DNA of 64,000 nucleotides, from NCBI RefSeq assembly GCF_016862895.1, contig NZ_BONV01000001.1, forward strand, positions 434,001 to 498,000. The letters run 5' to 3'. The stretch is from Planotetraspora kaengkrachanensis. GTDB lineage: Bacteria > Actinomycetota > Actinomycetes > Streptosporangiales > Streptosporangiaceae. The notes beneath the pieces were generated by a model, which worked only from the letters and a program-made list of their open reading frames with translations, was not told the DNA's origin and did not search any database. Below, piece by piece: positions 1-64,000 of the stretch; position 1 is the stretch's first letter; each line of letters begins with the position of its first letter. The position numbers and the translations under genes are program-made.

Positions 1-1371
1 GGCGCGGAAGCGAGCGGCCTCCCGGTCGCAGAAGATGCCGCCCCACGAGAACCGCGGCGGCGTCTCGCGGACGGCGACGGTCTCGGGGAAGAGCACGGCC
101 GAGTTGGTGTCGTAGCCGGAGGTGAAGTCCTCGAAGGCGATCGGCACGAACATCGGGTTGTCGTAGCCGTTCCGCTCCAGTTCCGCCAGCCAGTCGGGCC
201 AGACGACGCGGATCCAGACCGCCTCGATGTTCCGGTTGGGGTTCCCGTTCTGCGTGTACATCGGGAAGACGACGAGGTGCTCGAGCCCGTCCACCCGCTG
301 GGCGTCGGGGTGGAAGAGGTTCAGCGAGTCGAGGAAGTCGGGCACGCCGAGGCCGTCGGCCACCCACTTGCGCAGGTCGGCGACGACCGCCTCGAGGTAG
401 TCCTTGTCGTGCGGGAACCGGGGCGTGAGCCGTACGACGTTGTCGCTGATCTCGGAGATCAGCTCGACGGCGCGGTCGCGGTCCTCGGTGATGGAGCCGT
501 CCTTGGCCTGGAGCGGCCGGAGCGCCTCGACGGCGGCCTTGAGCGCGTTCCACGCGGCGTCCAGGCCTGCCGAGGCCTCGGAGCCGCCCGCGTCGCCCGC
601 GGCGCCGTCCGGAATCCTGGCGGCCCAGGTGACGAGGTTGGTCCAGAGTTGCGCGTGGTCGAAGTCGCCGATCGAGTCGTCGCCGAACAGGTCGGAGTCG
701 GCGAGAGCCACGACCCGGCCGCGCCCGTGCCGTACGGCAATGGCCAGCGGACGGCCTGCGGGATCGGCGGTCCCGGACGTCTCGAACAGCACCTCCGCGC
801 CCTCAGGGGCGACGAGCGTGCCGGCCCGGTAGAAGCAGGCCTGCCCCACGCCGGCGAGCAGGTCCTGGTGCAGGCCCGGACCCTGGGCGCCGGCGCCGCG
901 GACGCCGAGGACCCACGTCGCCACCTTGTTGTGGGAGCCGGAGGGGTCCTGGACGGTGGTGTGCTCGATGCCGACGCCGAAGCGGCCGAGCAGGTCGGCG
1001 AGGTTGTTCCCGTACTTGTCCTGCTCGCACTCGGCGAGCACGACGAGCCCTCCCCCGGCGGCGACGTACGCCTCGACGGCGTCGAGTTCCGCGTCGGTGA
1101 ACAAAGGGCTGCCCGCGCCGGTCGTCCGCTCCCAGCGATCCCCGGACGGGTGGGCGATCACGAACACGTCGTGCGGGTCGAGCACGGACGCGGTCACCTG
1201 CCCCACGGTGTGCGCGGTGACGGTCTGGCCGAGCCGCCGCAGGATGGCGGCGGCCGTCGAGTAGCCGCTGTCGTCGGGATGCGCGGGATTCATGGCCTCG
1301 GCGACTTCCCGCCTGATGGTCCATGCCTCGCTGTGCGCCTCATCGAACAGGACTGACGGGAATGCCCTCAT
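1..1371 (-). CDS. DUF6421-like protein, 3' end outside the window
   Basis: The first 457 codons are visible; the gene runs off the left edge. The start is the ATG at 1371, with an AGGAG about 8 bases upstream. The N-terminal ~230 residues look like a DUF4350/glutamine-amidotransferase-like Rossmann domain (YVAAGGGLVVLAEC, then RGRVVALADSDLFGDDSIGD). A helical region follows (LRPLQAKDGSI), then a segment with FPMYTQNGNPNRN and GYDTNSAVLFPE. That C-terminal block matches my memory of DUF6421, an actinobacterial family without known function. The domain name is recalled, not searched. No enzyme activity is claimed. Confidence 0.6.
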   Translation of the reverse strand, partial: MRAFPSVLFDEAHSEAWTIRREVAEAMNPAHPDDSGYSTAAAILRRLGQTVTAHTVGQVTASVLDPHDVFVIAHPSGDRWERTTGAGSPLFTDAELDAVEAYVAAGGGLVVLAECEQDKYGNNLADLLGRFGVGIEHTTVQDPSGSHNKVATWVLGVRGAGAQGPGLHQDLLAGVGQACFYRAGTLVAPEGAEVLFETSGTADPAGRPLAIAVRHGRGRVVALADSDLFGDDSIGDFDHAQLWTNLVTWAARIPDGAAGDAGGSEASAGLDAAWNALKAAVEALRPLQAKDGSITEDRDRAVELISEISDNVVRLTPRFPHDKDYLEAVVADLRKWVADGLGVPDFLDSLNLFHPDAQRVDGLEHLVVFPMYTQNGNPNRNIEAVWIRVVWPDWLAELERNGYDNPMFVPIAFEDFTSGYDTNSAVLFPETVAVRETPPRFSWGGIFCDREAARFRA

Positions 1372-1715
1372 GAAATATCTCCTGCACTTTGCGCCATCTG
1401 CACAAAAATATACACAAAGACTACGCATGCACCGATAAGTCACCCGTGGCGAGGAGATCGACTACCGTCGGCGACGAGGGTCCGCATGGGTGGTCGGCCG
1501 TCCGACATGAACGCCCACGGGCGCCCTAACTGCCGCAAAACCCGAAAAAACTGGAGATTTCGAAGATCGGCGAGCCTCCGGAGACCCCGGAGATCTCTGA
1601 AGATCCTGCGCTACCGCCTAGCGCCTCCGCCCGAACTCTTCGATCTTGGAGGTTCGGGTGCTCCGGCCCGGGTTCTCCGACCTGCGCTCTCGGTCTGGAG
1701 CTTCCACCGGGCCCT

Positions 1716-1834
1716 TGTGCATGATCACGAACCGCGTCGGCGCTGGTCGCGGGACACGTCGCCGAAACCGTGCATGATCACCCCGGGGATCGGCCCAGGT
1801 CATGAGAGTGACGGCCGAAAGTGTGCATGATCAC
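1716..1834 (+). repeat. Three copies of GTGCATGATCAC at ~53-bp period
   Basis: Copies of (T/C)GTGCATGATCAC end at 1728, 1780 and 1834, spacings of 52 and 54 bases. The bases between copies are GC-rich and loosely alike (a CGCCGAAACC-type stretch precedes a copy). This is the same family as the large arrays at 16299-16758. The rest of the 1372-1857 intergenic stretch holds the promoter side of the DUF6421-like gene and no convincing gene. Confidence 0.85.
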
Positions 1835-1857
1835 GCCGAGTCGGGGGGCGGGGGGCC

Positions 1858-2727
1858 TCAGGCGAGTTGCCGCTCGGCGTCCGCGATGATCTCCTGCATC
1901 CGCAGCCCGTGGCGGGCGTCGAGCGGATGCCCGCCACCGCGGCGGACGGTGCCGGCGAACTCCCGCGCCACGGCCGCGAACGCGTCGTCGCCGATCTCGG
2001 ACCCGAGCAGCGTGGCGCTCCCCTCGGCTCCGTAGACGTCCACCCGGGTGGGCGGCAGGTCGCCGGACCCGGCCATGGTGAGCGACACCTCGCTCACCGC
2101 GCCGCCCGTGTGGTCGAGGAGCAGGCCCACCCAGCCGAGCGGGTCGCCGTGCGCCCGCACGGAGGCCACCGGCCCGAGAGCGGCGTCCATCAGGTCGATC
2201 ACATGCGGCCCGATGTCGAGGAGCGCCCCTCGTTCCAGCCGCCAGGGTGTCGCGAAGGCGCCGCCGTGCAGGACTCCCGAGAGGCTGGAGGCGTGTCCGC
2301 CGTACGGCCGCAGCGCGCGGGCCCGCTCGAGGAACGCCGTCGTCGCCGGCGAGTAGCGGAAGGTGAACACCATTTGGGACGCGACTCCCGCCTCGCCGAT
2401 CGCGTCGGCGAGACGCCTGGCGCCGTCGAGGTCGGCCGCGAGGGGCTTTTCCAGCAGCACGGCCTTGCCCGCCTTCGCTGCGAGGACGGCGAGCTCGGCC
2501 TGCACCGCCGGCGGCACGCAGAAGGCGACCGCCTCACAGCGGTCGAACAGGTCTTCAAGCCGCTCGTACGAGGGGACGCGGTGCCTGGCGGCGAGCTCGT
2601 CGGCCGCCTCGCGCCTGCGCGCCCACACGCCCGCGAGCCTTGTGTGCGGTCCCGCCGCGAGCTCTGGGGCGTGCACCATCTCCGCCCACGGCCCCGCACC
2701 GACCAGACCCACTGAAACCGGTTCCAT
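1858..2727 (-). CDS. Gfo/Idh/MocA family oxidoreductase
   Basis: A 289-residue NAD(P)-dependent dehydrogenase-like protein. The N-terminus VSVGLVGAGPWAEMVHAPEL is the Rossmann GxGxxA-type fold, and EKPLAADLDGARRL near residue 93 is the EKP signature of this family. The middle GALLDIGPHVIDLMDAALG is the usual substrate-domain segment. The substrate is not predictable; family members oxidise or reduce sugars and inositols. I chose ATG 2727, behind a G-rich ribosome site, rather than the long upstream extension, which has shadow-ORF composition. It stands alone, divergent from the phosphatase at 2827. Confidence 0.85.
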   Translation of the reverse strand: MEPVSVGLVGAGPWAEMVHAPELAAGPHTRLAGVWARRREAADELAARHRVPSYERLEDLFDRCEAVAFCVPPAVQAELAVLAAKAGKAVLLEKPLAADLDGARRLADAIGEAGVASQMVFTFRYSPATTAFLERARALRPYGGHASSLSGVLHGGAFATPWRLERGALLDIGPHVIDLMDAALGPVASVRAHGDPLGWVGLLLDHTGGAVSEVSLTMAGSGDLPPTRVDVYGAEGSATLLGSEIGDDAFAAVAREFAGTVRRGGGHPLDARHGLRMQEIIADAERQLA

Positions 2728-2826
2728 CACACCCCCATCGGCGACCCTACTGCAGCCCATGGGAGTCGGATCGCCCCAGGGCCACCTCCAGGCTCGCGAA
2801 AGCCGTACGGGCATGATGGTCGTCCT

Positions 2827-3417
2827 ATGGAAGTCATTCTGCTGAGGCACGGCGAGACCGAGTGGAGCAAGGCGGGACGGCACACGGGCCGTACCGACCT
2901 GCCGTTGACCGAGAAGGGCGAGGACCAGGCCCGCGCCCTGGCGAAGGTGATCAAGGGCAGGCGGTTCGAGCTCGCCCTCGTCAGCCCCGCGCAACGGGCC
3001 CGCCGTACGGCGGAGCTCGCGGGGGCGACCTCATACGACGTGGATCCGGACCTGTGGGAATGGGACTACGGCGGCTACGAGGGGATCACCACCCCGCAGA
3101 TCCGCGAGAGCCGTCCGGGCTGGTACCTGTGGCGCGACGGGATCATCCCGGGAGACGCGGACCATCCGGGCGAGACGGTCGGACACGTGGGCGAGCGCGC
3201 GGACCGGGTCATCGCCCGGATCAGGCCCGTTGAGGGCGACGTGCTGATCGTCGCCCACGGCCATTTTCTGCGTGTGCTCGCCGCCCGGTGGCTGGGGCTG
3301 CCCGCGGAGGAGGGACGGCATCTGCGGCTCGACACCGGCACCTACTCGGCTCTGGGCTACGAGCACGAGGAGTCCGTCCTGCTGCGGTGGAACGCGCCCG
3401 TTCAGGACCCCGCCTGA
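2827..3417 (+). CDS. Histidine phosphatase family protein (phosphoglycerate mutase-like)
   Basis: A 196-residue protein of the branch-1 histidine phosphatase superfamily. LLRHG at residues 5-9 holds the catalytic histidine (His8). RRTAEL, a central glutamate (EGITTPQIRE) and the second histidine in VAHGHFLRVLAARWL complete the active site. These cytosolic enzymes remove phosphate from small metabolites or proteins; the substrate is not indicated. It is divergent from the oxidoreductase at 2727, with a ~100-base shared upstream region. A strong hairpin follows the stop. Confidence 0.9.
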   Translation: MEVILLRHGETEWSKAGRHTGRTDLPLTEKGEDQARALAKVIKGRRFELALVSPAQRARRTAELAGATSYDVDPDLWEWDYGGYEGITTPQIRESRPGWYLWRDGIIPGDADHPGETVGHVGERADRVIARIRPVEGDVLIVAHGHFLRVLAARWLGLPAEEGRHLRLDTGTYSALGYEHEESVLLRWNAPVQDPA

Positions 3418-3430
3418 GCCGGGAGCGGAG

Positions 3431-3452
3431 GGCCGCCGGAGACCCGGCGGCC
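3431..3452 (+). terminator. Hairpin after the phosphatase gene
   Basis: GGCCGCCGG and CCGGCGGCC form a perfect 9-bp stem with loop AGAC, starting 14 bases past the stop codon at 3417. There is no U-run, as is usual for actinobacterial terminators. Confidence 0.6.
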
Positions 3453-3523
3453 GATCAGACGGATCCGGTGTCCGCGGGCCCCGGCTGATCAGACCCGGCC
3501 GGGAGCCTGCGGGACCCGGCCGG

Positions 3524-3796
3524 TCAGACGGCGACGGGCTGGGGCTGCGGGCCCCGGCCGGTCAGCCACTCCATGACCCTGTGGTGGCCGCGCCGCGCGT
3601 CCTCGAAGTGCCCCCAGCGCCAGCATCGGGGCTGGTCGCGGACTCCGGTGACCCACGTCCGGTACGACACGCTCCGCGACTCCCCCTCCTCGGGGGCGGC
3701 CGTGGAGGCGACGCCGTACGTGCGGATCACCACGCGGCCGCCGGGTGCGAACAGCACGTCGTCGGCCACCGGGTAGAGAGTCATCTGGTCCAGCAC
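3524..3796 (-). CDS. Hypothetical protein, 90 aa
   Basis: A small soluble protein with no family I recognise. It begins LDQMTLYPVADDVLF, is rich in Arg and Trp (CWRWGHFEDARRGHH) and ends in Pro-Gln repeats. GTG 3796 is chosen because an AGGGGGA site lies about 7 bases upstream; ATG 3784 is the alternative, and a TTG at 3835 would extend it. It lies 109 bases downstream of the DUF397 gene and could share its transcript. Confidence 0.5.
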   Translation of the reverse strand: MLDQMTLYPVADDVLFAPGGRVVIRTYGVASTAAPEEGESRSVSYRTWVTGVRDQPRCWRWGHFEDARRGHHRVMEWLTGRGPQPQPVAV

Positions 3797-3904
3797 CGCG
3801 GGTCCCCCTTGATACGCAACGTTCTCAGGGTCCAAATCTGCCGGACCGGTGTTACGCCGCCTGTGCGCGCCTGTTACGCGCGTGCGCAGCGTGTAAACAC
3901 GGGG

Positions 3905-4141
3905 TTAAACCAGCAGGCCGTCGAACTCGCCGTCCTTGACTCCGAGCACGAGCGCCCGGATCTCGTCGCGCGTGTAGATGAGGGCCGGCCCGTCGGGGAA
4001 ACGCGAGTTGCGGACGGCCACGCCCCCGTCGGGGAGCTCGGCGAGCTCCACGCAGTTGCCGGTCGAGTTGCTGTGGACGCTCTTCCGCCAGGTGACCCCG
4101 GTCAGGCTGTTCGCTGGCATCCCGTTATAAGTCTGCATCAT
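3905..4141 (-). CDS. DUF397 domain-containing protein
   Basis: A 78-residue protein. WRKSVHSNSTGNCVELAEL followed by VAVRNSRFPDGPALIYTRDE is the DUF397 signature seen across actinomycetes. Its ATG (4141-4139) overlaps the TGA of the upstream XRE gene (4140-4138), so the two are translationally coupled. In Streptomyces-type genomes DUF397 proteins accompany XRE/DUF5753 regulators and serine-kinase-like ATP-binding proteins (BldB/AbaA-type loci); a partner or toxin-antitoxin role has been proposed for such pairs. Function here is inferred from context only. Confidence 0.9.
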   Translation of the reverse strand: MMQTYNGMPANSLTGVTWRKSVHSNSTGNCVELAELPDGGVAVRNSRFPDGPALIYTRDEIRALVLGVKDGEFDGLLV

Positions 4142-5004
4142 GTCTCTCTGAGAAATTCGCCGAGAATCTCGGCGGTGCCCCCGGGCGTGGTGCTCTCCAC
4201 GCACAACTGCTCCATGGCCGTGAGGTATGGATCGATGTCCTCACGCTTGTCCAGGTATAGGGCGCCCCACAACTGTTCGACGTAGACGACGTCGGACAGG
4301 TCGGACTCCGGGAAACGAAGGATCGTGAACGCGCCCCCCTCGGCCGCATGCATGCCGAAGCGGAAGGGCATCACCTGCAGGGTGATGTTGGGCAGCGTGG
4401 CGACCTCCAGCAGGTGCTGGAGCTGCTCCCGCATGATCCCTCCGCCTCCGATGGGACGCTTGAGCGCCGCCTCGTCCACGACGGCCCAGAGCCGAGGGCC
4501 GTCCGCGCGCGTCAGCCGCTCCTGCCGCTGCATGCGCAGATGCACGCGCTGTTCGATCTCTCCGTCCGGAGCGTCGGGGTAGCCCAGTTGGATCACCGCA
4601 CGCGCGTACGCCGCCGTCTGCAGCAGGCCCGGTACGAACTGCACCTCGTAGGTGCGGATCACACTGGCCGCCTCTTCGAGGCCGACGTAGGTGATGAACC
4701 AGTTCGGCAGCACCTCGCCGTACTTGTGCCACCATCCCGGCGTGTTCGCCTCGCGGACCATCTCCAGCAGGCCGCGCCGTTCCGCGTCGTCGCTGACGCC
4801 GTACAGCGTGAGCAGGTCCTCGACATCACGTGTCTTGAACCCGACCCGGCCGAGCTCCATCCTGCTGATCTTCGATTCCGAGGCCCGGATGTGGAATCCG
4901 GCGACCTCCCGCGTGAGTCCCTGCGCCTCGCGCAACCGGCGAAGGCTGGCACCGAGCATGATTCGCCGAACGGTGGACCCTGATCCCGGCGGATCTATCG
5001 ACAC
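4138..5004 (-). CDS. XRE-family regulator with DUF5753 domain
   Basis: 288 residues. Residues ~15-70 are a helix-turn-helix (LGASLRRLREAQGLTREVAG...SESKISRMELGR). The rest is the DUF5753 ligand/partner domain (PGLLQTAAYARAVI, ERLTR, VMPFRFGMHAAEGGAFTILRF). It is a cytosolic DNA-binding protein, coupled to DUF397 downstream through an ATGA overlap, and divergent from the ATP-binding protein at 5159. The arrangement is the classic actinobacterial trio that influences development or antibiotic production in Streptomyces; the target here is unknown. Confidence 0.93.
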   Translation of the reverse strand: MSIDPPGSGSTVRRIMLGASLRRLREAQGLTREVAGFHIRASESKISRMELGRVGFKTRDVEDLLTLYGVSDDAERRGLLEMVREANTPGWWHKYGEVLPNWFITYVGLEEAASVIRTYEVQFVPGLLQTAAYARAVIQLGYPDAPDGEIEQRVHLRMQRQERLTRADGPRLWAVVDEAALKRPIGGGGIMREQLQHLLEVATLPNITLQVMPFRFGMHAAEGGAFTILRFPESDLSDVVYVEQLWGALYLDKREDIDPYLTAMEQLCVESTTPGGTAEILGEFLRET

Positions 5005-5158
5005 GTGCTATTCCTCCGCTTTGTGGACTGGTTCACAGTCTGTCAAAGATCGCCCCCTTCGTCCCGGGATTGTTTCGGGTAACCGTAGCGGTTGCAACAG
5101 CCGCTTGCACGTGCATTCGCTCTTGCACATGCACAGGAGTGTCCATCATCATGATCTC

Positions 5159-5668
5159 GTGCAGTCCACGAACGTGACTCGTGGCCGAAATCAGTGGTCG
5201 GGCCTCGACTGGTGGCCTCCGATCGGCTGGTGGCCGGAGCCCGCACGCGATCTCCTCGATCCCGGATCGCCCACCACGAGCGCCACCTTCGCCCTCCCCC
5301 CGAAGGCGGAATCGGTCCACTCGGCGCGCAGTTTCGCCGCGGGGACCCTCTCCGGCTGGGACATGACCCAGTTGCACGACAGCATGGAACTGGTCGTCTC
5401 CGAACTGGTGACGAACGCCCTGCGGCACGGGCTGATGCTCAGCGCGTCCCGTGACAGGGAGGTCATCCGGCTGTCGCTGATCCGCAGAGGCACCCTGGTG
5501 ACCTGTGCGATCACCGACCCGGGAGCCGAGGCCCCGGTGATGCGGGATCCGGCGCCCTTCGAGCCGGGCGGTCTGGGGCTGCACATCGTCGAATCGCTGA
5601 GCGTGCGCTGGGGCTGGTGCCCCCTCGCCCCGCAGGGCAAGGCGGTCTGGGCCGTCCTGTCCGGCTGA
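5159..5668 (+). CDS. ATP-binding protein (anti-sigma/serine-kinase type HATPase)
   Basis: About 169 residues. The HATPase fold is clear: LVVSELVTNALRHG (N-box) and EPGGLGLHIVESLSVRWGW (G-box). Such RsbW/SpoIIAB-like proteins bind or phosphorylate sigma factors and anti-anti-sigma factors. It completes the XRE-DUF397-ATPase trio. The start is uncertain: GTG 5159 is used; GTG 5174 (overlapping the stop of an 8-codon ORF at 5151-5177) and ATG 5129 are alternatives. The only good Shine-Dalgarno (AGGAG, 5135-5139) sits before that small ORF, so coupled initiation at 5174 is possible. Confidence 0.85.
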   Translation: MQSTNVTRGRNQWSGLDWWPPIGWWPEPARDLLDPGSPTTSATFALPPKAESVHSARSFAAGTLSGWDMTQLHDSMELVVSELVTNALRHGLMLSASRDREVIRLSLIRRGTLVTCAITDPGAEAPVMRDPAPFEPGGLGLHIVESLSVRWGWCPLAPQGKAVWAVLSG

Positions 5669-5807
5669 CCCCCCGTCCCCGTCTCCGGCCGGCCCGGCTC
5701 CGATCCGCAGCTCCGCGGAGCCCCGGCCTACTGTCCCGGCAGCGAACCCGGCGCCTGTCCCGACAGTCATATCTCAGTGACGCCGGACCCGGTCCGCCGG
5801 CCGCGGA

Positions 5808-5841
5808 GCGCTCCCGTGCAGCCCGGAATGCACGGGAGCGC
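5808..5841 (+). terminator. 13-bp stem hairpin after the ATP-binding gene
   Basis: GCGCTCCCGTGCA and TGCACGGGAGCGC pair perfectly around an 8-base loop, 140 bases past the stop at 5668. The rest of 5669-6059 holds no convincing gene. Confidence 0.6.
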
Positions 5842-6059
5842 CCCTCGGCCGGTGGCCCGATGGCGCGAATGCTCGGCACGGCGGCATCAGATGTGCTGAG
5901 ATCGAACCGTAATAGGCGAACGGCATGGCCGTTTCGCGGCGATCGATGGAGAAATGTCGTGATCTCGGGGCTCGTGACCGCGCGCTGTATCCTGGCTCGC
6001 GACCCCCGTCAAGAGTGCGATCCGCATAACGGTGGCTTCCTGAGACTTCCGAGAGATCT

Positions 6060-8441
6060 GTGATGGACGATCACCTAGTCCGCTGGCTGACCGCTCTCGA
6101 TGAAGACCGGCTCGCTCGTGTCCTGGCCAACCGCCCGGACGCCATCGCCGCGCCGTGGCCCCGCAGGCTCGACGCGCTCGCACACCGGCTGACGAACCGC
6201 TTCGCCCTCATGGAGGTCATGCGCGGCCTCCCGCTCCCGCCCCTGGAGATCCTGCAGGCGTGCCTGGTCATCGGGGGGCGTCCCACGGAGGACGAGCTGG
6301 CCCGCTTCCTGGGGGTGAGCACCTCCGAGGTCATCCCGTGGCTCGACCGCCTCTACGACCACGCCCTCGCCTGGCCGGCCCCCGACGGCAGGATCGACCT
6401 CGCGGAGGCCGTGGCGCAGTGGTGGACGGCGCCGTGCGGGCTGGGCGAACCGCTGTCCGTCTACCTGGACTCCTGGATGCTCGACACCGAGGCGCTGCGC
6501 CGGCTCTGCCGCGTCCTCGATCTGCCGTACCAGGGCGGCAAGCGGCAGGTGTCCGTACGGATCGCCGCGCTGCTCGGCGACCCGGAGCTCCTGTCCGAAC
6601 TCGTGGCTCAGGCGCCGGACGGCACGATGGAGATGCTCGACGACTTCGCGTGGGACGGGCCCGTGCGCAGCGTCGACGGCAACCGTTTCGTCGCCGCGGG
6701 CACGCCCGAGAGGTGGGCGGCCGAACACGGCCTGCTGTTCCGCACGCAGTGGGACGTGGCGGAGATGCCGCGTGAGGTGGCCCTCGCCCTGCGCGGGCCT
6801 GACTATCACGGCCCCTTCACCCCCGACCCGCCCGACCTGGGGACCACGCGGGTCGACCCCGACGCCGTCGAGCACGCGATGTGCCTGGCCGCCCCGCACA
6901 TCGTCGACCGCGCCACCGCGCTGCTGGAGAACACCGACAAGACTCCGCTGCCGCTGCTGAAGAACGGCGGCGTCGGCGTGCGCGAGGTGAAGCGGGTGGC
7001 CCGGGAGACGGGCTGCTCCGAGGAGGAGACCCGGCTGCTGCTGGAGATCTGCGCGGTCGCCCGGCTGATCTCGCTCGACGACGCCGCGGGCGGCCTGGTG
7101 CCCACCGACAGGTTCGACGCCTGGCGCCTCGAGGACGCCCCGATACGGTTACGCGTGCTGCTCGCGGCGTGGTGGCGCATGGAGCGGTCGTCGCTGCGGC
7201 GGACCGAGAACCGCTATCCGACCGTGCTCGGCGACGACCCCGCCGGCGAGACGATCGCGCGGATCCGCTGGGCCGTGCTCGGCGCGCTCGCGCTGGTCCC
7301 CGAGGGCCGCGGGTTCGCCACGCTTCCCGAGCTCGTGCAGTCGGTCCACTGGCGGGCGCCGCTGCTCGACCGGCAACTCCTCGCCGACTGCACGCCGGCG
7401 ATCATCGAGGAGTCCCGGCTGCTCGGCCTGTGCGCGCACGACGCGCTCACCGACCTCGGGCGGGCGCTGGCCGCCCTCGGCGCGATCGCGGGGAACGAGG
7501 CCGACGAGTCCGCGCCGCAGATAGAGCACGATCCGGTGCTCGCCAAGTGCTCGGTGACGGCACTCGCCGGAGCGCAGCGCACCGCGCTGTTCGGCGCCGA
7601 CCTGACGGCGGTGGTCACCGGCCCTCCGTCGGTGGAGCTGTCCGCCCTGCTCGACCGGGCCGCCGACCGCGAGTCGCGGGGCGCGGCGTCGGTGTGGCGC
7701 TTCAGCCCCGCGAGCGTACGGCGGGCGCTGGACGCCGGAGACACCGCCGACTCCCTGCTGGCCGACCTGTCCGCGGCCGGAACGCTTCCCCAGCCGCTCA
7801 CCTACCTGGTCCACGACGTGGCCAGGCGGCACGGCGAGGTCACGGTGTCGACGGTCGGCTGCATCATCCAGGGCTCCGACCCGGTGCTGCTCGCGGAGAT
7901 CGTCGCGCATCGGAGGCTGGCCAAGCTCGGCCTGAGGCTGCTCGCGCCCACGGTGCTCGCCGGGTCCGCGCCCGCGACGACGGTTTTGACGGCGCTGCGC
8001 GAGGCGGGCTACGCCCCGGTGCCCGTCGACGACGGCGCGGGGATCACCATCCGCCGCGCGCCCAACGCGAGCCGCCTGACCCTGCTCCCCGGCGGCCGCG
8101 TGGCCGAACTCGAACCGGCGCCCTCGCTGCTCGAGCCGCCGCCCGATCCGCGCGAGCATGCCAGGCGGCTCATCGTGAACGGCGGTTCCACCGGTCCGGG
8201 CGGGCAGACGTGGGCCGTCATCGGCCGGATGGCGACCCGCCTGCCGACCGCGCAGCAGTCGCTGCTCGGTTTCGTGGTCGACAGGGACGTCCGCGCGCTG
8301 ATCACCCTGTCGGACGGCGTCACGGCGACGATCAGCCACGGCGAGCTGCGCAGCGGCGTGCTCGACGCCTGGTGCGAGGAGGCCGGCGACTACCTCGAGT
8401 TCCCCCTCAACGAGATCGCCTCCGTCACCAGCACGTACTGA
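6060..8441 (+). CDS. Helicase-associated (Helicase_C_3-type) protein, 793 aa
   Basis: A large cytosolic protein of the actinobacterial 'helicase-associated domain' family. The N-terminal half has winged-helix-like repeats (EDELARFLGVSTSEVIPWLDRL; VKRVARETGCSEEETRLLLE). The C-terminal third, from WRFSPASVRRALDAGDTADSLLADL through HRRLAKLGLRLLAPTVL to REAGYAPVP, matches the XPB/Ssl2-like helicase C-terminal domain (pfam13625). No Walker motifs are visible, so it is probably not itself an ATPase; it is usually next to an XPB helicase, absent here. The start is GTG 6060 or the next codon, ATG 6063. Confidence 0.85.
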   Translation: MMDDHLVRWLTALDEDRLARVLANRPDAIAAPWPRRLDALAHRLTNRFALMEVMRGLPLPPLEILQACLVIGGRPTEDELARFLGVSTSEVIPWLDRLYDHALAWPAPDGRIDLAEAVAQWWTAPCGLGEPLSVYLDSWMLDTEALRRLCRVLDLPYQGGKRQVSVRIAALLGDPELLSELVAQAPDGTMEMLDDFAWDGPVRSVDGNRFVAAGTPERWAAEHGLLFRTQWDVAEMPREVALALRGPDYHGPFTPDPPDLGTTRVDPDAVEHAMCLAAPHIVDRATALLENTDKTPLPLLKNGGVGVREVKRVARETGCSEEETRLLLEICAVARLISLDDAAGGLVPTDRFDAWRLEDAPIRLRVLLAAWWRMERSSLRRTENRYPTVLGDDPAGETIARIRWAVLGALALVPEGRGFATLPELVQSVHWRAPLLDRQLLADCTPAIIEESRLLGLCAHDALTDLGRALAALGAIAGNEADESAPQIEHDPVLAKCSVTALAGAQRTALFGADLTAVVTGPPSVELSALLDRAADRESRGAASVWRFSPASVRRALDAGDTADSLLADLSAAGTLPQPLTYLVHDVARRHGEVTVSTVGCIIQGSDPVLLAEIVAHRRLAKLGLRLLAPTVLAGSAPATTVLTALREAGYAPVPVDDGAGITIRRAPNASRLTLLPGGRVAELEPAPSLLEPPPDPREHARRLIVNGGSTGPGGQTWAVIGRMATRLPTAQQSLLGFVVDRDVRALITLSDGVTATISHGELRSGVLDAWCEEAGDYLEFPLNEIASVTSTY

Positions 8442-8474
8442 CCGCGGGCCGAGCCCGCCCTCGCGGACGCGGCG

Positions 8475-9758
8475 TCACAGGGTGCCGCAGCGGCGCAGGA
8501 CGAGGAGGGCGAGCGCCCGCGTGACCTCGTGCATCTCGCGCAGGTCGACCTGCTCGCGCGGCGCGTGGGCGAACCGCACGTCGCCGGGGCCGTAGTGCAG
8601 CGTGGGAATCCCGCCCGCCGCGTAGAGCCGCAGGTCGCTCCCGTACGGCGCGGCCGTCGTGGCCGGTTGCTCCCCCGTCACGTCGGCGACGGCGCGGCCG
8701 AGCAGGCCGAGCAGAGGGTGGCCTTCGGGGAGTCTGCCACTCGCGAACTGTCCCCCCGGCCAGGTGACCGTGACGGGGTTCTCCCGCAACCACGGGTCTG
8801 CGAGGTCTGCCAGCGCGCCCTCGAGGGCGGCTCTGGCGTCGGCGGGGTCCTCGTCGAGCCGGACGCCGAGGCGGCCCTCCGCCACCAGCAGGTCGGGCAC
8901 GCTGCTCGCCCAGTCGCCCGCCCGCATGGTGCCGATCTCGATCGGATAAGGCAGTGGGTTCCCGGCGAACAGCGGGTCGACGTCGCGGTTGCGCTCCGCC
9001 TCCAGACGGCGGACCGCCTGGAAGACCGGCCAGAACGCCTCGATCGCGTTGACCCCTTCGTATCGAGTCGCGCCGTGGGCGGCCCGGCCCGGCACCTCGA
9101 GGCGGAAGGTGAGCGCCCCGGCGTTCGCCGTGATGACCTTCCCGCTCGTGGGCTCGGTGATGACAGCGGCCTCGCCGGTGTGCCCGCGGGCGAGCGTGGC
9201 GAACGCGCCGAGCCCGCCGTCCTCCTCGCTCACCACGCAGTGCAGGGCGAGCGGGCGCGCGAGCCGTACCCCGGCCCGGCGGATCGCCTGGACGACGGCG
9301 AGGTTGGCCGCGAGGCCCGCCTTCATGTCGCAGGCGCCGCGGCCGTGCAGGGTCGTGGCGGTGAGGCGGGCGCCGAACGGGTCCTGTCCCTCCCATTTGG
9401 CGGGATCGCCGATCGGCACGACGTCGGCGTGGCCCTGGAGGATGAGAGCGGGCGTTCCCTCCCCCTCGGTGATCCCGACGACGCCGTAGCCCTCGGCCCG
9501 CTCCGCCTCGGTGCCGGGGAACCCCTCCCTGGACCGGAGGTCGTCGAGGTCGAGCTTCCACATGTCGACGCCGAGGTCGCATTCGGTCAGCATGTGGGCG
9601 AGCCGGTCCTGGAGTTCGGACTCGGCGTCCGTGCCCGTCACGCTCGGCACCCGTACCAGGTCGGCGAGCAGGCGCACGGTGCCCGCCTCGTCGACGGCGT
9701 TCAGGACCGCCGCCTCCGCCCTCGCGGAACGTGCGTCTCCGGGCGCTTCGTCGTTCAT
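8475..9758 (-). CDS. M20 family metallopeptidase (ArgE/DapE-like)
   Basis: 427 residues. Metal ligands of the M20 fold are visible: GHADVVPIG, LHGRGACDMKAG, VVSEEDGG and the C-terminal HYGPGD. VSSVPDLLVAEGRLGVRLDE falls in the dimerisation domain. These zinc enzymes hydrolyse acyl or peptide bonds of small substrates such as N-acyl-amino acids or succinyl-diaminopimelate. It is convergent with the 6060 gene; a weak GC hairpin (8444-8458) lies between. Its exact substrate is not indicated. Confidence 0.88.
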   Translation of the reverse strand: MNDEAPGDARSARAEAAVLNAVDEAGTVRLLADLVRVPSVTGTDAESELQDRLAHMLTECDLGVDMWKLDLDDLRSREGFPGTEAERAEGYGVVGITEGEGTPALILQGHADVVPIGDPAKWEGQDPFGARLTATTLHGRGACDMKAGLAANLAVVQAIRRAGVRLARPLALHCVVSEEDGGLGAFATLARGHTGEAAVITEPTSGKVITANAGALTFRLEVPGRAAHGATRYEGVNAIEAFWPVFQAVRRLEAERNRDVDPLFAGNPLPYPIEIGTMRAGDWASSVPDLLVAEGRLGVRLDEDPADARAALEGALADLADPWLRENPVTVTWPGGQFASGRLPEGHPLLGLLGRAVADVTGEQPATTAAPYGSDLRLYAAGGIPTLHYGPGDVRFAHAPREQVDLREMHEVTRALALLVLRRCGTL

Positions 9759-9827
9759 GCGGCGACTGTACGGCTTTCGCGTCGGCTTCGCGTTTCGCGG
9801 GGTGGGGCGGACGGTTTCGCGGGCCCT

Positions 9828-9899
9828 GTCTATAACGCGGTCTGTTACGCGGTCTGTTACGCGGTCTATGACGCGGTCTATGACGCGGTCTGTTACGCG
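9828..9899. repeat. Six tandem 12-bp units, GTCTRTDACGCG
   Basis: Units GTCTATAACGCG, GTCTGTTACGCG (x2), GTCTATGACGCG (x2) and GTCTGTTACGCG run without gaps between the M20 gene's start and the stop of the DUF1349 gene. The 12-base period is a multiple of three but no gene covers it. Confidence 0.95.
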
Positions 9900-9908
9900 G
9901 AGCGGGGG

Positions 9909-10454
9909 TCAGACGACGGACAGGCGGCTGAACCGGGTGGCGAAGCCGCCGCCTCTCGGCGCGCAGCACATCGCTCCGGCGACCGCCGCCACCTCCGGGG
10001 GGAAGTAGGCGAGACGGAGCATGTGCACCGGCTCCGCCCCGTCGAGGCCGTACCGGACGATGACGGTGTCGCCTTCACGCGCGATGTCGATGGTCACCGA
10101 CTCCGGGGCGCCCGGGGCGGGGACGACCGACCAGTCGGAGTAGCCCCGGGTGACGACCACGCTGAGCTGGTGCGCCCCGTCGACGAACTCGACTCCGGCC
10201 TTGACCCAGTTCTCCTCGTCGATCCGCAGGATGGCGCCGGCCTGGTCGTACTGGTCGGCGTAGTCGGCGGAGAAGGTCGCCGTGACGCGCGCGTCCCCCT
10301 CGATCTCTCGGACGAACATGTGGGCGTTGTCGAAGGAGTAGCCGTAGTGGGCCTTCTGCCACAGGTCGGTGTCGGGGTCGGCGACCACGCGCAGCCCGTC
10401 CTCCGTGGCCCAGTCGCGCGGTTCGTTGATCCACCTGTAGGCGTCGAATGACAT
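9909..10454 (-). CDS. DUF1349 domain-containing protein
   Basis: 181 residues, all beta-rich. ATFSADYADQYDQAGAILRIDEENWVKAG followed by SVVVTRGYSDWSV is the DUF1349 (laminin-G-like/regulation of Ty1-type) signature, a sugar- or ligand-binding jelly-roll domain of unknown activity. No signal peptide is seen, so it is likely cytosolic. ATG 10454 (MSFDAYRW) is preferred over a longer in-frame extension. It is transcribed alone. Confidence 0.85.
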   Translation of the reverse strand: MSFDAYRWINEPRDWATEDGLRVVADPDTDLWQKAHYGYSFDNAHMFVREIEGDARVTATFSADYADQYDQAGAILRIDEENWVKAGVEFVDGAHQLSVVVTRGYSDWSVVPAPGAPESVTIDIAREGDTVIVRYGLDGAEPVHMLRLAYFPPEVAAVAGAMCCAPRGGGFATRFSRLSVV

Positions 10455-10800
10455 TCTGCGATCTTGCCATGCGGCGGGCGGGCGCCACCAGACCGGACAA
10501 GTTGCCAAATAAGATCTACTACCCCATTTGACTGCTTTGCACTATTTACTGCTTCTTTCGCTATCGTTGAGGCAGAAGTCAGGCTTCGGTCAAGTAGATC
10601 CCCCACATCGCAAAGCCGTCGTGTTCCCGCCCCCATGGGAACGTGTCCGCCCCCGCCGGTGGCTCGCCCCTCGCCGGGCCGTACACCCGGCTCGGACGCG
10701 CACGGCGCTCGCCGACACGCCTGCCGATCCCTCCGGAGGCCTTCCGCGACGGTCGCCCGCTCCCCCGCGGGCTTTTGCGATCGAAGCGAAAGGCCCCCCG

Positions 10801-11289
10801 ATGCGGAAGCGAACCTCTCAGACGTTGGCCGCGGTCGCCTGCTGCGCCGCCCTGTCCGCCGGCACGGCCCAGGCCGCGCACGCCGCGGCGACCGGCCCGG
10901 CGGCGCCGCCGTCCCCGTCCCACAGCGCCGACACCCTGCCGTCCGGCACGGCGACCGCCACCTCGTTCTGGGACGGCGTGACCGCGTCGGGCCTTCCCAT
11001 GCGGTACCAGACGATCGCTAGCCCCTATTGGCCGCTCGGCACCACCGTCAAGATCACCTATGGCGGCAGGAGCGCGATCGGGGTCGTCGACGACTTCGGC
11101 CCGGCGGAATGGGCCGTCGCCCAGCACGACATCCCGGCCATCGTCGACCTGTCCGCGGAGATGATGGCGGACCTCACCGGTGCGCGCTCCAACAGCGTGC
11201 ACGTCCGGTTCCAGGTGCTCTCCTGGGGCACCGGACGGGTCTTCCGCAGCGCGGGCACCGGCTACGACCTCGCGATGGGGCGCGACTGA
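10801..11289 (+). CDS. Secreted RlpA-like double-psi beta-barrel protein
   Basis: 162 residues. An N-terminal signal peptide (basic MRKR, hydrophobic stretch, AQAAHA cleavage region) is followed by a Pro/Ser-rich linker. The C-terminal ~85 residues form a DPBB domain (PLGTTVKITYGGRSAIGVVDDFGP...IVDLSAEMMADLTG). The conserved VxDxGP segment carries the Asp typical of RlpA/expansin-like wall-binding proteins. It is probably exported and acts at peptidoglycan. ATG 10801 has GAAAGG upstream. I looked for a c-di-AMP riboswitch, common before such genes, and saw none. Confidence 0.82.
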   Translation: MRKRTSQTLAAVACCAALSAGTAQAAHAAATGPAAPPSPSHSADTLPSGTATATSFWDGVTASGLPMRYQTIASPYWPLGTTVKITYGGRSAIGVVDDFGPAEWAVAQHDIPAIVDLSAEMMADLTGARSNSVHVRFQVLSWGTGRVFRSAGTGYDLAMGRD

Positions 11290-11349
11290 CGCACCCCGCG
11301 CCTCGACCGTCGTGACGGACGCCGCGGCCGCCGCGCGTACACTTCCACC

Positions 11350-11670
11350 GTGGCCGACCCGAAATTCGAGATCCAGATGCTGCACGACCGTGTGATGGTC
11401 AGGCTGGAACCGGAGACCGAGGAACGGCGAAGCAGCGCGGGCATCGTCATCCCCGCCACCGTCAAACTGGCCAACCGGCTCGTGTGGGGTGAGGTCTGCG
11501 GCGCCGGTTCCAGTGTCCGGGCGGTCAAGGCCGGCGACAAGGTCCTGTTCAACCCCGAGGAACAGTTCGAGGTCGAGGTGCAGGGCCAGGTCTATCTCGT
11601 GATGCGCGAGCGCGACCTGCACGCCGTCGCCACGCAGCAGACCGACCACGGCACCGGCCTCTACCTCTAG
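11350..11670 (+). CDS. GroES-like (cpn10 family) co-chaperone protein
   Basis: 106 residues. HDRVMVRLEPETEERRSSAGIVIP followed by VWGEVCGAGSSVRAVKAGDKVLFNPEEQFEVEVQG is the GroES beta-barrel, with the mobile-loop region at SSAGIVIP. No groEL is adjacent, so this is likely a second, stand-alone cpn10 paralogue rather than the housekeeping groES. It starts at GTG 11350. Confidence 0.85.
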   Translation: MADPKFEIQMLHDRVMVRLEPETEERRSSAGIVIPATVKLANRLVWGEVCGAGSSVRAVKAGDKVLFNPEEQFEVEVQGQVYLVMRERDLHAVATQQTDHGTGLYL

Positions 11671-12426
11671 CGCGCCCACCCCTGGTGCGCGCCCTCAAGT
11701 TCCACGCCCTCTGGCGTCCGCTGGTTCCGCGCCGTCTAGTTTCTCGTCCCCAGGTGGGTGCCACTGGTGCGCACAGCCTCGCGCCCTTCGGCACGCGTTC
11801 GGCACGCATCCCGTTTCGCCTTCTGGTGGCACGTCGGCGCCTTCGCGTGCTCGACGCCCGGAACGGAATTCGAATCTGTTTCTAGAATGCCGTCAGGTGC
11901 GAGACCGGTGCGCTCCGGTATAGCGCTTTCCCGTCCACGGCGGCCTTTTCGTGGCCGAGTCGTCGAGCGGCCGGGCTTAACGGAAGTCGGACTACTTGCC
12001 GGTAACAACAGCGCGAATGCGGGCGCGGCCCTTTGGCGGCGTTCTGCCGGCCGTCTCGTTCCCATAGGGGCAGCCTGCTCGATTACCCGCGGACGGGAGA
12101 GGCCGGATCGGCGCTTCCAGGGCCCGCAACAGGCGGCAGGCCCATGCTGGCCAGGGGTTTCCGGGCCGCACATTCCGGACTCGGGCGAATACCCGGGACG
12201 AAATTACCGGACGTGTTGTGGGTCCCGTTTGATCTCCGCTTTGTTGCACCGCCGCTAAACCTCCAACCGGGTACAGGCCCGGCGGTTTCTCCGGTCGCCT
12301 TGAAGCGCCTTGAGGAATGAACGGACAAAAACAGCCGCCAAGCGGCGTTCATTCGGCGATTTATGCCGTTATCGGGGGTATTGTCCGAATCGTCATAGTT
12401 AGAGAAACTGCCACAGGGAGGGATCG
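11671..12426. other. 756-base stretch with no convincing gene
   Basis: Open frames on both strands here have shadow-like composition (Arg/Ser/Pro-rich, no family resemblance). AT content rises toward the right end (12330-12420), as expected for a promoter serving the small ORF at 12427. The stretch is long enough for a structured 5' leader or an unrecognised small RNA; I see no specific one. Confidence 0.6.
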
Positions 12427-12555
12427 ATGAGCATAAGCAACGTCTTCCCGACGGGGGCTCGCACCCCCAGTAGTTGGGGCAGCTGGGGCGGCGGCTGGCG
12501 GCGGTGTGGGTGCCGTCGGCGCTGGCGCTGCAGGCGGCGGCGCTGCTGGTGGTGA
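12427..12555 (+). CDS. Small Cys/Trp/Arg-rich peptide ORF, 42 aa, coupled to the ABC exporter
   Basis: The ATG has an excellent GGGAGGG site 6-7 bases upstream, the best in this stretch. The peptide starts MSISNVFPTGARTPSSWGSW and its second half is almost only Trp (6 in total), Arg (11) and Cys (4, at 27, 29, 35 and 40), ending CWW. Its TGA (12553-12555) overlaps GTG 12552, the most likely start of the exporter, so translation is probably coupled. It could be a leader peptide controlling the exporter or an exported modified peptide. Arg/Trp/Cys-rich composition also arises by chance in GC-rich repeats, so it is unproven. Confidence 0.45.
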   Translation: MSISNVFPTGARTPSSWGSWGGGWRRCGCRRRWRCRRRRCWW

Positions 12556-14468
12556 GTTCCCTGCCACAAGAAAGTGGGAGCCGGCGGGTCACCCGCCGGC
12601 TCCCCCGCTTCCCGGAGTCGGGACGGACGAGCGCGACGGCCGAAGTCGCGCCGTTCGTCTCGATCAGGGCGACATTCCGGCGTTTCTGGCCTTATACCCG
12701 GGGCCTGCGCCGGCTGTTCGCCATCGGGGTGGTCGCGGCGATGGTGGGCACGGCGTGCGAGGTCGCGGCCATCGCGCTGTTCGGCCGCATCACCGACGAG
12801 GTGCTCAGCAGCGGTCAGCTGTCCGCGTTCTGGACACCCGCCGCGGCCTGGCTCGGTCTCACCGCGCTGGCCGGTGCCGCAGCCTTCGCCGGGGCCTACA
12901 CGGCCGCACTCGGCGGAGAACGGTTCCTGCTGCGCGTGCGCGACGGCGTGTTCGAGCACCTGCAGACACTGACACCCGACTATTTCGAGAACCGCAAACT
13001 CGGCGACCTGATGGCGAGGTTGACCGACGACATCGAGGCCATCGAGGAACTGGTCGTATCCGGCCTGATCAAACTGATCACAGCCCTGATCAGCGTGGTG
13101 TTCTTCGCGACCGCCGCCATGTTCATCCGGTGGGACCTGGCGCTGGTGACGTTCGCGCTCATCCCGGCGTTCGTCCTGGTGTCCAAGGGGTTCGCCGGGC
13201 GCTTCCGGCGGGCCGCCGCACGCGAACGCCTCAGCAACGGGGCCATGAACAGCGCCATCGAGGAGGCGCTGTCCAACCAGGCACTGGTGCAGGCGTACAA
13301 CCGGCAGGACACGGAGGCCGCGCGGCTCCACGCCGCGGGGCGCGGCTGGCTGCGTGCCAACCTCGCCCAGGCGCGGCTGTCCGCCCTGTACGGCCCCGCC
13401 GTACAGGTGATCGAGACCGGCTGCCTGCTCACCATCATCGGGGTGGGCGCGTGGGAGATCGCCTCGGGACGGCTCACACTGGGCGGGCTGCTCGCCTTCG
13501 CCGCCTATCTGGCCTACCTCTATCCGCAGGTCCGGGGGCTCGGGGAGACCGCGCTGACCATCTCCGAGGCGGCGGCGGGCTCGGACCGCATCCTCGAGGT
13601 GCTCGACGCCCGGCCGGCCGTCGCCGACCGGCCCACGGCGAGCACGGAACCCACCGCTGTCGGAGCGGCCGGCACGTCCACGCCGTCCGGCACGTCCACG
13701 CCGTCAGGCGCGGTCGCGGGAGGTGCCCGGCAGGTCGCCGTCGACCGGGCGGGCGGGCGCATCGAGTTCGAGGGCGTGCACTTCACCTATCCCAACCGGA
13801 TCCGGCCGACACTGGCCGGCCTGTCGTTCAGCGCGCGGCCGGGTGATCTGATCGTGTGCACCGGCCCGAGTGGCGCGGGCAAGTCGACGGTCGCCAAGCT
13901 GTTGCTGCGGTTCTACGACCCGTCAGTCGGGCGCATCCTGCTCGATGGAGTGGACATCCGGGAACTGCCGCACCACACGCTGCGAGAACGCGTCACCCTG
14001 CTCACCCAGGAGAGCCTGCTGTTCTCCGGAACCGTGCGCGACAACATCGCGTACGGCCGGGCCGGGGCGGACCAGGCGGAGATCGTGCGGGCCGCGGTCA
14101 CCGCGGGCGCGCACGACTTCATCCGCGGCCTTCCGGAGGGTTACGACACACCCATAGGTCAGAAGGGCAGGTTGCTGTCCGGCGGTCAGAGGCAGCGCAT
14201 CGCCATCGCGCGCGCCGTCCTCCGGGACGCTCCCGTGCTCATCCTGGACGAGCCGATGACGGGGCTCGACGAGGCGACGGCCGCCCGCATCATGGAGCCG
14301 CTGGGCAGGCTCATGTCCGGGCGGACCACGATCCTCATCACGCACGACCTCCGTCTCGTGCCGGACGCGGCGGAGAAGGTGGTGCTCGCCCCCGCTCCCG
14401 CGACGGCGCGGGGACGATCGCTCCGGTTGACCCGGCGGCGCCTCGGCACGGCGCTGCGCGTCTCCTGA
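12552..14468 (+). CDS. ABC transporter, fused membrane and ATPase domains (exporter)
   Basis: About 638 residues. Residues ~50-340 are a six-helix ABC_membrane domain (LFAIGVVAAMVGTACEVAAIALFG onward). A Thr/Ser/Pro/Gly-rich linker with a repeated STPSG unit follows. The nucleotide-binding domain has Walker A (GPSGAGKST), Q-loop (LLTQESLLFSGTVRDN), signature LLSGGQRQRIAIARA, Walker B (VLILDEPMTGLD) and the H-loop (ITHDLR). It is a homodimer or heterodimer half exporter of lipids, drugs or peptides. No ATG/GTG lies between 12552 and the first helix, so initiation at or before the end of the small ORF is required. Confidence 0.92.
   Translation: MSSLPQESGSRRVTRRLPRFPESGRTSATAEVAPFVSIRATFRRFWPYTRGLRRLFAIGVVAAMVGTACEVAAIALFGRITDEVLSSGQLSAFWTPAAAWLGLTALAGAAAFAGAYTAALGGERFLLRVRDGVFEHLQTLTPDYFENRKLGDLMARLTDDIEAIEELVVSGLIKLITALISVVFFATAAMFIRWDLALVTFALIPAFVLVSKGFAGRFRRAAARERLSNGAMNSAIEEALSNQALVQAYNRQDTEAARLHAAGRGWLRANLAQARLSALYGPAVQVIETGCLLTIIGVGAWEIASGRLTLGGLLAFAAYLAYLYPQVRGLGETALTISEAAAGSDRILEVLDARPAVADRPTASTEPTAVGAAGTSTPSGTSTPSGAVAGGARQVAVDRAGGRIEFEGVHFTYPNRIRPTLAGLSFSARPGDLIVCTGPSGAGKSTVAKLLLRFYDPSVGRILLDGVDIRELPHHTLRERVTLLTQESLLFSGTVRDNIAYGRAGADQAEIVRAAVTAGAHDFIRGLPEGYDTPIGQKGRLLSGGQRQRIAIARAVLRDAPVLILDEPMTGLDEATAARIMEPLGRLMSGRTTILITHDLRLVPDAAEKVVLAPAPATARGRSLRLTRRRLGTALRVS
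12576..12604 (+). promoter_or_regulatory. 13-bp perfect hairpin just after the small ORF
   Basis: GGGAGCCGGCGGG and CCCGCCGGCTCCC pair around TCA, starting 20 bases past the small ORF's stop and inside the first codons of the exporter. Position fits an attenuator or a partial terminator between the two. Confidence 0.55.
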
Positions 14469-14515
14469 GCGAGGGGCCGCGAGAGATGGACCGCGCGGGA
14501 AGAACGGCGGCGGGA

Positions 14516-14545
14516 GGGCGGGCGACACGGCGGTGTCGCCCGCCC
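14516..14545 (+). terminator. Strong hairpin after the ABC exporter
   Basis: GGGCGGGCGACAC and GTGTCGCCCGCCC pair perfectly (13 bp, loop GGCG), 47 bases past the stop at 14468. Confidence 0.75.
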
Positions 14546-14641
14546 TTCGCCGTACGGCCACATGCGATTACTCCGTGGTACACGGCGCACTAGGGTGACG
14601 ATGGCGACAAGGTCGCCTTCCGCTCTGGATGAGGATGTGCC

Positions 14642-15820
14642 ATGACTTTTCAGGATGAGCTGGCCGAGCTCCGCCACGCCTTACATCGTGAGCCCGAAGT
14701 GGGCCTGGACCTCCCCCGGACTCAGGAGAAGATCCTCTCCGCGCTCGACGGCCTTCCTCTGGAGATCGCCACGGGTGAGCGGCTGTCGTCGGTGACCGCC
14801 GTCCTGCGGGGTGGACGACCTGGTCCGACGGTCCTGCTCAGGGCCGACATGGACGCCCTTCCCGTCCACGAGAACGCCGACGTGCCGTACCGGTCGGTGA
14901 TCGACGGCCAGATGCACGCCTGCGGCCACGACCTGCACATGACGATGCTGACCGGCGCGGCCCGCCTGTTGTCCGGCAGGCGCTCCGACCTCGCCGGCGA
15001 CGTCGTCTTCATGTTCCAGCCGGGCGAGGAGGGCCAGGAGGGCGCCAAGATCATGATCGAGGAGGGTGTGCTCGACGCGTCCGGGTCGCGTCCCGTCGCG
15101 GCGTACGGCATGCACGTCTTCTCGATGACGATCCCGCACGGCCTGGTCCTCACCAAGGGCGGGCCGATCATGGCGGCGGCCGACACGCTCTCCGTCACCG
15201 TGCGCGGCCGGGGCGGCCACGGCTCCAGCCCGCACGCCGCGCTCGACCCCATCCCAGCGGCCTGCGAGATCGTGACGGCCATGCAGACGCACGTGACGCG
15301 GACGTTCGACGTGTACGACCCCGTCGTGGTCACCGTGGGCAGCTTCCACGCCGGGACGGCGGACAACGTCATCCCCGACGAGGCCCGATTCTCGACGACC
15401 ATCCGGACCTTCTCCGCCGAGACCCGCGGCCGTGTAAGAGACGGGCTCGTACGGCTCGCGCGAGGCATCGGCGAGGCCCACGGGCTCGCCGTCGAGTGCG
15501 AGTTCGGCATCGGGTACCCCGTGACGGTGAACGACCACACCGAGGCCGAGTTCGCGGCGCAGACGGTGCGGGAGACCCTGGGGCAGGGCAGCTACTTCCC
15601 GCTGCCGCACGCGACTCCGGGCTCGGAGGACTTCTCGTTCGTGCTCCAGGAGGTGCCGGGCGCCTTCCTGCTCGTCGGCGCGTGCCCGCCCGAACGGGAC
15701 CCGTCGTCGGCGCCGGCCAACCACTCCCCCGACGCGATGTTCGACGACGCCGTCCTCTCCGACGGCGCCACGCTGTTCACCGAACTCGCCGTACGGCGGC
15801 TGGCCCTGGCCGGGGGCTGA
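14642..15820 (+). CDS. M20 family amidohydrolase (hippurate hydrolase-like)
   Basis: 392 residues. The family ligands are clear: LRADMDALPV, HACGHDLHMTML, QPGEEGQEGAK, YGMHVF, RGRGGHGSSPH and a C-terminal PGSEDFSFVL. This is the HipO/IAA-amino-acid-hydrolase branch of M20, which removes acyl groups from N-acyl amino acids in the cytosol. The dimerisation domain sits near residues 180-290. The start has GAGG upstream (GAGGATGTGCC). It follows a terminator, so it is its own unit. Confidence 0.92.
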   Translation: MTFQDELAELRHALHREPEVGLDLPRTQEKILSALDGLPLEIATGERLSSVTAVLRGGRPGPTVLLRADMDALPVHENADVPYRSVIDGQMHACGHDLHMTMLTGAARLLSGRRSDLAGDVVFMFQPGEEGQEGAKIMIEEGVLDASGSRPVAAYGMHVFSMTIPHGLVLTKGGPIMAAADTLSVTVRGRGGHGSSPHAALDPIPAACEIVTAMQTHVTRTFDVYDPVVVTVGSFHAGTADNVIPDEARFSTTIRTFSAETRGRVRDGLVRLARGIGEAHGLAVECEFGIGYPVTVNDHTEAEFAAQTVRETLGQGSYFPLPHATPGSEDFSFVLQEVPGAFLLVGACPPERDPSSAPANHSPDAMFDDAVLSDGATLFTELAVRRLALAGG

Positions 15821-15826
15821 GGCCGT

Positions 15827-16249
15827 TCAGGCGAGCAGATCACGCGCCTTCTCGATCAGGTCGATCCCCAGGCTGAATTTGATCGTCGCCCACACGATGG
15901 CGGCCGCCACGACCAGGGTCAGCAGCCCTGCCACGATGCGGACGAACCAGTTCTGCCGCTTCAGCCAGTCGGTGGCCGCCATCACCTTGTCCTTGGCGAC
16001 CTGCAACAGCCTCGACGCCCAGGCGAACTCCGTGGCCAGCACGGCGAGGCCGGCGAAGACCACGAGCCAGCCTGGACCGGGGAACGGCACCATGATGAGC
16101 CCGGTGACGATGATGGCCGTGCCGAGCACTCCGACGACGATCTTGAGTGTCAGCCGCCCCGCCGGAGTGGCACGAATGCGATCGAGAAAGCCCATCTCCT
16201 CTGCCAGTACGACCTTCCCCGTGTCGCCGTGCTCCTCGGTCGTCGCCAT
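15827..16249 (-). CDS. TIGR02611-type PGPGW transmembrane protein
   Basis: 140 residues with about three membrane segments. VPFPGPGWLVVFAGLAVLATEFAWA (residues ~54-78) contains the PGPGW motif (57-61) of this actinobacterial membrane family, whose function is unknown. The N-terminus is cytosolic and acidic; helices lie at ~36-55, ~61-78 and ~108-128. ATG 16249 has a G-rich site upstream; a longer in-frame extension runs into the repeat array and is rejected. It is convergent with the amidohydrolase. Confidence 0.85.
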   Translation of the reverse strand: MATTEEHGDTGKVVLAEEMGFLDRIRATPAGRLTLKIVVGVLGTAIIVTGLIMVPFPGPGWLVVFAGLAVLATEFAWASRLLQVAKDKVMAATDWLKRQNWFVRIVAGLLTLVVAAAIVWATIKFSLGIDLIEKARDLLA

Positions 16250-16298
16250 TCGGCCCACCCCCCACAAATAAGGATAATGACGCCCCACCCCCCTGCGC

Positions 16299-16522
16299 GT
16301 GATCATGCACAGGTTCCGAAAAGTGCCCCCCGACCCGCCCAAACCCCCCGCGTGATCATGCACAGGTTCGCGAAAGTACCCCGCGACCTGCCCCCGCTCC
16401 GGCCGTGATCATGCACAGATTCGGCGCAATGCCCCCCGGCCTGGCCGAATCCCAATCGTGATCATGCACACCTTCGCCGGCGCCCCGTCCCACCTGGACG
16501 AATGACAACCGTGATCATGCAC
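16299..16522 (-). repeat. Five copies of GTGATCATGCAC at exactly 53-bp spacing
   Basis: GTGATCATGCACA starts at 16299, 16352, 16405 and 16458, and GTGATCATGCAC at 16511: four successive steps of 53. The 40-base stretches between are degenerate copies of one another (GGTTC.GAAAGT.CCCC.CGACC.GCCC), so this is a decayed 53-bp tandem repeat with a preserved core. Orientation is opposite to the copies at 16590-16758. Confidence 0.95.
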
Positions 16523-16524
16523 GA

Positions 16525-16543
16525 GGGGGCGTGCTTCGCCCCC
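16525..16543. promoter_or_regulatory. Hairpin at the centre of the inverted arrays
   Basis: GGGGGCG and CGCCCCC (7 bp, loop TGCTT) lie between the leftward and rightward repeat arrays. It may simply be a terminator-like element; its central position is notable. Confidence 0.5.
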
Positions 16544-16589
16544 TGTATACCTGTTCCTTCCCCATCGGACACACCCCGACGGCTCCGCT

Positions 16590-16758
16590 TGCATGATCAC
16601 GCAGATCGAATGCGCAGGCCGGCGGGCCGTCCACGAAGTTGTGCATGATCACGGGGAATCTTCACGCAGGTCAGGGCGCATTCCGCCGAACCTGTGCATG
16701 ATCACGGGTGGGGTCGGCGCAGGTGGGGGGCTGCTTCTCCGAGCCTGTGCATGATCAC
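16590..16758 (+). repeat. Four copies of GTGCATGATCAC, inverted relative to the left array
   Basis: Copies end at 16600, 16652, 16705 and 16758 (spacings 52, 53, 53). The intervening sequence (…CGCAGGTC.GGCGCATTCCGCCGAACC) is the reverse complement type of the left array's spacers. The last copy merges into the 21-bp array. Confidence 0.95.
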
Positions 16759-16862
16759 ACCCAAGACAGCCATCATCACACCCAAGACAGCCATGATCAC
16801 CCCCAAGACAAGCGTGATCACCCCCAAACAGGCATGATCACACTCAATGCATGCGTGATCAC
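16751..16862 (+). repeat. Six TGATCAC sites at 21-bp spacing upstream of the aminotransferase
   Basis: RTGATCAC (second copy ATCATCAC) starts at 16751, 16772, 16793, 16814, 16834 and 16855: steps of 21, 21, 21, 20 and 21. Each unit continues ACCCAAGACAG-like. The last site is 16 bases before the ATG at 16878. The 21-base period equals two helical turns, so a protein bound at each TGATCA would sit on one face. It is also seven codons; read in frame from 16751 it would give an MITPKTA-type heptad repeat ending at 16837. Confidence 0.9.
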
Positions 16863-16877
16863 ACCTAATGAGGCAGC

Positions 16878-18215
16878 ATGCCTTACATGCTCGACCGGAA
16901 CCGCCTCCACGACCTGCTCGAACGCGAGCGCCAGACCTACGAGACCCGGCTGCCGCGCAGCAGAGCGGCCTACGACGGCGCCGGCTCCCTTCTGGGTCGT
17001 GTGCCGATGACCTGGATGAACAAGTCCGCCGGGCGCTTCCCCGCCTACCTCGACGAGGCGCGCGGCGCCCGCGTACGCGACATCGACGGCTTCGAGTACG
17101 TCGACTTCTGCCTCGGCGACACCGGCGCGATGGCCGGCCACTCCCCCGAGCCCGTCATGCGTGCCGTAAGAGACCGGCTGGGGTTCACGGCGATGCTGCC
17201 GAGCGAGGACGCGGAGCGGGTCGGGGCCGAGCTGACCCGCCGGTTCAAGGTCGGCCTGTGGAGCTTCAGCCTGACCGCGACCGACGCCAACCGGTGGGCC
17301 ATCCGGCTGGCACGCCAGATCACCGGCAGGCCCAAGATCCTGGTGTTCAACTTCTGCTATCACGGCAGCGTGGACGAGACGGTCGTCACGCTCGGCCCCG
17401 GCGGCGTCACGCTGCCCCGCCCCGGCAACGTCGGCCCGCCCGTCGATCCCGCGCTGACCACCCGGGTCGTCGAGTTCAACGATCTGGACGCCCTGGACCG
17501 GGCGCTGTCCCACGGCGACGTCGCCTGCGTCCTGATGGAGCCCGCGCTGACCAACATCGGCATCGTGCTGCCGGACCCGGGATTCCTGCCGGCCGTACGG
17601 GAACTGACCCGGCGGCACGGCACGCTGCTGATCAACGACGAGACCCACACGTTCTCGGCCGGCCCCGGCGGGTGCACCCGGGCGTGGGACCTCGAGCCCG
17701 ACATCGTGACCATCGGCAAGTCGATCGCCGGGGGCGTCCCGATCGGCGCGTACGGCGTCACGCGGGAGGTGGCCGACCGGATCCTCGCCGAGAAGGACGC
17801 CGACCTCGTCGACGTGGGCGGGGTCGGCGGCACGCTCGCGGGCAACGCCCTGTCCATCGCCGCCGCGCGGGCCACCCTCGAGGAGGTGCTGACGGACGAC
17901 GCCTTCGCCTACATGACCACGCTGGCGGCTCGCTTCACCGACGGCGTGGCCAAAGCGATCGAGGGACTGCCGTGGTCGGTCACTCAGCTCGGCGCCCGTA
18001 CGGAATATCGCTTCGGAGTGCCGAGGAACGGCGGGGAGTCCGCGGCGGCAGGCGACGACGAACTGGACGACTACTTCCACCTCTACCTGCACAACCGCGG
18101 CGTGCTGATGACGCCCTTCCACAACATGGCCCTGATGTGCCCATCGACCACCACCGAGGACGTCGACCTGCACACCGCGCTGTTCACGTCGGCCGTCAGG
18201 GAACTCACAGGTTGA
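16878..18215 (+). CDS. Class III (PLP-dependent) aminotransferase
   Basis: 445 residues, fold type I. The cofactor lysine is Lys281 in TIGKSIAGGVPIGAYG. LINDETHTFSAGPGG holds the Asp that contacts the pyridine ring, and FNFCYHGSVDETV the aromatic/His pair. It resembles glutamate-1-semialdehyde mutase-like aminotransferases, but the N-terminal GRVPMTWMNKSAGRFPAYLDEARG is typical of a group that acts on amino acids or amino alcohols; the substrate is unknown. GAGG lies 6 bases before the ATG. The upstream 21-bp site array probably controls it. Confidence 0.88.
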   Translation: MPYMLDRNRLHDLLERERQTYETRLPRSRAAYDGAGSLLGRVPMTWMNKSAGRFPAYLDEARGARVRDIDGFEYVDFCLGDTGAMAGHSPEPVMRAVRDRLGFTAMLPSEDAERVGAELTRRFKVGLWSFSLTATDANRWAIRLARQITGRPKILVFNFCYHGSVDETVVTLGPGGVTLPRPGNVGPPVDPALTTRVVEFNDLDALDRALSHGDVACVLMEPALTNIGIVLPDPGFLPAVRELTRRHGTLLINDETHTFSAGPGGCTRAWDLEPDIVTIGKSIAGGVPIGAYGVTREVADRILAEKDADLVDVGGVGGTLAGNALSIAAARATLEEVLTDDAFAYMTTLAARFTDGVAKAIEGLPWSVTQLGARTEYRFGVPRNGGESAAAGDDELDDYFHLYLHNRGVLMTPFHNMALMCPSTTTEDVDLHTALFTSAVRELTG

Positions 18216-18255
18216 GGGCCCTGGTTTCCGCGATCACGTCACACATAATCGGGAT

Positions 18256-19083
18256 ATGACTAGTGCACTGGTGCTCGGTGGCGGTGGAGTCGCCGGGATC
18301 GCCTGGGAGGCCGGGGTCGTCGCGGGCCTGCGCGAGCGCGGGGTGGACCTCGGCACCGCCGACCGGATCATCGGAACCTCTGCGGGCTCGGTCACGGGCA
18401 CGCTCCTCGCCACGGGAGCCGATCTGGAGGCCGCCGTCGGCCGCCAGGTGACCGTCGACAACGGCCCCGCCCCCACGGTCGCCTCCGAGGCCGTGATGGA
18501 GGCCTTCGCCATCCTGTTCGACCCCAATCTCGACCCCCAGGAGGCGCGGCGGAGGGTCGGCCAGATGGCCCTCGCGGCGCCCACCGGGCCCGCGACCGCC
18601 CGCATCGAGAGGGTCGGCGACCGGCTTCCGATCAAGGAGTGGCCCGACCGCGAACTCCTGATCACCTCGGTGAACGCCGCCACCGGCGAGTTCGTCGTCT
18701 GGGACAAGGACTCCGGCATCCCTCTGGTGCTCGCCGTCGCGTCGAGCTGCGCGGTGCCCATGGTCTACCCGCCCGTCGAGATCGCGGGCGAGCGTTACGT
18801 CGACGGCGGGGTGCGCTCCCCCACGAACGCCGACCTGGCCTCCGGCGCCGGCACCGTGGTGGTGCTGGAACCACTGGGCGCCATGTCCCCCCGCGCCATG
18901 CTGGAGGCGGAGTTGCTCGCCGTCGGTACGGCGAAGACGCTCGTGGTCCAGCCGGACGAGGCGACGGTGGCCGTTTTCGGGGACAACGTCCTCGATCCGG
19001 GGTTGTGGGGCCCCGCGTACAAGGCGGGCGTGGCCCAGAGCGAAACGCTGGCCGAGTCGGTCGCCGCGGTGTGGAACGCGTGA
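18256..19083 (+). CDS. Patatin-like phospholipase family protein
   Basis: 275 residues. LVLGGGGVAGIAWEAG is the oxyanion loop, GTSAG (40-44) carries nucleophile Ser42, and YVDGGVRSPTNADL holds the catalytic Asp183: a complete Ser-Asp dyad. Patatin-like enzymes are lipid acyl hydrolases; in actinomycetes many are of unknown substrate. No signal peptide is seen. It begins 40 bases after the aminotransferase and may share its transcript. Confidence 0.9.
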   Translation: MTSALVLGGGGVAGIAWEAGVVAGLRERGVDLGTADRIIGTSAGSVTGTLLATGADLEAAVGRQVTVDNGPAPTVASEAVMEAFAILFDPNLDPQEARRRVGQMALAAPTGPATARIERVGDRLPIKEWPDRELLITSVNAATGEFVVWDKDSGIPLVLAVASSCAVPMVYPPVEIAGERYVDGGVRSPTNADLASGAGTVVVLEPLGAMSPRAMLEAELLAVGTAKTLVVQPDEATVAVFGDNVLDPGLWGPAYKAGVAQSETLAESVAAVWNA

Positions 19084-19135
19084 AAGCAGGCCGCGCCTGA
19101 CACATGGTGGCAGGAATTCAGGTCAGGATGCCCTC

Positions 19136-19555
19136 ATGGACGACATCCGTGAGATCAACCGGAAGACGATCGACGACTTTCGCGCCCATGAGGGCGGCGG
19201 GCCCTTCGAGGGCCGGCCGATCCTGCTGTTGACCACGCGCGGACGCAGCACCGGCAGACCGCACACCACCCCGATGATGTTCATGCGGGACGGGGACAGG
19301 CTCGTGGTCTTCGCCTCCAACGCGGGGGCCACCGCGCATACGGACTGGTTCCACAACCTCCTCGCCGAGCCCAAGGTCACCGTGGAGATCGGGCCGGAGG
19401 TGTACATCGCGATCGCGACGGTCACCTCGGGCGAGGAGCGGGACCGCCTCTGGACGGCCGCCAAGCGGGACTACTCCTTCTTCGCCGATCATGAGAAGAC
19501 GGCCGCTCCGCGCGAGATCCCGGTGGTCGTCCTGGACCGCATTCCGGAGATCTGA
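19136..19555 (+). CDS. DDN-type nitroreductase (deazaflavin F420-dependent)
   Basis: 139 residues. PILLLTTRGRSTGRPHTTPMMFMRDGDRLVVFAS followed by HTDWFHNLLAEPKVTVEIG is the split-barrel fold of the M. tuberculosis Ddn family, which uses F420H2 to reduce quinones or nitro compounds. Its presence supports an F420-making actinomycete. The last nine codons lie in a 73-bp repeat whose second copy is at 20239-20311. Confidence 0.9.
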   Translation: MDDIREINRKTIDDFRAHEGGGPFEGRPILLLTTRGRSTGRPHTTPMMFMRDGDRLVVFASNAGATAHTDWFHNLLAEPKVTVEIGPEVYIAIATVTSGEERDRLWTAAKRDYSFFADHEKTAAPREIPVVVLDRIPEI

Positions 19556-19603
19556 ACAGCTTGTCATGATTCGGCGGAGCACGCGGGTGACAGGAGGCCG
19601 GCC
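19531..19603 (+). repeat. 73-bp direct repeat, copy 1 (3' end of the DDN gene)
   Basis: It matches 20239-20311 with 7 mismatches and no gaps. It spans the last codons of the DDN-type gene plus 48 bases beyond the stop. Confidence 0.9.
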
Positions 19604-19686
19604 GCGAGAAGTCGGCCTCCCGTGCCTGGTCGCCTCACCGGCATCTCGTGGCAGGTCCAAGCCGGCCACGTCGAGGCTGAGGGCGG

Positions 19687-20127
19687 TCAGGCGACGGCCT
19701 CCGGCAGGCACAAGCCGAGCTGGCTGAGCAACTCCAGCTGATCGTAATACTCCCGATCGCTGATGATCAGCCCGTCCTCGATGGTGCACATCCCGGCTGC
19801 GCGAACCGCGATGCGATGCTCGGTGGCCGGCAACGCCGACCCTCCGGGCAGCAGGAACGGCCCGCGATGTGTCCCAGTCATGACGTACTCGGAGACGGCC
19901 GAGATTGCCGGGTCGTAAACGGGGACTTTGCACCACGGCGTGAGATGGAGATCGGGAAAGGCCTCGAGCAGGTGCTCGAAGTACCAGCCGATCTGGTCGT
20001 GCCCCTCGGCTGTGCCCACCGGGCCGACGTAGACGGCGTCCGGGGCGAAGCACCGCATGGTCGCCTCGAGATCGTGATCGTTCAGAGCGTCGATCACTCG
20101 ATCTTTCAATTCTCGAGCGGTGATCAT
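19687..20127 (-). CDS. SnoaL-like/ester cyclase family protein
   Basis: 146 residues of the NTF2-like cone fold: VIDALNDHDLEATMRCFAPDAVYVGPVGTAEGHDQIGWYFEHLLEAFPDLHLTP is typical of SnoaL-like polyketide cyclase relatives, and EHRIAVRAAGMCTIEDGLIISDREYYDQLELLSQLGL matches the C-terminal strand-helix. Activity is not predictable. ATG 20127 has GGGGGAG upstream. It lies between two copies of a 73-bp direct repeat, so it may have arrived with, or been bracketed by, a duplication. Confidence 0.82.
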   Translation of the reverse strand: MITARELKDRVIDALNDHDLEATMRCFAPDAVYVGPVGTAEGHDQIGWYFEHLLEAFPDLHLTPWCKVPVYDPAISAVSEYVMTGTHRGPFLLPGGSALPATEHRIAVRAAGMCTIEDGLIISDREYYDQLELLSQLGLCLPEAVA

Positions 20128-20238
20128 AATCGTCGCTCCCCCCGATGCGAGCGGCACCAGCTCATATGGCAACAATGCTACTCCGGGGTAACCGGACGGG
20201 CCGGTCAGCGGTGACGCCCCCGGACGGCCGCCCCTCTT

Positions 20239-20311
20239 CCTGGAATGCGTTCCGGAGATCTGAACAGCTCGTCATGAATCGGCGGAGCACGCCGGTGACA
20301 GGAGCCCGGCC
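20239..20311 (+). repeat. 73-bp direct repeat, copy 2
   Basis: This is a displaced copy of the 3' end of the DDN-type gene and following bases (see 19531-19603). It sits directly in front of the symporter remnant. Confidence 0.9.
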
Positions 20312-20320
20312 GGGGGTATG

Positions 20321-20942
20321 GCCGCCAACGGCGCGCAGTACGGGCTGATGACCGTCCACTACTGGGGTCGGCGCGGTCCCCGCGATGGTGTTCCTCTGCG
20401 TCGTCATGATGCCGTTCTACTACCGGTCGAAGGTGCACAGCGTCCCCGAGTTCATGCGCAGGCGGTTCAACGGGGCGACACAGTTGTTCAACGCCGCGAC
20501 GTTCGCTATCGCGCAGATCCTCATCGCCGGGATCAACCTCTACGCGCTCGCGCTCGTCATGGAGGCACTGCTCGGCTGGCCGCTCTGGCTGTCGATCGTC
20601 GTCTCCGCGGCGATCGTGCTGGCGTACATCACGCTCGGCGGCCTGTCCTCGGCGATCTACAACGAGGTCATGCAGTTCTTCGTCATCGTCGCGGGGCTCG
20701 TCCCGGTCGTGGTCATCGGGCTGATCCGCGTCGGCGGCTTCTCCGGCCTCGGCGAGAAGGTCTGGCAGAGCGTGCTGGGTGAGGGCGGTCTGCAGAACTG
20801 GGCACAGACCGGGGGCACTGACAATCCCTCGGTGCCGGCTGGATCGGCATCGTCTTCAGCCTCGGCTTCGTGCTCTCCTTCAGCTACTGGACGACGAACT
20901 TCACCGAGGTCCAGCGCGCCCTGTCCGCGCGCAACACCAGTC
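20321..20942 (+). pseudogene. Sodium:solute symporter (SSS family) remnant, two frameshifts
   Basis: Three frames spell one protein: AANGAQYGLMTVHYW, then VFLCVVMMPFYYRSKVHSVPEFMRRRFNG through IVVSAAIVLAYITLGGLSSAIYNEVMQFFVIVAGLVPVV to GGTDNP, then GAGWIGIVFSLGFVLSFSYWTTNFTEVQRALSARNTS. An extra G near 20364 and a lost C near 20830 break the frame. The first helices and the whole C-terminal half are missing; the remnant ends at the next gene's 3' end. It is non-functional. Confidence 0.9.
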
Positions 20943-20954
20943 CGGTCTCGGCCG

Positions 20955-21362
20955 CTACTGGCCGTCGGGGTCTTCCCCGGTGGTGTCCTGGTCGAGCTTG
21001 GAGACCTGGTAGAAGGCGATGGCCCAGCCGGTTCCGGTCCGTTTCAGCAGGATGCTGAGGTAGACGTTGATCGTGGGGCGGTCGGTGAAGGAGAAGTCGA
21101 CGCTCAGGTATCCGAGGACGAGGTCGTCGGAGAGGCGCCTGGTCTCCAGGACCCGGTACTCGGCGGTCAGGCCGGGCGGCTGGGAGTCGTAGTAGGCGGC
21201 GATGCCGGGACGTCCGATGCTGTAGGGGTGCATTCCCTGGAAGATGGCGTCGTCGGTGAAGTGGGCGGCCACCTGGTCGGGCTGGTGCTTGTCGACGGCG
21301 GCCTTCCAGCCGTCGAGGACGCCGCGCAGGATCGTCTCGCTGTCCGCGGTGTTCTGGTTCAT
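20955..21362 (-). CDS. SgcJ/EcaC-type NTF2-like protein
   Basis: 135 residues. LRGVLDGWKAAVDKHQPDQVAAHFTDDAIFQGMHPYSIGRPGIAAYYDSQPPGLTAEYRVLE and VDFSFTDRPTINVYLSILLKRTGTGWAIAFYQVSKL mark the SnoaL/NTF2 cone fold, in the group annotated 'SgcJ/EcaC family oxidoreductase'. It lies 33 bases downstream of the SDR gene, so the two are one operon. GGGAG lies before the ATG. Confidence 0.85.
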   Translation of the reverse strand: MNQNTADSETILRGVLDGWKAAVDKHQPDQVAAHFTDDAIFQGMHPYSIGRPGIAAYYDSQPPGLTAEYRVLETRRLSDDLVLGYLSVDFSFTDRPTINVYLSILLKRTGTGWAIAFYQVSKLDQDTTGEDPDGQ

Positions 21363-21395
21363 GGTGGTGCTCCCGGAAGGAGTGGGTGGGCGCGG

Positions 21396-22109
21396 TCAGT
21401 GGCCGGCGCTCATGCCGCCGTCCACGTGAAGGATCTCGCCGGTGACGAACGGCGCGTTCTCCAGGTAGACGACCGCCTCGACGACGTCGTGGATCTCGCC
21501 CATGCGGCCGACGGGCTGCAGGTCGGCGAGGAACTGGTGGGTCTGCGGGTCGTGCATCGGGGTGCGGGTGGTGCCTGGAGAGACGGCGTTGGCCCGGATG
21601 CCGCGAGTGGCGTACTCGATGGCGAGGGACTTGGTGGCGGACTGCAGGCCGCCCTTGGTCAGCGCGGCGAGGACGGACGGGACTCGGGAGTCGGGGTTGT
21701 CGACGATGCTGGCGGAGATGTTGACGATGTGCCCGCCGCCCTGGGCGAGCATCTGGCCGACGGCGAGCTGGGTGAGGTGGAAGAACCCGGCCAGGTTGAT
21801 CCTGGTTACTGTGGCGTAATCCTCGGCGGTGTAGTCGGTGAACGGCTTGGCGACGTAGACGCCCGCGTTGTTGACCAGGGTGTCGACGCGGCCGAACCGC
21901 TCGACGGCCGCGGAGATCACCCGTTCGGCGGTGGCCGGGTCGGCGATGTCGCCCTGGACCGCGAGGACGCCCGCGTCCTCGGCGGGGGGGATGGTGCGCG
22001 AGGTGGCGACGACCGCGTGGCCGAGCTTGCGGTAGGCCTCGACCAGGCCCGCGCCGATACCCTGCGAGGCCCCGGTGATGACGGCAACCTTTTGATTCTG
22101 CATGCTCAT
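21396..22109 (-). CDS. SDR family oxidoreductase lacking the catalytic tyrosine
   Basis: 237 residues. TGASQGIGAG (12-21) is the cofactor loop; NNAGVY, IVNISAS and the C-terminal VTGEILHVDGGMSAGH are standard for classical SDRs. The usual YxxxK is replaced: Lys152 is present but the Tyr position (148) is Ala (VLAALTKGG). This divergent sub-group may use another residue or be inactive. CCGGAGGA precedes the ATG. It is first gene of an operon with the NTF2-like gene at 20955. Confidence 0.88.
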   Translation of the reverse strand: MSMQNQKVAVITGASQGIGAGLVEAYRKLGHAVVATSRTIPPAEDAGVLAVQGDIADPATAERVISAAVERFGRVDTLVNNAGVYVAKPFTDYTAEDYATVTRINLAGFFHLTQLAVGQMLAQGGGHIVNISASIVDNPDSRVPSVLAALTKGGLQSATKSLAIEYATRGIRANAVSPGTTRTPMHDPQTHQFLADLQPVGRMGEIHDVVEAVVYLENAPFVTGEILHVDGGMSAGH

Positions 22110-22344
22110 GACATTCCTCCGGATGCTCGACCGAGCGCGAGCACGGGCTCAGTGATGGGATGGGATTCCTCGACCTCGGCTGCCGCCGCCGGTCGACTAT
22201 TGCCCTCTGTTCGTGTCGCGACCCCGTCGTTGTCTTACGTCTGGGCGGACCACCTGCTCGATGCCGAGGAGCATGCACCACGTAGCACGAGCTGACACCC
22301 CAGACGATTACGGGGCAAAGGTTGCTGGACGCGGCACTAGATCA

Positions 22345-22482
22345 CGTGCCAGATGCGTGCCAGATTGAACGGCGATCAGCGGGGACCGACGGGGAGTCAC
22401 GGGGACTCGACCAGCCCTGAGCTGCACTCCCTGTCTCCCAGCTCAGAGGGGGTAGATCAGTAGCCGATTCCCAAGCTGACAG
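22345..22482 (+). repeat. 138-bp direct repeat, copy 1
   Basis: It matches 24709-24836 apart from a 10-base indel and scattered changes. It begins CGTGCCAGATGCGTGCC and ends GATTCCCAAGCTGACAG. The style resembles the ends of integrative elements near tRNA sites. The rest of 22110-22531 has no gene. Confidence 0.92.
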
Positions 22483-22531
22483 CACGTGTTCAAGCGTCCC
22501 CACGCGGTCTGGGTACGGCGGCCGGCCTTTG

Positions 22532-23773
22532 TCACCCCAGGATCGAAGCGGCCCTTGCGTATGCCTGACTGGCCAGGTCGGCAAGCATGGCCTGTTCGCT
22601 GGCCCAGGCGTCGGGATTGTCTGCCGTGAAGGGGCGCGCGACGAGGCGCACCTCGATGAGGTAGTCGCCGTGGCGGATCAGGGCGGCCCAGGTCACCGGA
22701 TAAGCTCCGGATGGGTCCCGGAGGCGGTATCCCCACGCGCCCGCGGGACGTGGGAGCGCGACCTGCTCATAGCGGTCCGTCCACGTGTTCTGCCCATCGG
22801 TCAGCCGTACGGTGGCACACTGCCCGGGAGGGGCGGCCGCCAGTTGGTCCAGGGCGGGTGCGGAGGCGTACACGATCGACTCGCTCATCATCGGCCCACC
22901 GAAGGCGCCGTTGGTGGTGTCGACGAGGAAGGCGCCGCCGAGTACGCCGTGGGACTCGTTCTTCAAGGGGGCGGCGCTCCAGACGCCCTGGGTCCACTGC
23001 CGGCACTCCGGGTGGTCGACAGGCCGGGCGCCGATCTGCGTCTGGCCAATGGTCGCGATCCGCGCGTTGGTGAACGGCGCCGCCTCAGGTGGCAGCTGGT
23101 CCATGGTCTTCGCGCCGTGGAACCGCGTCAGCAGTGCCCGCCGGACGAGGTTGCCTCGGCTTCTGGCAGGCCAGGCCACTACAGGAGGTGGCGGGGTCGC
23201 CGGGATCGTCATGTCCAGATGGAGGCAGGTCGGCGGCGCGCAGGATGCGGAACTGGCAGGTAAGGGCGTCGATGGGGCACTCGGCGATGCAGACCGCTTG
23301 GACACCAGAATGCTCCACCTGGCGCCCTGCGGACCGCTGACCTTAAGGCGGTATGACTGCTCAGTCTCCGGAATGGGCTTGTGGAGGTAACCGTCTGGCC
23401 CGTTCAAACCCACCCGCCCGTTTGAACACCCGAAGCTGACACCGGACGTCTGGCCCACGCGCTCACTGACCTCGATGGTGAGCTTGTCGGGCGATCCGAC
23501 ACAGGCGCCGACAACTTGGAATGCTCCCCCGACCTTGAATTCCCCGCTCCAGGATTGCGCCGTATCGTCGGCGTGGTGCAGAAGGATCTCGCCCTCGACA
23601 TTCTTGGTGAGATCGGGCAGCGACGATGTCTCGCCGGAAACGCCTGCTGTGGCGGGGATGTCTGGAGCGTTCATCGGCGCTGTGGAAGCCGGCGGCCTCG
23701 GGTTGTCGTCGCGATGTGATGAACATCCGGTAACGAGCGCTACGAACGCAGCGAACAGCGCGATTGTGCGCAT
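22532..23773 (-). CDS. Lipoprotein, possibly a chimera of two lipoprotein genes
   Basis: 413 residues. The signal ends in a lipobox (ALVTGC), so it is membrane-anchored and extracytoplasmic. The first ~180 residues form a beta-rich domain (EILLHHADDTAQSWSGEFKVGG…SYRLKVSGPQGARWSILV). A low-complexity Ser/Pro/Ala join follows. The last ~190 residues (ARIATIGQTQIGARP to ASEQAMLADLASQAYARAASILG) resemble the extracellular sensor-type domain of other actinobacterial lipoproteins. No function is known. ATG 23773 has a G-rich site upstream. Repeats flank it on both sides. Confidence 0.75.
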   Translation of the reverse strand: MRTIALFAAFVALVTGCSSHRDDNPRPPASTAPMNAPDIPATAGVSGETSSLPDLTKNVEGEILLHHADDTAQSWSGEFKVGGAFQVVGACVGSPDKLTIEVSERVGQTSGVSFGCSNGRVGLNGPDGYLHKPIPETEQSYRLKVSGPQGARWSILVSKRSASPSAPSTPLPASSASCAPPTCLHLDMTIPATPPPPVVAWPARSRGNLVRRALLTRFHGAKTMDQLPPEAAPFTNARIATIGQTQIGARPVDHPECRQWTQGVWSAAPLKNESHGVLGGAFLVDTTNGAFGGPMMSESIVYASAPALDQLAAAPPGQCATVRLTDGQNTWTDRYEQVALPRPAGAWGYRLRDPSGAYPVTWAALIRHGDYLIEVRLVARPFTADNPDAWASEQAMLADLASQAYARAASILG

Positions 23774-23947
23774 GCCACCCCCACGATGAGAAGCAACCAA
23801 GGCCGACGATTTACGACGAAAAAGGAAATATTCCGGCGGACCGACAGCCTAACGTCGCGCGCGGCACTTGCGGATCGCTACTTCTGCGGTGACGGACTCA
23901 GAGCCCGCCAGCCTGAGGGCACTCAACCGGCGTCCGGGCGTGCAGCC

Positions 23948-24090
23948 CTGTTCCGTCTCTGTTCCGGCGCAGAGCGAGAGATTCCCGAAACTGTTGGCAA
24001 CTGCTGGAACATGAAATCCCAGCTCCAAACCGTTTCCGGGGGCCGGCCGCAGGTCAGAGTAACGCTGGGATCAGAACCCGGCCTACAGGC
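23948..24090 (+). repeat. Dispersed ~140-bp repeat, copy 1
   Basis: It is highly similar to 57459-57592; the core GAAACTGTTGGCAACTGCTG and flanking ~60 bases are nearly identical. A 32-bp sub-repeat nearby (23891-23922) recurs at 24528-24559. It lies in the gene-free stretch 23774-24133. Confidence 0.9.
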
Positions 24091-24133
24091 CGACTCATCC
24101 GCTTCACCTTGCTCCATCTGCCCGTGACGGGTC

Positions 24134-24496
24134 TTAGGCTTGTTTGAGGACGGCCAGTAACCCGGTGAGCTCCCGAATTCGGTCTGGATGCCGAAGTTGG
24201 TAGGCATCAGCGATTGGCTGCCGCCGGCTGCCCATCTCCATCACGGCCGGGACGGCCGCGTTCTCTCGGATGCCACCGGCGCGGGTTTCCTCGGCTAGCC
24301 ATTCGCTGGTCGGCTGGTTGAACTGCAGGCGAGCTGCGACCGACCGGCGAGCATCTGCTAGGGCGGTAACCATCAATGCCGTCGGTGGAGGTGAGCCCAG
24401 ACCGGCTCCGAGGAATCCGATCAATGCCATACGTCGGCGTTCCTCTGGATCATCATTCGGCCGGTCCGGCATGCTGTCCTCCCCTTGGCTCGTCAT
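24134..24496 (-). CDS. Hypothetical protein, 120 aa
   Basis: The sequence opens MTSQGEDSMPDRPNDDPEERRRMALIGFLG and ends HPDRIRELTGLLAVLKQA. The RRRMALIGFLGAGLGSPP segment looks like the linker region of tetratricopeptide-containing XRE regulators, so it may be a fragment or small relative of one, but I cannot place it. It lies between repeat copies in a region of element scars. ATG 24472 (MPDRPN) is an alternative start. Confidence 0.5.
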   Translation of the reverse strand: MTSQGEDSMPDRPNDDPEERRRMALIGFLGAGLGSPPPTALMVTALADARRSVAARLQFNQPTSEWLAEETRAGGIRENAAVPAVMEMGSRRQPIADAYQLRHPDRIRELTGLLAVLKQA

Positions 24497-24708
24497 TGAC
24501 GATCAACCTATTACCGATGCCTACGGCGACCGACTCAGCGCCCGCCGGCCCGAGGGCACATTCAGGGCACATGGCAGCGTGATCAGGACGAGATGACGCG
24601 AAGCGCCGAGATGCCAAACCCGAAGGTCAGAGACATCATCGGCGCCCCAAAGGTGGTCAGCCACACCACCGTGGCAGTTCACGAACTACTGGTGCTGGCA
24701 CCGGGTCG

Positions 24709-24836
24709 CGTGCCAGATGCGTGCCAGATTGAACGGCGATCAGTGGGGACTCACGGGGACTCGACCAGCGCTGAGCTGCACCTCCTGTTTCCCAGCTCAG
24801 AGCATGTAGATCACTAGCCGATTCCCAAGCTGACAG
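24709..24836 (+). repeat. 128-bp direct repeat, copy 2
   Basis: This is the partner of 22345-22482. Its right end abuts the truncated membrane-protein fragment at 24843, marking a recombination junction. The stretch 24497-24708 holds no gene. Confidence 0.92.
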
Positions 24837-24842
24837 TGTGCC

Positions 24843-25052
24843 GTGTACGGAGTGATCCTCACGGTGACCGGCTTCCTCGACGGCTCGTCCGCCGTACACA
24901 AGGCGGAGGGCGTACGCATCAACCTGTGGACGGGACTCGTCACGCTCCTGGTGGCCGCCGTCTTCCTGGTCTGGGAGCGGGTTCGCCCCACCGACGGGCC
25001 CGAGTCTCACGAGTCTCCGGAGAATTCGGAGGACGGGCCGATCAGTGGGTGA
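24843..25052 (+). pseudogene. C-terminal fragment of a membrane protein
   Basis: 69 codons: YGVILTVTGFLDGSSAVHKAEGVRIN followed by one helix (WTGLVTLLVAAVFLVWERV) and an acidic tail. It reads as the tail of a larger actinobacterial membrane protein whose front was removed at the repeat end (24836). Its end overlaps the convergent substrate-binding protein gene by 11 bases. Confidence 0.6.
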
Positions 25053-26139
25053 CGCCCACGGACGGCCGCACCGGCCCGGCGGGACGTCGGACGGCCTTGG
25101 AGGGAGCCAGGAGACCGTCCTTGACGACGGTCGCGATGACGTTGGCACTAGTGACCACGACCGGAGAGGTGATCATCGCCGGAATCGCCACCGTGGTCCC
25201 ATTGACGACGGTGGCCGTGCCGTACACCGTCCGGCCGCTCCCGAGGTCGACGGCGAGCCGCGCCGCGTTGCGTGCCTCCGGCGCGACCGGTTTGTAGACG
25301 GTCATCGTCTGCGCGCCGTCCAGGATGCGCTGGATTGCCGCGGCCTCGGCACCCTCACCGGTCAGCGGAGTACCGGGCCGCAGGCGAGCCCGCACCATGA
25401 TCGCGGCCACTGCGGCCGCCATGTGGTCGTCGGCCACGTACACGCCGACCACCTTCTGCGGGCCGAGTACGGCGAACGCGTTCGCGGCGGCCGCGGCGGC
25501 CGTCTCCGGGCTGCGGGACGGGATGTCGTACTCCCTCCCGATGATCATCTGGCCGTCCAGGGCCGCGTGGGCGCCCGCCTTGACGTCGGCCGAGGCCCGG
25601 TCGACCGGCGACCCGTTGATCATCACGATCGCGCCGCCGCGCAACTCGCCGCGGGCCCTGATCGCGTCGAGCAGCGCCTGGCCCTGCATCCGGCCGATCT
25701 GGCGGTCGTCGTAGGAGACATACGCGTCGATCGGCCCGTTCGCCAGGCGGTCATAGGCGATGACCTTGGCCCCGTGGAACTTGGCCCGGGCGACCGCCGA
25801 CGCGATCCCCCGCACGTCCACGGCGCCGAGGATGAACACCTTGATCCCCTCGGCCAGCATCGCGTCCATCTGCCGTTCCTGCCGGGCGTGGTCGCGCCCG
25901 GCGTTGGCGTACACGACCTCGCATCGGGGGCACAGGGCGGTCAGGGCCCTGGTGATGTACGGCCGGTCGTACTTCTCGTAGCGGCTTTCGCCCTTCTCCG
26001 GAAGCAGCAGGCCGATCCGGAAGCCGTCGCGGACCGTGCCGACCGCGCCGAGCGGCCGTGGAGCCCCGCATGCCGCGAGGCCGATGAGGAAGATGAGGAA
26101 GACGCCTGGCACCGCGAAGCGAAACCCCTGTCTCCCCAC
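25042..26139 (-). CDS. Sugar ABC transporter substrate-binding lipoprotein (XylF-like)
   Basis: 365 residues. A lipobox (LIGLAAC) tethers it outside the membrane. The periplasmic-binding fold type I is clear: FRIGLLLPEKGESRYEKYDRPYI, ARQERQMDAMLAEGIKVFILGAVD, VIAYDRLANGPIDAYVSYDD, GAIVMINGSPVD, VVGVYVADDHMAAAV and GEGAEAAAIQRIL. This is the D-xylose-binding protein pattern. No permease or ATPase is next to it, so it is an orphan sensor or transport partner. Confidence 0.88.
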   Translation of the reverse strand: MGRQGFRFAVPGVFLIFLIGLAACGAPRPLGAVGTVRDGFRIGLLLPEKGESRYEKYDRPYITRALTALCPRCEVVYANAGRDHARQERQMDAMLAEGIKVFILGAVDVRGIASAVARAKFHGAKVIAYDRLANGPIDAYVSYDDRQIGRMQGQALLDAIRARGELRGGAIVMINGSPVDRASADVKAGAHAALDGQMIIGREYDIPSRSPETAAAAAANAFAVLGPQKVVGVYVADDHMAAAVAAIMVRARLRPGTPLTGEGAEAAAIQRILDGAQTMTVYKPVAPEARNAARLAVDLGSGRTVYGTATVVNGTTVAIPAMITSPVVVTSANVIATVVKDGLLAPSKAVRRPAGPVRPSVGVTH

Positions 26140-26554
26140 AGCAAAACCCCCAGGTAGCCGCCAAGAGCCATCACTTCAGGCCGTACCCGAGCATTTGCCG
26201 CATAATGCCCGCGGATACCTCGTACAGGCCGCACGCTGGGCCGTTCTTGGTGCTGATCACCCGAGTCGCGGCTCAACCACGGCCCCCGAACCGCCGACCA
26301 GAGAGGGAATCACGGTGATCGCCATGGCGGGCGGACATCGCGGGCGACGGAAGCCGAGCGGCCGCCGGTCCGGGATCCGGCTCCCCACGGATCTCCCGCC
26401 CGATTGCCCGCGCGGCCGTCACGTCAGGTTTCGCCGTCCCGTGCCAGGCCTTCAGGACCTGCCCGGGCTGATAACGATCAGCGCGCGTCCTCCGTTGGGA
26501 CGATCCACACAAGGACTAAGTTGTGAGAGACTCCTTCACTGCGGGGTTCACTGC

Positions 26555-26631
26555 GGGGCGGTAGCTCAGCCGGTCAGAGCATCGGACTCATAATCCGTGG
26601 GTCGTGGGTTCAAGTCCCACCCGCCCTACCA
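26555..26631 (+). tRNA. tRNA with anticodon CAT (elongator Met or Ile2)
   Basis: The acceptor GGGGCGG pairs with CCGCCCT (one G-U), the D stem is GCTC/GAGC, the anticodon loop CTCATAA carries CAT, and the T arm GTGGG/CCCAC is perfect with TTCAAGT. Discriminator A and an encoded CCA end it. CAT is Met unless the C is lysidinylated (Ile2); the sequence alone does not decide. Confidence 0.95.
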
Positions 26632-26828
26632 AGTTTGATCAGGGATTCGCCGCCTGAACTGCGGAAACTCTGATGATCGCCATCGCGGGGATATGCAACC
26701 GAAGGCCGCCAAAAGCAGCCGTATGCCAGTGGTCGCGGAACATACGCGGAATGCTCGCGGAGCCGTTTGCCCAGGTGAGCACGGCAGTTTCGGCGCTTCT
26801 CGGAACGATTCCGCGCCTATACGCCGAA

Positions 26829-26854
26829 GGACCCCGAGAGATCTCCCGGGGTCC
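26829..26854 (-). terminator. Near-perfect 26-bp palindrome after the integrase remnant
   Basis: GGACCCCG and CGGGGTCC pair around an AGAGATCTCC loop region, 20 bases past the integrase stop. Confidence 0.6.
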
Positions 26855-26874
26855 TGTGAGTTGATTCGGGTGCT

Positions 26875-27012
26875 TCATACCGTGAGCGCGTCCAAGATCC
26901 GGCGGTTTGCCAGTTCGCGTTGACCTTCGATGCACTTGGCGTAGACCCTGAGCATCACGTCCACGCCATGCCCTGCCCATTCCGCGGCTTCCGGCGCATC
27001 AAGGGCGCCGCT
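26875..27012 (-). pseudogene. Tyrosine recombinase (integrase) C-terminal remnant
   Basis: The last ~45 codons read DAPEAAEWAGHGVDVMLRVYAKC followed by EGQRELANRRILDAL. This is the end of actinobacterial phage/ICE-type integrases, including the GH motif and the nucleophilic Tyr of LRVYAKC. The upstream catalytic domain is gone. It lies 244 bases past the 3' end of the tRNA at 26555, the usual position of an integrase next to its tRNA attachment site. The remaining stretch 27013-27232 has no gene. Confidence 0.85.
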
Positions 27013-27232
27013 CCGCGCCGCCTCGCGGCCCCACGCCCGCTCGCCGGCCGGGCATGTGGCCTGGGGGCCGGTCCCGGCCGGCAGCAGCTCGGACCGCGGT
27101 TAGAGACATGACGGACCAGATTCCAGGGCCCCACAAACCACACTCCGTTGCCGGAAACCGCCTGCGACATGCCGATCGGTCTCGCTGCTGTCTCGCGACT
27201 CTGTCACCTATCGCATTCTTTCCAGGCGCCAC

Positions 27233-27589
27233 TCAGCGGTCAGGCACGGCCACCCAATCCTCCGCCCACCAGCCGTAACCGCTCTCGTCTTTGATCACGC
27301 CGACGATCCTGTTGTGTCGAATCTCTACGATGTAAAACTCATCATGCGGATCATCAAAGTGGAAGTGACACACGGGGCAGCCGAGGAGGACTCCTTGCGC
27401 CCATACGCCGGGGATACTGGGGTGCCCAATCCACTCCCATTCCATATCCCAGAAAAGGTCCTGGCCAAGCTCATAGTCCTGAAGGATGAGATCGCCATAG
27501 TAGAACTGCACAAACCATCCACTGCGATCCTCGCCGCACATAGGACAGTAGATCGCCTCGGGAACCGTGACCTGGTTGAACATCCCCAT
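27233..27589 (-). CDS. Hypothetical protein with two CPxC pairs
   Basis: 118 residues, rich in Trp, Tyr, Asp and Glu. IYCPMCGEDRSGWF and LLGCPVCHFHFDDPHDEFY give two CxxC pairs, likely a zinc site. Base composition is visibly lower in GC than its neighbours, which suggests recent transfer. AGGA lies 8 bases before ATG 27589; ATG 27598 is possible. It sits inside the element-scar region beside the tRNA. Confidence 0.65.
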   Translation of the reverse strand: MGMFNQVTVPEAIYCPMCGEDRSGWFVQFYYGDLILQDYELGQDLFWDMEWEWIGHPSIPGVWAQGVLLGCPVCHFHFDDPHDEFYIVEIRHNRIVGVIKDESGYGWWAEDWVAVPDR

Positions 27590-27756
27590 GGCGCACATCC
27601 TGTACGCCCCATTTGGACCCAGGCAAACGCTTATCGCCTCCGGCGGGGGCCTCGGCTCCGGGGTGAGCGTCCGATCAAGAGCGGCACTCCGTAGCTGGCT
27701 GAGGTGGAAGCCTGATCGCCCCGCCCGCCATCGGCCGCGCGGGTGAGTCGCGGTCG

Positions 27757-28011
27757 ATGCGCTACTCCGAGTTGTCCCGCAGGCTGGCCGGGGTCAGCCA
27801 GAAGATGCTCACCCAGACGCTGCGCTCCCTCGAGCGCGACGGGCTGGTCACCCGCACCGTGACGCCGACGGTGCCGGTCACGGTCACGTACGAGCTAACC
27901 GACCTCGGTCTCTCGCTCCACCACCTGATGCGCGGCATCAAGGTGTGGGCCGAGGCGCATATGGACGAGGTACTCGCCAATCGCGAGGAGTACGACACCC
28001 ACGTCACCTGA
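27757..28011 (+). pseudogene. HxlR-family regulator, N-terminus missing
   Basis: 84 codons: MRYSELSRRLAGVSQKMLTQ, LRSLERDGLVTRTV, YELTDLGLSLHHLMRGIKVWAEAH. These are the recognition helix, wing and C-terminal helix of HxlR regulators. The first ~30 residues (Cys and CxxxR-type N-terminal helix) are absent, and the bases in front do not encode them. It is either a remnant or an unusually short protein. Confidence 0.65.
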
Positions 28012-28108
28012 ACGCTCAGCATCAGCGCAGCCGGGCGCGGCGCGACCTTGTCAATGGCCGGCTCGTCGAATACCCCGCCGGCCTCACGGCGGTATGACAG
28101 CCACCCGA

Positions 28109-29005
28109 TCAGCGGGAGGTGACGGGGGTTTCGGACTCAACGCGGGTGAGTTTTTCGGGGTTGCGGACGTAGTAGAGGCCCGTGACGCGGGCGTTCTCCA
28201 CGCGGAGGGCCAGCACGCCGTCGATCACTCCGTCCAGGCGCAGGATGAGTCCGGGGTTGCCGTTGACCGTCGTGGTCTCACTGGTGAAGGTGCCGCCGGC
28301 CTTGGCGACGCTGCCGGCCATGTAACTGAGCACCTTGCCGGCGCCGACGACCGGCCGAAGGGCCGCCTGCTTGAGGCCGCCGCCGTCGCTGACGAAGACA
28401 ACGTCCGGGGCGAGCACGTTGAGCAGCCCCTGCAGGTCCCCGGTCACGAGCGCGCGCTGGAACGAATTCAGCGCTGCCCAGCCTTCTTCCGGGGAAACCG
28501 GTGCGCACGGCCGGCGGGCGTCGACGTGCCGGCGGGCGCGGTAGGCGATCTGGCGTGCGGCGGCGGGGCTCTTGCCGATCGCGGCCGCGATGTCGTCGTA
28601 GCCGAAGTCGAAGACCTCGCGCAGCACGAAGACGGCGCGTTCGGTCGGTGAGAGGGCCTCGAGGATGAACATGAGTGCCAGCGACAGGTTCTCGGCCAGT
28701 TCGACGTCCTCGGCCACGTCCGGCGCGGTGAGCAGGGGCTCGGGCAGCCAGGGGCCGACGTATGCCTCCCTGCGCCGTTTGAGGGTGCGTATCCGGTTGA
28801 GCGCCTGCCGGGTCGTGATCCGTACCAGGTAGGCGCGCTGGTCCCGCACCTGCGCCAGGTCGATCTTGACCCACCGCAGCCAGGCCTCCTGGAGGACGTC
28901 CTCGGCGTCCGCCGCCGATCCGAGCATCTCGTAGGCGACGGTGAACAGCAGATCGCGGTGGGCGAGGAATACCTCGGTCGCGGGGTCGGTGACGTGGTCG
29001 TTCAT
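28109..29005 (-). CDS. sigJ: ECF sigma factor, SigJ/ECF41 type with SnoaL-like tail
   Basis: 298 residues. Region 2 is FLAHRDLLFTVAYEMLGSAADAEDVLQEAWLRW and region 4 is LSPTERAVFVLREVFDFGYDDIAAAIGKSPAAARQIAYRARRHV. The C-terminal ~110 residues form a SnoaL-like domain (ALVTGDLQGLLNVLAPDVVFVSDGGG…LYYVRNPEKL), which in ECF41 factors modulates activity in cis. ECF41 genes usually neighbour the flavin-dependent or epimerase gene they control; the flavoprotein at 29262-30464 fits. Start ATG 29005 has GAGG upstream. sigJ is the usual actinobacterial label, not a proven orthologue. Confidence 0.9.
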   Translation of the reverse strand: MNDHVTDPATEVFLAHRDLLFTVAYEMLGSAADAEDVLQEAWLRWVKIDLAQVRDQRAYLVRITTRQALNRIRTLKRRREAYVGPWLPEPLLTAPDVAEDVELAENLSLALMFILEALSPTERAVFVLREVFDFGYDDIAAAIGKSPAAARQIAYRARRHVDARRPCAPVSPEEGWAALNSFQRALVTGDLQGLLNVLAPDVVFVSDGGGLKQAALRPVVGAGKVLSYMAGSVAKAGGTFTSETTTVNGNPGLILRLDGVIDGVLALRVENARVTGLYYVRNPEKLTRVESETPVTSR

Positions 29006-29206
29006 GGCGTGCGCCTCACTCCCTCGTGGTCGGCCCCACATGCCGTGAACAGGCCGTGGATATGTACCCGGTCCGAATACGCCACTGATCAGGCCACGTG
29101 AGGTGGGCGGGCTGGTGGGAATGGCGCCCCGGCGCCCGGCCACGGCATACGAGGCCGCGGCGTCGTGTGCTTGTCACTCCGGCTCGGCTCACTCCGGCTC
29201 GGCCTT

Positions 29207-29247
29207 CCTTCGGCCGGACCGGCCGGTCCGGCCGGTCCGGCCGAAGG
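29207..29247 (-). terminator. 41-bp palindrome, 20-bp perfect arms, after the flavoprotein gene
   Basis: The left arm CCTTCGGCCGGACCGGCCGG and the right arm are exact reverse complements about a single central T. It begins 15 bases past the stop of the gene at 29262-30464. Confidence 0.75.
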
Positions 29248-29261
29248 AGGAGACTCGGCGG

Positions 29262-30464
29262 CTAGGCCACGCGCCGGGTGTCGGACGGCGTCGTGCGTTG
29301 TTCAGGCTGAGGCGTTTCCAGGCGATCGGCGCTGTCGCCGTGGGATGCGCGGGAACTGGCCTTGCGTGCCCCGGACACCATCTGATTGAGGGGGAACCGG
29401 CAGGCGAACTCCTTGACTTTGGCACCGAGCCGGCCGCTGATGTGGAGCGCGTTCACTCTGTCGTCCAGGTAGGAGAACTGGGTGACGCCCCCATGTCGGC
29501 CGAGGCTGATGCACTGGCCGGCGAACATCAACCGGACGGGAGCGGGTGTCTTCCCCGCGATTCGGCGCAGGATCGTGGCGGCGGCCCCCGCGCCCAACTG
29601 CACAGCGGCCTGGCAGCTCATCCGGAACGGCCGGTCCATCATCGCCGCCGCATCCCCGGCAGCGAGGATGCGCACGTCGTCCACGCTGGTCAGCGTCGCG
29701 TCGGTGAGCAGGCGGCCTTCGGTGTCGGTGCGCAGCCCGCTGCGGGCGGCCAGGTCCGGGACCCGGAATCCCGCGGTCCAGATCGTCACCGCGCTGGGCA
29801 GCTCGCGGCCGTCTTCGAGCCGTACTACGTCGCGTGTCACTTCCTTCACCCTCGCGCGAGGACCTTCGAGGACGGTCACACCCAGCTCAGCGAGCCGGCG
29901 GGCGACCGGGCGGCGGCCCCGGGCATGCAGATATGGGCCGAGCACGTTGCCGCAGACCAGGGTGACCTTGCGGCCCAGTTCCGCCAGTTCGGCGGAGGTC
30001 TCCATGCCGGTCGGGCCGGCCCCGACCACTGTCACCGGAGCCGTCGCGGACGTCGCGGCCAGCACCGACCGCAGTCGTTCCGCCCCCTCGAGGTCCGACA
30101 CCGAATGAGCGAACTCTGCCGCTCCGGGCACACCAGGATCGGCGGCGCCGCTGCCCACCGCGTAGATGAGGTAGTCGTATGAGACCGTGCCACCGCCCGC
30201 CAGCGACACCCGGCGCTCGGCCGCGTCGATCCGGGTCGCGGTGTCGACCACCAGCCGGACGTTCCCGCCCAGAACCTCACCGAAGCCCTCGACCGCGTCA
30301 TCGGAGCCGGCCACGAACTGGTGCAGGCGGATCCGCTCGACGAAGTCGGGACGTCGATTGACCAGGGTCACCGACACGCCATCGCGGCGGGCCAGGCGAT
30401 TGGCCGCCATCACGCCCCCGTAGCCGCCGCCGACCACGACCACCTCGACGTTTCCGTTCATCAT
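29262..30464 (-). CDS. NAD(P)/FAD-dependent oxidoreductase (NDH-2-like)
   Basis: 400 residues. VVVVGGGYGGVMAANRLAR is the FAD-binding GxGxxG; PVTVVGAGPTGMETSAELAELG is the NAD(P)-binding GxGxxG; VRILAAGDAA is the second FAD motif. VQLGAGAAATILRRIAGK and the C-terminal ACRFPLNQ follow. This matches type II NADH dehydrogenase-like proteins, which pass electrons from NADH to quinones on the inner face of the membrane. No membrane anchor is evident. GAGGGAG precedes ATG 30464. It lies upstream of the SigJ gene. Confidence 0.9.
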   Translation of the reverse strand: MMNGNVEVVVVGGGYGGVMAANRLARRDGVSVTLVNRRPDFVERIRLHQFVAGSDDAVEGFGEVLGGNVRLVVDTATRIDAAERRVSLAGGGTVSYDYLIYAVGSGAADPGVPGAAEFAHSVSDLEGAERLRSVLAATSATAPVTVVGAGPTGMETSAELAELGRKVTLVCGNVLGPYLHARGRRPVARRLAELGVTVLEGPRARVKEVTRDVVRLEDGRELPSAVTIWTAGFRVPDLAARSGLRTDTEGRLLTDATLTSVDDVRILAAGDAAAMMDRPFRMSCQAAVQLGAGAAATILRRIAGKTPAPVRLMFAGQCISLGRHGGVTQFSYLDDRVNALHISGRLGAKVKEFACRFPLNQMVSGARKASSRASHGDSADRLETPQPEQRTTPSDTRRVA

Positions 30465-30658
30465 GTCTCCCTCGTGCTGTGGACTCGGCATCAAGACACC
30501 GGCCACGCATCCGGTGTAACGGCCCGCGGATGAGACTTGGAGCACATCGGAGAAGACTCGCCCGGCGGAACGATCATTCACGGTGCTGGAGCACCCTCTA
30601 TCCGCTGATCGGCGATCCCGTGTTGGCCGTCGATGCACTTGATGAATGAGGAGTTCGC

Positions 30659-31165
30659 GTGCCCGGGAAGATCACCAAGGAAAAGGTCCTGTGCTACGTC
30701 GTCCGCGACGGGCGACTGCTGGTGTTCCGGCACACCGACTACAGCTACGAGGAAGTCGGCATCCAGGTACCGGCCGGAAGTATCCGACCCGGCGAGACAC
30801 CCGAGGTAGCGGCCCTGCGCGAGGCACGGGAGGAGACCGGCCTGCACGACTTCAAGATCGTGCGCAAGCTCGGCGAGTCCGAATACGACATCACCCCGTA
30901 CCGGTTCGAGGTGCAGCGTCGGCACGTCTTCCACCTGGAACTGACGGAGCCCACCGCGGAGCGGTGGACCAGCCAGGAAGATCACGACGGCGAGCAGGAG
31001 CCGACTCGTTTCGAGTGCTTCTGGATTCCGCTGGAAGCCGCGCACATCCTCCAGTCCGGCCAGGGCGCCCTGCTGGGACGCCTGCTCGACTGCCATTCCG
31101 CCTGGTCGCGGCAGCACGAGGAGGCAGCCGATTTACCCTCACTAGAGTGTGATCATGGGCGTTGA
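30659..31165 (+). CDS. NUDIX hydrolase domain protein
   Basis: 168 residues. The Nudix box is present with all key positions: GSIRPGETPEVAALREAREE, then TGL (residues ~41-63). NUDIX enzymes cleave nucleoside-diphosphate-linked compounds; the compound is not indicated. GTG 30659 has GAGGAG 8 bases upstream. It is divergent from the flavoprotein and overlaps the next gene by 11 bases. Confidence 0.9.
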   Translation: MPGKITKEKVLCYVVRDGRLLVFRHTDYSYEEVGIQVPAGSIRPGETPEVAALREAREETGLHDFKIVRKLGESEYDITPYRFEVQRRHVFHLELTEPTAERWTSQEDHDGEQEPTRFECFWIPLEAAHILQSGQGALLGRLLDCHSAWSRQHEEAADLPSLECDHGR

Positions 31166-31490
31166 CGCGGCGCTGATGCGGGTGAACCAAGCTGGGACCA
31201 GCCCGAGGCGCAGGAAACTCACCGTCGTCGCCTTCGCGTCCGATCATGACGAGGCTTTCGTCCGCCTCATCGGCCAGATCCGCGGACGTGGCACGCATCC
31301 GATGCTGGAACGCGTCGACCCACACCGGAGTCTGATCCTGACACCGGCCGAGATGCCGCAGTTCCTCCAGGAACTCGCCCGGCTCCCAGCCCGCACAGCG
31401 CGAGACATGCAGGCGATCCGGAATCTCGAAGATCTCGCCCGGCAATGCGCCGCCGATCCGATGACCGAACTCCACCTGGACGGCGACTGA
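31155..31490 (+). CDS. Hypothetical protein, 111 aa
   Basis: A soluble, Arg-rich protein with KLTVVAFASDHDEAFVRLIGQI and RTARDMQAIRNLEDLARQCA as regular secondary-structure segments; I do not recognise a family. It overlaps the end of the NUDIX gene, so the two are co-translated. ATG 31155 is used; GTG 31149 is an alternative. It might be a small partner of the NUDIX protein; that is inference. Confidence 0.6.
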   Translation: MGVDAALMRVNQAGTSPRRRKLTVVAFASDHDEAFVRLIGQIRGRGTHPMLERVDPHRSLILTPAEMPQFLQELARLPARTARDMQAIRNLEDLARQCAADPMTELHLDGD

Positions 31491-31623
31491 CCCCCAGTCG
31501 GCTCGGTGGTCGGCCATCTCGCCCCGGAAGGGACCGGCCGCCACCGTCAGCACTGTTGGCCGGTGATCACGAAGTCTGTGAGGGGCGATGGGTGTCTTCA
31601 ACGAGAAAGCCGCCGCCACGTCG

Positions 31624-32313
31624 TCAGATGTCGGTGGCCTTGAGGCGGTAGCCCACGGAGGGGTCGGTCTGCAGGAAGCGGCCCTGTTCGTCGCCGAGTT
31701 TCTTGCGGATCCGGTAGGCGTACACCTTGAGGTAGTGGGTCTCGTGGGCGTACGCGGGTCCCCAGACGTGCTCCATGATCAGACGGCGGGTGCAGACCTT
31801 GCCGACGTGCCGAGCGAGATAGGCCAGGAACTCGAACTCCTTGGGCGTGAGGTCGAGCGGCGCACCGTGCAGGGTGGCCTCACAGTGCTGCAGGTCGAGG
31901 ACGAGGGCTCCGACTCGGAGTTCGCTGCCCTGGTCGTTTCCCGCGCCGGCGTTGTGGTGGTGGCGTAGCGCGACCCGCAGCCGGGCGTCGAGTTCGCGCA
32001 TGCCGAAGGGCTTGGTCATGTAGTCGTCCGCGCCGCCGTCGAGCGCTTCGACCTTGCGGTCCTCTGCGCCATCGGCGGAGAGGATGACGATGGGCGTGTC
32101 GGTCCACCCGCGGACACGGGTGCACACGTCCATTCCGTCCAGGTCGGGCAGGCCGAGGTCGAGCACGATGACGTCGGGTCGCCCCAACGCGACGGAGGAC
32201 AGTCCTTCTCCGCCGGTCTCAGCGGTGCTGACCTCGTGGCCGAGTGCCTGAAGGCCGACTCGGCAGGCGTTCAGAAGCGCGATGTCATCGTCGATGATCA
32301 GCACGGCCGGCAT
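31624..32313 (-). CDS. kdpE: Response regulator KdpE (OmpR family)
   Basis: 229 residues. The receiver domain starts VLIIDDDIAL (acidic pocket), has the phospho-Asp in VIVLDLGLPDLDGMD and the conserved Lys in YMTKPF. The C-terminal winged helix (LDLTPKEFEFLAYLARHVGKVCTRRLIMEHVWG…YAYRIRKKLG) is OmpR-type. It overlaps the end of the kinase gene by 29 bases. It is the last gene of the kdp operon and should activate it under K+ limitation or osmotic stress when phosphorylated by the KdpD kinase. Confidence 0.95.
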   Translation of the reverse strand: MPAVLIIDDDIALLNACRVGLQALGHEVSTAETGGEGLSSVALGRPDVIVLDLGLPDLDGMDVCTRVRGWTDTPIVILSADGAEDRKVEALDGGADDYMTKPFGMRELDARLRVALRHHHNAGAGNDQGSELRVGALVLDLQHCEATLHGAPLDLTPKEFEFLAYLARHVGKVCTRRLIMEHVWGPAYAHETHYLKVYAYRIRKKLGDEQGRFLQTDPSVGYRLKATDI

Positions 32314-33865
32314 GGCAGGATCTTTCTTGTAGTGGCGCGGCGACGGGCAGAGTGAAGCAGAAGCGCGCTCCGCCTCCGGGAGCGTCCTCGACCCAGATGC
32401 GTTGCCGGTGGGCGTCGACGAAGGTCTTGGCGATGGCAAGTCCCAGGCCCGAGCCGGAGTCGCCCTTCCGGCGCAGGAACAGTCCGAAGATCTCGCCACG
32501 CCGGTCGGGGCTGATGCCGGGGCCGTGGTCGGTGACGGACACGGCGATCGTGGTGGGATCGGCGCGCGCGGCGGCGATGGTGATCGGGCTCTCCTTCGGA
32601 GAGTGTCTGATGGCGTTTTCCAGCAGGTTGGTGAGCACCCGGGCGATGAGCACGACGTCGACGTCGATGAGGGGAAGGTCGTCGGGCAGGTCGAGGACGG
32701 GCGGGCTGTCGCGGCGGCCGGCGGGCAGGTCGGCGAGGACGGTGTCGACGAGGTCGTGCAGGTGGGTGATGCTCGCGCGGGGCTGGAGCATGCCGGCCTG
32801 TACGCGGCTCATGTCGAGCAGGTTGGTGACCAGGGCGGCGAGCCGGTCGACCTGGGTGTCGACCAGAACCGCGAGCTCGTGCCGTCCGTCGCGGCCGAGT
32901 CCCCCGCTCAGTTGCGGGTCGGCGAGGATGGACGAGGACGCCTTGATCGACGCCAGCGGGGCTCGCAGATCATGGGACACAGCGGCGACGAGCGTGCGGG
33001 CGAGCCGTTCGACCTCCTCGGTCAGCCCGGCGCGCAGGGCGTGTTCGCGCAGCTGCGCGCGTTCGACGGCCAGGGCGATCTGGTTGGCGAACAGCAGAAG
33101 CGGCTCGCGCTGCCGGCCGGTGATCTCGGTGCCGGACACGGTCAGCATGCCGACCGGCCGCCCGGCGGCGACGAGGGCGATCCCGAACGGGTTGGTCCTG
33201 TCAGGCCGTTCGGCGTCCAGGCTGGCGAGCCGGCCGGGAGAGGGCTGGAGCCGGCGCCGGTCGTCCTCGGTGAGGGGGGCGCCGGCCGAGGCGGCGATCT
33301 CGAGATCGTCGTTGCGGGGCAGCAGCAGGGCCACCTGGTGGGCGTCGAAGACGTCCCGCAGGGCGGTCACGATGACCGCGAGCAGTTCATCCAGCGGCTT
33401 GTCCTCGACCAGCAGGGCGGACAACTCGAACAGTTGCCGGATCTGCGCCGCCCGCTGCCGCGCCTGTGCGCGGGCGACGTTCATGCTGGCCACCACCCGG
33501 GCGACGGGCACCATGATCACCGCGTACACGCCGAGCGCGACCCAGTTCTCGCTCGCGCCCACATCGAGCGTCAGGTACGGCGGGATGAAGAAGAAGTCGT
33601 AGACGAGGAAGCCGCCGACGACGCTGACCACGCCGGCGGGGAAGCCGCCGATCACGACGCCGACCACGACGGGGACGACCAGCACCAGCGCGGTGGTGGC
33701 GATGCTCAGGTCGCCCCTGAACGGCAGCATGGCGAAAGTGAGGACGGCCATGGTCGCCAGGGCCGCGGACGACCCGGCGACGGTGAGCCTTCTAGCGGTC
33801 TTCGTTTCGCGACCCTCCCGCCACGTGATGATGCTGTCCATCATCGCTCCCGAGGCCGCGGTCAC
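32285..33865 (-). CDS. kdpD: KdpD C-terminal half: DUF4118-GAF-histidine kinase
   Basis: 526 residues. Residues ~20-115 hold the four DUF4118 helices (LVLVVPVVVGVVIGGFPAGV, DFFFIPPYLTL). A GAF domain follows, then HisKA with AAVSHDLRAPLASIK (catalytic His) and a HATPase (LLENAIRHSP, GPGISPDRRGEIFGLF, GSGLGLAIAKTF). This is the membrane kinase half of KdpD. Its GTG start (33865-33863) overlaps the TGA of the N-terminal half (33864-33862). ATG 33844 with GGGAG before it is another possible start. It phosphorylates KdpE. Confidence 0.93.
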   Translation of the reverse strand: MTAASGAMMDSIITWREGRETKTARRLTVAGSSAALATMAVLTFAMLPFRGDLSIATTALVLVVPVVVGVVIGGFPAGVVSVVGGFLVYDFFFIPPYLTLDVGASENWVALGVYAVIMVPVARVVASMNVARAQARQRAAQIRQLFELSALLVEDKPLDELLAVIVTALRDVFDAHQVALLLPRNDDLEIAASAGAPLTEDDRRRLQPSPGRLASLDAERPDRTNPFGIALVAAGRPVGMLTVSGTEITGRQREPLLLFANQIALAVERAQLREHALRAGLTEEVERLARTLVAAVSHDLRAPLASIKASSSILADPQLSGGLGRDGRHELAVLVDTQVDRLAALVTNLLDMSRVQAGMLQPRASITHLHDLVDTVLADLPAGRRDSPPVLDLPDDLPLIDVDVVLIARVLTNLLENAIRHSPKESPITIAAARADPTTIAVSVTDHGPGISPDRRGEIFGLFLRRKGDSGSGLGLAIAKTFVDAHRQRIWVEDAPGGGARFCFTLPVAAPLQERSCHAGRADHRR

Positions 33866-35109
33866 ATCGCCCGGGGATCGGCGTTCGCGGCAGTACGCCC
33901 CAGGTGACGGGCCGATTCCGGCCTCTCCGCGTCCGGCGGGCTCACCGCAGACCCGGCGCGGGCGAAGACATGCACGTCGATGCCCGCGTCACCGGCGAGC
34001 CTGCTGAGGCGCCGGATCGTCGAGCCGGAGCCGAGCAGCTCGAGCCACCGGCCGCGCCGCCCCGGGCCGACGACGATCTGGGTGATCTGGCGCCGCCCGG
34101 CGAAGTCGACGAGGGCGGTCGCGGGATCCTCACCGGTCAGGTCGGTCCAGTCGGCGCCGAGATCCTCCGCGAGACGGCGCAGGTCGTCGATCTTCACATT
34201 GAGCGGGTCGGCGTCGCCGACGAGTACGTGGGCGACGTCCAGGTCGGCCTCCAGCCTGGCCGCGAACCGGGCGGCGCGGCGCAGCACCGCGTCGTTTCCC
34301 GGCGCCGTGCTCACCCCGACGAGCATCCGCTCGGCGGTCTCCCCCCGCGTTCGCCCGCGAGTGTCGCCGGACCGCCTGGAGGAGTCGGCCCTCATCCCGT
34401 CGGCGACGAACCGAAGCGTCATCTCGCGCAGCACGGCGAGGGTCTCGGTCGTGAAGAACCCCCGCAGCGCCTCACGGGCCCGGTCGGGCGAGAAGATGTT
34501 CTCGTGGAGCAGGCGGCGGCGCAGCCGTTCCGGTGAGGAGTCGACGAGTTCGATCTCGTCCGCGCTGCGGATCACCGCGTCGGGAACCCGTTCCCTGACA
34601 GCAATGCCGGTGATCCGCTCGACCGCGTCCGCGAGGCTCTCGATGTGCTGAACGTTGATGTTGGTGATCACATCGATGTCCGCGGCGAGCAGGTCGCGAA
34701 CGTCCTGCCAGCGCTTCTCGTTGCGTCCCGAACCGGGGACGTTGGTGTGCGCGAGCTCGTCGATCAGGGCGACCTGGGGCCGGCGGGCCAGCACGGCCTC
34801 CAGGTCCATCTCCTCGAATCGTGCGCCCCGGTATTCGACGATCTTTCGTGGCACTACTTCCAGGCCGGCCAGATGGGCCTCGGTCCCGGGCCGGCCGTGT
34901 GTCTCGACCAGCGCGACGACCACGTCGTCGCCGCGCCGGCGGCAGCTTTGGGCCTCGTCGAGCATGGCGTAGGTCTTGCCGACGCCGGCCGCCGCGCCGA
35001 GGTAGATCCGGAACCGTCCGGCCGCTTCGACGCAGGCATGGGCCTCGTCGGCGCGGCGGGCGATGGACGGTTCAGCACGAGAGTCGTCGTTGGAGCGCTG
35101 GGTCGTCAT
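33862..35109 (-). CDS. kdpD: KdpD N-terminal half: KdpD sensor domain plus Usp domain
   Basis: 415 residues. FRIYLGAAAGVGKT (Walker A-like, 38-46), VVALVETHGRP, IDELAHTNVPGSGRNEKRWQDV and INVQHIESL are the cytosolic KdpD domain. A universal-stress (Usp) domain follows (ERMLVGVSTAPGNDAVLRRAARFAARLEADL, IVVGPGRRGRWLELLGSGSTIRRL). The protein ends exactly where other KdpDs continue into DUF4118. KdpD is normally one ~850-900-residue protein, so this gene is split. It overlaps kdpC by 4 bases (ATGA). A deliberate split is likely, though a frameshift is possible. Confidence 0.93.
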   Translation of the reverse strand: MTTQRSNDDSRAEPSIARRADEAHACVEAAGRFRIYLGAAAGVGKTYAMLDEAQSCRRRGDDVVVALVETHGRPGTEAHLAGLEVVPRKIVEYRGARFEEMDLEAVLARRPQVALIDELAHTNVPGSGRNEKRWQDVRDLLAADIDVITNINVQHIESLADAVERITGIAVRERVPDAVIRSADEIELVDSSPERLRRRLLHENIFSPDRAREALRGFFTTETLAVLREMTLRFVADGMRADSSRRSGDTRGRTRGETAERMLVGVSTAPGNDAVLRRAARFAARLEADLDVAHVLVGDADPLNVKIDDLRRLAEDLGADWTDLTGEDPATALVDFAGRRQITQIVVGPGRRGRWLELLGSGSTIRRLSRLAGDAGIDVHVFARAGSAVSPPDAERPESARHLGRTAANADPRAM

Positions 35110-35635
35110 CTCAACGTCGCGAGCTCCTCGTTCAGTTCGAGCACATTGACGTGGGAAGCGCCGAGGAATCCGAACTGCGGGCCCTGCACGTGGCGTTCCA
35201 CCAGGGCGCGCAGCTTGTCGTCCGACTGGCCCCGGGCCTTGGCCACCGAGGGGACCTGGGCGTAGGCGGCGTCGGGGCTGATGTCGGGGTCGACACCGCT
35301 GCCCGACGCGGACACCAGGTCCTGATGCGGGGTGACGCCCTCCTTCTCCAGCCCGGCGATCCGCTCCCTGTACTTGTCCAGCAGTTCCTTCGAGCGGGGC
35401 CCGAGGTTGGATCCGCCGGTGGCGGTCGGGTCGTCACCGTCGGCGCGACCGTGGAACCACTGGGGTCCATCCCAAGTCTGCCCGATGCGCTCCGAGCCGT
35501 TGGCGGTGAGTGAGCCGTTGGCCTGGTGGTTGAACAGGGCCTGCCCGATGCCGGTCTCCGCCAGCGGGTAGGCCAGGCCGAGTATGACGAAGAAGACGAT
35601 CGAGGCGGTGATCGCCCGTCGCAGGTCCAGCAACA

Positions 35636-35636
<1 letters not shown>
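35106..35636 (-). CDS. kdpC: K+-transporting ATPase subunit C
   Basis: 176 residues with one N-terminal helix (AITASIVFFVILGLAYPLAETGIGQALF). NHQANGSLTANGS, VSASGSGVDPDISPDAAYAQVPSVAKARG and NVLELNEELATL are characteristic of KdpC, which assists catalysis of KdpFABC. It overlaps kdpB by one base (TGATG) and kdpD by four. Confidence 0.97.
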
Positions 35637-37726
<2,090 letters not shown>

Positions 37727-37799
37727 GATTTCCTTTCACAGACAGACGTGAACACGTCAGGCACCAATCGAGCCTGCTTCAGTGGCACCAGGGGGGACG

Positions 37800-39488
37800 T
37801 CACCAGAACATCCCGTGACTGAGCTGCTCCACGATCGGGCCCAGGGCCACGGCGGGGAAGAAGGTCAGGCCGCCGATGACGAGGACCACGCCTGTGAGCA
37901 GGCCGACGAACATCGGCTTGTCGGTGCGGAAGGTGCCCAGCGAGGTGGGCACGACGTGCTTCTCCGCGAGGCTGCCGGCAAGCGCGAGCGCCGGGATGAT
38001 GATCGCGAACCGGCCCAGCAGCAGGCCGATCGTCCCGGTGACGTTGTAGAAGGGGGTGTTCGCGCTCAGCCCGCCGAACCCGGAGCCGTTGTTGTTCGTC
38101 TGCGAGGTGTAGGCGTAGAGGATCTCGGAGAACCCGTGCGGCCCCGCGTTGAGCGGGCCGGCCTTCCCGGCGCTCACGGCCGTGGCGATCGCGGTGAGCA
38201 CCAGCACCGTGATCGGCATGACCAGCACTCCAAGGGCGGCGAGCTTCACCTCCTTGGCCTGGATCTTCTTGCCGAGATACTCCGGTGTTCGCCCGACCAT
38301 CAATCCGCCGATGAACACCGTGATCACCGCGAACATCAGGATCCCGTACACGCCCGTTCCGACGCCGCCCGGGCTGACCTCACCCAGCATCATCCCGGTG
38401 AGCATCGCCATGCCGCCGATCGGCGTGTAGGAGTCGGCCGCCGAGTTCACGCTGCCGGTGGAGGTCTGCGTCGAGGTCACGTTGTACAGAGACGACGACA
38501 GCGCGCCGAACCGGGTCTCCTTGCCCTCCATGTTGCCGAGGGGCTGTGACATCCCAGTCTCAGCGAGAGCGGGGTTGCCCTGCTGCTCGGCGACCGCGGT
38601 CATCGTGAGCCAACCGCCGAACAGCACGGTCATCACCGCGAGGATCGCCACGCCCTGGCGGACGCTGAACACCATCTTGCCGAAGGTGTAGGTGAGTGCC
38701 ACCGGGATGCACAGGATCAGCACGATGGACAGGAAGTTCGTCAGCCCGGTCGGGTTCTCGAACGGCCCGGCGCCGTTGGCGTTGAAGAATCCGCCGCCGT
38801 TGGTGCCCAGCTGCTTGATCACCTCCTGGGAGGCGATGGGGCCGCGGGGCAGCGTCTGGCTCGCGCCGTTGAGCGCGTTGCCGACCTCGGCGTGACCGGC
38901 CAGCGTCTGCAGCGCGCCCTGCGAGATGAACACGATCGCGGCGACGAACGCGATCGGCAGCAGCACGTAGATGGTGCCGCGCACCAGGTCGACCCAGAAG
39001 TTTCCGATCGTCTTCGATCCCCTGCGGGAGAAACCGCGGATCAACGCGACCGCGACCGCCATGCCCACCGCGGCGGACACGAAGTTCTGCACCGCCAGCG
39101 CACCCATCTGCGACAGGTACGACATCGTGCTCTCGCCCGAGTACGACTGCCAGTTCGTGTTGGTCACGAACGACACTGCGGTGTTCCAGGCCGTGTGCCA
39201 CTCGACGCCGGGCATGTGCTCCGGGTTGAACGGCAGATGCTCCTGCAGCCGGAAGATGCCGTAACTGATCAGCAGCGAGATCGCCGAGAAGACGATCACC
39301 GATGAGGCGTAGCGCTTCCAGGTCTGTTCGGCCTGCGGGTCCGCTCCGATCACTCGGTAGATCGGCCGCTCGACCTTGGCCAGCCACCTGACCCGGCCCT
39401 CGTACACCGCGACCATGTAGGCGCCGAGGAACCGCCAGCACAACGCCAGCACGACGACCAGCGCGACGATCGTCCACACGAAGGCCAC
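37800..39488 (-). CDS. kdpA: K+-transporting ATPase subunit A
   Basis: 562 residues and about ten membrane helices. Selectivity-filter-like segments are present: NTNWQSYSGE, GTNGGGFFNANGAGPFENPTGLTNFL, SYTPIGGMAMLTGMMLGEVSPGGVGTG, TSQTNNNGSGFGG. KdpA forms the K+ channel-like path. The GTG at 39488 overlaps the last base of the kdpF stop and has GGAG 8 bases upstream (in the kdpF end); GTG 39497 is an alternative. Confidence 0.97.
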   Translation of the reverse strand: MAFVWTIVALVVVLALCWRFLGAYMVAVYEGRVRWLAKVERPIYRVIGADPQAEQTWKRYASSVIVFSAISLLISYGIFRLQEHLPFNPEHMPGVEWHTAWNTAVSFVTNTNWQSYSGESTMSYLSQMGALAVQNFVSAAVGMAVAVALIRGFSRRGSKTIGNFWVDLVRGTIYVLLPIAFVAAIVFISQGALQTLAGHAEVGNALNGASQTLPRGPIASQEVIKQLGTNGGGFFNANGAGPFENPTGLTNFLSIVLILCIPVALTYTFGKMVFSVRQGVAILAVMTVLFGGWLTMTAVAEQQGNPALAETGMSQPLGNMEGKETRFGALSSSLYNVTSTQTSTGSVNSAADSYTPIGGMAMLTGMMLGEVSPGGVGTGVYGILMFAVITVFIGGLMVGRTPEYLGKKIQAKEVKLAALGVLVMPITVLVLTAIATAVSAGKAGPLNAGPHGFSEILYAYTSQTNNNGSGFGGLSANTPFYNVTGTIGLLLGRFAIIIPALALAGSLAEKHVVPTSLGTFRTDKPMFVGLLTGVVLVIGGLTFFPAVALGPIVEQLSHGMFW

Positions 39489-39574
39489 TAGAACCACTCC
39501 GCTTTGAAGAGCGCGATGCCCAGGTAAACGAACACCGCGATAGAAACTGCGAGTAGGAGAATGCTCACGCTCAT
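39488..39574 (-). CDS. kdpF: K+-transporting ATPase subunit F
   Basis: 28 residues, one membrane helix: SILLLAVSIAVFVYLGIALF with a short KAEWF tail. Size, position just before kdpA and composition fit KdpF, the lipid-like stabilising subunit. It overlaps both neighbours: its ATG overlaps the TGA of the small ORF before it, its TAG overlaps the kdpA start. Confidence 0.9.
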   Translation of the reverse strand: MSVSILLLAVSIAVFVYLGIALFKAEWF

Positions 39575-39654
39575 ATGCGATCGAGCCCCCAGATCAGGCC
39601 CAGCATCGCGAGCGTGAAGCCGATGATTCCGAGCATTACAAGCACGTCAGCCAC
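39571..39654 (-). CDS. Small membrane protein in front of kdpF
   Basis: 27 residues (from GTG 39654): ADVLVMLGIIGFTLAMLGLIWGLDRI, one helix. Its TGA overlaps the kdpF ATG. Similar tiny membrane ORFs lie before kdpF in other actinomycetes. Its role is unknown; it may be a sixth component or only a translation-coupling device. Confidence 0.65.
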   Translation of the reverse strand: MADVLVMLGIIGFTLAMLGLIWGLDRI

Positions 39655-39790
39655 GAGGACAGTGTCGTGACGCGGCTGGTGGAGGCGTGGTGGAGTTGCC
39701 GCCCGCCGCAGTGGAGAAACGGTGAACGCCGGCCGCCGGATGCTCCAGTGGTGACCGCCGGGCACCGGCCTTCACCCGGCCCGAGAGACA

Positions 39791-40384
39791 ATGCCGATCA
39801 TGCCTCTCCTGGTGACTCCGGCCATACCGACCGGCGCCCTCGCCGCATCCGACCAGCCGACGTTGCCACTCGGTGATGGTGCGTGGCTGCGGCCCTGGCG
39901 GCTCGATGACGCCGAAGCCGTGCGGGAGGCGTTCCAGGATCCGGAGATCCAGCGCTGGCACGTGCGCAGGGCCGACACGGTGAACGAGGCACGGGAGTGG
40001 ATCGAAGGCTGGCAGAGCGGCTGGCACAGCGAGACGGGCGGCCACTGGGCAGTGGCCGGATCAGAGAACGGCGGACTGCTGGGCCGCGTCTCCCTGAAGT
40101 CGTTGAACCTGGCGGACGGCACGGCCGAAGTCGCCTATTGGACGGTGCCCGCGGCCCGCGGCGGTGGCGTCTGCACCCGAGCGGTCACGACGTTGTCCGA
40201 CTGGGCGCTGAAGCACCGCGGCTTCCATCGCCTCGAACTCGAACACTCAACGGCCAACCGGGCGTCCTGCCGGGTCGCGGCCAAGGCCGGCTTCGAAGCG
40301 GAGGGCGTACGCCGCGGCGCGGCACTGCACATGGACGGCTGGCATGACATGCATCTTCACGCCCGTGTCCGCACGTTGCCGTGA
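39791..40384 (+). CDS. GNAT family N-acetyltransferase (RimJ/RimL type)
   Basis: 197 residues. LRPWRLDDAEAVREAFQDPEIQRW, GRVSLKSLNLADGTAEVAYWTVPAARGGGVCTRAVTTLSDWAL (acetyl-CoA-binding loop) and LELEHSTANRASCRVAAKAGFEAEG are typical of the RimJ/RimL group, which acetylate N-termini or small amines. The enzyme has no identified substrate. It is divergent from the kdp operon and shares a ~136-base upstream region. Confidence 0.9.
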   Translation: MPIMPLLVTPAIPTGALAASDQPTLPLGDGAWLRPWRLDDAEAVREAFQDPEIQRWHVRRADTVNEAREWIEGWQSGWHSETGGHWAVAGSENGGLLGRVSLKSLNLADGTAEVAYWTVPAARGGGVCTRAVTTLSDWALKHRGFHRLELEHSTANRASCRVAAKAGFEAEGVRRGAALHMDGWHDMHLHARVRTLP

Positions 40385-40463
40385 CCGGGGCCGTGGCACC
40401 GGACCGGGCTCGCTGAAGGGCCTTCAGCCCGTCGTCGGGCCGCGCGCGCCGGCCCGGCCGTCC

Positions 40464-41369
40464 TCAGTCCCGGACGGGCTCCGCGGATCGACGGCGGACG
40501 AGGGCGAGCATCTCGTCCACCGAGCCGGCCGGATCACTGATCGGGAACTGCACCGCGCGGATGATCGCGTCGGGGTCGACCAGCAGGGTGAGCCGCTTGA
40601 AGCGGTCGACGCCGGCGGCCCGGAAGGTCGGCAGCAGCAGCCCGGCCGCCAGCTTGCTGTCCTGGTCGGACAGGAGCGGGAAGGGCAACCTCGCGTGCTC
40701 GGCGAAGGCGGCGAGTTGGTCGGGACGCTGGGTGCTCACACCTGCGACCGCGGCGCCGGACGCCTCGAAGTCGGGATGCCGTGACGCGTAGGTGAGGGAT
40801 TCCAGGGTGCAGCCGGGGGCACCTGGGATGTCGGCCCAACCGGGCGGGTAACCCTGGGCGCCAGGGGCGAAGGCGCCGGGGAAGAAGTAGAGCACGGTCC
40901 AGACGCCGCCCCGCGCGGCGGGCTCGACCGGCTCGCCGTCGTGCCGTTCCAGCACGACATCCGGCATTCTCCGATCGACCAGCTCATGCACCCGGCGCGC
41001 CTCGGCTGACCCTTCCCCGCTGGTCGCGGTCAGCGCCCCATCGCCGAGCACGTGCCTGGTGCCCCAGTCCTGGAGCGCGACGAGGGTCGGCAGCAGGCCC
41101 TCGCCCTTCGCGGTGAGCAGATAGTCGTGGCGCGGCGGATGATCGGAATAGGGCCGCTTCTCCAGTACCCCGTGTGCGACCAGATTGGCCAGGCGCTCGG
41201 CCAGTGCGCGACGGCTGACGCCCAGCTCACGCTGCAGGCCGTCGAAACGGGTGGTGCCGCCGGCGATGTCCCGCACCACCAGGAACGTCCACCAGTCGCC
41301 GATCACTCCGAGCGCCTGCGCGATGCCGCAGTCGGAATCGGGTAGATCAGCGCGCTTCACGTGCGCCAT
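40464..41369 (-). CDS. HxlR regulator fused to a peroxiredoxin-like domain
   Basis: 301 residues. Residues ~14-110 are an HxlR winged helix (CGIAQALGVIGDWWTFLVVRDIAGGTTRFDGL, RPYSDHPPRHDYLLTAKG). From ~130 a redoxin/AhpC-like domain follows (VLYFFPGAFAPG, then PGCTLESLTYASRHPDFEASGAAVAGVSTQ, FPLLSDQDSKLAAGL, RLTLLVDPDAIIRAVQF). Cys14 matches the redox-sensing Cys of YodB/HypR regulators and Cys187 the peroxidatic Cys; there is no other Cys. It is divergent from the MFS gene, with a matching operator between, so it probably represses it and itself. Confidence 0.88.
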   Translation of the reverse strand: MAHVKRADLPDSDCGIAQALGVIGDWWTFLVVRDIAGGTTRFDGLQRELGVSRRALAERLANLVAHGVLEKRPYSDHPPRHDYLLTAKGEGLLPTLVALQDWGTRHVLGDGALTATSGEGSAEARRVHELVDRRMPDVVLERHDGEPVEPAARGGVWTVLYFFPGAFAPGAQGYPPGWADIPGAPGCTLESLTYASRHPDFEASGAAVAGVSTQRPDQLAAFAEHARLPFPLLSDQDSKLAAGLLLPTFRAAGVDRFKRLTLLVDPDAIIRAVQFPISDPAGSVDEMLALVRRRSAEPVRD

Positions 41370-41372
41370 ACT

Positions 41373-41397
41373 AGTGCATTCCATTTTGGAACTCACT
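41373..41397. promoter_or_regulatory. HxlR-type operator between the fusion regulator and the MFS gene
   Basis: AGTGCATTCCA and TGGAACTCACT are inverted (9 of 11 positions match) with a TTT centre, placed 4 bases from the regulator's start and 15 from the MFS ATG. Size and symmetry suit a dimeric winged-helix repressor. Confidence 0.75.
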
Positions 41398-41411
41398 CGA
41401 AAGGCGTGGGC

Positions 41412-42671
41412 ATGGCGATCGGCGACGCGGACGGCGCGACCTTCTGGAGGTGGTGGACGGCCGGCACGACCAGTTCGGTCGGCTCGGCGGTGGGCGCGGT
41501 CGCGCTACCGCTGACGGCGTTGACGGTGCTGGACGCGTCCGCGTTCGAGATGGGGATGATCGCCGCCGCCGGCTACGTCGCCTGGATCGTCATCGGGTTG
41601 CCCGCCGGGGTGCTGGTGCAGCGACTGCCCATGCGAAGAGTTCAGGTCGGAGCCGACCTGGCCCGTGCGGCGGCGATCGCCTCGATTCCGATGGCCTGGT
41701 GGGCGGGCTGCCTGACGGTCGCCCAGTTGGTGGTCGTGGCCCTCGTGGTGGGCTTCGCGGACGTCGTCTTCGACGTCGCCAACGCGACCTTCCTGCCGTC
41801 GATCGTGAGCAAGGACCAGTTGCAGTCCCGCAACAGCCTGACCTCCGGCACCCAGGCCACCACTCAGCTCGGAGGGCCGTCCGTCGGCGGTCTCGCCGTC
41901 CAGCTGCTCGGGGCGGTGCCCACCCTGCTCGTCGACGCGGTCAGTTACCTGATCTCGGCCCTGCTGCTGCGAACCCTGCCCGAACACCGCGCCCAGGCCT
42001 CCGGCCCCCGTCCGCCGATGGGCGCGATGATCCGCGAGGGCTGGCGTTTCGTCGTGCACCACCCGGTGATGGGCCCGTGCATGTGGGCCGCCACCGCGGC
42101 GAACACGGTCTGCGGGGCGCAGCACGCGCTCTACGCGCTGTACCTCGTGCGCGAGTTGCACGCCGGGCCCGGCCTCGTCGGGCTGCTGCTCGCTGCGGAC
42201 GGGGTCGGCACGCTGATCGGCGCCGCTTCGACGAAGCGGATCACGGTCAGGCTCGGAACCGCCCGCGCGCTGATCGTCGCCGGGTTCGTCTCCGTGGCCG
42301 GGGCCGCCGTCGTCCCCCTCGGATCGGGATGGCAGGGCTTCGCCGCCTTCGCCGTCGGCAACGTGGCGTTCTCCGCCGGGGTTGTGGTGCTCAGCGTGGT
42401 GACCCGCACATACCGGCAGATCGCCAGCCCGCCCGACCTGCTGCCAAGGGTGATGGCGACGGTCCGGTTCGTCTCCTGGGGTGCGATCCCGATCGGCGGA
42501 TTGATCGCCGGAATGATCGCCGGGGTGCTCGGCGGCCGGGTCACCCTGATGGTCTTCGTCGTCGCGGCCGCCTGCATACCGCTGGTGCTGCTGGCATCGC
42601 CGGTCCGGCGCCTGCGCGATCTGCTGGATCATCAGCAGCGCCCCACGTCGGCGGCGGTGTCCACCCCTTGA
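41412..42671 (+). CDS. MFS transporter (DHA-type efflux)
   Basis: 419 residues, twelve membrane helices expected. FWRWWTAGTTSSVGSAVGAVALPLTALTVLDASAFEMGMIAAAGYVAWIVIGLPAGVLVQRLPMRRV and ADVVFDVANATFLPSIVSKDQLQSRNSL are typical of the MFS_3 (enterobactin exporter/tetracycline-like) group. Drug or metabolite efflux is likely; the compound is unknown. ATG 41412 is preferred over the upstream extension, which crosses the operator. It is controlled by the divergent HxlR-redoxin. Confidence 0.9.
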   Translation: MAIGDADGATFWRWWTAGTTSSVGSAVGAVALPLTALTVLDASAFEMGMIAAAGYVAWIVIGLPAGVLVQRLPMRRVQVGADLARAAAIASIPMAWWAGCLTVAQLVVVALVVGFADVVFDVANATFLPSIVSKDQLQSRNSLTSGTQATTQLGGPSVGGLAVQLLGAVPTLLVDAVSYLISALLLRTLPEHRAQASGPRPPMGAMIREGWRFVVHHPVMGPCMWAATAANTVCGAQHALYALYLVRELHAGPGLVGLLLAADGVGTLIGAASTKRITVRLGTARALIVAGFVSVAGAAVVPLGSGWQGFAAFAVGNVAFSAGVVVLSVVTRTYRQIASPPDLLPRVMATVRFVSWGAIPIGGLIAGMIAGVLGGRVTLMVFVVAAACIPLVLLASPVRRLRDLLDHQQRPTSAAVSTP

Positions 42672-42751
42672 TCGGAACTCGATCGCCGAGCATCCTTGCG
42701 GATGGCGAGCCGAGCGAACGAACGGGAATCGGTGATGCGTTGGAAGGTTCG

Positions 42752-43462
42752 TTGAACGGCGGCGAGGCGGACGCGCGCCTGCCCGGCGGGCGTGGTGTGC
42801 TCGAAGGCGCCTTCGCTCTGCTCGACAGTTTGGAACGGGTACGTGAGGCGGGGCTGACTCGGCTGGCGGACGACAGCGGCCTGCCCAAGGCGACGGCGTA
42901 CCGGTTGCTGGAGCAGCTGACCGTTCTGGGCGCCGCCGAGAAGGTCGGCGCCCGCTATCGCATCGGCCCGAGGATGCGCAGGCTGGGGCACACCTGGCGA
43001 CCGGATCCGGTCCTGGAGCAGGCGGTCCGGGCGCCGATGCGCAACTTCGTCCGGACGACGGGAGCGGCGGTCTGGCTGTGCCTGCTTTCCGCGGGGCAGA
43101 CGATAGCGGTGGGCGGTGCGCCCGGGCGGGTGCCGTACTTCTCGCCACCGCATCCGGGCGCGGTGGTGGGCTGGCCGACGGCGGTCGCGAAGGTGCTGGC
43201 GGTCTGCTCGCGGGAGGCATCCGGGCTGGCGCTCGAGTCGCCGCGATGGCGCAGGGACGCGGCGTCGATCCGCGAGGCCGGGATCGCCTTCGACCGCGAG
43301 GAGAACACGCCGGGCGTCTCGTGCGTCGCGACGCCCGTGCTCGACAGAGGCGGCACGTTGATCGCCGCGATCTGCTCACCGGTCGAGGCCGTGCGCCCAC
43401 TCGCGGACCTCGCCCAGAACCTTGTCAGGACGAGCAAGGCCGTCACCGCGGCCCTGCACTGA
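42752..43462 (+). CDS. IclR family transcriptional regulator
   Basis: About 236 residues. The N-terminal helix-turn-helix is GVLEGAFALLDSLERVREAGLTRLADDSGLPKATAYRLLEQL; the C-terminal effector domain runs from RYRIGPRMRRLGHTW to ISC-like SCVATPVLDRGGTLIAAICSPVEA. IclR proteins bind small metabolites. TTG 42752 with GGAAGG upstream is preferred; GTG 42797 is an alternative. It lies 80 bases downstream of the MFS gene and may control it or be unrelated. Confidence 0.85.
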   Translation: MNGGEADARLPGGRGVLEGAFALLDSLERVREAGLTRLADDSGLPKATAYRLLEQLTVLGAAEKVGARYRIGPRMRRLGHTWRPDPVLEQAVRAPMRNFVRTTGAAVWLCLLSAGQTIAVGGAPGRVPYFSPPHPGAVVGWPTAVAKVLAVCSREASGLALESPRWRRDAASIREAGIAFDREENTPGVSCVATPVLDRGGTLIAAICSPVEAVRPLADLAQNLVRTSKAVTAALH

Positions 43463-43591
43463 CCACGGGCACTCGACGGCCGGCGGTCCGCTGAGCGAAC
43501 CGGAATGCCGCTCCGATGGTCGTCGCCGATGAAAATGCGATGGCGGCAAACAGGCCGGGACGAGTGCCGGAGAACAGGTGGGGGAAGCCCG

Positions 43592-44314
43592 ATGCGTCGT
43601 CGCTCTCGTATTTCGACATTCACCGCTCGCGGTCACGCCACACGCGCCTTTCTGAGCGTTCTCCTGTCGCTTTCCTTGTTCGCCACCGCCTGTATCGACG
43701 AGGATTTCGGCGGAGGCTCGGACACCTCGGAGACCAAGAACGCGCAGGCTCAGGAGCCGAAGAAGGCCAAGAAGTCCAAAGCCCCGCGCTGCCCTCAGCC
43801 GGAAGCCCGCACCAGGTCCCAGCTCCCCGCCTTCCCGCCCGCGGACAACGTCGGTGTGATCACGCAGAATCCCTGCGTCAGCGTCGCGAGCCTGGCCGAC
43901 GAGGTCGTCGGCTTCATCCCCGAGGGGCGCTCTGAGGAGTTCAGGAGTTTCCGAGGCGGGCTTGAGCAGTTCGTCGGCAGGGTGAACGCGATAAACGACG
44001 CGGCGGAGTGCGCCTACGAGACCGATCACCTGTCGATCGGGGCCTATCACCATGTCGACACCCCATGGTCGATCGGCGTGGTCGCGGTCGTCCGCGGGGA
44101 CCTCGACGCGCTGATCGACACCGGAGTCTGCTGGCTGCTGAGAAGGCTGCCGCTCGACATGCCCACGGGAACCGTGCCCGATGAGATGCGTCCCGATTTC
44201 TGCGCCGACGCCGTCATGAGAACGATCGAGGGCGAGCGCTACACGATCCTGTGGGTCGGCTCGTCGAATGTCATGTGCGGGAGCCTCGCCACCTACTACA
44301 GCCAGGCCGCGTGA
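43592..44314 (+). CDS. Hypothetical lipoprotein with Lys-rich linker
   Basis: 240 residues. A signal peptide (RRRSRIS, then AFLSVLLSLSLFATAC) ends in a lipobox Cys, so it is anchored outside the membrane. A charged linker (KNAQAQEPKKAKKSK) leads to a compact domain with five Cys (PRCPQ, NPCVS, AECAY, GVCWLL, PDFCADAV) and MCGSLATYYSQAA at the end. It resembles DUF3558-like actinobacterial lipoproteins in outline, not securely. GGGGGAAG precedes the ATG. Confidence 0.7.
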   Translation: MRRRSRISTFTARGHATRAFLSVLLSLSLFATACIDEDFGGGSDTSETKNAQAQEPKKAKKSKAPRCPQPEARTRSQLPAFPPADNVGVITQNPCVSVASLADEVVGFIPEGRSEEFRSFRGGLEQFVGRVNAINDAAECAYETDHLSIGAYHHVDTPWSIGVVAVVRGDLDALIDTGVCWLLRRLPLDMPTGTVPDEMRPDFCADAVMRTIEGERYTILWVGSSNVMCGSLATYYSQAA

Positions 44315-44355
44315 CCAGCGGAACAGGCACGGCCTGAGTCACCCGCGCCCCGCCG

Positions 44356-47220
44356 TCACGCGTCCCCGAGCAGGCCCGGGCACTTCTCGGCGAAGATGCG
44401 GGCCAGTTCGGCCCGGGACGCGATGTCGAGCTTGGCGAAGATCCGCCGAAGGTGCGTGGAGACCGTGTGCGGAGACAGGAACATCCGTGCGGCGGCCTGC
44501 CGGTTGGTCAGGCCCCGGGCGATCAGCTCCGCCACGGTGCGTTCGGTTTCGGTGAGGCTGTCCCATCCGAAGGCCGGTCGCTCCGGCTGGGCCCAGTGAC
44601 GGCGCCGCACGCCCGACGCGCGCAGTCTCGCTCGCACACGGGCCGCGTCCCGGAGCGCCCCGACGCGCTGGTAGCCGTCGAGCGCCTGGTCCAGGCTGTC
44701 GACGGCGAGCTCGCGGGTGGAGGGGTCGGCGGTGGCGGCCAGCAGCGCCCCCAGGTCCTCGGCAGCCGAGGCGCGCTCCCATGGCTGGGGGTGATTGGCG
44801 GCGGCGAAGGCGAGGGCGGCGGGGTCCTCGCAGAGGAGCCCGCGGGCGTGGGCGGCCGCGGCGGCGAAGATGGGGTAGTCGGGATTCTTCCCCGCGAGGT
44901 GCTCGGCCGTCTCGACGATGGTCCGCGCATACGGACGGTTCGACGCGGCAAGCGCCAGCCGGGTCATCCAGGCGGCCGCGAGGGGCGCGGTGATGAGCGC
45001 CCAGCGTTGCCTCTCCATGTCGGTGTAGATGGGGGCGAGAAGCTCCATCGCCCGTTCGCGGTCGCCGCGGGCCTCGGCGACCACGGCCTCCACCCACCTT
45101 TCCCACGCCGATCCGAACAACATCCCGGGCGCGCCGGGCTCGGCCAGGTATCTCTCGACCTGACGGACCGCGTCGTCGATGTCGCCGCGCCGGACGGCGA
45201 TGTAGGCGAGTATCGACAGCCCGACGCGGACGAACCCCTGGGTGCCCATGTCGTCGGCGATCGTCATCGCGGCGTGCGCCTCGGCCGCGGCGTCGTCGAA
45301 CCGGCCGGTGGCCAGTTTCACCCGGGCGCGGAACAACGCGGGCTGAGCGGCGAGCACGGTCACCCCGAGGGTCTCTATCTCTCCCTGGGCGGCCTGAATG
45401 GCCATGTCGGCCGCCTCGAACTGACACATGCACCTGAAGTTGAGGCTCAGCAGCAGCCGCGCGTACGGGCGCTGGATGGCTTCGACGGAGCCGCTGCCGG
45501 CGATCCGCAGGGCTTCGTTCACGTGCGCGAACGAGTCGGCGACCCGCCCGTCGACCATGGCGTGCCGGGAGAGCATCAGCAGAGCCCCGACGACGGCGAC
45601 GTCGGAATGCCGGGCGCGGTCGGCGAGAACGGACTCCGCTCGCTGCTGTCCCCTCCGCAGATCATTGAGCGAGATGAGCCCCCAGAACACCGTCCACTCG
45701 GCGACGCCGCGCAGTTCGTCCGAGATGTCCTGCTGGTTGAGCAGGCTTTCCGCCTCCGACACCGCGTCGGCCGGCCGTCCGCTCAGGAGCAGGATGTACG
45801 CCAGCGCGCACCGGAGGCGGCGGGCCGCCATGGGAGGGGCCCTGCCGAGCGCGGGACGGGCGAGATCGGCCGCCTCGGACAGCCTGCCGATGGCCGTCAG
45901 GGCGTCGACCGCCGTGGCGGCACGGTCGACCCACTCCGGGTCGGTGGAGTCGGTCAGTTCGAGCGCCCGTTTGGACAGGTCGGCGGCGGTCTGAGGGGAG
46001 GACCGCAGCACCTCCCTGGCCGCCCGGTCCAGTCCGAGCAGCGCGGACGCGTCACCGCGGCAGGCACCGCGGATGAGGTGCGCGGCGGCGGGGACGGCCG
46101 ACCCCCCTCGTCTGAGCAGCATCTCCCCCGCCTCGATGTGCAGGGCCCGTCGCACGGCGGCGGACAGCGTCCCCGTGACCGCCTCCCACAGCAGATCGTG
46201 CCGGAAGACCAGGTCGTGCCCGGCGGATTCGACGATGCCCGCGGACGTCGCCTCCTCCAGCATGGGCAGCAGATCTCCGGTCGATTCGCCGAGCATCTCC
46301 GCCAGGTCCCTCACCGGGAACGAACGGCCCAGGATCGCCGCGACCTGGAGCAGATGCCTGGTTCGTTCGGACAACTCCCCCAGGCGCTCGCGGGTGACCG
46401 CCTGAGCCCGGGGCAGCAGCTGCGCCGAGACCACCCGCGCGCGACCGTCGACGATCTTGAACCCGCCTTCGCTCTTGAGCTTCTCGAGGAGATCGACGAG
46501 GAGGAAGGGATTGGCGTTCGCCATGGTGGCCAGGGCCAGCACATCCGGCTCGGGCACCGCCCCGAGGACATCGGTGACCACCTGGGCCACGGCTTCCCCG
46601 TCCAGCGCCTCCAGCCTGATGCGTCGCGCTCCGTCCTGTTCCAGCAGGTGGAACAGGCGGTCGAGGCGGGCGGCGTCGCCGCCGCTCGTGCGCGCCAGCA
46701 TCCAGATGAGCGGGGACGAGGCGAGATCTCTCGTCAGGGACCGCAGGGCCAGCAGGGTCATCGGGTCGGCCCACTGCACGTCGTCCAGCGTGAGAAGCAC
46801 TGGCCCATGAGCCACCAGCGTCTCGAGTGGGTCTCGCAGGTGCTCGAGCAACAACAGCCGCTGATCCGCCGCACCCGGAAGACACACGTTCCCGCCCGTG
46901 GCGAAGGGGTAATCGGATCCCCCGAGCGCCGACGTCAACGGGGCAAGCGGGACCAGCTGGGTCAGCTCGTCCGCGCAGCCGCGCGCCACCCGGAATCCCC
47001 ACCTCGCCGCGGCGTCGGCGGCCACGTCGAGCATGCGGCTCTTGCCGACGCCCGACCGGCCCTCGACCAGTAGGACCCCGCCTCTGCCGACTCGAGCTGC
47101 CCGGAACAGACCCGCGACGAGCTCCCACTCCCGTGTACGGCCACGCCAACCAGGCCACGATGACCCCCGGGAGCCGGGCCCACCTGCCAATTCCTGGACA
47201 TGGGCGGGTTTGTCCCCCAT
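44356..47220 (-). CDS. LuxR-family ATPase regulator (LAL type)
   Basis: 954 residues. An N-terminal AAA-like ATPase (Walker A GRSGVGKS at 54-61, Walker B LLTLDDVQW), a long TPR-like helical middle (RALHIEAGEMLLRRGG to RVGALRDAARVRARL), and a C-terminal LuxR helix-turn-helix (LTETERTVAELIARGLTNRQAAARMFLSPHTVSTHLRRIFAKLDI). Large ATP-binding LuxR regulators often act as pathway-specific activators in actinomycetes; no cluster is evident around it. ATG 47220 chosen; longer frames are rejected. Confidence 0.9.
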   Translation of the reverse strand: MGDKPAHVQELAGGPGSRGSSWPGWRGRTREWELVAGLFRAARVGRGGVLLVEGRSGVGKSRMLDVAADAAARWGFRVARGCADELTQLVPLAPLTSALGGSDYPFATGGNVCLPGAADQRLLLLEHLRDPLETLVAHGPVLLTLDDVQWADPMTLLALRSLTRDLASSPLIWMLARTSGGDAARLDRLFHLLEQDGARRIRLEALDGEAVAQVVTDVLGAVPEPDVLALATMANANPFLLVDLLEKLKSEGGFKIVDGRARVVSAQLLPRAQAVTRERLGELSERTRHLLQVAAILGRSFPVRDLAEMLGESTGDLLPMLEEATSAGIVESAGHDLVFRHDLLWEAVTGTLSAAVRRALHIEAGEMLLRRGGSAVPAAAHLIRGACRGDASALLGLDRAAREVLRSSPQTAADLSKRALELTDSTDPEWVDRAATAVDALTAIGRLSEAADLARPALGRAPPMAARRLRCALAYILLLSGRPADAVSEAESLLNQQDISDELRGVAEWTVFWGLISLNDLRRGQQRAESVLADRARHSDVAVVGALLMLSRHAMVDGRVADSFAHVNEALRIAGSGSVEAIQRPYARLLLSLNFRCMCQFEAADMAIQAAQGEIETLGVTVLAAQPALFRARVKLATGRFDDAAAEAHAAMTIADDMGTQGFVRVGLSILAYIAVRRGDIDDAVRQVERYLAEPGAPGMLFGSAWERWVEAVVAEARGDRERAMELLAPIYTDMERQRWALITAPLAAAWMTRLALAASNRPYARTIVETAEHLAGKNPDYPIFAAAAAHARGLLCEDPAALAFAAANHPQPWERASAAEDLGALLAATADPSTRELAVDSLDQALDGYQRVGALRDAARVRARLRASGVRRRHWAQPERPAFGWDSLTETERTVAELIARGLTNRQAAARMFLSPHTVSTHLRRIFAKLDIASRAELARIFAEKCPGLLGDA

Positions 47221-47499
47221 GAATCCATGAGACACCAGGCGCACAAGGTCCCGCAACGCAGGGGCGCGGCCACAGCATTGATCACACGGGCCGGCGACAC
47301 GCACAAACGTACACATATGTGCGATACGGCGCCCTTCTCCACGATTCAGGCTCGTAGCCGTTCACACATCTCTGCTTGTGAGTGACGGGGACACCCCCAT
47401 CGAGCTGAGCCGGGCCGAGAAGACTCGGCCGCACACCGCTCGCGGCGGCTCTCTCGAAAGCCCGGCATCCCTCGAATCTCTCTTTTCGAAAGGACGACG

Positions 47500-48999
47500 A
47501 TGGTGGACGCGCCCAGCGAAGGATTGTTACTCCTGTGGCCTCTGTTCACGCTGCTCACATGGGTGATCGTCACCAGATGCCTCGCGCGCCTGCTGGCCGG
47601 CGGATCCACGGCGGTCACGCGGGAGGACGCCGGCCGAGGCGGCGTCCGGTCCGCACCGGAGACCCGCGCCTGTGCGGAAGCGAAGCCGACCGGCCCTGTG
47701 GGCAGTGCGAACGGCCGGCATCCCAGTCCGGTGCCACGCCCGGCCTCCACGAGGTCACCGATGCGGGAGCGGTGCGCGCCGCGCTCGGTCCGGGGCCAGA
47801 TCACTCTGCTGGCGACCGTCATCACCGTCCTGACCCTCTTCGCCACGGGAACGGGGATCTACCTGATGGCCCGGAGCGGCGCCCCCCGGTGGCGGGCCGC
47901 TCCTGCACGGACCGTTGTCGTCGCGGGGGTCGGGAACCCGGGACCATCACATGGCCTACGGCGCAGCCACCGGCCTCGGGAGCAGCACGCGGGCCGCCTC
48001 CGCGTGCCCGCCTATGCCTCCCGGGTCGTCGTCGACGCGGGAGGAACACTGCCGGGTCTGGCATGGCCCGGCCTTCTCCAGTTGATCGTGGTGATCGAGG
48101 CCGCCGAACTGATCACTTTGAACACGTGGACCGCCTGGAAGGTGGCCGGCCGGCTGCTGCGTCCCGTGGACGCGGTCTGCGCCGAACTCTCCGTGATCGA
48201 CTTCAACGACCTGACCACCCGCGTCTCGGAACCGCGCAACGCGCTGGAGATCACCCGATTGTGCCGCGCCGTCAACAAGGTCCTGGGACGCCTGAACACG
48301 GCCAAGGAGGAACTCGAGGAGACCGCGCACCGCCAGCGGCAGTTCGCCTCGGACGTCTCCCACGAACTGCGCTCTCCCATCGCGGGACTGCGGGTGCAGC
48401 TGGAAGCGGCACAACTTGACCCGGGCCGGGCCCGGCAGCCCGAACTGCTGGGAAAGTTGCTGGGTCAGGTCGACCGGCTGCAGGTGATCGTGGACGACAT
48501 CCTGTGCCTCGCCCGTGTGCGCGGCTGCCCACCCATCGATCGGCGGCGGCTCGATCTCGCGGCCCTCATCCAGTCCGAGATCGCCCAACGGACGGACCGG
48601 CTTCCCGTCCGGCTCCGCCTCACTCACGGCACCACAGTCATCGCCGTGCCGTCCCAGATCAGCCGGCTGTTCGCCAACCTCCTGGACAACGCCAGGAGGC
48701 ATTCCGCGCATCTGGTGTGCGTCGAGGTGCGCTCGACCCCTTCCGCGGTCGAACTCATGGTCAGCGACGACGGGCCGGGGATCGCCGAGGCCGACCGGGA
48801 ACGGGTGTTCCACCGTTTCACCCGGTTGGACGACGCCCGCCGGCTCGACCGCAACGGCACGGGGCTTGGCCTGGCCATCGCCCGCGACATCGCCCAGGCG
48901 CATCAGGGGACCCTCAGCGTCGAGGAGAGCGCCATCGGCGGGGCACGTTTCGTCCTGCGGCTGCCCCGAGTCCGGCCAAGTGAATCGGGGTCCGCATGA
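47500..48999 (+). CDS. Sensor histidine kinase (first of an overlapping pair)
   Basis: 499 residues. One helix at ~8-30, a second at ~100-123 (ITLLATVITVLTLFATGTGIYL), another near ~190-215, a HAMP-like segment (LLRPVDAVCAELSVIDFNDLTTRV), HisKA with FASDVSHELRSPIAGLR and HATPase (LFANLLDNARRHS, GPGIAEADRERVFHRF, GTGLGLAIARDIA). Membrane-anchored kinase with an unusual, partly low-complexity sensor region. No response regulator is nearby. Confidence 0.88.
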   Translation: MVDAPSEGLLLLWPLFTLLTWVIVTRCLARLLAGGSTAVTREDAGRGGVRSAPETRACAEAKPTGPVGSANGRHPSPVPRPASTRSPMRERCAPRSVRGQITLLATVITVLTLFATGTGIYLMARSGAPRWRAAPARTVVVAGVGNPGPSHGLRRSHRPREQHAGRLRVPAYASRVVVDAGGTLPGLAWPGLLQLIVVIEAAELITLNTWTAWKVAGRLLRPVDAVCAELSVIDFNDLTTRVSEPRNALEITRLCRAVNKVLGRLNTAKEELEETAHRQRQFASDVSHELRSPIAGLRVQLEAAQLDPGRARQPELLGKLLGQVDRLQVIVDDILCLARVRGCPPIDRRRLDLAALIQSEIAQRTDRLPVRLRLTHGTTVIAVPSQISRLFANLLDNARRHSAHLVCVEVRSTPSAVELMVSDDGPGIAEADRERVFHRFTRLDDARRLDRNGTGLGLAIARDIAQAHQGTLSVEESAIGGARFVLRLPRVRPSESGSA

Positions 49000-50363
49000 G
49001 GTTCGAAGACTGCTCGATCCGAGCCCGCCTGGCGCTGTTCACCGGCGTGGCGGTGGGTGCGCTCTGCATCGTGTTCTCCGTCGTCCTGTTGTTCGCCATC
49101 AACAAGATGGCCACCCAGAACCTGTCCAAGGAGGTGACCGCGGTGGGTGAGCTGACCGCCTATTACGTCGACCGCGGAGAGCTCGTCAACCCGCTTCCGC
49201 CCATCCCGCAGAACCTGATCCGTCCCGTCCAGGTGGTCGACCCACGTGGGCAGGTCGTCGCGGCGACCAGTGATCTGCAGAACCGGCCTCCCATGGCGCA
49301 TTTCACGCCGAAGAGCCCGAACCGTGTCGCAAGCGGCGTCGTCTGCAGTTCGGTGTTCCCGACCGGCGGTTGCCACATCGTCGTCGCGCAGCAGGTGTAT
49401 CGCAACGGCGACTGGACGATCTACAGCGCCGCGCCGACGCTGCCGTTCTTCGTCTATCCGGGCGTGGCGGCCCTCTTGATCGCCGGAACGGCCGTCTTCA
49501 CCGTCGCCGTCGCCTACGGGGCGCGGCACACCGTCACCCGGTCGCTCCAGCCCGTGGACGCCATCCGAGCCCAGCTCGACCACATCCGGAGCAGCAACCT
49601 GAGCCGCCGAGTCCCGGTTCCCATGGCCGAGGACGAGATCCACCGGCTGGCGCAGAGCGTCAACGAGACACTGAATCGGCTGGAGACCATGTTCGAACAA
49701 CAGCGACGGTTCTGCTCCGACGCCTCCCACGAGTTGCGCACTCCGATCGCGGCGATCCGCGCCCAGTTGGAGTACGCCCTCCTGGCTCCCGAGGACGTCG
49801 ATCTGAACAGACTGTGCGACGACGTCCTCCCCAGCGTCGAGCGGCTTCAGTCGATCACATCCGACCTGCTCATGCTCACGCGGCTGGATGCCGGCGAACC
49901 GTGCGTACGGGATTCGGTCGACTTGGCCGAGCTGGTCGCCGTGGAGCTGAACAGTCACCAGATGGGCACGAAGGTCGTCCATCGCCTGGCACCGCACGTG
50001 ATCGTCAGGGGTGATCGGGAACAGCTGCGTCAGTTGATCTGCAACCTGCTCCAGAACGCCCAGCGGCACGCGTGCTCCGCCGTCACGATCACGCTTCGGC
50101 AGGAGAACGGCGACCGGCGGTACACGCCGGGCGTCGCCGAGCTCGAGGTCCTCGACGACGGCATCGGAATCGCCGCCGACCAGAGGGAAACGGTCTTCCA
50201 GCGCTTCACCCGGCTGGACACCGCCCGCAGCAGGGACGCCGGCGGAATAGGCCTCGGCCTGCCCATCGCCAGGCAGATCGCCGAACGGCACGGCGGCACG
50301 CTGACCATCCAGGACAGCGACCGGGGCGCGCGCTTCGTCGTCCGGCTTCCTGCGGATCCCTAG
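48996..50363 (+). CDS. Sensor histidine kinase (second of an overlapping pair)
   Basis: 455 residues. Two helices bound an extracytoplasmic sensor (~37-150; LTAYYVDRGELVNPL, VVDPRGQVVAATSDL, with a Cys pair in VVCSSVFPTGGCHIV). HAMP follows, then HisKA with FCSDASHELRTPIAAIR and HATPase (ICNLLQNAQRHA, GIGIAADQRETVFQRF, GIGLGLPIARQIA). Its ATG overlaps the TGA of the first kinase by ATGA. The two kinases are therefore co-translated, which suggests a heteromeric sensor. Its end overlaps the convergent gene at 50360 by four bases. Confidence 0.9.
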   Translation: MRFEDCSIRARLALFTGVAVGALCIVFSVVLLFAINKMATQNLSKEVTAVGELTAYYVDRGELVNPLPPIPQNLIRPVQVVDPRGQVVAATSDLQNRPPMAHFTPKSPNRVASGVVCSSVFPTGGCHIVVAQQVYRNGDWTIYSAAPTLPFFVYPGVAALLIAGTAVFTVAVAYGARHTVTRSLQPVDAIRAQLDHIRSSNLSRRVPVPMAEDEIHRLAQSVNETLNRLETMFEQQRRFCSDASHELRTPIAAIRAQLEYALLAPEDVDLNRLCDDVLPSVERLQSITSDLLMLTRLDAGEPCVRDSVDLAELVAVELNSHQMGTKVVHRLAPHVIVRGDREQLRQLICNLLQNAQRHACSAVTITLRQENGDRRYTPGVAELEVLDDGIGIAADQRETVFQRFTRLDTARSRDAGGIGLGLPIARQIAERHGGTLTIQDSDRGARFVVRLPADP

Positions 50364-51463
50364 GCGGCCGGTGGGCTCCCCTCGGGGTGCGGAACGTCAC
50401 CCTTTGCGCCGCCGTCCGCCGGGCGCGAAGTCAGATAGGGCGGCAGAACCGTCTCCCCATCGGTGACGGCTTCCGCGATCTGCCCGGCGGACAGTCCGTT
50501 CACCTCGCTCAAGTCCACGCCGCGCAGATCGGCGTCCGCCAGAGCCGCTCCGCGCAGGTCCGACCCGCGGAGTACCGCCCCCCGGAAATCCGTCCTCATC
50601 AGCCCCGCACCTCGAAGGTTGACCCATCGGACGAGAGCCCCGCGCAGATCGGAGTCCTGCATGTGCGCAAAGGGCAGTTGCGCGCCGCTGAGGTTGGTCG
50701 CCCGCAGGTCGCACTCCGACAGGACCACACTCGTCGCCTTGGCATGGACGAAGTGCGCCCCTCGCAGGTTGCATCCTTCGAAGTGAATTGTGTCGATCCA
50801 CCCGTTCGTGAATCGCGCCCCGGCGAGATCCGCACGGCCGATGAGGATCCAGGGGGTCTCAAACCGTTTCGGCCGCTTGACCAGGACGTCGATGACCGAC
50901 TGGACGTCGATCGGAAAGTGGTCGCCCTTCCATGAAAGGCCGCTCTCGCATTCGTCGTCCTCGACGAGGCCGCCGTCGTCGAGCGCCTCCGCCCCCAGCG
51001 CCCGCGAGTGGCGCACGAAGGCCGCGAGCAGGTCCACTATCGCCCGATGGTCTCGGGGGGAATCCTTCAGCAGGCGTGCCAGCGAGTAGATGGCCCCGAT
51101 GCGCTCGGCGGGATTGTCCGAGACCAGCTGGCTCGTGGCCTTGGCGTACCTGTCCGCTACCTGGCCCGACCTGGACAGCAGGTAGGTCCGGGCGCTGAAC
51201 ACGACGGTGGCCAGTCCGCCGAACGACAAGAACATCTGGAGAAGTGTGGTCCGCGTCGACGAAACCGCCTGCGCCTTCTTCTCGGCGTCCCCGATGTTCG
51301 CGAGAAGAGTGGAGTCGAACCACACGGGCCCGTTCCAGATCACGACGGCCGCCAGGGTGAGGGCGCCCAGCGACAGGACGATCCATAGCGAGCGCAACGC
51401 CCAGACCGGCAGGGCCGGGCGCAGCCGCCGCTTGATGATGAACAGGACCACCGGGACTCTCAT
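50360..51463 (-). CDS. Membrane pentapeptide-repeat protein
   Basis: 367 residues. Two helices (LWIVLSLGALTLAAVVIW and LLQMFLSFGGLATVVFSARTYLL), a cytosolic helical region, then ~100 residues of A(D/N)LXX-type repeats (IGRADLAGARFTNGWIDTIHFEGCNLRGAHFVHAKATSVVLSECDLRATNLSGAQL … DFRGAVLRGSDLRGAALADADLRGVDL). Such right-handed beta-helices bind partner proteins; in Streptosporangiales many are of unknown role. ATG 51463 has AGGG upstream. Confidence 0.88.
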   Translation of the reverse strand: MRVPVVLFIIKRRLRPALPVWALRSLWIVLSLGALTLAAVVIWNGPVWFDSTLLANIGDAEKKAQAVSSTRTTLLQMFLSFGGLATVVFSARTYLLSRSGQVADRYAKATSQLVSDNPAERIGAIYSLARLLKDSPRDHRAIVDLLAAFVRHSRALGAEALDDGGLVEDDECESGLSWKGDHFPIDVQSVIDVLVKRPKRFETPWILIGRADLAGARFTNGWIDTIHFEGCNLRGAHFVHAKATSVVLSECDLRATNLSGAQLPFAHMQDSDLRGALVRWVNLRGAGLMRTDFRGAVLRGSDLRGAALADADLRGVDLSEVNGLSAGQIAEAVTDGETVLPPYLTSRPADGGAKGDVPHPEGSPPAA

Positions 51464-51526
51464 GGAGACGCCCTGCATGAATGCGCGCACGGTCGTGGCT
51501 CCCACTCCACCCGGGATGCGCGGGCC

Positions 51527-52789
51527 TCAGAAGTACTGCGAGGTGAGGTCGGTCGTCGGCCAGGTGGTGACCTTGCTCCAGGCCTCGTTCATGCGTGCGC
51601 TCAGCACGTCGTAGTCGGGGGTGCCGGTCTCCTCACGCCGGTTGAAGAGCGCGGCGTAGGTGATGCCGTTCTGGAGCCTCGCCAGGTAGGTGTAGGTCCC
51701 GGGCATCGAGCCGGAGTGCCAGGTGTTGAGGTGGCCCGTGACCTGGCGGACGTACCAGCCGCAGCCGTACCACGAGCCGTCCGCGCTGATCCCGATCTCC
51801 GGCTTGGCCGTCATCGTCGCGATCGAGGCGGCGCTGAGCACCGGGCCCGCCGCGTCGAAGACGCCGGCGAACTTGACGAGGTCGACCGCGGACGCGAGCC
51901 AGCCCCCGTTGGCGTCCTGGTTGGGCATGTTGAAACCGCCGTACGGGTACGGCACCACGGTGCCGGACTCGTCCAGGACGGTCTTGTTCGTGTACTGGGA
52001 GACGTAGGGCACCTCGGACGCCGGAGCCTCCGACCTGAGGCTGCGCCCGAGAATCATGCGGCTGATGCCGACGGGCGTGAGGAGCTTCTGCTTCACGTAC
52101 GCCTCGTAGCTCATGCCCGAGACCTTTTCGATGATCCGGCCGAGCAGCAGGTAGCCGTAGTTGCTGTAGACCATCTTCGATCCCGGCGTGAAGTCGAGGA
52201 GCCGGGCGGTGGCGTAGTCGATGATGTCGGCGTGGCCGATCGGCAGGGGCGCGTCCAGCACGGCGGAGATCGTGTGGTCCAGCCAGAGCTGGTCGCCGCT
52301 CACGTTCCTGTCCCAGCCCCCGAGGTGCTGCATCAGTCGGCGCACGGTGACGTCCTTCAGCCGGCTGTCGGCGGACGCGGACAGGCCGAGCAACGTGGTG
52401 ACCGGAGCCGAGAGGCTGAGCTTGCCGTCCTGGACGAGCCGCAGGATCGCGGTCGCGGTGATGTGCTTGCTCAGGCTGGCGATCCGGAACAGGCTCGTCG
52501 GCTGGACGAGCCGCGGAACCGGGGACCCGCCGACATCGGCCGTGCTGACGTAGCTGCCGTAGCCGCGTGCCAGCACGAGCTTGCCGTTCTTGACGACCGC
52601 GAGCTGTGCGCAGTCGATGGCCCGCTCGGCGATGTACGTCTTCACCACGTTGTCGAGCACGGCCAGCGACGCGGGCACGACCCCTGTCACCGGCGTGCTC
52701 GCCGCCCGGGCGGGAAGCGTGCCCAGGGCCAGAGCGGGAACAGTCCCGGCGGCCACCTTCAGAACACTCCTGCGGCTGAGCATGGTCAC
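51527..52789 (-). CDS. Serine hydrolase (beta-lactamase class C/DD-peptidase type)
   Basis: 420 residues. A twin-arginine-type signal peptide (SRRSVLKVAAGTVPALALG) is followed by SxxK (Ser105-Leu-Ser-Lys108), YSN (VYSNYGYLLLGRI) and HSG (TWHSGSMPG): a complete active site. Exported, acting at the cell wall or on small esters or amides. Start ATG 52789 or 52783. It is transcribed alone. Confidence 0.9.
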   Translation of the reverse strand: MTMLSRRSVLKVAAGTVPALALGTLPARAASTPVTGVVPASLAVLDNVVKTYIAERAIDCAQLAVVKNGKLVLARGYGSYVSTADVGGSPVPRLVQPTSLFRIASLSKHITATAILRLVQDGKLSLSAPVTTLLGLSASADSRLKDVTVRRLMQHLGGWDRNVSGDQLWLDHTISAVLDAPLPIGHADIIDYATARLLDFTPGSKMVYSNYGYLLLGRIIEKVSGMSYEAYVKQKLLTPVGISRMILGRSLRSEAPASEVPYVSQYTNKTVLDESGTVVPYPYGGFNMPNQDANGGWLASAVDLVKFAGVFDAAGPVLSAASIATMTAKPEIGISADGSWYGCGWYVRQVTGHLNTWHSGSMPGTYTYLARLQNGITYAALFNRREETGTPDYDVLSARMNEAWSKVTTWPTTDLTSQYF

Positions 52790-53028
52790 GCTTAATCCCC
52801 TAAGTCATGATCTGTCAGATTGATCAGCCATCCTAGGAGATCTTGATCGCGGCCGGTGGCGACTCGGCCAACCCGGCGGGCCGCACCCGAGGAGCCAAAG
52901 CTGGGGCCCCACCCTCTTGGCCGGCGGCTCGAGTTCCGGCGCACCGGAGGGGAATATCCCGTTTGACCGTTTTGGGTCGGCCGCCGGTGGATGTCGCCGC
53001 GGCCGACCCTGATCGGGAGGAGGCGCCC

Positions 53029-53277
53029 ATGCGCAGCAAGCCTCGATTCCTGCTTCTCGGCACGGCGTTGCTCACCGCTCTCACGATCACACCGGCCGAG
53101 GCGGCCACCGCCTCCCCTTCCTGCTCCGGCACCGCGCCGGTGATCAGCGGCGTTCCGGCCGGCGCCTCCGCCACCGCGCGCCGCTGCTGGTGGAGCGGCC
53201 CGTACCGGTGCTGCACGTACGCCGTCAGCAAGCACCAGTTCGTCAAGCGGTGCATGCGCGCCAGGACTCGCTACTAG
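53029..53277 (+). CDS. Small secreted Cys-rich basic protein
   Basis: 82 residues. A signal peptide (MRSKPRFLLLGTALLTALTI, cleavage near AEA at 25) leaves a ~57-residue mature protein with five Cys (32, 53, 61, 62, 75) and a basic end (KRCMRARTRY). GGGAGGAGG lies 7 bases before ATG 53029. No family is recognised. It lies alone between the serine hydrolase and an XRE regulator. A surface or antimicrobial-type role is speculative. Confidence 0.75.
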   Translation: MRSKPRFLLLGTALLTALTITPAEAATASPSCSGTAPVISGVPAGASATARRCWWSGPYRCCTYAVSKHQFVKRCMRARTRY

Positions 53278-53565
53278 CCCCGCCGGACCCGGCGGGCAGA
53301 CCTCGGTGCTCGCCGATGGCGAGACCAAACCGTGACATGACGGTAAAGATCCTGGTCAGAGGGGCTTTTTGGGCATCGGAAGGCGCATGGCGGCCGATTG
53401 CAAAGAATATTTTCCACAGAGATATCCCCAGCATGTCCGCCTATTTATTGGGAGGTCCCCAGTCACCGTCCACACCGTTGTCCACAGGCGGAGCCCGGGG
53501 TTGTGGGTCTGCATGGGTGTATCACGGCCACGTTGGCGGCCTGCCCACCGCGTAGCCTGTTCTGG

Positions 53566-54393
53566 ATGGACGCGGACAGGCTCCTTGGTGACTTCCTCCG
53601 TGCTCGTCGCCAGACCACCACCCTCGATCAGGTGGGACTGCCCCCCGGCGACCATCGTCGCCGGACACCCGGGTTGCGCCGTGAAGAGGTGGCCATGCTG
53701 GCGGGTGTCAGCACGGACTACTACATCCGGCTGGAACAGGGCAGGGAACGCCACCCGTCGGATCAGGTGCTCGACGCCCTCGCACAAGTCCTCCAGCTCG
53801 ACGCCTGGGCCACCGATCATCTCCACGAGCTGGCCCGCCCGAAGGCGATCAAGCGGACGGAGGTGCCGACCGACCGGGTGAGCCCGACCCTGGAACGACT
53901 GATGTTGAGCTGGCAGAACAACCCGGCGGTCGTCGTGAATCGCCGGCTGGACGTGCTCGCCGGCAACTCCCTGGGCGTCGCCCTCTACGAAGGGCTCGAC
54001 CACAGCGACAACCTCCTGCGGCTGACCTTCCTCAATCCCGACGCGCGCGTCTTCTACCGGGATTGGGAGAAGGACGCAGCCTCGAAGACGGCCCAGTTGC
54101 ACACCGCCTCCGCGGCGGACCACGACGATCCCCTCCTGCTGGAACTGATCGAGGAACTCTCCCGCGAGAGCGCGGACTTCCAGCGCATGTGGGCCCGCCA
54201 CGACGTGCGGGCGAAGACGACCGACTCGGTGCGCTTCCACCACCACTACGCCGGCGACCTGACCCTCTCCTACGAGGCCTTCACCGTGAACAGCTGCCCC
54301 GGCCAGGACCTGTTCATCTTCCAGGCCGAGCCGGGCAGCCCGTCGGAGCAGGCCCTGGCCAAGCTGCAGTCCCGAGTCGCCAGCCTCACGTGA
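53566..54393 (+). CDS. XRE-family regulator, MmyB-like
   Basis: 275 residues. The N-terminus LGDFLRARR, then GDHRRRTPGLRREEVAMLAGVSTDYYIRLEQGRERHPSDQVL, is the MmyB-type helix-turn-helix; the C-terminal ~170 residues are the PAS-like ligand domain (NRRLDVLAGNSLGVALYEGL, YHHYAGDLTLSYEAFTVNSCPGQDLFIFQAEPG). In Streptomyces MmyB binds fatty acid and controls methylenomycin-type genes; here the target is unknown. Start ATG 53566. The 288 bases before it hold no gene. Confidence 0.9.
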   Translation: MDADRLLGDFLRARRQTTTLDQVGLPPGDHRRRTPGLRREEVAMLAGVSTDYYIRLEQGRERHPSDQVLDALAQVLQLDAWATDHLHELARPKAIKRTEVPTDRVSPTLERLMLSWQNNPAVVVNRRLDVLAGNSLGVALYEGLDHSDNLLRLTFLNPDARVFYRDWEKDAASKTAQLHTASAADHDDPLLLELIEELSRESADFQRMWARHDVRAKTTDSVRFHHHYAGDLTLSYEAFTVNSCPGQDLFIFQAEPGSPSEQALAKLQSRVASLT

Positions 54394-54721
54394 CCCTCGC
54401 GACGGTCGGCATGTGCCCGACCAGCGCCGGCTCGTTCACCGTGCGGCGCGCGACGTCGAGAAGCACGGCCCGGCGCTCGGGGTCACTGCCAGGCGCGATC
54501 TCCGCTGCGGAAAACCCGTTGCCCCCGTCTCCGGCTGGGCGGGATGCTCAGTTCGGACACCGGCTGAACCTTCGGAAAGGAGCGGGTCATGCGCCACCGT
54601 CATCGCCGTCGTCGCGGTCACCGCGTCCTTCGCCGAATGCGCACGCCCTTCGACACCCATAGCTGACGCCCCCGGCGGAGCCTGCTCGGACTGGAGCGGC
54701 CTCGTTCACCCGGCGGGTCCC

Positions 54722-54796
54722 GGCGGGTGAGGGTGCTGGTGTGCCCGGCGGTTTCATACGCCGCTCTCGGCGGGTTCGATTCCCGCACCCGCTACC
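54722..54796 (+). tRNA. tRNA-like gene with an 8-base anticodon loop
   Basis: GGCGGGT pairs with ACCCGCT (one G-U) and GCGGG/CCCGC with TTCGATT makes a perfect T arm, ending ACC. The anticodon arm CGGCG/CGCCG encloses the eight bases GTTTCATA, so the anticodon is undetermined; the D arm is weak. No encoded CCA. It is either a tRNA with an expanded loop or a tRNA pseudogene. It lies 9 bases before the next tRNA. Confidence 0.55.
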
Positions 54797-54805
54797 TGGT
54801 TTCAC

Positions 54806-54878
54806 GCCTCTGTGGCGCAGTGGAAAGCGCGCCTGCTTGCGGAGCAGGAGGTCGCCGGTTCGATTCCAGCCAGAGGCA
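54806..54878 (+). tRNA. tRNA with anticodon GCG (Arg)
   Basis: GCCTCTG pairs perfectly with CAGAGGC, the D stem is GCGC/GCGC, the anticodon stem CCTGC/GCAGG holds loop TTGCGGA, anticodon GCG (CGC/CGU codons). The T stem GCCGG/CCAGC has one C-A mismatch. It ends A-CC without encoded CCA. Arg CGN codons are normally read by ICG, so a GCG anticodon is unusual in bacteria. Confidence 0.75.
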
Positions 54879-54896
54879 CCGTCTGACCAGCGGAAA

Positions 54897-54922
54897 GGCC
54901 ACTCCCAAGATCGGGAGTGGCC
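54897..54922 (+). terminator. Terminator after the tRNA pair
   Basis: GGCCACTCCC and GGGAGTGGCC pair perfectly (10 bp, loop AAGATC), 18 bases past the tRNA. Confidence 0.8.
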
Positions 54923-54957
54923 TGCTGGGCATCTAAGTGAGCGACTAAGGGCCTGTA

Positions 54958-55803
54958 TCAAAGTCGTTCAGACGGATGGTGAGGCGAGCCGATGGCGGAG
55001 AGCAGGGTCAGTTTCTCCGCAGTGGGCGTGCCAGGGGTGGGCGTGAAGAGGGCGAGGACCTGCGAGCGGTCGTCATCGAGGAGGGCCTGGCAGTCCAGCT
55101 CCAGCAGGCCGACCTCGAGGTGGGCGACGCGTTTGCGTCGGCTGCGGAGGACGGCGACTTCATGGTCGTCCCACAGGCCTGCGAACTCCGGGCTTTCCGC
55201 GCACAGGCGTCCGACCAGGTCGCGGGCTTTGGCGTCGTTGCGGCGAGCGTGGGCGGCGCGCAGGTCGGCGACCAGTATCCGGGACTCCTCCACTTGCAAC
55301 TGCGGCGGGTATGCCGTGCGCGCCCGTGGTGTGGTGAACCACTGGTAGACGACGTTGCGGGCCATGCCGGTGAGTTCGCGGTGGTCGCCGAAGACGGAGC
55401 GCGCCAGTTGGTTCTGCGCGATCGTTTCCCCGAGATCGGTCATGACCTGGGCCGGTATGTCGTGCAACCGGTCCACGACGCTCAGCAGGATCGGGGAGAC
55501 GTGGTCGTCACTGCGGGTGCGGTCGGGGACGTTGTGCCCAGCCAGACGGTAGAGGTGATCCCGCTCGTCGAGGGTGAGCCTCAGCGCGCGGGTCAGCGAT
55601 TTCAAGACGGCGAGCGACGGCTGCGGCGCACGGCGTTGTTCGAGCCGGGTGTAGTAGTCCGTGGAGATGCCCGCCATCTGTGCCACTTCCTCGCGGCGAA
55701 GCCCGGGCGTACGGCGCCGGACCGTCGGTGACATCCAGGTCTCGGAGGGAGTGAGTCTCTCCCTCCGCGTCCGCAGAAAGTGAGCCAGATTATGGGCATC
55801 CAT
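54958..55803 (-). CDS. XRE-family regulator, MmyB-like
   Basis: 281 residues, same family as 53566: FLRTRRERLTP, RRTPGLRREEVAQMAGISTDYYTRLEQRRAPQPSLAVLKSL (helix-turn-helix), then the ligand domain (VMTDLGETIAQNQLARSVFGD, RNVVYQWFTTPRARTAYPP, ALFTPTPGTPTAEKLTLLSAIG). It is divergent from the SDR gene at 55953, the usual MmyB arrangement with its target. It starts at ATG 55803. Confidence 0.9.
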   Translation of the reverse strand: MDAHNLAHFLRTRRERLTPSETWMSPTVRRRTPGLRREEVAQMAGISTDYYTRLEQRRAPQPSLAVLKSLTRALRLTLDERDHLYRLAGHNVPDRTRSDDHVSPILLSVVDRLHDIPAQVMTDLGETIAQNQLARSVFGDHRELTGMARNVVYQWFTTPRARTAYPPQLQVEESRILVADLRAAHARRNDAKARDLVGRLCAESPEFAGLWDDHEVAVLRSRRKRVAHLEVGLLELDCQALLDDDRSQVLALFTPTPGTPTAEKLTLLSAIGSPHHPSERL

Positions 55804-55952
55804 ATCTGCAGTATTCGCCTCTCAGAAAAGCCTTGCCAGGGACTGCGAATCCGTGGATGAGCGAACTCTGCCCGCAACCCGCATCGGGTCACACACTGAC
55901 GCTGCGGCCGAATCCGGCCGCGGACGATGCGATGTGGAAAGCGAGAGCGATC

Positions 55953-56825
55953 ATGGATACCCCTAACACCTCGAGTGGCTCGGCTTCGGCTCGGCCGCGT
56001 ACGTGGATGATCTCTGGCGCATCCCGGGGCCTGGGCCGGCAGTGGGCGCAGACCGTGCTGGAACGCGGTGACCGGGTCGTGGCGACGGCACGCGACGCGG
56101 CATCCCTGGAGCCTTTGGCAGAGCGCTACGGCGGCAACGTCCTGACGCTGGAGTCCGATGTCACCGATCCCGAGGCCGTCCGTGAAGCGGTTCGCACAGC
56201 CGAAGCCCGTTTCGGAGGGATCGACATCCTGGTCAACAACGCCGGCCACATGCTGATCGCTGCTGCCGAGGAGGTCACCGAGGATCAGGCCAAGGCGCAG
56301 ATGGACACCAACTTCTTCGGCGCGCTGTGGATGACCAGGGCGGTCCTGCCGGGGATGCGTGAGCGTCGCGCGGGCCGAATCCTTCAGGTGTCGTCGATCG
56401 GTGGCGTGGTGGCCTATCCGGCACTGGGTCTGTACCACGCGTCGAAGTGGGCCCTGGAGGCCTTCAGCCAGTCACTGGCGGCCGAGGTCGCTGCGTACGG
56501 CATCCATGTCACGCTCATCGAGCCGATCATGTTCCCCACCGGGCTGTTCGCGACCTCTCCCCAGGTCGACCCGACACCCGCCTACGAGCACGCCAGGAAG
56601 GCACTGTTCGAGCGTGACACCGAAATGAGGCCCGGCGATGTCGCCGCCACCGGACGTGCCCTCCTCGAACTGGCCGACGCGCCCGAACCGCCGCTGCGCG
56701 CCCTTTTCGGCGCAGGCGGCCTCGACGAACTGCACCAGGAGTACGCGAAGCGGCTCGAGGAGTGGCAGCGGTGGGAGGGCCTGTCCCGCACAGCGCAGGG
56801 GACCGCGACCGCGACCGGTGTGTGA
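55953..56825 (+). CDS. SDR family oxidoreductase
   Basis: 290 residues. SGASRGLGRQWAQTVLERGDRVVATARD is the NADP-type cofactor loop, NNAGHM and YHASK the catalytic positions (Tyr and Lys present). The C-terminal LIEPIMFPTGLF … ELHQEYAKRLEEWQRWEGLSR is typical of the oxidoreductase group paired with MmyB-like regulators. The substrate is unknown. ATG 55953 is preferred over the longer frame. The regulator at 54958 probably controls it. Confidence 0.9.
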   Translation: MDTPNTSSGSASARPRTWMISGASRGLGRQWAQTVLERGDRVVATARDAASLEPLAERYGGNVLTLESDVTDPEAVREAVRTAEARFGGIDILVNNAGHMLIAAAEEVTEDQAKAQMDTNFFGALWMTRAVLPGMRERRAGRILQVSSIGGVVAYPALGLYHASKWALEAFSQSLAAEVAAYGIHVTLIEPIMFPTGLFATSPQVDPTPAYEHARKALFERDTEMRPGDVAATGRALLELADAPEPPLRALFGAGGLDELHQEYAKRLEEWQRWEGLSRTAQGTATATGV

Positions 56826-56945
56826 CCCCTAAGAGCCCTCGGAACCTCCGAAGATGCGATCCATGGCCACGGCCCCGGACTGGATCACCGGCTGGTGCTT
56901 CAGTTGGCCAGCCGAGCGGAGGCCGACCTGGGGATCCCGGGCGGG

Positions 56946-57407
56946 TCAGAACGAGAAGTCCTTGACCACCGACCAGCCCCGCTCCACCGACCTGCCGTAG
57001 AAGGCTCGTAGGTCCTCGTGGTACCTAGCCAGGCGCTCCCGCAGCTCTTCATCCGAGTTGGACGAGGGCAGTTGCCGCCATCCCTGCCACCGGTCCGGGA
57101 ACGACACCCCCTCCAGATATGCCGCCGCGCGCGCCACTTCCGGTGGCTCGAGCACCGCGTGGCCCGGGCCGCCGCCGGGGTCCGGTATGTGCCGACCACC
57201 GAAGACGGGGAACTCCCCGTCGCCACCCGGCTCCGACCGGGGAGAGTAGAGCTCGTTCAGCTGGAAGAAGCCGCTCTCCAGCCATACTGCGTCTCCTGCC
57301 CGGACCCGTCGGCGCAGCTCGTCGAACTCCACATCGAATAGCGCCTCAAAGCCCGCCGCGTCCCCGGGCAGCCCGGAGGATTCGAGCCCTTGAAAGTAGA
57401 TCCACAT
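56946..57407 (-). CDS. DUF1877-like protein
   Basis: 153 residues. MWIYFQGLESSGLPGD, EPPEVARAAAYLEGVSFPDRW and ARYHEDLRAFYGRSVERGWSVVKDFSF resemble the DUF1877 family (small soluble proteins often beside polymorphic toxin/immunity genes). The assignment is from recall. GTG 57413 and TTG 57422 are alternative starts. No partner toxin is visible. Confidence 0.55.
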   Translation of the reverse strand: MWIYFQGLESSGLPGDAAGFEALFDVEFDELRRRVRAGDAVWLESGFFQLNELYSPRSEPGGDGEFPVFGGRHIPDPGGGPGHAVLEPPEVARAAAYLEGVSFPDRWQGWRQLPSSNSDEELRERLARYHEDLRAFYGRSVERGWSVVKDFSF

Positions 57408-57458
57408 ACTCACGCCCGGCAAACTACCCGGCGCCAGCCGCTGATCTTAGCCCGGCTC

Positions 57459-57592
57459 CTGCTCCGTCTCTGTTCCGCCGGAGCGTGAGAGATCCCCGAA
57501 ACTGTTGGCAACTGCTGGAACATGAAATCCCAGCTCAGGGCCGTTTCACTGACCGGCCGCAGGTCAGAGAAACGGCGCCCCGGCCTACAGGC
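57459..57592 (+). repeat. Dispersed ~140-bp repeat, copy 2
   Basis: It matches 23948-24090, 33 kb away. It lies in the gene-free stretch 57408-57627 in front of the 57628 gene's end. Confidence 0.9.
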
Positions 57593-57627
57593 GTACTTGT
57601 CCGATGGGCCCGCACCGGCCTATGGCT

Positions 57628-58083
57628 TCAAGAACGCGAAGATCCGATCACACCTACCCACGCTTTTCTGTATCGATCTTCGACAACGGATATGAAAGTG
57701 TCATATGTATCGTCCTCATCTGAACTTCCGGAAGCAATGAAGACTGTGGCATTTGCTTTCCAGATGAGAATTCGCCAACCTTGATCGGCGTCCCAATACG
57801 GCTCAGTGACGGTTCCGAGTGGGATGTCGTGCAACGTCCAGTTGCTGATGTCCTCTTCCGCGTTGCCCCACCAGGGGAACTCGATGCACACATCGATGCC
57901 GGAATCCACGAGCCGAAGTACAGTTCCGAGTCCACCAGCCCTCGCTGCAACCTCGATCGAGAAGTCCGAGGCCACTCGGAATCGACCAGGATCTATCGAC
58001 GGGATCTCCCGAAAATCCTGGATGGTCAACTGCGTCCTACCGCGACCCTCGGAGGCCGAAGGTGGGATGTCGATTCCCGTCAC
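57628..58083 (-). CDS. Hypothetical protein coupled to a small membrane protein
   Basis: 151 residues from GTG 58083. IQDFREIPSIDPGRFRV, CIEFPWWGNAEEDISNWTLHDIPLGTVTEPYWDADQGWRILIW and SDEDDTYDTFISVVEDRYRKAW are acidic, aromatic-rich; the style resembles immunity proteins but no family is recognised. Its GTG overlaps the TGA of the membrane gene at 58080-58082, so the pair is coupled. GC is lower than in neighbours. ATG 58107 is an alternative start. Confidence 0.6.
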   Translation of the reverse strand: MTGIDIPPSASEGRGRTQLTIQDFREIPSIDPGRFRVASDFSIEVAARAGGLGTVLRLVDSGIDVCIEFPWWGNAEEDISNWTLHDIPLGTVTEPYWDADQGWRILIWKANATVFIASGSSDEDDTYDTFISVVEDRYRKAWVGVIGSSRS

Positions 58084-58268
58084 CCGCGAAGCCGGACGGC
58101 ATTGCACTCAGCTCTCAAGGGTGCTCCTGACGTCCAGGTATCGACAATCGCCTGCCCGATGCCATCCCCGCATTTCGCCCATGTGATGACATCGCGGGCA
58201 AATATGGTTACGAACGTGACAACCCCGCCGGTGATCGCGACAGCGAGGACCTTCTGGGACGTCTTCAT
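58080..58268 (-). CDS. Small single-helix membrane protein
   Basis: 62 residues: a basic start (MKTSQK), one helix (LAVAITGGVVTFVTIFARDVI), then a short outside part with two Cys (KCGDGIG, RAECNAV). AGGGGG lies 9 bases before the ATG. It is co-translated with 57628. Function unknown. Confidence 0.6.
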   Translation of the reverse strand: MKTSQKVLAVAITGGVVTFVTIFARDVITWAKCGDGIGQAIVDTWTSGAPLRAECNAVRLRG

Positions 58269-58401
58269 CGGGCCGTGCCCCCTGCATACTTGCGATACCT
58301 GCCGCAACGTACAGTCCCAGGCCCGTCAGAGCCAACGCAAGCTAGGGCGTGCCCGTGCCGTACGGTCGTCGGCCTGCTGGCGCTCCGGAGGTCCGCGGAG
58401 G

Positions 58402-60054
58402 CTACGGACGCCTGTCTGTCAGCGGAAGCCGGAGGACGAACCGGGCACCACGCGGTGAGTCTTCGATCGTGAGGGTCCCGTTGTGGGCGTGGGCGATGTC
58501 GCGCGAGATGGCCAGGCCGAGCCCGCTGCCTCCCGGCTCCCTGCGCCGGCCCTCGTCCAGTCGGACGAAGCGCTCGAAGACGCGCTCTCGGTCCTGCGGC
58601 GCGATTCCAGCACCGTCGTCGCACACGGTGACGACGACCGAGCCCTCCACTCGTCCCACGGCGACGTGAACCCTTTTCTCCGCGTGCCGCCGGGCGTTGA
58701 CCAGGAGGTTGTCGATGACCCGGATCAGCTGGATCCGGTTGCCGAGAACGTTCACATCCCGGCCCGCGTCGACGTGGACCGGCACGCCACCCGCCATGGC
58801 CGCCACCTCCTTGGCCACCAGCGCGCCGACGTCGATCGGCTCGTAGGCGGCCGGCCCTCCGGCACGGAGGCGAGCCAGCACCAGCAGGTCGTCGACGATC
58901 CTCTCCAGCCGATCGGTGACCGCCAGCGCCTCCCTGATGGTCTCGTGCGGGTCGACGTCTGCGGGGTAGAGCACCGCCTCCTCGAGCCGGGCGCGGAGAC
59001 CGGCGAGCGGCGTTCTGAGCTCGTGAGAGGTGGAGGAGGCGAACCGACGTTGCTCCTTGAACATGTCCGCGTTGTCCACCGCGAGCCCGGCCCGGCTGGC
59101 GATGTCGCCGATAAGGGATAGATCAGCCGAGTCGTACACCGGGGAGGTCTCGTATCGGGCCAGGGTGAGCGCGCCCACCACCCGGCGCGGCGTACGCAGC
59201 GGCGCGACGATGACCGAATGGGCACCCAACTCCTCGTACGGCCGCCGCCGCCGGACGCTGTACTCCTCCAGGTCGATTCGCTCGGCCAGATCCTCAGGGC
59301 CGAACAGCACCGCGGGGCCGCCGCGCAGCACTTGCGCCATCGGCGCCTGGGAGGTCTCAGGAAACGCCGGAAGCGGCCCCTCCCACTGCTTGTACTCGAC
59401 ACCGCTCCGGCCCTGCTTGACCACGACCGCAACCCTGTCCACCCCGTCGCCGCTGGGGCCGAGCAGGTCGATCGTCGCCCAGTCGGCCAGCCGGGGCACC
59501 ACCAGACGCGACAGCCGCCGCAGCGCCTCATCCACCTTCAGGGTGGAGGCCAGCACGGTGCTGATCTCGGCCATCAGCGACAACCGGTCGGTCAGCTTCC
59601 CCAGTGCCGCCAGGGCGGCCGCCTGCTTGTGTTCCACGGCCTTGTGCCGCGACAGGTCGTAGAACAGGACCACCGAGCCCATCTCCTTGCCCCCGCCCAA
59701 CGGGAGCGGGGCCGCCATCACGCCCACGGGGATCAGGTCTCCGGATCCGCGGGTGAACCACGCCTCCTCGCTGCGGACGTACACCCCTTCGGCGAACGCG
59801 GCCAGAATCTGGCAGTCCTCCCGGGCCATCGGGCTTCCGTCGGCGTAGCGGTGCAGCAGGTCGTGGGGGTCAACCCCGATCAACTGCCGTGCGGGACGAT
59901 CGAGCAACCTCTCGGCATACGGATTGACCAGGAGGATCTTCCCCGCATGGTCGACCACGTACAAACCCACACGCAGACCGTGGAACAGGGCTCTGACGAG
60001 TTCCTCGCTGAACCCATACCCCGCCCAGTCCTCCAGGCCGTCGCTGGCTGTCAT
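58402..60054 (-). CDS. PAS-GAF sensor histidine kinase (soluble, orphan)
   Basis: 550 residues. A PAS domain (FHGLRVGLYVVDHAGKILLVNPYAERLLDR), a GAF domain (AALAALGKLTDRLSLMAEISTVLASTLKVDEALRRL…GDIASRAGLAVDNADMFKEQ), HisKA with FASSTSHELRTPLAGLR and HATPase (IDNLLVNARRHAE, GAGIAPQDRERVFERF, GSGLGLAISRDIA). No membrane helices. No response regulator is adjacent. GGGGGAAA precedes ATG 60054. The domain order suggests redox, light or small-ligand sensing. Confidence 0.9.
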   Translation of the reverse strand: MTASDGLEDWAGYGFSEELVRALFHGLRVGLYVVDHAGKILLVNPYAERLLDRPARQLIGVDPHDLLHRYADGSPMAREDCQILAAFAEGVYVRSEEAWFTRGSGDLIPVGVMAAPLPLGGGKEMGSVVLFYDLSRHKAVEHKQAAALAALGKLTDRLSLMAEISTVLASTLKVDEALRRLSRLVVPRLADWATIDLLGPSGDGVDRVAVVVKQGRSGVEYKQWEGPLPAFPETSQAPMAQVLRGGPAVLFGPEDLAERIDLEEYSVRRRRPYEELGAHSVIVAPLRTPRRVVGALTLARYETSPVYDSADLSLIGDIASRAGLAVDNADMFKEQRRFASSTSHELRTPLAGLRARLEEAVLYPADVDPHETIREALAVTDRLERIVDDLLVLARLRAGGPAAYEPIDVGALVAKEVAAMAGGVPVHVDAGRDVNVLGNRIQLIRVIDNLLVNARRHAEKRVHVAVGRVEGSVVVTVCDDGAGIAPQDRERVFERFVRLDEGRRREPGGSGLGLAISRDIAHAHNGTLTIEDSPRGARFVLRLPLTDRRP

Positions 60055-60264
60055 GGCGGTTTCCCCCTTACCCACCACCTGTCAAACCCGCCCAAACGGC
60101 GAACAATCTCTTAAGGGTATGTATCTCGAAAGCGACTGCTGTTTGTGCTGGGGAGATCCTTCATAGATCGTTTTCGACCCACGAGGCGCGCCCCCATGAC
60201 TCTCGAACGCACGTGCGGCTGTGGGAAGGCTGGGGTGGGCGCACCCACGCTGCAGCACCGCAGG

Positions 60265-60798
60265 CTAACGTCGAGGCCGCCGCTCGATGACTTTCGCGTG
60301 TACGAGCGCGCCGACGAGCTCGATACGGAGAAGGGGATCGGCAGCGGCGTCCCTGGAGTGAAGCTTGACCTTGGAGTAGGTGCGGTTGAGCCCGTCGGCG
60401 TTGGTCACGATGCCCGGCGCGCCGACGATGAGCAGCTTGCTGTGCACCATCTCCGCGTCGATGCGCAGGACGCTCGCGGTGATCACGGCATGGGTGAAGT
60501 CGAGGGTGACCCTGGCATGTTGGGTGCGGAGCCTGATGCGCCCGGGCACCCGCCAGTGCCCGTCCTTCACGTACTTGCCGCCCCCCTGCTCGAGCACGAG
60601 TACGTCGTCGGCCGCAGGCCAGAGGTCGGCGGTGAGTCCGGCCAGCTCGCGGAGCGTCCGGGCCGCCAGCGCACGCTCCAGCCGGGTGTCGAGTTCCTCG
60701 GCATCGAGTCGGCCTTCACCGGCGGCGATCCGCAACGCGTCCACGACACGGTCCCGATCCCCGTGCGATGCCCGCAGATCGGGCAGATCATCCGACAT
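60265..60798 (-). CDS. DUF1707 domain protein (SHOCT-like, cell-wall-active DUF2154 type tail)
   Basis: 177 residues. LRASHGDRDRVVDALRIAAGEGRLDAEELDTRLERALAARTLRELAGLTADL is DUF1707, common in actinomycetes. The rest (LRTQHARVTLDFTHAVITASVLRIDAEMVHSKLLIVGAPGIV…DPLLRIELVGALVHAKVI) is a right-handed beta structure like that of LiaF-type proteins. No membrane helix here. Role unknown. It starts at ATG 60798. Confidence 0.88.
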   Translation of the reverse strand: MSDDLPDLRASHGDRDRVVDALRIAAGEGRLDAEELDTRLERALAARTLRELAGLTADLWPAADDVLVLEQGGGKYVKDGHWRVPGRIRLRTQHARVTLDFTHAVITASVLRIDAEMVHSKLLIVGAPGIVTNADGLNRTYSKVKLHSRDAAADPLLRIELVGALVHAKVIERRPRR

Positions 60799-60895
60799 GG
60801 CAAGCACGCTAGCAAGGTAACCGGCACCCGGCCATCGGTTCCGATCATGGTTCTTCAACGTCGCCGTCGCCTGGTGCCGGGGTGCGGCGGGTCGG

Positions 60896-62185
60896 TCAGG
60901 TGCCGTCGCCGAAGGCGGCGACCACGGCGGCGGCCTGCTCGACGCCGTGCACGGCGGAGGCATCGCCTACGGCGGCGTAGACCGCGCGCTGCCAGTCCAG
61001 GGCGGCGGTCACGTTGTCGCGGACCTTCCCGTCGATCATCGCGTGCGGCAGGAGTTGCCCGACGACGCCGGTGAGCCAGTTGGCGGCGTCGACGGCGGCG
61101 CTCCACTCGCCCCTCTCGCCGCGCCGCTGCCCGAAGTTGAGCAGCACCGACAGCCACTCGACGCCGAAGTGCGCGAACTGGTAGCGCATGTTGACGTCGC
61201 CGCGGTACGACGCCCAGGCGAACAGGGCGTGCGCCTCGAGGCCGCAGAGCCGTTCGTAGGACGGGTCCGCGCCCATGGCGGTCTGGAACTGCAGCTCGCC
61301 GAGGACCGCGCCGTATCCGGCGCCGACGCTGTGGTTCACCCGTTGCGCCGGGACCAGCAGTCGCACCTCGGTCGGCGGGGCGGTCAGCACGTCGACGTAG
61401 CGCTGCTGGTCGTTGTGGGTGAGCACGGTGGCGAGGGACGGCTGGGACGCCAGGACGTCGGCGACCGCCTCGTCGGTGACTCTGAACCCGTCGTCTCCGG
61501 TGACCGTGGCGAACCACGTCGCCGCCTCCGCCGGCCCGGTACGGCCCGCCGCGGTGTGCAGCAGCGCGGCGAGCGGGGCGGCGATGTGCAGGGTCTGCGC
61601 GTCGGCCAGGGTCAGGGCCAGCGGGCCGCCGGGGCCGAAGCCGCTGACGACCTCGCGGATCGCCCAGTCGGCCGCGGCGACGACCAGATCCGGGTCGCCC
61701 AGGACGGCGTGCTGCACCTGGGCGGCGTGCGCGACGATCCGGGCGGCGTCGAGGCGGCGGGGCGAGCGAGGCACGTCGTCGACCCGGTCGAGGCTGTCCA
61801 TGACGGCGCGTTGGGCGTCGGCGACCGCCGACAGCGGGCGGTCGCCGTGCGCATGCACCCGGGCCCGGCGGATCACCACGTCGGTCACCAGTTGGCCGGC
61901 GCCGGGGCCGAGCTCCGCGTAGACCGACTCCGCCTCGTCCAGCGCCGTCACCGCCTCGGTGAACCGTTCACGCTGGCGTTCCCACTCGCCGATCGCATAG
62001 AGCATCGCGCCGAGCTGGAGCGCGACGTCGCGGTCCGGCCGGCCGGTGCCGATCATCCCCCGGACCAGGTCGCACGCCTCCTGTAACCGGTCCACCGCCC
62101 CGGCCACGTCCCCGGCGGCGAAACGACGCTTCGCCTCGGTGTCCAACGTGACGACCCGTTCCCGCACCCGGCGTTCGGACTCCAC
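60896..62185 (-). CDS. Hypothetical TPR-like helical protein, 429 aa
   Basis: From GTG 62185. Repeated helices of ~35 residues (AAGDVAGAVDRLQEACDLVRGMIGTG, ERFTEAVTALDEAESVYAELGPGAGQLVTDVVIRRARVHAHG, PAEAATWFATVTGDD) suggest a TPR-like solenoid. No catalytic motif is seen. I do not recognise the family beyond that. It lies 97 bases upstream of DUF1707 and may share a transcript. Confidence 0.65.
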   Translation of the reverse strand: MESERRVRERVVTLDTEAKRRFAAGDVAGAVDRLQEACDLVRGMIGTGRPDRDVALQLGAMLYAIGEWERQRERFTEAVTALDEAESVYAELGPGAGQLVTDVVIRRARVHAHGDRPLSAVADAQRAVMDSLDRVDDVPRSPRRLDAARIVAHAAQVQHAVLGDPDLVVAAADWAIREVVSGFGPGGPLALTLADAQTLHIAAPLAALLHTAAGRTGPAEAATWFATVTGDDGFRVTDEAVADVLASQPSLATVLTHNDQQRYVDVLTAPPTEVRLLVPAQRVNHSVGAGYGAVLGELQFQTAMGADPSYERLCGLEAHALFAWASYRGDVNMRYQFAHFGVEWLSVLLNFGQRRGERGEWSAAVDAANWLTGVVGQLLPHAMIDGKVRDNVTAALDWQRAVYAAVGDASAVHGVEQAAAVVAAFGDGT

Positions 62186-62269
62186 ACGGGAACGCTACCG
62201 CCGGATGATCCACTGGTCACTACCCGAGCAGCCCCACGGCGAGGACCAGGCGGGCGCGAAAGCGAGTCG

Positions 62270-63001
62270 CTAGTCGCCTTCCGCCGTGTCGTAAATCCCC
62301 ACGGACCACAGACCCGGCTGCCGGCCGACCGCGGCCGCGAGCCGTTCCGGGTTCTCGGTGATCGTCATCACCGTGAACTTCCCGTCGCACGTGCCCCGCT
62401 TCGGGTCGGGGACCTTGCACTTCCCGTACTCGGCGACCGGCGCGTCTGCGGGAAACACCCAGATATCCACGATTTGCACTTGGCCAACCCATCCCGGGTA
62501 CGTCTCAGAATGTTGGGTATCGAGACCGTGGCCTTTGGCCGCGAACCTGTCACCACATCGGCTGAACGCGCTCCCGTCGCCTAATTCCAACACCCAGTCC
62601 TTCGGATCGGCACATCGAATGACCGTGCCGGTTCGGTTGCTGGTCGGCCGGAACGCCACCCTCACCCTCTGTCCCACGAACTGGTAAGTCTGCGAGTAGA
62701 TCAGCGACAGCTTGTCCCCGTTTGCTTTCACCGTCTCGGGCATCTCGACGCCGGTGGATACGCGCGCAGAGGTCGCCGGCTTCGCCGTGGTGTCCCTGTC
62801 CAGCAAGGGAAGGGTGACCCCGAACACGCCGGTGACGGCCGCGACGACTCCGACCACTGCCGCACCCGCGGCGATACGTCTACGCAGCCGCATCGCGCGT
62901 CCTTCCTTCACGATCTCGGCCACGAGGAAATGCCAGCCCGGACCCTCGGCGCTGCGTTCGGCCAGTACGGTGCGCAGATCGTTCTCGGTGACATGACTCA
63001 T
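62270..63001 (-). CDS. Membrane protein coupled to a SigE-type sigma factor (likely anti-sigma)
   Basis: 243 residues. A cytosolic N-terminus (MSHVTENDLRTVLAERSAEGPGWHF), one helix (RRRIAAGAAVVGVVAAVTGVFGVTL) and an outside domain (VRVAFRPTSNRTGTVIRCADPKDWVLELGDGSAFSRCGDRF). Its ATG overlaps the sigma gene's TGA (ATGA). One helix with an N-terminal cytosolic part fits an anti-sigma factor, but no zinc motif is seen, so this is inferred from context. Confidence 0.7.
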   Translation of the reverse strand: MSHVTENDLRTVLAERSAEGPGWHFLVAEIVKEGRAMRLRRRIAAGAAVVGVVAAVTGVFGVTLPLLDRDTTAKPATSARVSTGVEMPETVKANGDKLSLIYSQTYQFVGQRVRVAFRPTSNRTGTVIRCADPKDWVLELGDGSAFSRCGDRFAAKGHGLDTQHSETYPGWVGQVQIVDIWVFPADAPVAEYGKCKVPDPKRGTCDGKFTVMTITENPERLAAAVGRQPGLWSVGIYDTAEGD

Positions 63002-63492
63002 CTCGTCGCCTCCGGTTGCAGATCCTGGACTTCTGGAGTCACGCGTAGCCGTGCCAGCGCCCTGCCGAGTTGCGTCTTCACGGTTCCCAGCGAGCATCCG
63101 AGAGTGTCCGCCACCTGCTGCATGGTCATCTCGTCGAAATAGTGCAGGACGATCACCGTGCGCTGCCGCCTCGATAAGGTGCCGATCGCAGCCCACAGGG
63201 TGTCGCGGTCCACCACGGTCCCGGAGAAATCACGCTCCGATCGTTCCGGGACCGCCTCTGTGGGCACTTCTCCCCGCCAACTCCTGCGCCACCAGGAGGT
63301 GTGCGTGTTGACGATGATCCGGTAGACGTACCGGTCGGGATCTTCCTCGATCCTGCGCCACACCGCCCACGCCTTGGCCAGTGAGGTCTGCACGAGATCC
63401 TCTGCCACCGCCCAGTCCCGGGTGAGCAGGTACGCCGTCCGGCACAACCGGTCGTGTCGATGTGCGACGTACTCGGCGAAACCATTCGCCAT
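62998..63492 (-). CDS. SigE-family RNA polymerase sigma factor (ECF)
   Basis: 164 residues. FAEYVAHRHDRLCRTAYLLTRDWAVAEDLVQTSLAKAWAVWRRIEEDPDRYVYRIIVNTHTSWWRRSW is region 2; IGTLSRRQRTVIVLHYFDEMTMQQVADTLGCSLGTVKTQLGRALARLR is region 4. This is the SigE/SCO-type ECF group common in actinomycetes, usually paired with a membrane anti-sigma; the gene at 62270 fills that role. It starts at ATG 63492. Confidence 0.92.
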   Translation of the reverse strand: MANGFAEYVAHRHDRLCRTAYLLTRDWAVAEDLVQTSLAKAWAVWRRIEEDPDRYVYRIIVNTHTSWWRRSWRGEVPTEAVPERSERDFSGTVVDRDTLWAAIGTLSRRQRTVIVLHYFDEMTMQQVADTLGCSLGTVKTQLGRALARLRVTPEVQDLQPEATR

Positions 63493-63761
63493 CTCGGACC
63501 TCCGTTCGGATCACTCCACCGATCACTACTGCCTGGACGGACGATCCGGACGACACTCTCTGAAAACTTTCTGTACGTCCTCAGGCGGCCCTCACCGGGC
63601 CGAGGTGGCATGGAGGATGAAGCGGAGCGGATCGGCTCGACATCGTCCTCCGGAAATGAAGCGAAAGAATGTCGATGGGATGTCGAGGACGGCGCGTCCG
63701 CTCCGTCTGCAGGGTGACAGCGCGCCGACGGGGTGCGCGCAGGACGGAAGGGACGCCCCAG

Positions 63762-64000
63762 ATGAAGTACCTGCTGTTGATCTACGGCAACCAGGAGAAG
63801 TGGAGTTCGATCCCGGCGGAGGAGTGGCCGGAGGCCATCGCCAAGCAGGAGTCGTTCAACAAGAAGTACCGGGAGACCGGCGAGTTGCTGGGTGCCTACG
63901 GCCTGGCTGATGCGGCGGCCGCCCGACTGGTGCTGCGCAAGGACGGCGCCCCAGCCGTCACCGACGGTCCGTACCTGGAGACCAAGGAGTACATCGCCAG
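63762..64000 (+). CDS. YCII family protein, 3' end outside the window
   Basis: 79 codons are visible: MKYLLLIYGNQEKWSS, NKKYRETGELLGAYGLADAAAARLVLRKDGAPAVTDGPYLETKEYIA. The DGPYLETKE segment is the DGPF/YCII signature (ferredoxin-like dimer). Such proteins often neighbour ECF sigma factors, and the ECF gene at 62998 is divergent, 269 bases away. GGAAGGGA precedes the ATG. Confidence 0.9.
   Translation, partial: MKYLLLIYGNQEKWSSIPAEEWPEAIAKQESFNKKYRETGELLGAYGLADAAAARLVLRKDGAPAVTDGPYLETKEYIA

What the first reader, a model, noticed from the sequence alone, without database searches (positions are those of the whole stretch)
16299..16758. Inverted pair of 53-bp-phased GTGCATGATCAC arrays with a hairpin at the centre
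Five leftward copies step by exactly 53, four rightward copies step by 52-53, and a 7-bp GC hairpin (16525-16543) lies between the two sets. The core is far better kept than the degenerate bases around it, which suggests selection. 53 bases is about five helical turns, so all cores would face one side of the DNA. This looks like a nucleoid-protein or regulator binding platform rather than plain junk.
Basis: partly seen in the sequence, partly recalled or inferred. Interest (0 to 1): 0.75.

Follow-up and report, generated by a model that had tools for sequence, protein, structure and literature searches.

The report
Spaced DNA-motif arrays at gene ends
Between the genes of this soil actinomycete lie many short arrays of one 11-12 letter DNA word, kept almost letter-perfect at fixed 53-letter steps and pointing outward toward the neighbouring genes; the same word forms similar arrays in a few distant relatives, so it is probably read by an unknown DNA-binding protein.

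Summary
GTGCATGATCAC stands at 16299-16758 as 5 leftward copies (step 53) and 4 rightward copies (52, 53, 53; the innermost with one mismatch). The genome has 652 exact copies, the reversed control none. The motif is genus-wide (5 of 5 Planotetraspora genomes). Copies lie outside genes (5 of 444 inside), opposite exact neighbours point outward 51 to 0, and 223 of 271 same-strand neighbours are exactly 53 bp apart. Arrays favour convergent over divergent gene spaces. Between species the core differs at 1.7% of sites, spacers at 29%, and 1 of 56 matched spacers changed length. The word TGCATGATCAC forms intergenic arrays with other flanks and steps in four actinomycete families (7 of 394 genomes). 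The central hairpin and 21-bp tail are absent from four relatives. Units are not palindromic and PF01797 was not found in 5 array-rich genomes, so this is not REP/BIME by definition. Most likely: binding sites of an unidentified sequence-specific DNA-binding protein marking gene ends, probably a transcription or topology boundary. Selection on the core is well supported; the boundary function is inferred and the protein was not found.

The parts
16299..16522 (-). left arm: five exact cores (16299, 16352, 16405, 16458, 16511), period 53, pointing left
   Evidence: left arm present in G001, G002, G003 and, with core variant CTGCATGATCAC, in G004; no core at the G062 locus
16589..16758 (+). right arm: four cores (16589 with one mismatch, 16641, 16694, 16747), pointing right
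   Evidence: right arm kept in G001 and G003 (5 and 4 cores with at most one mismatch), one core left in G002, none at that threshold in G004
16524..16544 (.).
16750..16865 (+). 21-bp tandem tail (5.6 units) of decayed CATGATCAC copies at the outer end of the right arm; not found in four relatives
   Evidence: absent in G001-G004
1717..1834 (+). second array in the window: three exact cores, period 53, 23 bp from the 3' end of the Gfo/Idh-type gene 1858-2712
15827..16249 (-). flanking gene, PGPGW membrane protein (PF09656); left arm starts 49 bp upstream of it
16878..18215 (+). flanking gene, class-III aminotransferase (PF00202); only its last 104 bp matched at the G004 locus

Best explanation
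The arrays are cis-acting clusters of binding sites for an unidentified, sequence-specific DNA-binding protein whose site is TGCATGATCAC (in Planotetraspora with a CGAAyCTG lead-in and a trailing G). Several protein copies would sit on one arm at fixed 53-bp steps and form a nucleoprotein barrier at the edge of a gene, mostly beyond stop codons. The barrier would stop or terminate RNA polymerase leaving the gene, or close off a supercoiled domain, and so keep neighbouring transcription units apart. Shown: the sequence conservation, the fixed spacing, the outward polarity, the extragenic location and the preference for gene 3' ends. Inferred: the protein, its cooperative binding, and the boundary function.
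For: 652 exact copies in 8.77 Mb, control 0; 165 to 698 in 5 of 5 genomes of the genus. 5 of 444 distinct cores lie inside called genes; 103 of 156 classified clusters point at a gene 3' end (median 18 bp), 53 at a 5' end (median 119 bp). Neighbouring opposite exact cores: 51 outward, 0 inward; 223 of 271 same-strand neighbours at exactly 53 bp. Orthologous units: core divergence 0.017, spacer 0.290, 44 comparisons. Length changed in 1 of 56 matched spacers despite 590 substitutions; about 82 gap events would follow from the rate in non-array intergenic DNA (my multiplication). Of 153 chains of three or more units, two reach six; exactness falls from 79% at the second core from the gene to 32% at the fourth in 3'-facing chains. 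In the unrelated genome G358 the most frequent 11-mer of a contiguous 400 kb is this same word (57 places, next 55), with arrays in 8 of 16 convergent, 10 of 71 tandem and 2 of 32 divergent spaces (p = 0.001 convergent against divergent). Arrays occur in four families with unlike flanks and steps, which points to a common reader of the core. Array-bearing 3' ends have fewer strongly folded downstream regions (z < -2 in 13 of 100 against 48 of 189, p = 0.015).
Against: In tandem gene pairs arms face 5' ends nearly as often as 3' ends (8 to 9 in G000 loci, 25 to 32 in the named loci, 7 to 9 in G001/G003 loci), so orientation does not follow transcription. The finding's own locus lies between divergent genes. 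Polarity is not absolute: with one mismatch allowed it is 42 outward to 1 inward, with two 48 to 14 (partly chance matches), in three other genomes 15 to 4, and G053/G092 have inward pairs. Pairs at about 53 bp occur in 7 of 297 genomes of the family, array pairs in 7 of 394 of the class. At the syntenic G062 locus no core remains. The folding difference is modest and partly follows from the composition of the array. No candidate protein was found. In other families spacing varies, so cooperative phasing is not general.
Confidence: 0.45

Rival explanations
1. BIME-like topological or nucleoid anchor: the arrays recruit gyrase or a nucleoid-associated protein where positive supercoils pile up downstream of genes, with no direct effect on termination.
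For: Extragenic, several hundred copies, clustered, richest between convergent genes; REP/BIME elements are reported to bind gyrase, IHF and Pol I (background section of PMC2817692).
Against: The polar, non-palindromic core and the fixed step are unlike BIMEs; gyrase occupancy could not be tested.
Confidence: 0.25
2. Selfish or slippage-driven repeats: an ancestral dyad (two cores back to back, about 23 bp apart) was spread by a transposase and each half then grew outward by unit duplication; the host gains nothing.
For: 12 of 51 innermost exact distances equal 23, 76, 129 or 182, that is 23 + 53n; in G004 10 of 20 (-,+) pairs are 22-24 bp apart; neighbouring spacers are slightly more alike toward the gene (0.59, 0.56, 0.54 against 0.50 for unrelated ones); G358 and G564 have recent near-identical tandem copies; patchy presence within a genus (58 pairs in G614, 0 in G578).
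Against: Core and spacing are held while spacers diverge; all 17 ortholog comparisons keep an array in place, though those stretches were fetched around motif places, so losses are under-seen; PF01797 (Y1/RAYT) was not found in 5 of 5 array-rich genomes G000-G003 and G062, but gave 4 matches in G004, and other transposases were not tested; the same core recurs with unrelated flanks in four families.
Confidence: 0.2
3. RNA-level 3'-UTR element: the transcript leaving the gene is C-rich and G-poor and carries GUGAUCAUGCA repeats, which load Rho or an RNA-binding protein.
For: First 25 nt after array-bearing stops: C 0.42, G 0.23, against C 0.37-0.39, G 0.33-0.35 at other ends (part of these 25 nt can be array); weaker folding of array-bearing ends.
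Against: 53 of 156 clusters point at gene 5' ends, where the transcript would be antisense; no pairing covariation at the candidate stem and no excess fold of the unit on either strand.
Confidence: 0.15
4. Ordinary operators of a regulon, or a regulator platform at promoters.
For: A conserved short motif with fixed spacing is typical of protein sites; the finding's locus lies between divergent genes.
Against: Divergent spaces carry arrays least: 2 of 53 in G000 loci and 12 of 84 in the named loci, 2 of 32 in G358; 30 proteins at or near arrays show no common theme.
Confidence: 0.08

Closest known systems
REP sequences and BIMEs of enterobacteria and Pseudomonas
   Same: Hundreds of short extragenic copies, clustered; REP/BIME are reported to bind proteins and to aid Rho-dependent termination (PMC2817692, abstract and background section), and REPs at ORF 3' ends to be gyrase targets (passage in PMC3733652)
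   Different: Unit is not a palindrome; the two halves of an array are oriented outward rather than alternating; PF01797 not found in 5 array-rich genomes; core held at a fixed 53-bp step
TAACTGA direct-repeat sets of Beggiatoaceae, Cyanobacteria and Bacteroidetes (PMC4679880, abstract read)
   Same: One short word repeated 2-6 times in many intergenic sets, patchy across distant lineages, unknown reader
   Different: Heptamer direct repeats mostly just before start codons, against an 11-12-mer with 41-bp spacers mostly facing gene 3' ends
Polar protein-bound terminators such as the Sal-box/TTF-I and Reb1 sites of eukaryotic rDNA (recalled, not looked up)
   Same: Direct repeats of a short protein site beyond gene ends, with one orientation toward the arriving polymerase
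   Different: Eukaryotic, one locus type; here many loci in bacteria, and orientation in tandem gene pairs is mixed
CRISPR arrays
   Same: Short repeats at regular steps with differing spacers
   Different: The conserved core is 12 bp (CRISPR repeats 24-48 bp, passage in PMC3733652), spacers share a consensus, and the 652 copies lie in many small arrays

Membership tests
REP/BIME | repeat contains an imperfect palindrome | tested here: not met
   150 units fold no better than dinucleotide shuffles, mean z -0.08 and -0.03; no covariation at the candidate stem in 442 units
REP/BIME | associated Y1 (RAYT) transposase in the genome | tested here: not met
   PF01797: no match in G000, G001, G002, G003, G062; 4 matches in G004
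REP/BIME | more than 100 extragenic copies per genome | tested here: met
   652 exact cores; 5 of 444 inside called genes
REP/BIME | repeats in alternating orientation within a cluster | tested here: not met
   271 same-strand neighbours, 51 (-,+) and 0 (+,-) pairs of exact cores
REP/BIME | binds gyrase, IHF or Pol I | not testable with these tools
   needs ChIP or cleavage mapping
CRISPR | near-identical 24-48 bp repeats with unrelated spacers | tested here: not met
   conserved core is 12 bp and the spacers share consensus elements
CRISPR | adjacent cas genes | not tested
   not searched for; the 30 proteins at or near arrays scanned with Pfam show none
Intrinsic terminator | stable hairpin after the stop codon | tested here: not met
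   array-bearing ends fold less strongly than other ends: z < -2 in 13 of 100 against 48 of 189
Known structured RNA | match to an Rfam family | tested here: not met
   only two tRNAs in the window at gathering scores
Protein-binding array | core conserved against its spacers | tested here: met
   0.017 against 0.290 in 44 comparisons
Protein-binding array | a protein that binds it | not testable with these tools
   no protein identified; among 536 array-flanking proteins no group spans more than two of the four families at the thresholds used

The most novel reading that the evidence does not exclude
A patchily distributed actinomycete system for chromosome boundaries: a dedicated DNA-binding protein reads TGCATGATCAC, and each lineage has built its own mostly outward-pointing arrays of that site at many gene ends, which act as polar barriers to RNA polymerase or to supercoil diffusion, in effect a bacterial insulator.
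Probability: 0.3. Interest if true: 0.88.

Novelty: new variant of a known kind. Interest (0 to 1): 0.68.

Why it matters
If true, bacteria would have a sequence-coded way to fence off transcription units, with the same 11-letter word amplified as intergenic arrays in at least four actinomycete families. The presence/absence contrast inside one genus (G614 with 58 pairs, G578 with none) makes the unknown reader findable by plain gene-content comparison. Even if the arrays turn out to be selfish, they are a repeat class that fails the palindrome, alternation and Y1/RAYT tests for REP/BIME.

Tried and rejected
RNA hairpin ACCTGTGC...GCGCAGGT within the unit: suggested by the consensus, but no covariation and no excess fold. 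REPIN/RAYT origin: PF01797 not found in 5 array-rich genomes. Viral origin: 6 stretches of viral contigs matched and all were printed; their GC is 0.42-0.50, four share one sequence, which in L226 lies inside an ORF, and two share a tandem repeat of one contig, with flanks unlike ours. Chromosome-strand polarity in G062: a run of '+' places is, by my reading of how lists are cut (per contig, forward places first), a listing artefact; these cut lists were not used for counts. Ancestral operator near one conserved gene: 20 regions of other genera, one of them from array-bearing G120, held the motif mostly inside called genes, with a dyad in L227 and L228 and a partial one in L238. One gene shared beside arrays in all four families: none found. 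ArgR box: the 11-mer occurs once in PMC5839063 (passages read; the passage holding it was not shown), but ARG boxes there are imperfect palindromes of up to 20 nt and the core holds only one TGCAT half; not pursued. Literature: searches for the 12-mer (0 papers), the 11-mer (23 papers, 20 listed, none about such repeats by title), Planotetraspora intergenic and general terms showed no description of these arrays; only open-licence PubMed Central papers were searchable. PMC12306157 was searched by term only.

Limits: gene borders come from my own codon-usage caller. Most loci were chosen because they hold arrays, and the G001/G003 stretches too, so cannot measure loss; of 26 array regions, 11 had an ortholog in the stretches at hand. 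The contiguous 400 kb of G358 is the unselected sample. The 108 copies are 97 distinct ones, since the window overlaps two fetched loci. In one search, 17 of 173 clusters (15 edge, 2 in gene) were left out of the 156. One search kept unit pairs with spacer identity of at least 0.66, counts both directions, and starts from exact cores in one genome. One search kept spacers between cores 45-61 bp apart and identity of at least 0.62, so larger length changes would be missed. In one search the outermost core had to have at most one mismatch while inner ones could have up to four, so its 85% exactness is partly by construction, and the fifth core (22 of 101 3'-facing chains) is exact in 50%, against a smooth decline.

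Full report
Observation. The window has a second array at 1717-1834 and a 21-bp tandem tail of decayed copies at 16750-16865. The genome G000 (8.77 Mb, 96 contigs) has 332 + 320 exact copies, with none for the reversed word. All 5 genomes of the genus searched, G000 among them, have 165 to 698 copies.

Anatomy. From 108 copies in G000 (97 distinct) the 53-bp unit reads CGAAyCT-GTGCATGATCAC-G, then a poorly kept stretch, a second weaker element GCAGGTCAG about half a step on, and another free stretch. In 100 loci (80 named Planotetraspora loci and 20 of G000; 444 distinct exact cores), same-strand neighbours within 400 bp number 271: 223 are exactly 53 bp apart, 13 at 52 or 54, and 22 at 105 or 106, that is about two steps. 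Opposite-strand exact neighbours are (-,+) 51 times and (+,-) never; with one mismatch allowed 42 and 1, with two 48 and 14. The distance between the two innermost exact cores is 23, 76, 129 or 182 in 12 of 51 cases, so the arms often share one register. Of 153 chains of three or more units, two reach six. In the 101 chains facing 3' ends the core next to the gene is exact in 85% (partly by construction), the second in 79%, the third in 55%, the fourth in 32% and the fifth in 50% of the 22 that have one.

Place in the genome. Of 173 clusters, 156 could be classified: 103 point at a gene 3' end (median 18 bp) and 53 at a 5' end (median 119 bp); 5 of 444 cores are inside called genes. In 24 of the 103 the gene's last four bases are the core's first four, so its TGA stop lies inside the core. 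In the 20 G000 loci arrays occupy 10 of 24 convergent, 14 of 68 tandem and 2 of 53 divergent spaces of at least 100 bp; in the 80 named loci 33 of 49, 38 of 120 and 12 of 84; in the window 0 of 5, 1 of 15 and 1 of 12. These loci, the window aside, were chosen for their arrays. In tandem spaces arms face 3' and 5' ends about equally (9 to 8; 32 to 25; 9 to 7 in G001/G003 loci), so outward polarity is a property of the array and not of the direction of transcription. Thirty proteins at or near arrays have no common theme.

Selection. 17 ortholog comparisons (11 regions of G000 against G001 or G003) all keep an array in place, but the compared stretches had been fetched around motif places. With the core masked during matching, 44 unit comparisons give 0.017 divergence for the core and 0.290 for the spacers; nine of the 44 have one core change. 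Of 56 matched spacers with 590 substitutions, one changed length, whereas non-array intergenic DNA shows 0.139 gap events per substitution, which would predict about 82 events (my arithmetic). Selection therefore most likely keeps both the word and the step in this genus. The filters of these two tests are stated under Tried and rejected.

The locus of the finding. The orthologous place was found by DNA similarity, whatever its arrays. G001 and G003 keep both arms, with the same 66 bp between them as in the window; G002 keeps the left arm and one core of the right; G004 keeps a left arm with core CTGCATGATCAC and more decayed right copies. At the G062 place the next genes differ and no core remains.

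Relatives. In 297 genomes of the family, pairs at about 53 bp occur in 7. The exact 12-mer is frequent in the five genomes of the genus and in G062 (552), moderate in G053, G092, G054 and G186 (24 to 37), and 0 to 6 elsewhere; the reversed control gave one hit each in G006 and G135. G054 uses a step of 41 (14 of 16 same-strand neighbours) with the same polarity; G053 and G092 have inward pairs 29-30 bp apart (7 pairs). Across 246 genomes of the phylum only G000 and G358, in another family, have many TGCAWGATCACG; the rest have 0 to 6. Across 394 genomes of the class, array pairs occur in 7: G000, G120, G358, G614, G564, G668 and G756, in four families. In G358 the flank is GGGTGGCGGGAT and the step varies between arrays. 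The same 11-mer is the commonest 11-mer of a contiguous 400 kb there, by a small margin (57 places, next 55), with 1 of 57 cores in a gene and arrays in 8 of 16 convergent, 10 of 71 tandem and 2 of 32 divergent spaces. In G614, G668, G756 and G564, 2 of 106 cores lie in genes, 30 of 46 classified clusters face 3' ends, and opposite neighbours are 15 outward to 4 inward. Presence is patchy: 2 of 5 genomes in the family of G614, and one of two in its genus.

Mechanism. One word held in unlike flanks and at unlike steps in separate families suggests that a conserved factor reads the word itself. The unit shows no pairing covariation and no excess folding on either strand, so DNA recognition is more likely than a folded RNA. 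The excess at gene 3' ends, the C-rich G-poor sense strand after array-bearing stops (C 0.42, G 0.23 in the first 25 nt) and the smaller share of strongly folded ends (13 of 100 against 48 of 189, p = 0.015) fit a role in ending or fencing transcription. Mixed orientation in tandem spaces, this locus's own divergent setting and the many gene ends without arrays speak against a plain terminator. I therefore put a protein-bound boundary first, with the BIME-like topological anchor, selfish repeats and an RNA-level 3' element as rivals.

Comparison with known systems. The nearest known kind is REP/BIME (PMC2817692, abstract and background section). The copy number and extragenic position are shared, but the palindrome, the alternating orientation and the Y1/RAYT transposase were tested and not met. 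It may work like a BIME without being one. The TAACTGA repeats of Beggiatoaceae (PMC4679880, abstract) are a parallel in spread but sit mostly before start codons. No paper found by my searches describes these arrays.

Noticed in passing
window 22342-22584 and 24657-25148: Two ORFs on the minus strand share a stretch of similar translation (LSAWESA..DL..LSWETG.AAQ.WSSPR.SP), which suggests a second dispersed repeat in the window (translations).
   Followed up: no
L179 (G004) and L180 (G062): The class-III aminotransferase beside the array is reduced to its last 104 bp at the G004 locus, and gave no match in the syntenic G062 stretch; its G062 matches are on other contigs.
   Followed up: partly
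L132, L134: In G092 and G053 the same core occurs as inward pairs 30 bp apart inside a near-palindrome (AAGTGCATGATCAC...GTGATCATGCACTT), the opposite polarity to Planotetraspora.
   Followed up: partly
L135, L150-L152, L186-L190: In arrays of G186 and G120 the cores often differ by position: inner TTGCAAGATCAC, middle GTGCATGATCAC, outer ACTACAAGATCACG next to the gene.
   Followed up: partly
L156-L175 (G004): In the G004 stretches CTGCATGATCA is commoner than the G-starting core, and many GTGCATGATCAC copies sit in back-to-back central dyads.
   Followed up: partly
L266 9885-10247: G564 carries a run of 16 exact cores at 22-bp steps (one gap of 44), longer than any Planotetraspora chain seen.
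   Followed up: no
window 26555-26628 and 54806-54878: Two tRNA genes, the only Rfam matches at gathering score.
   Followed up: no
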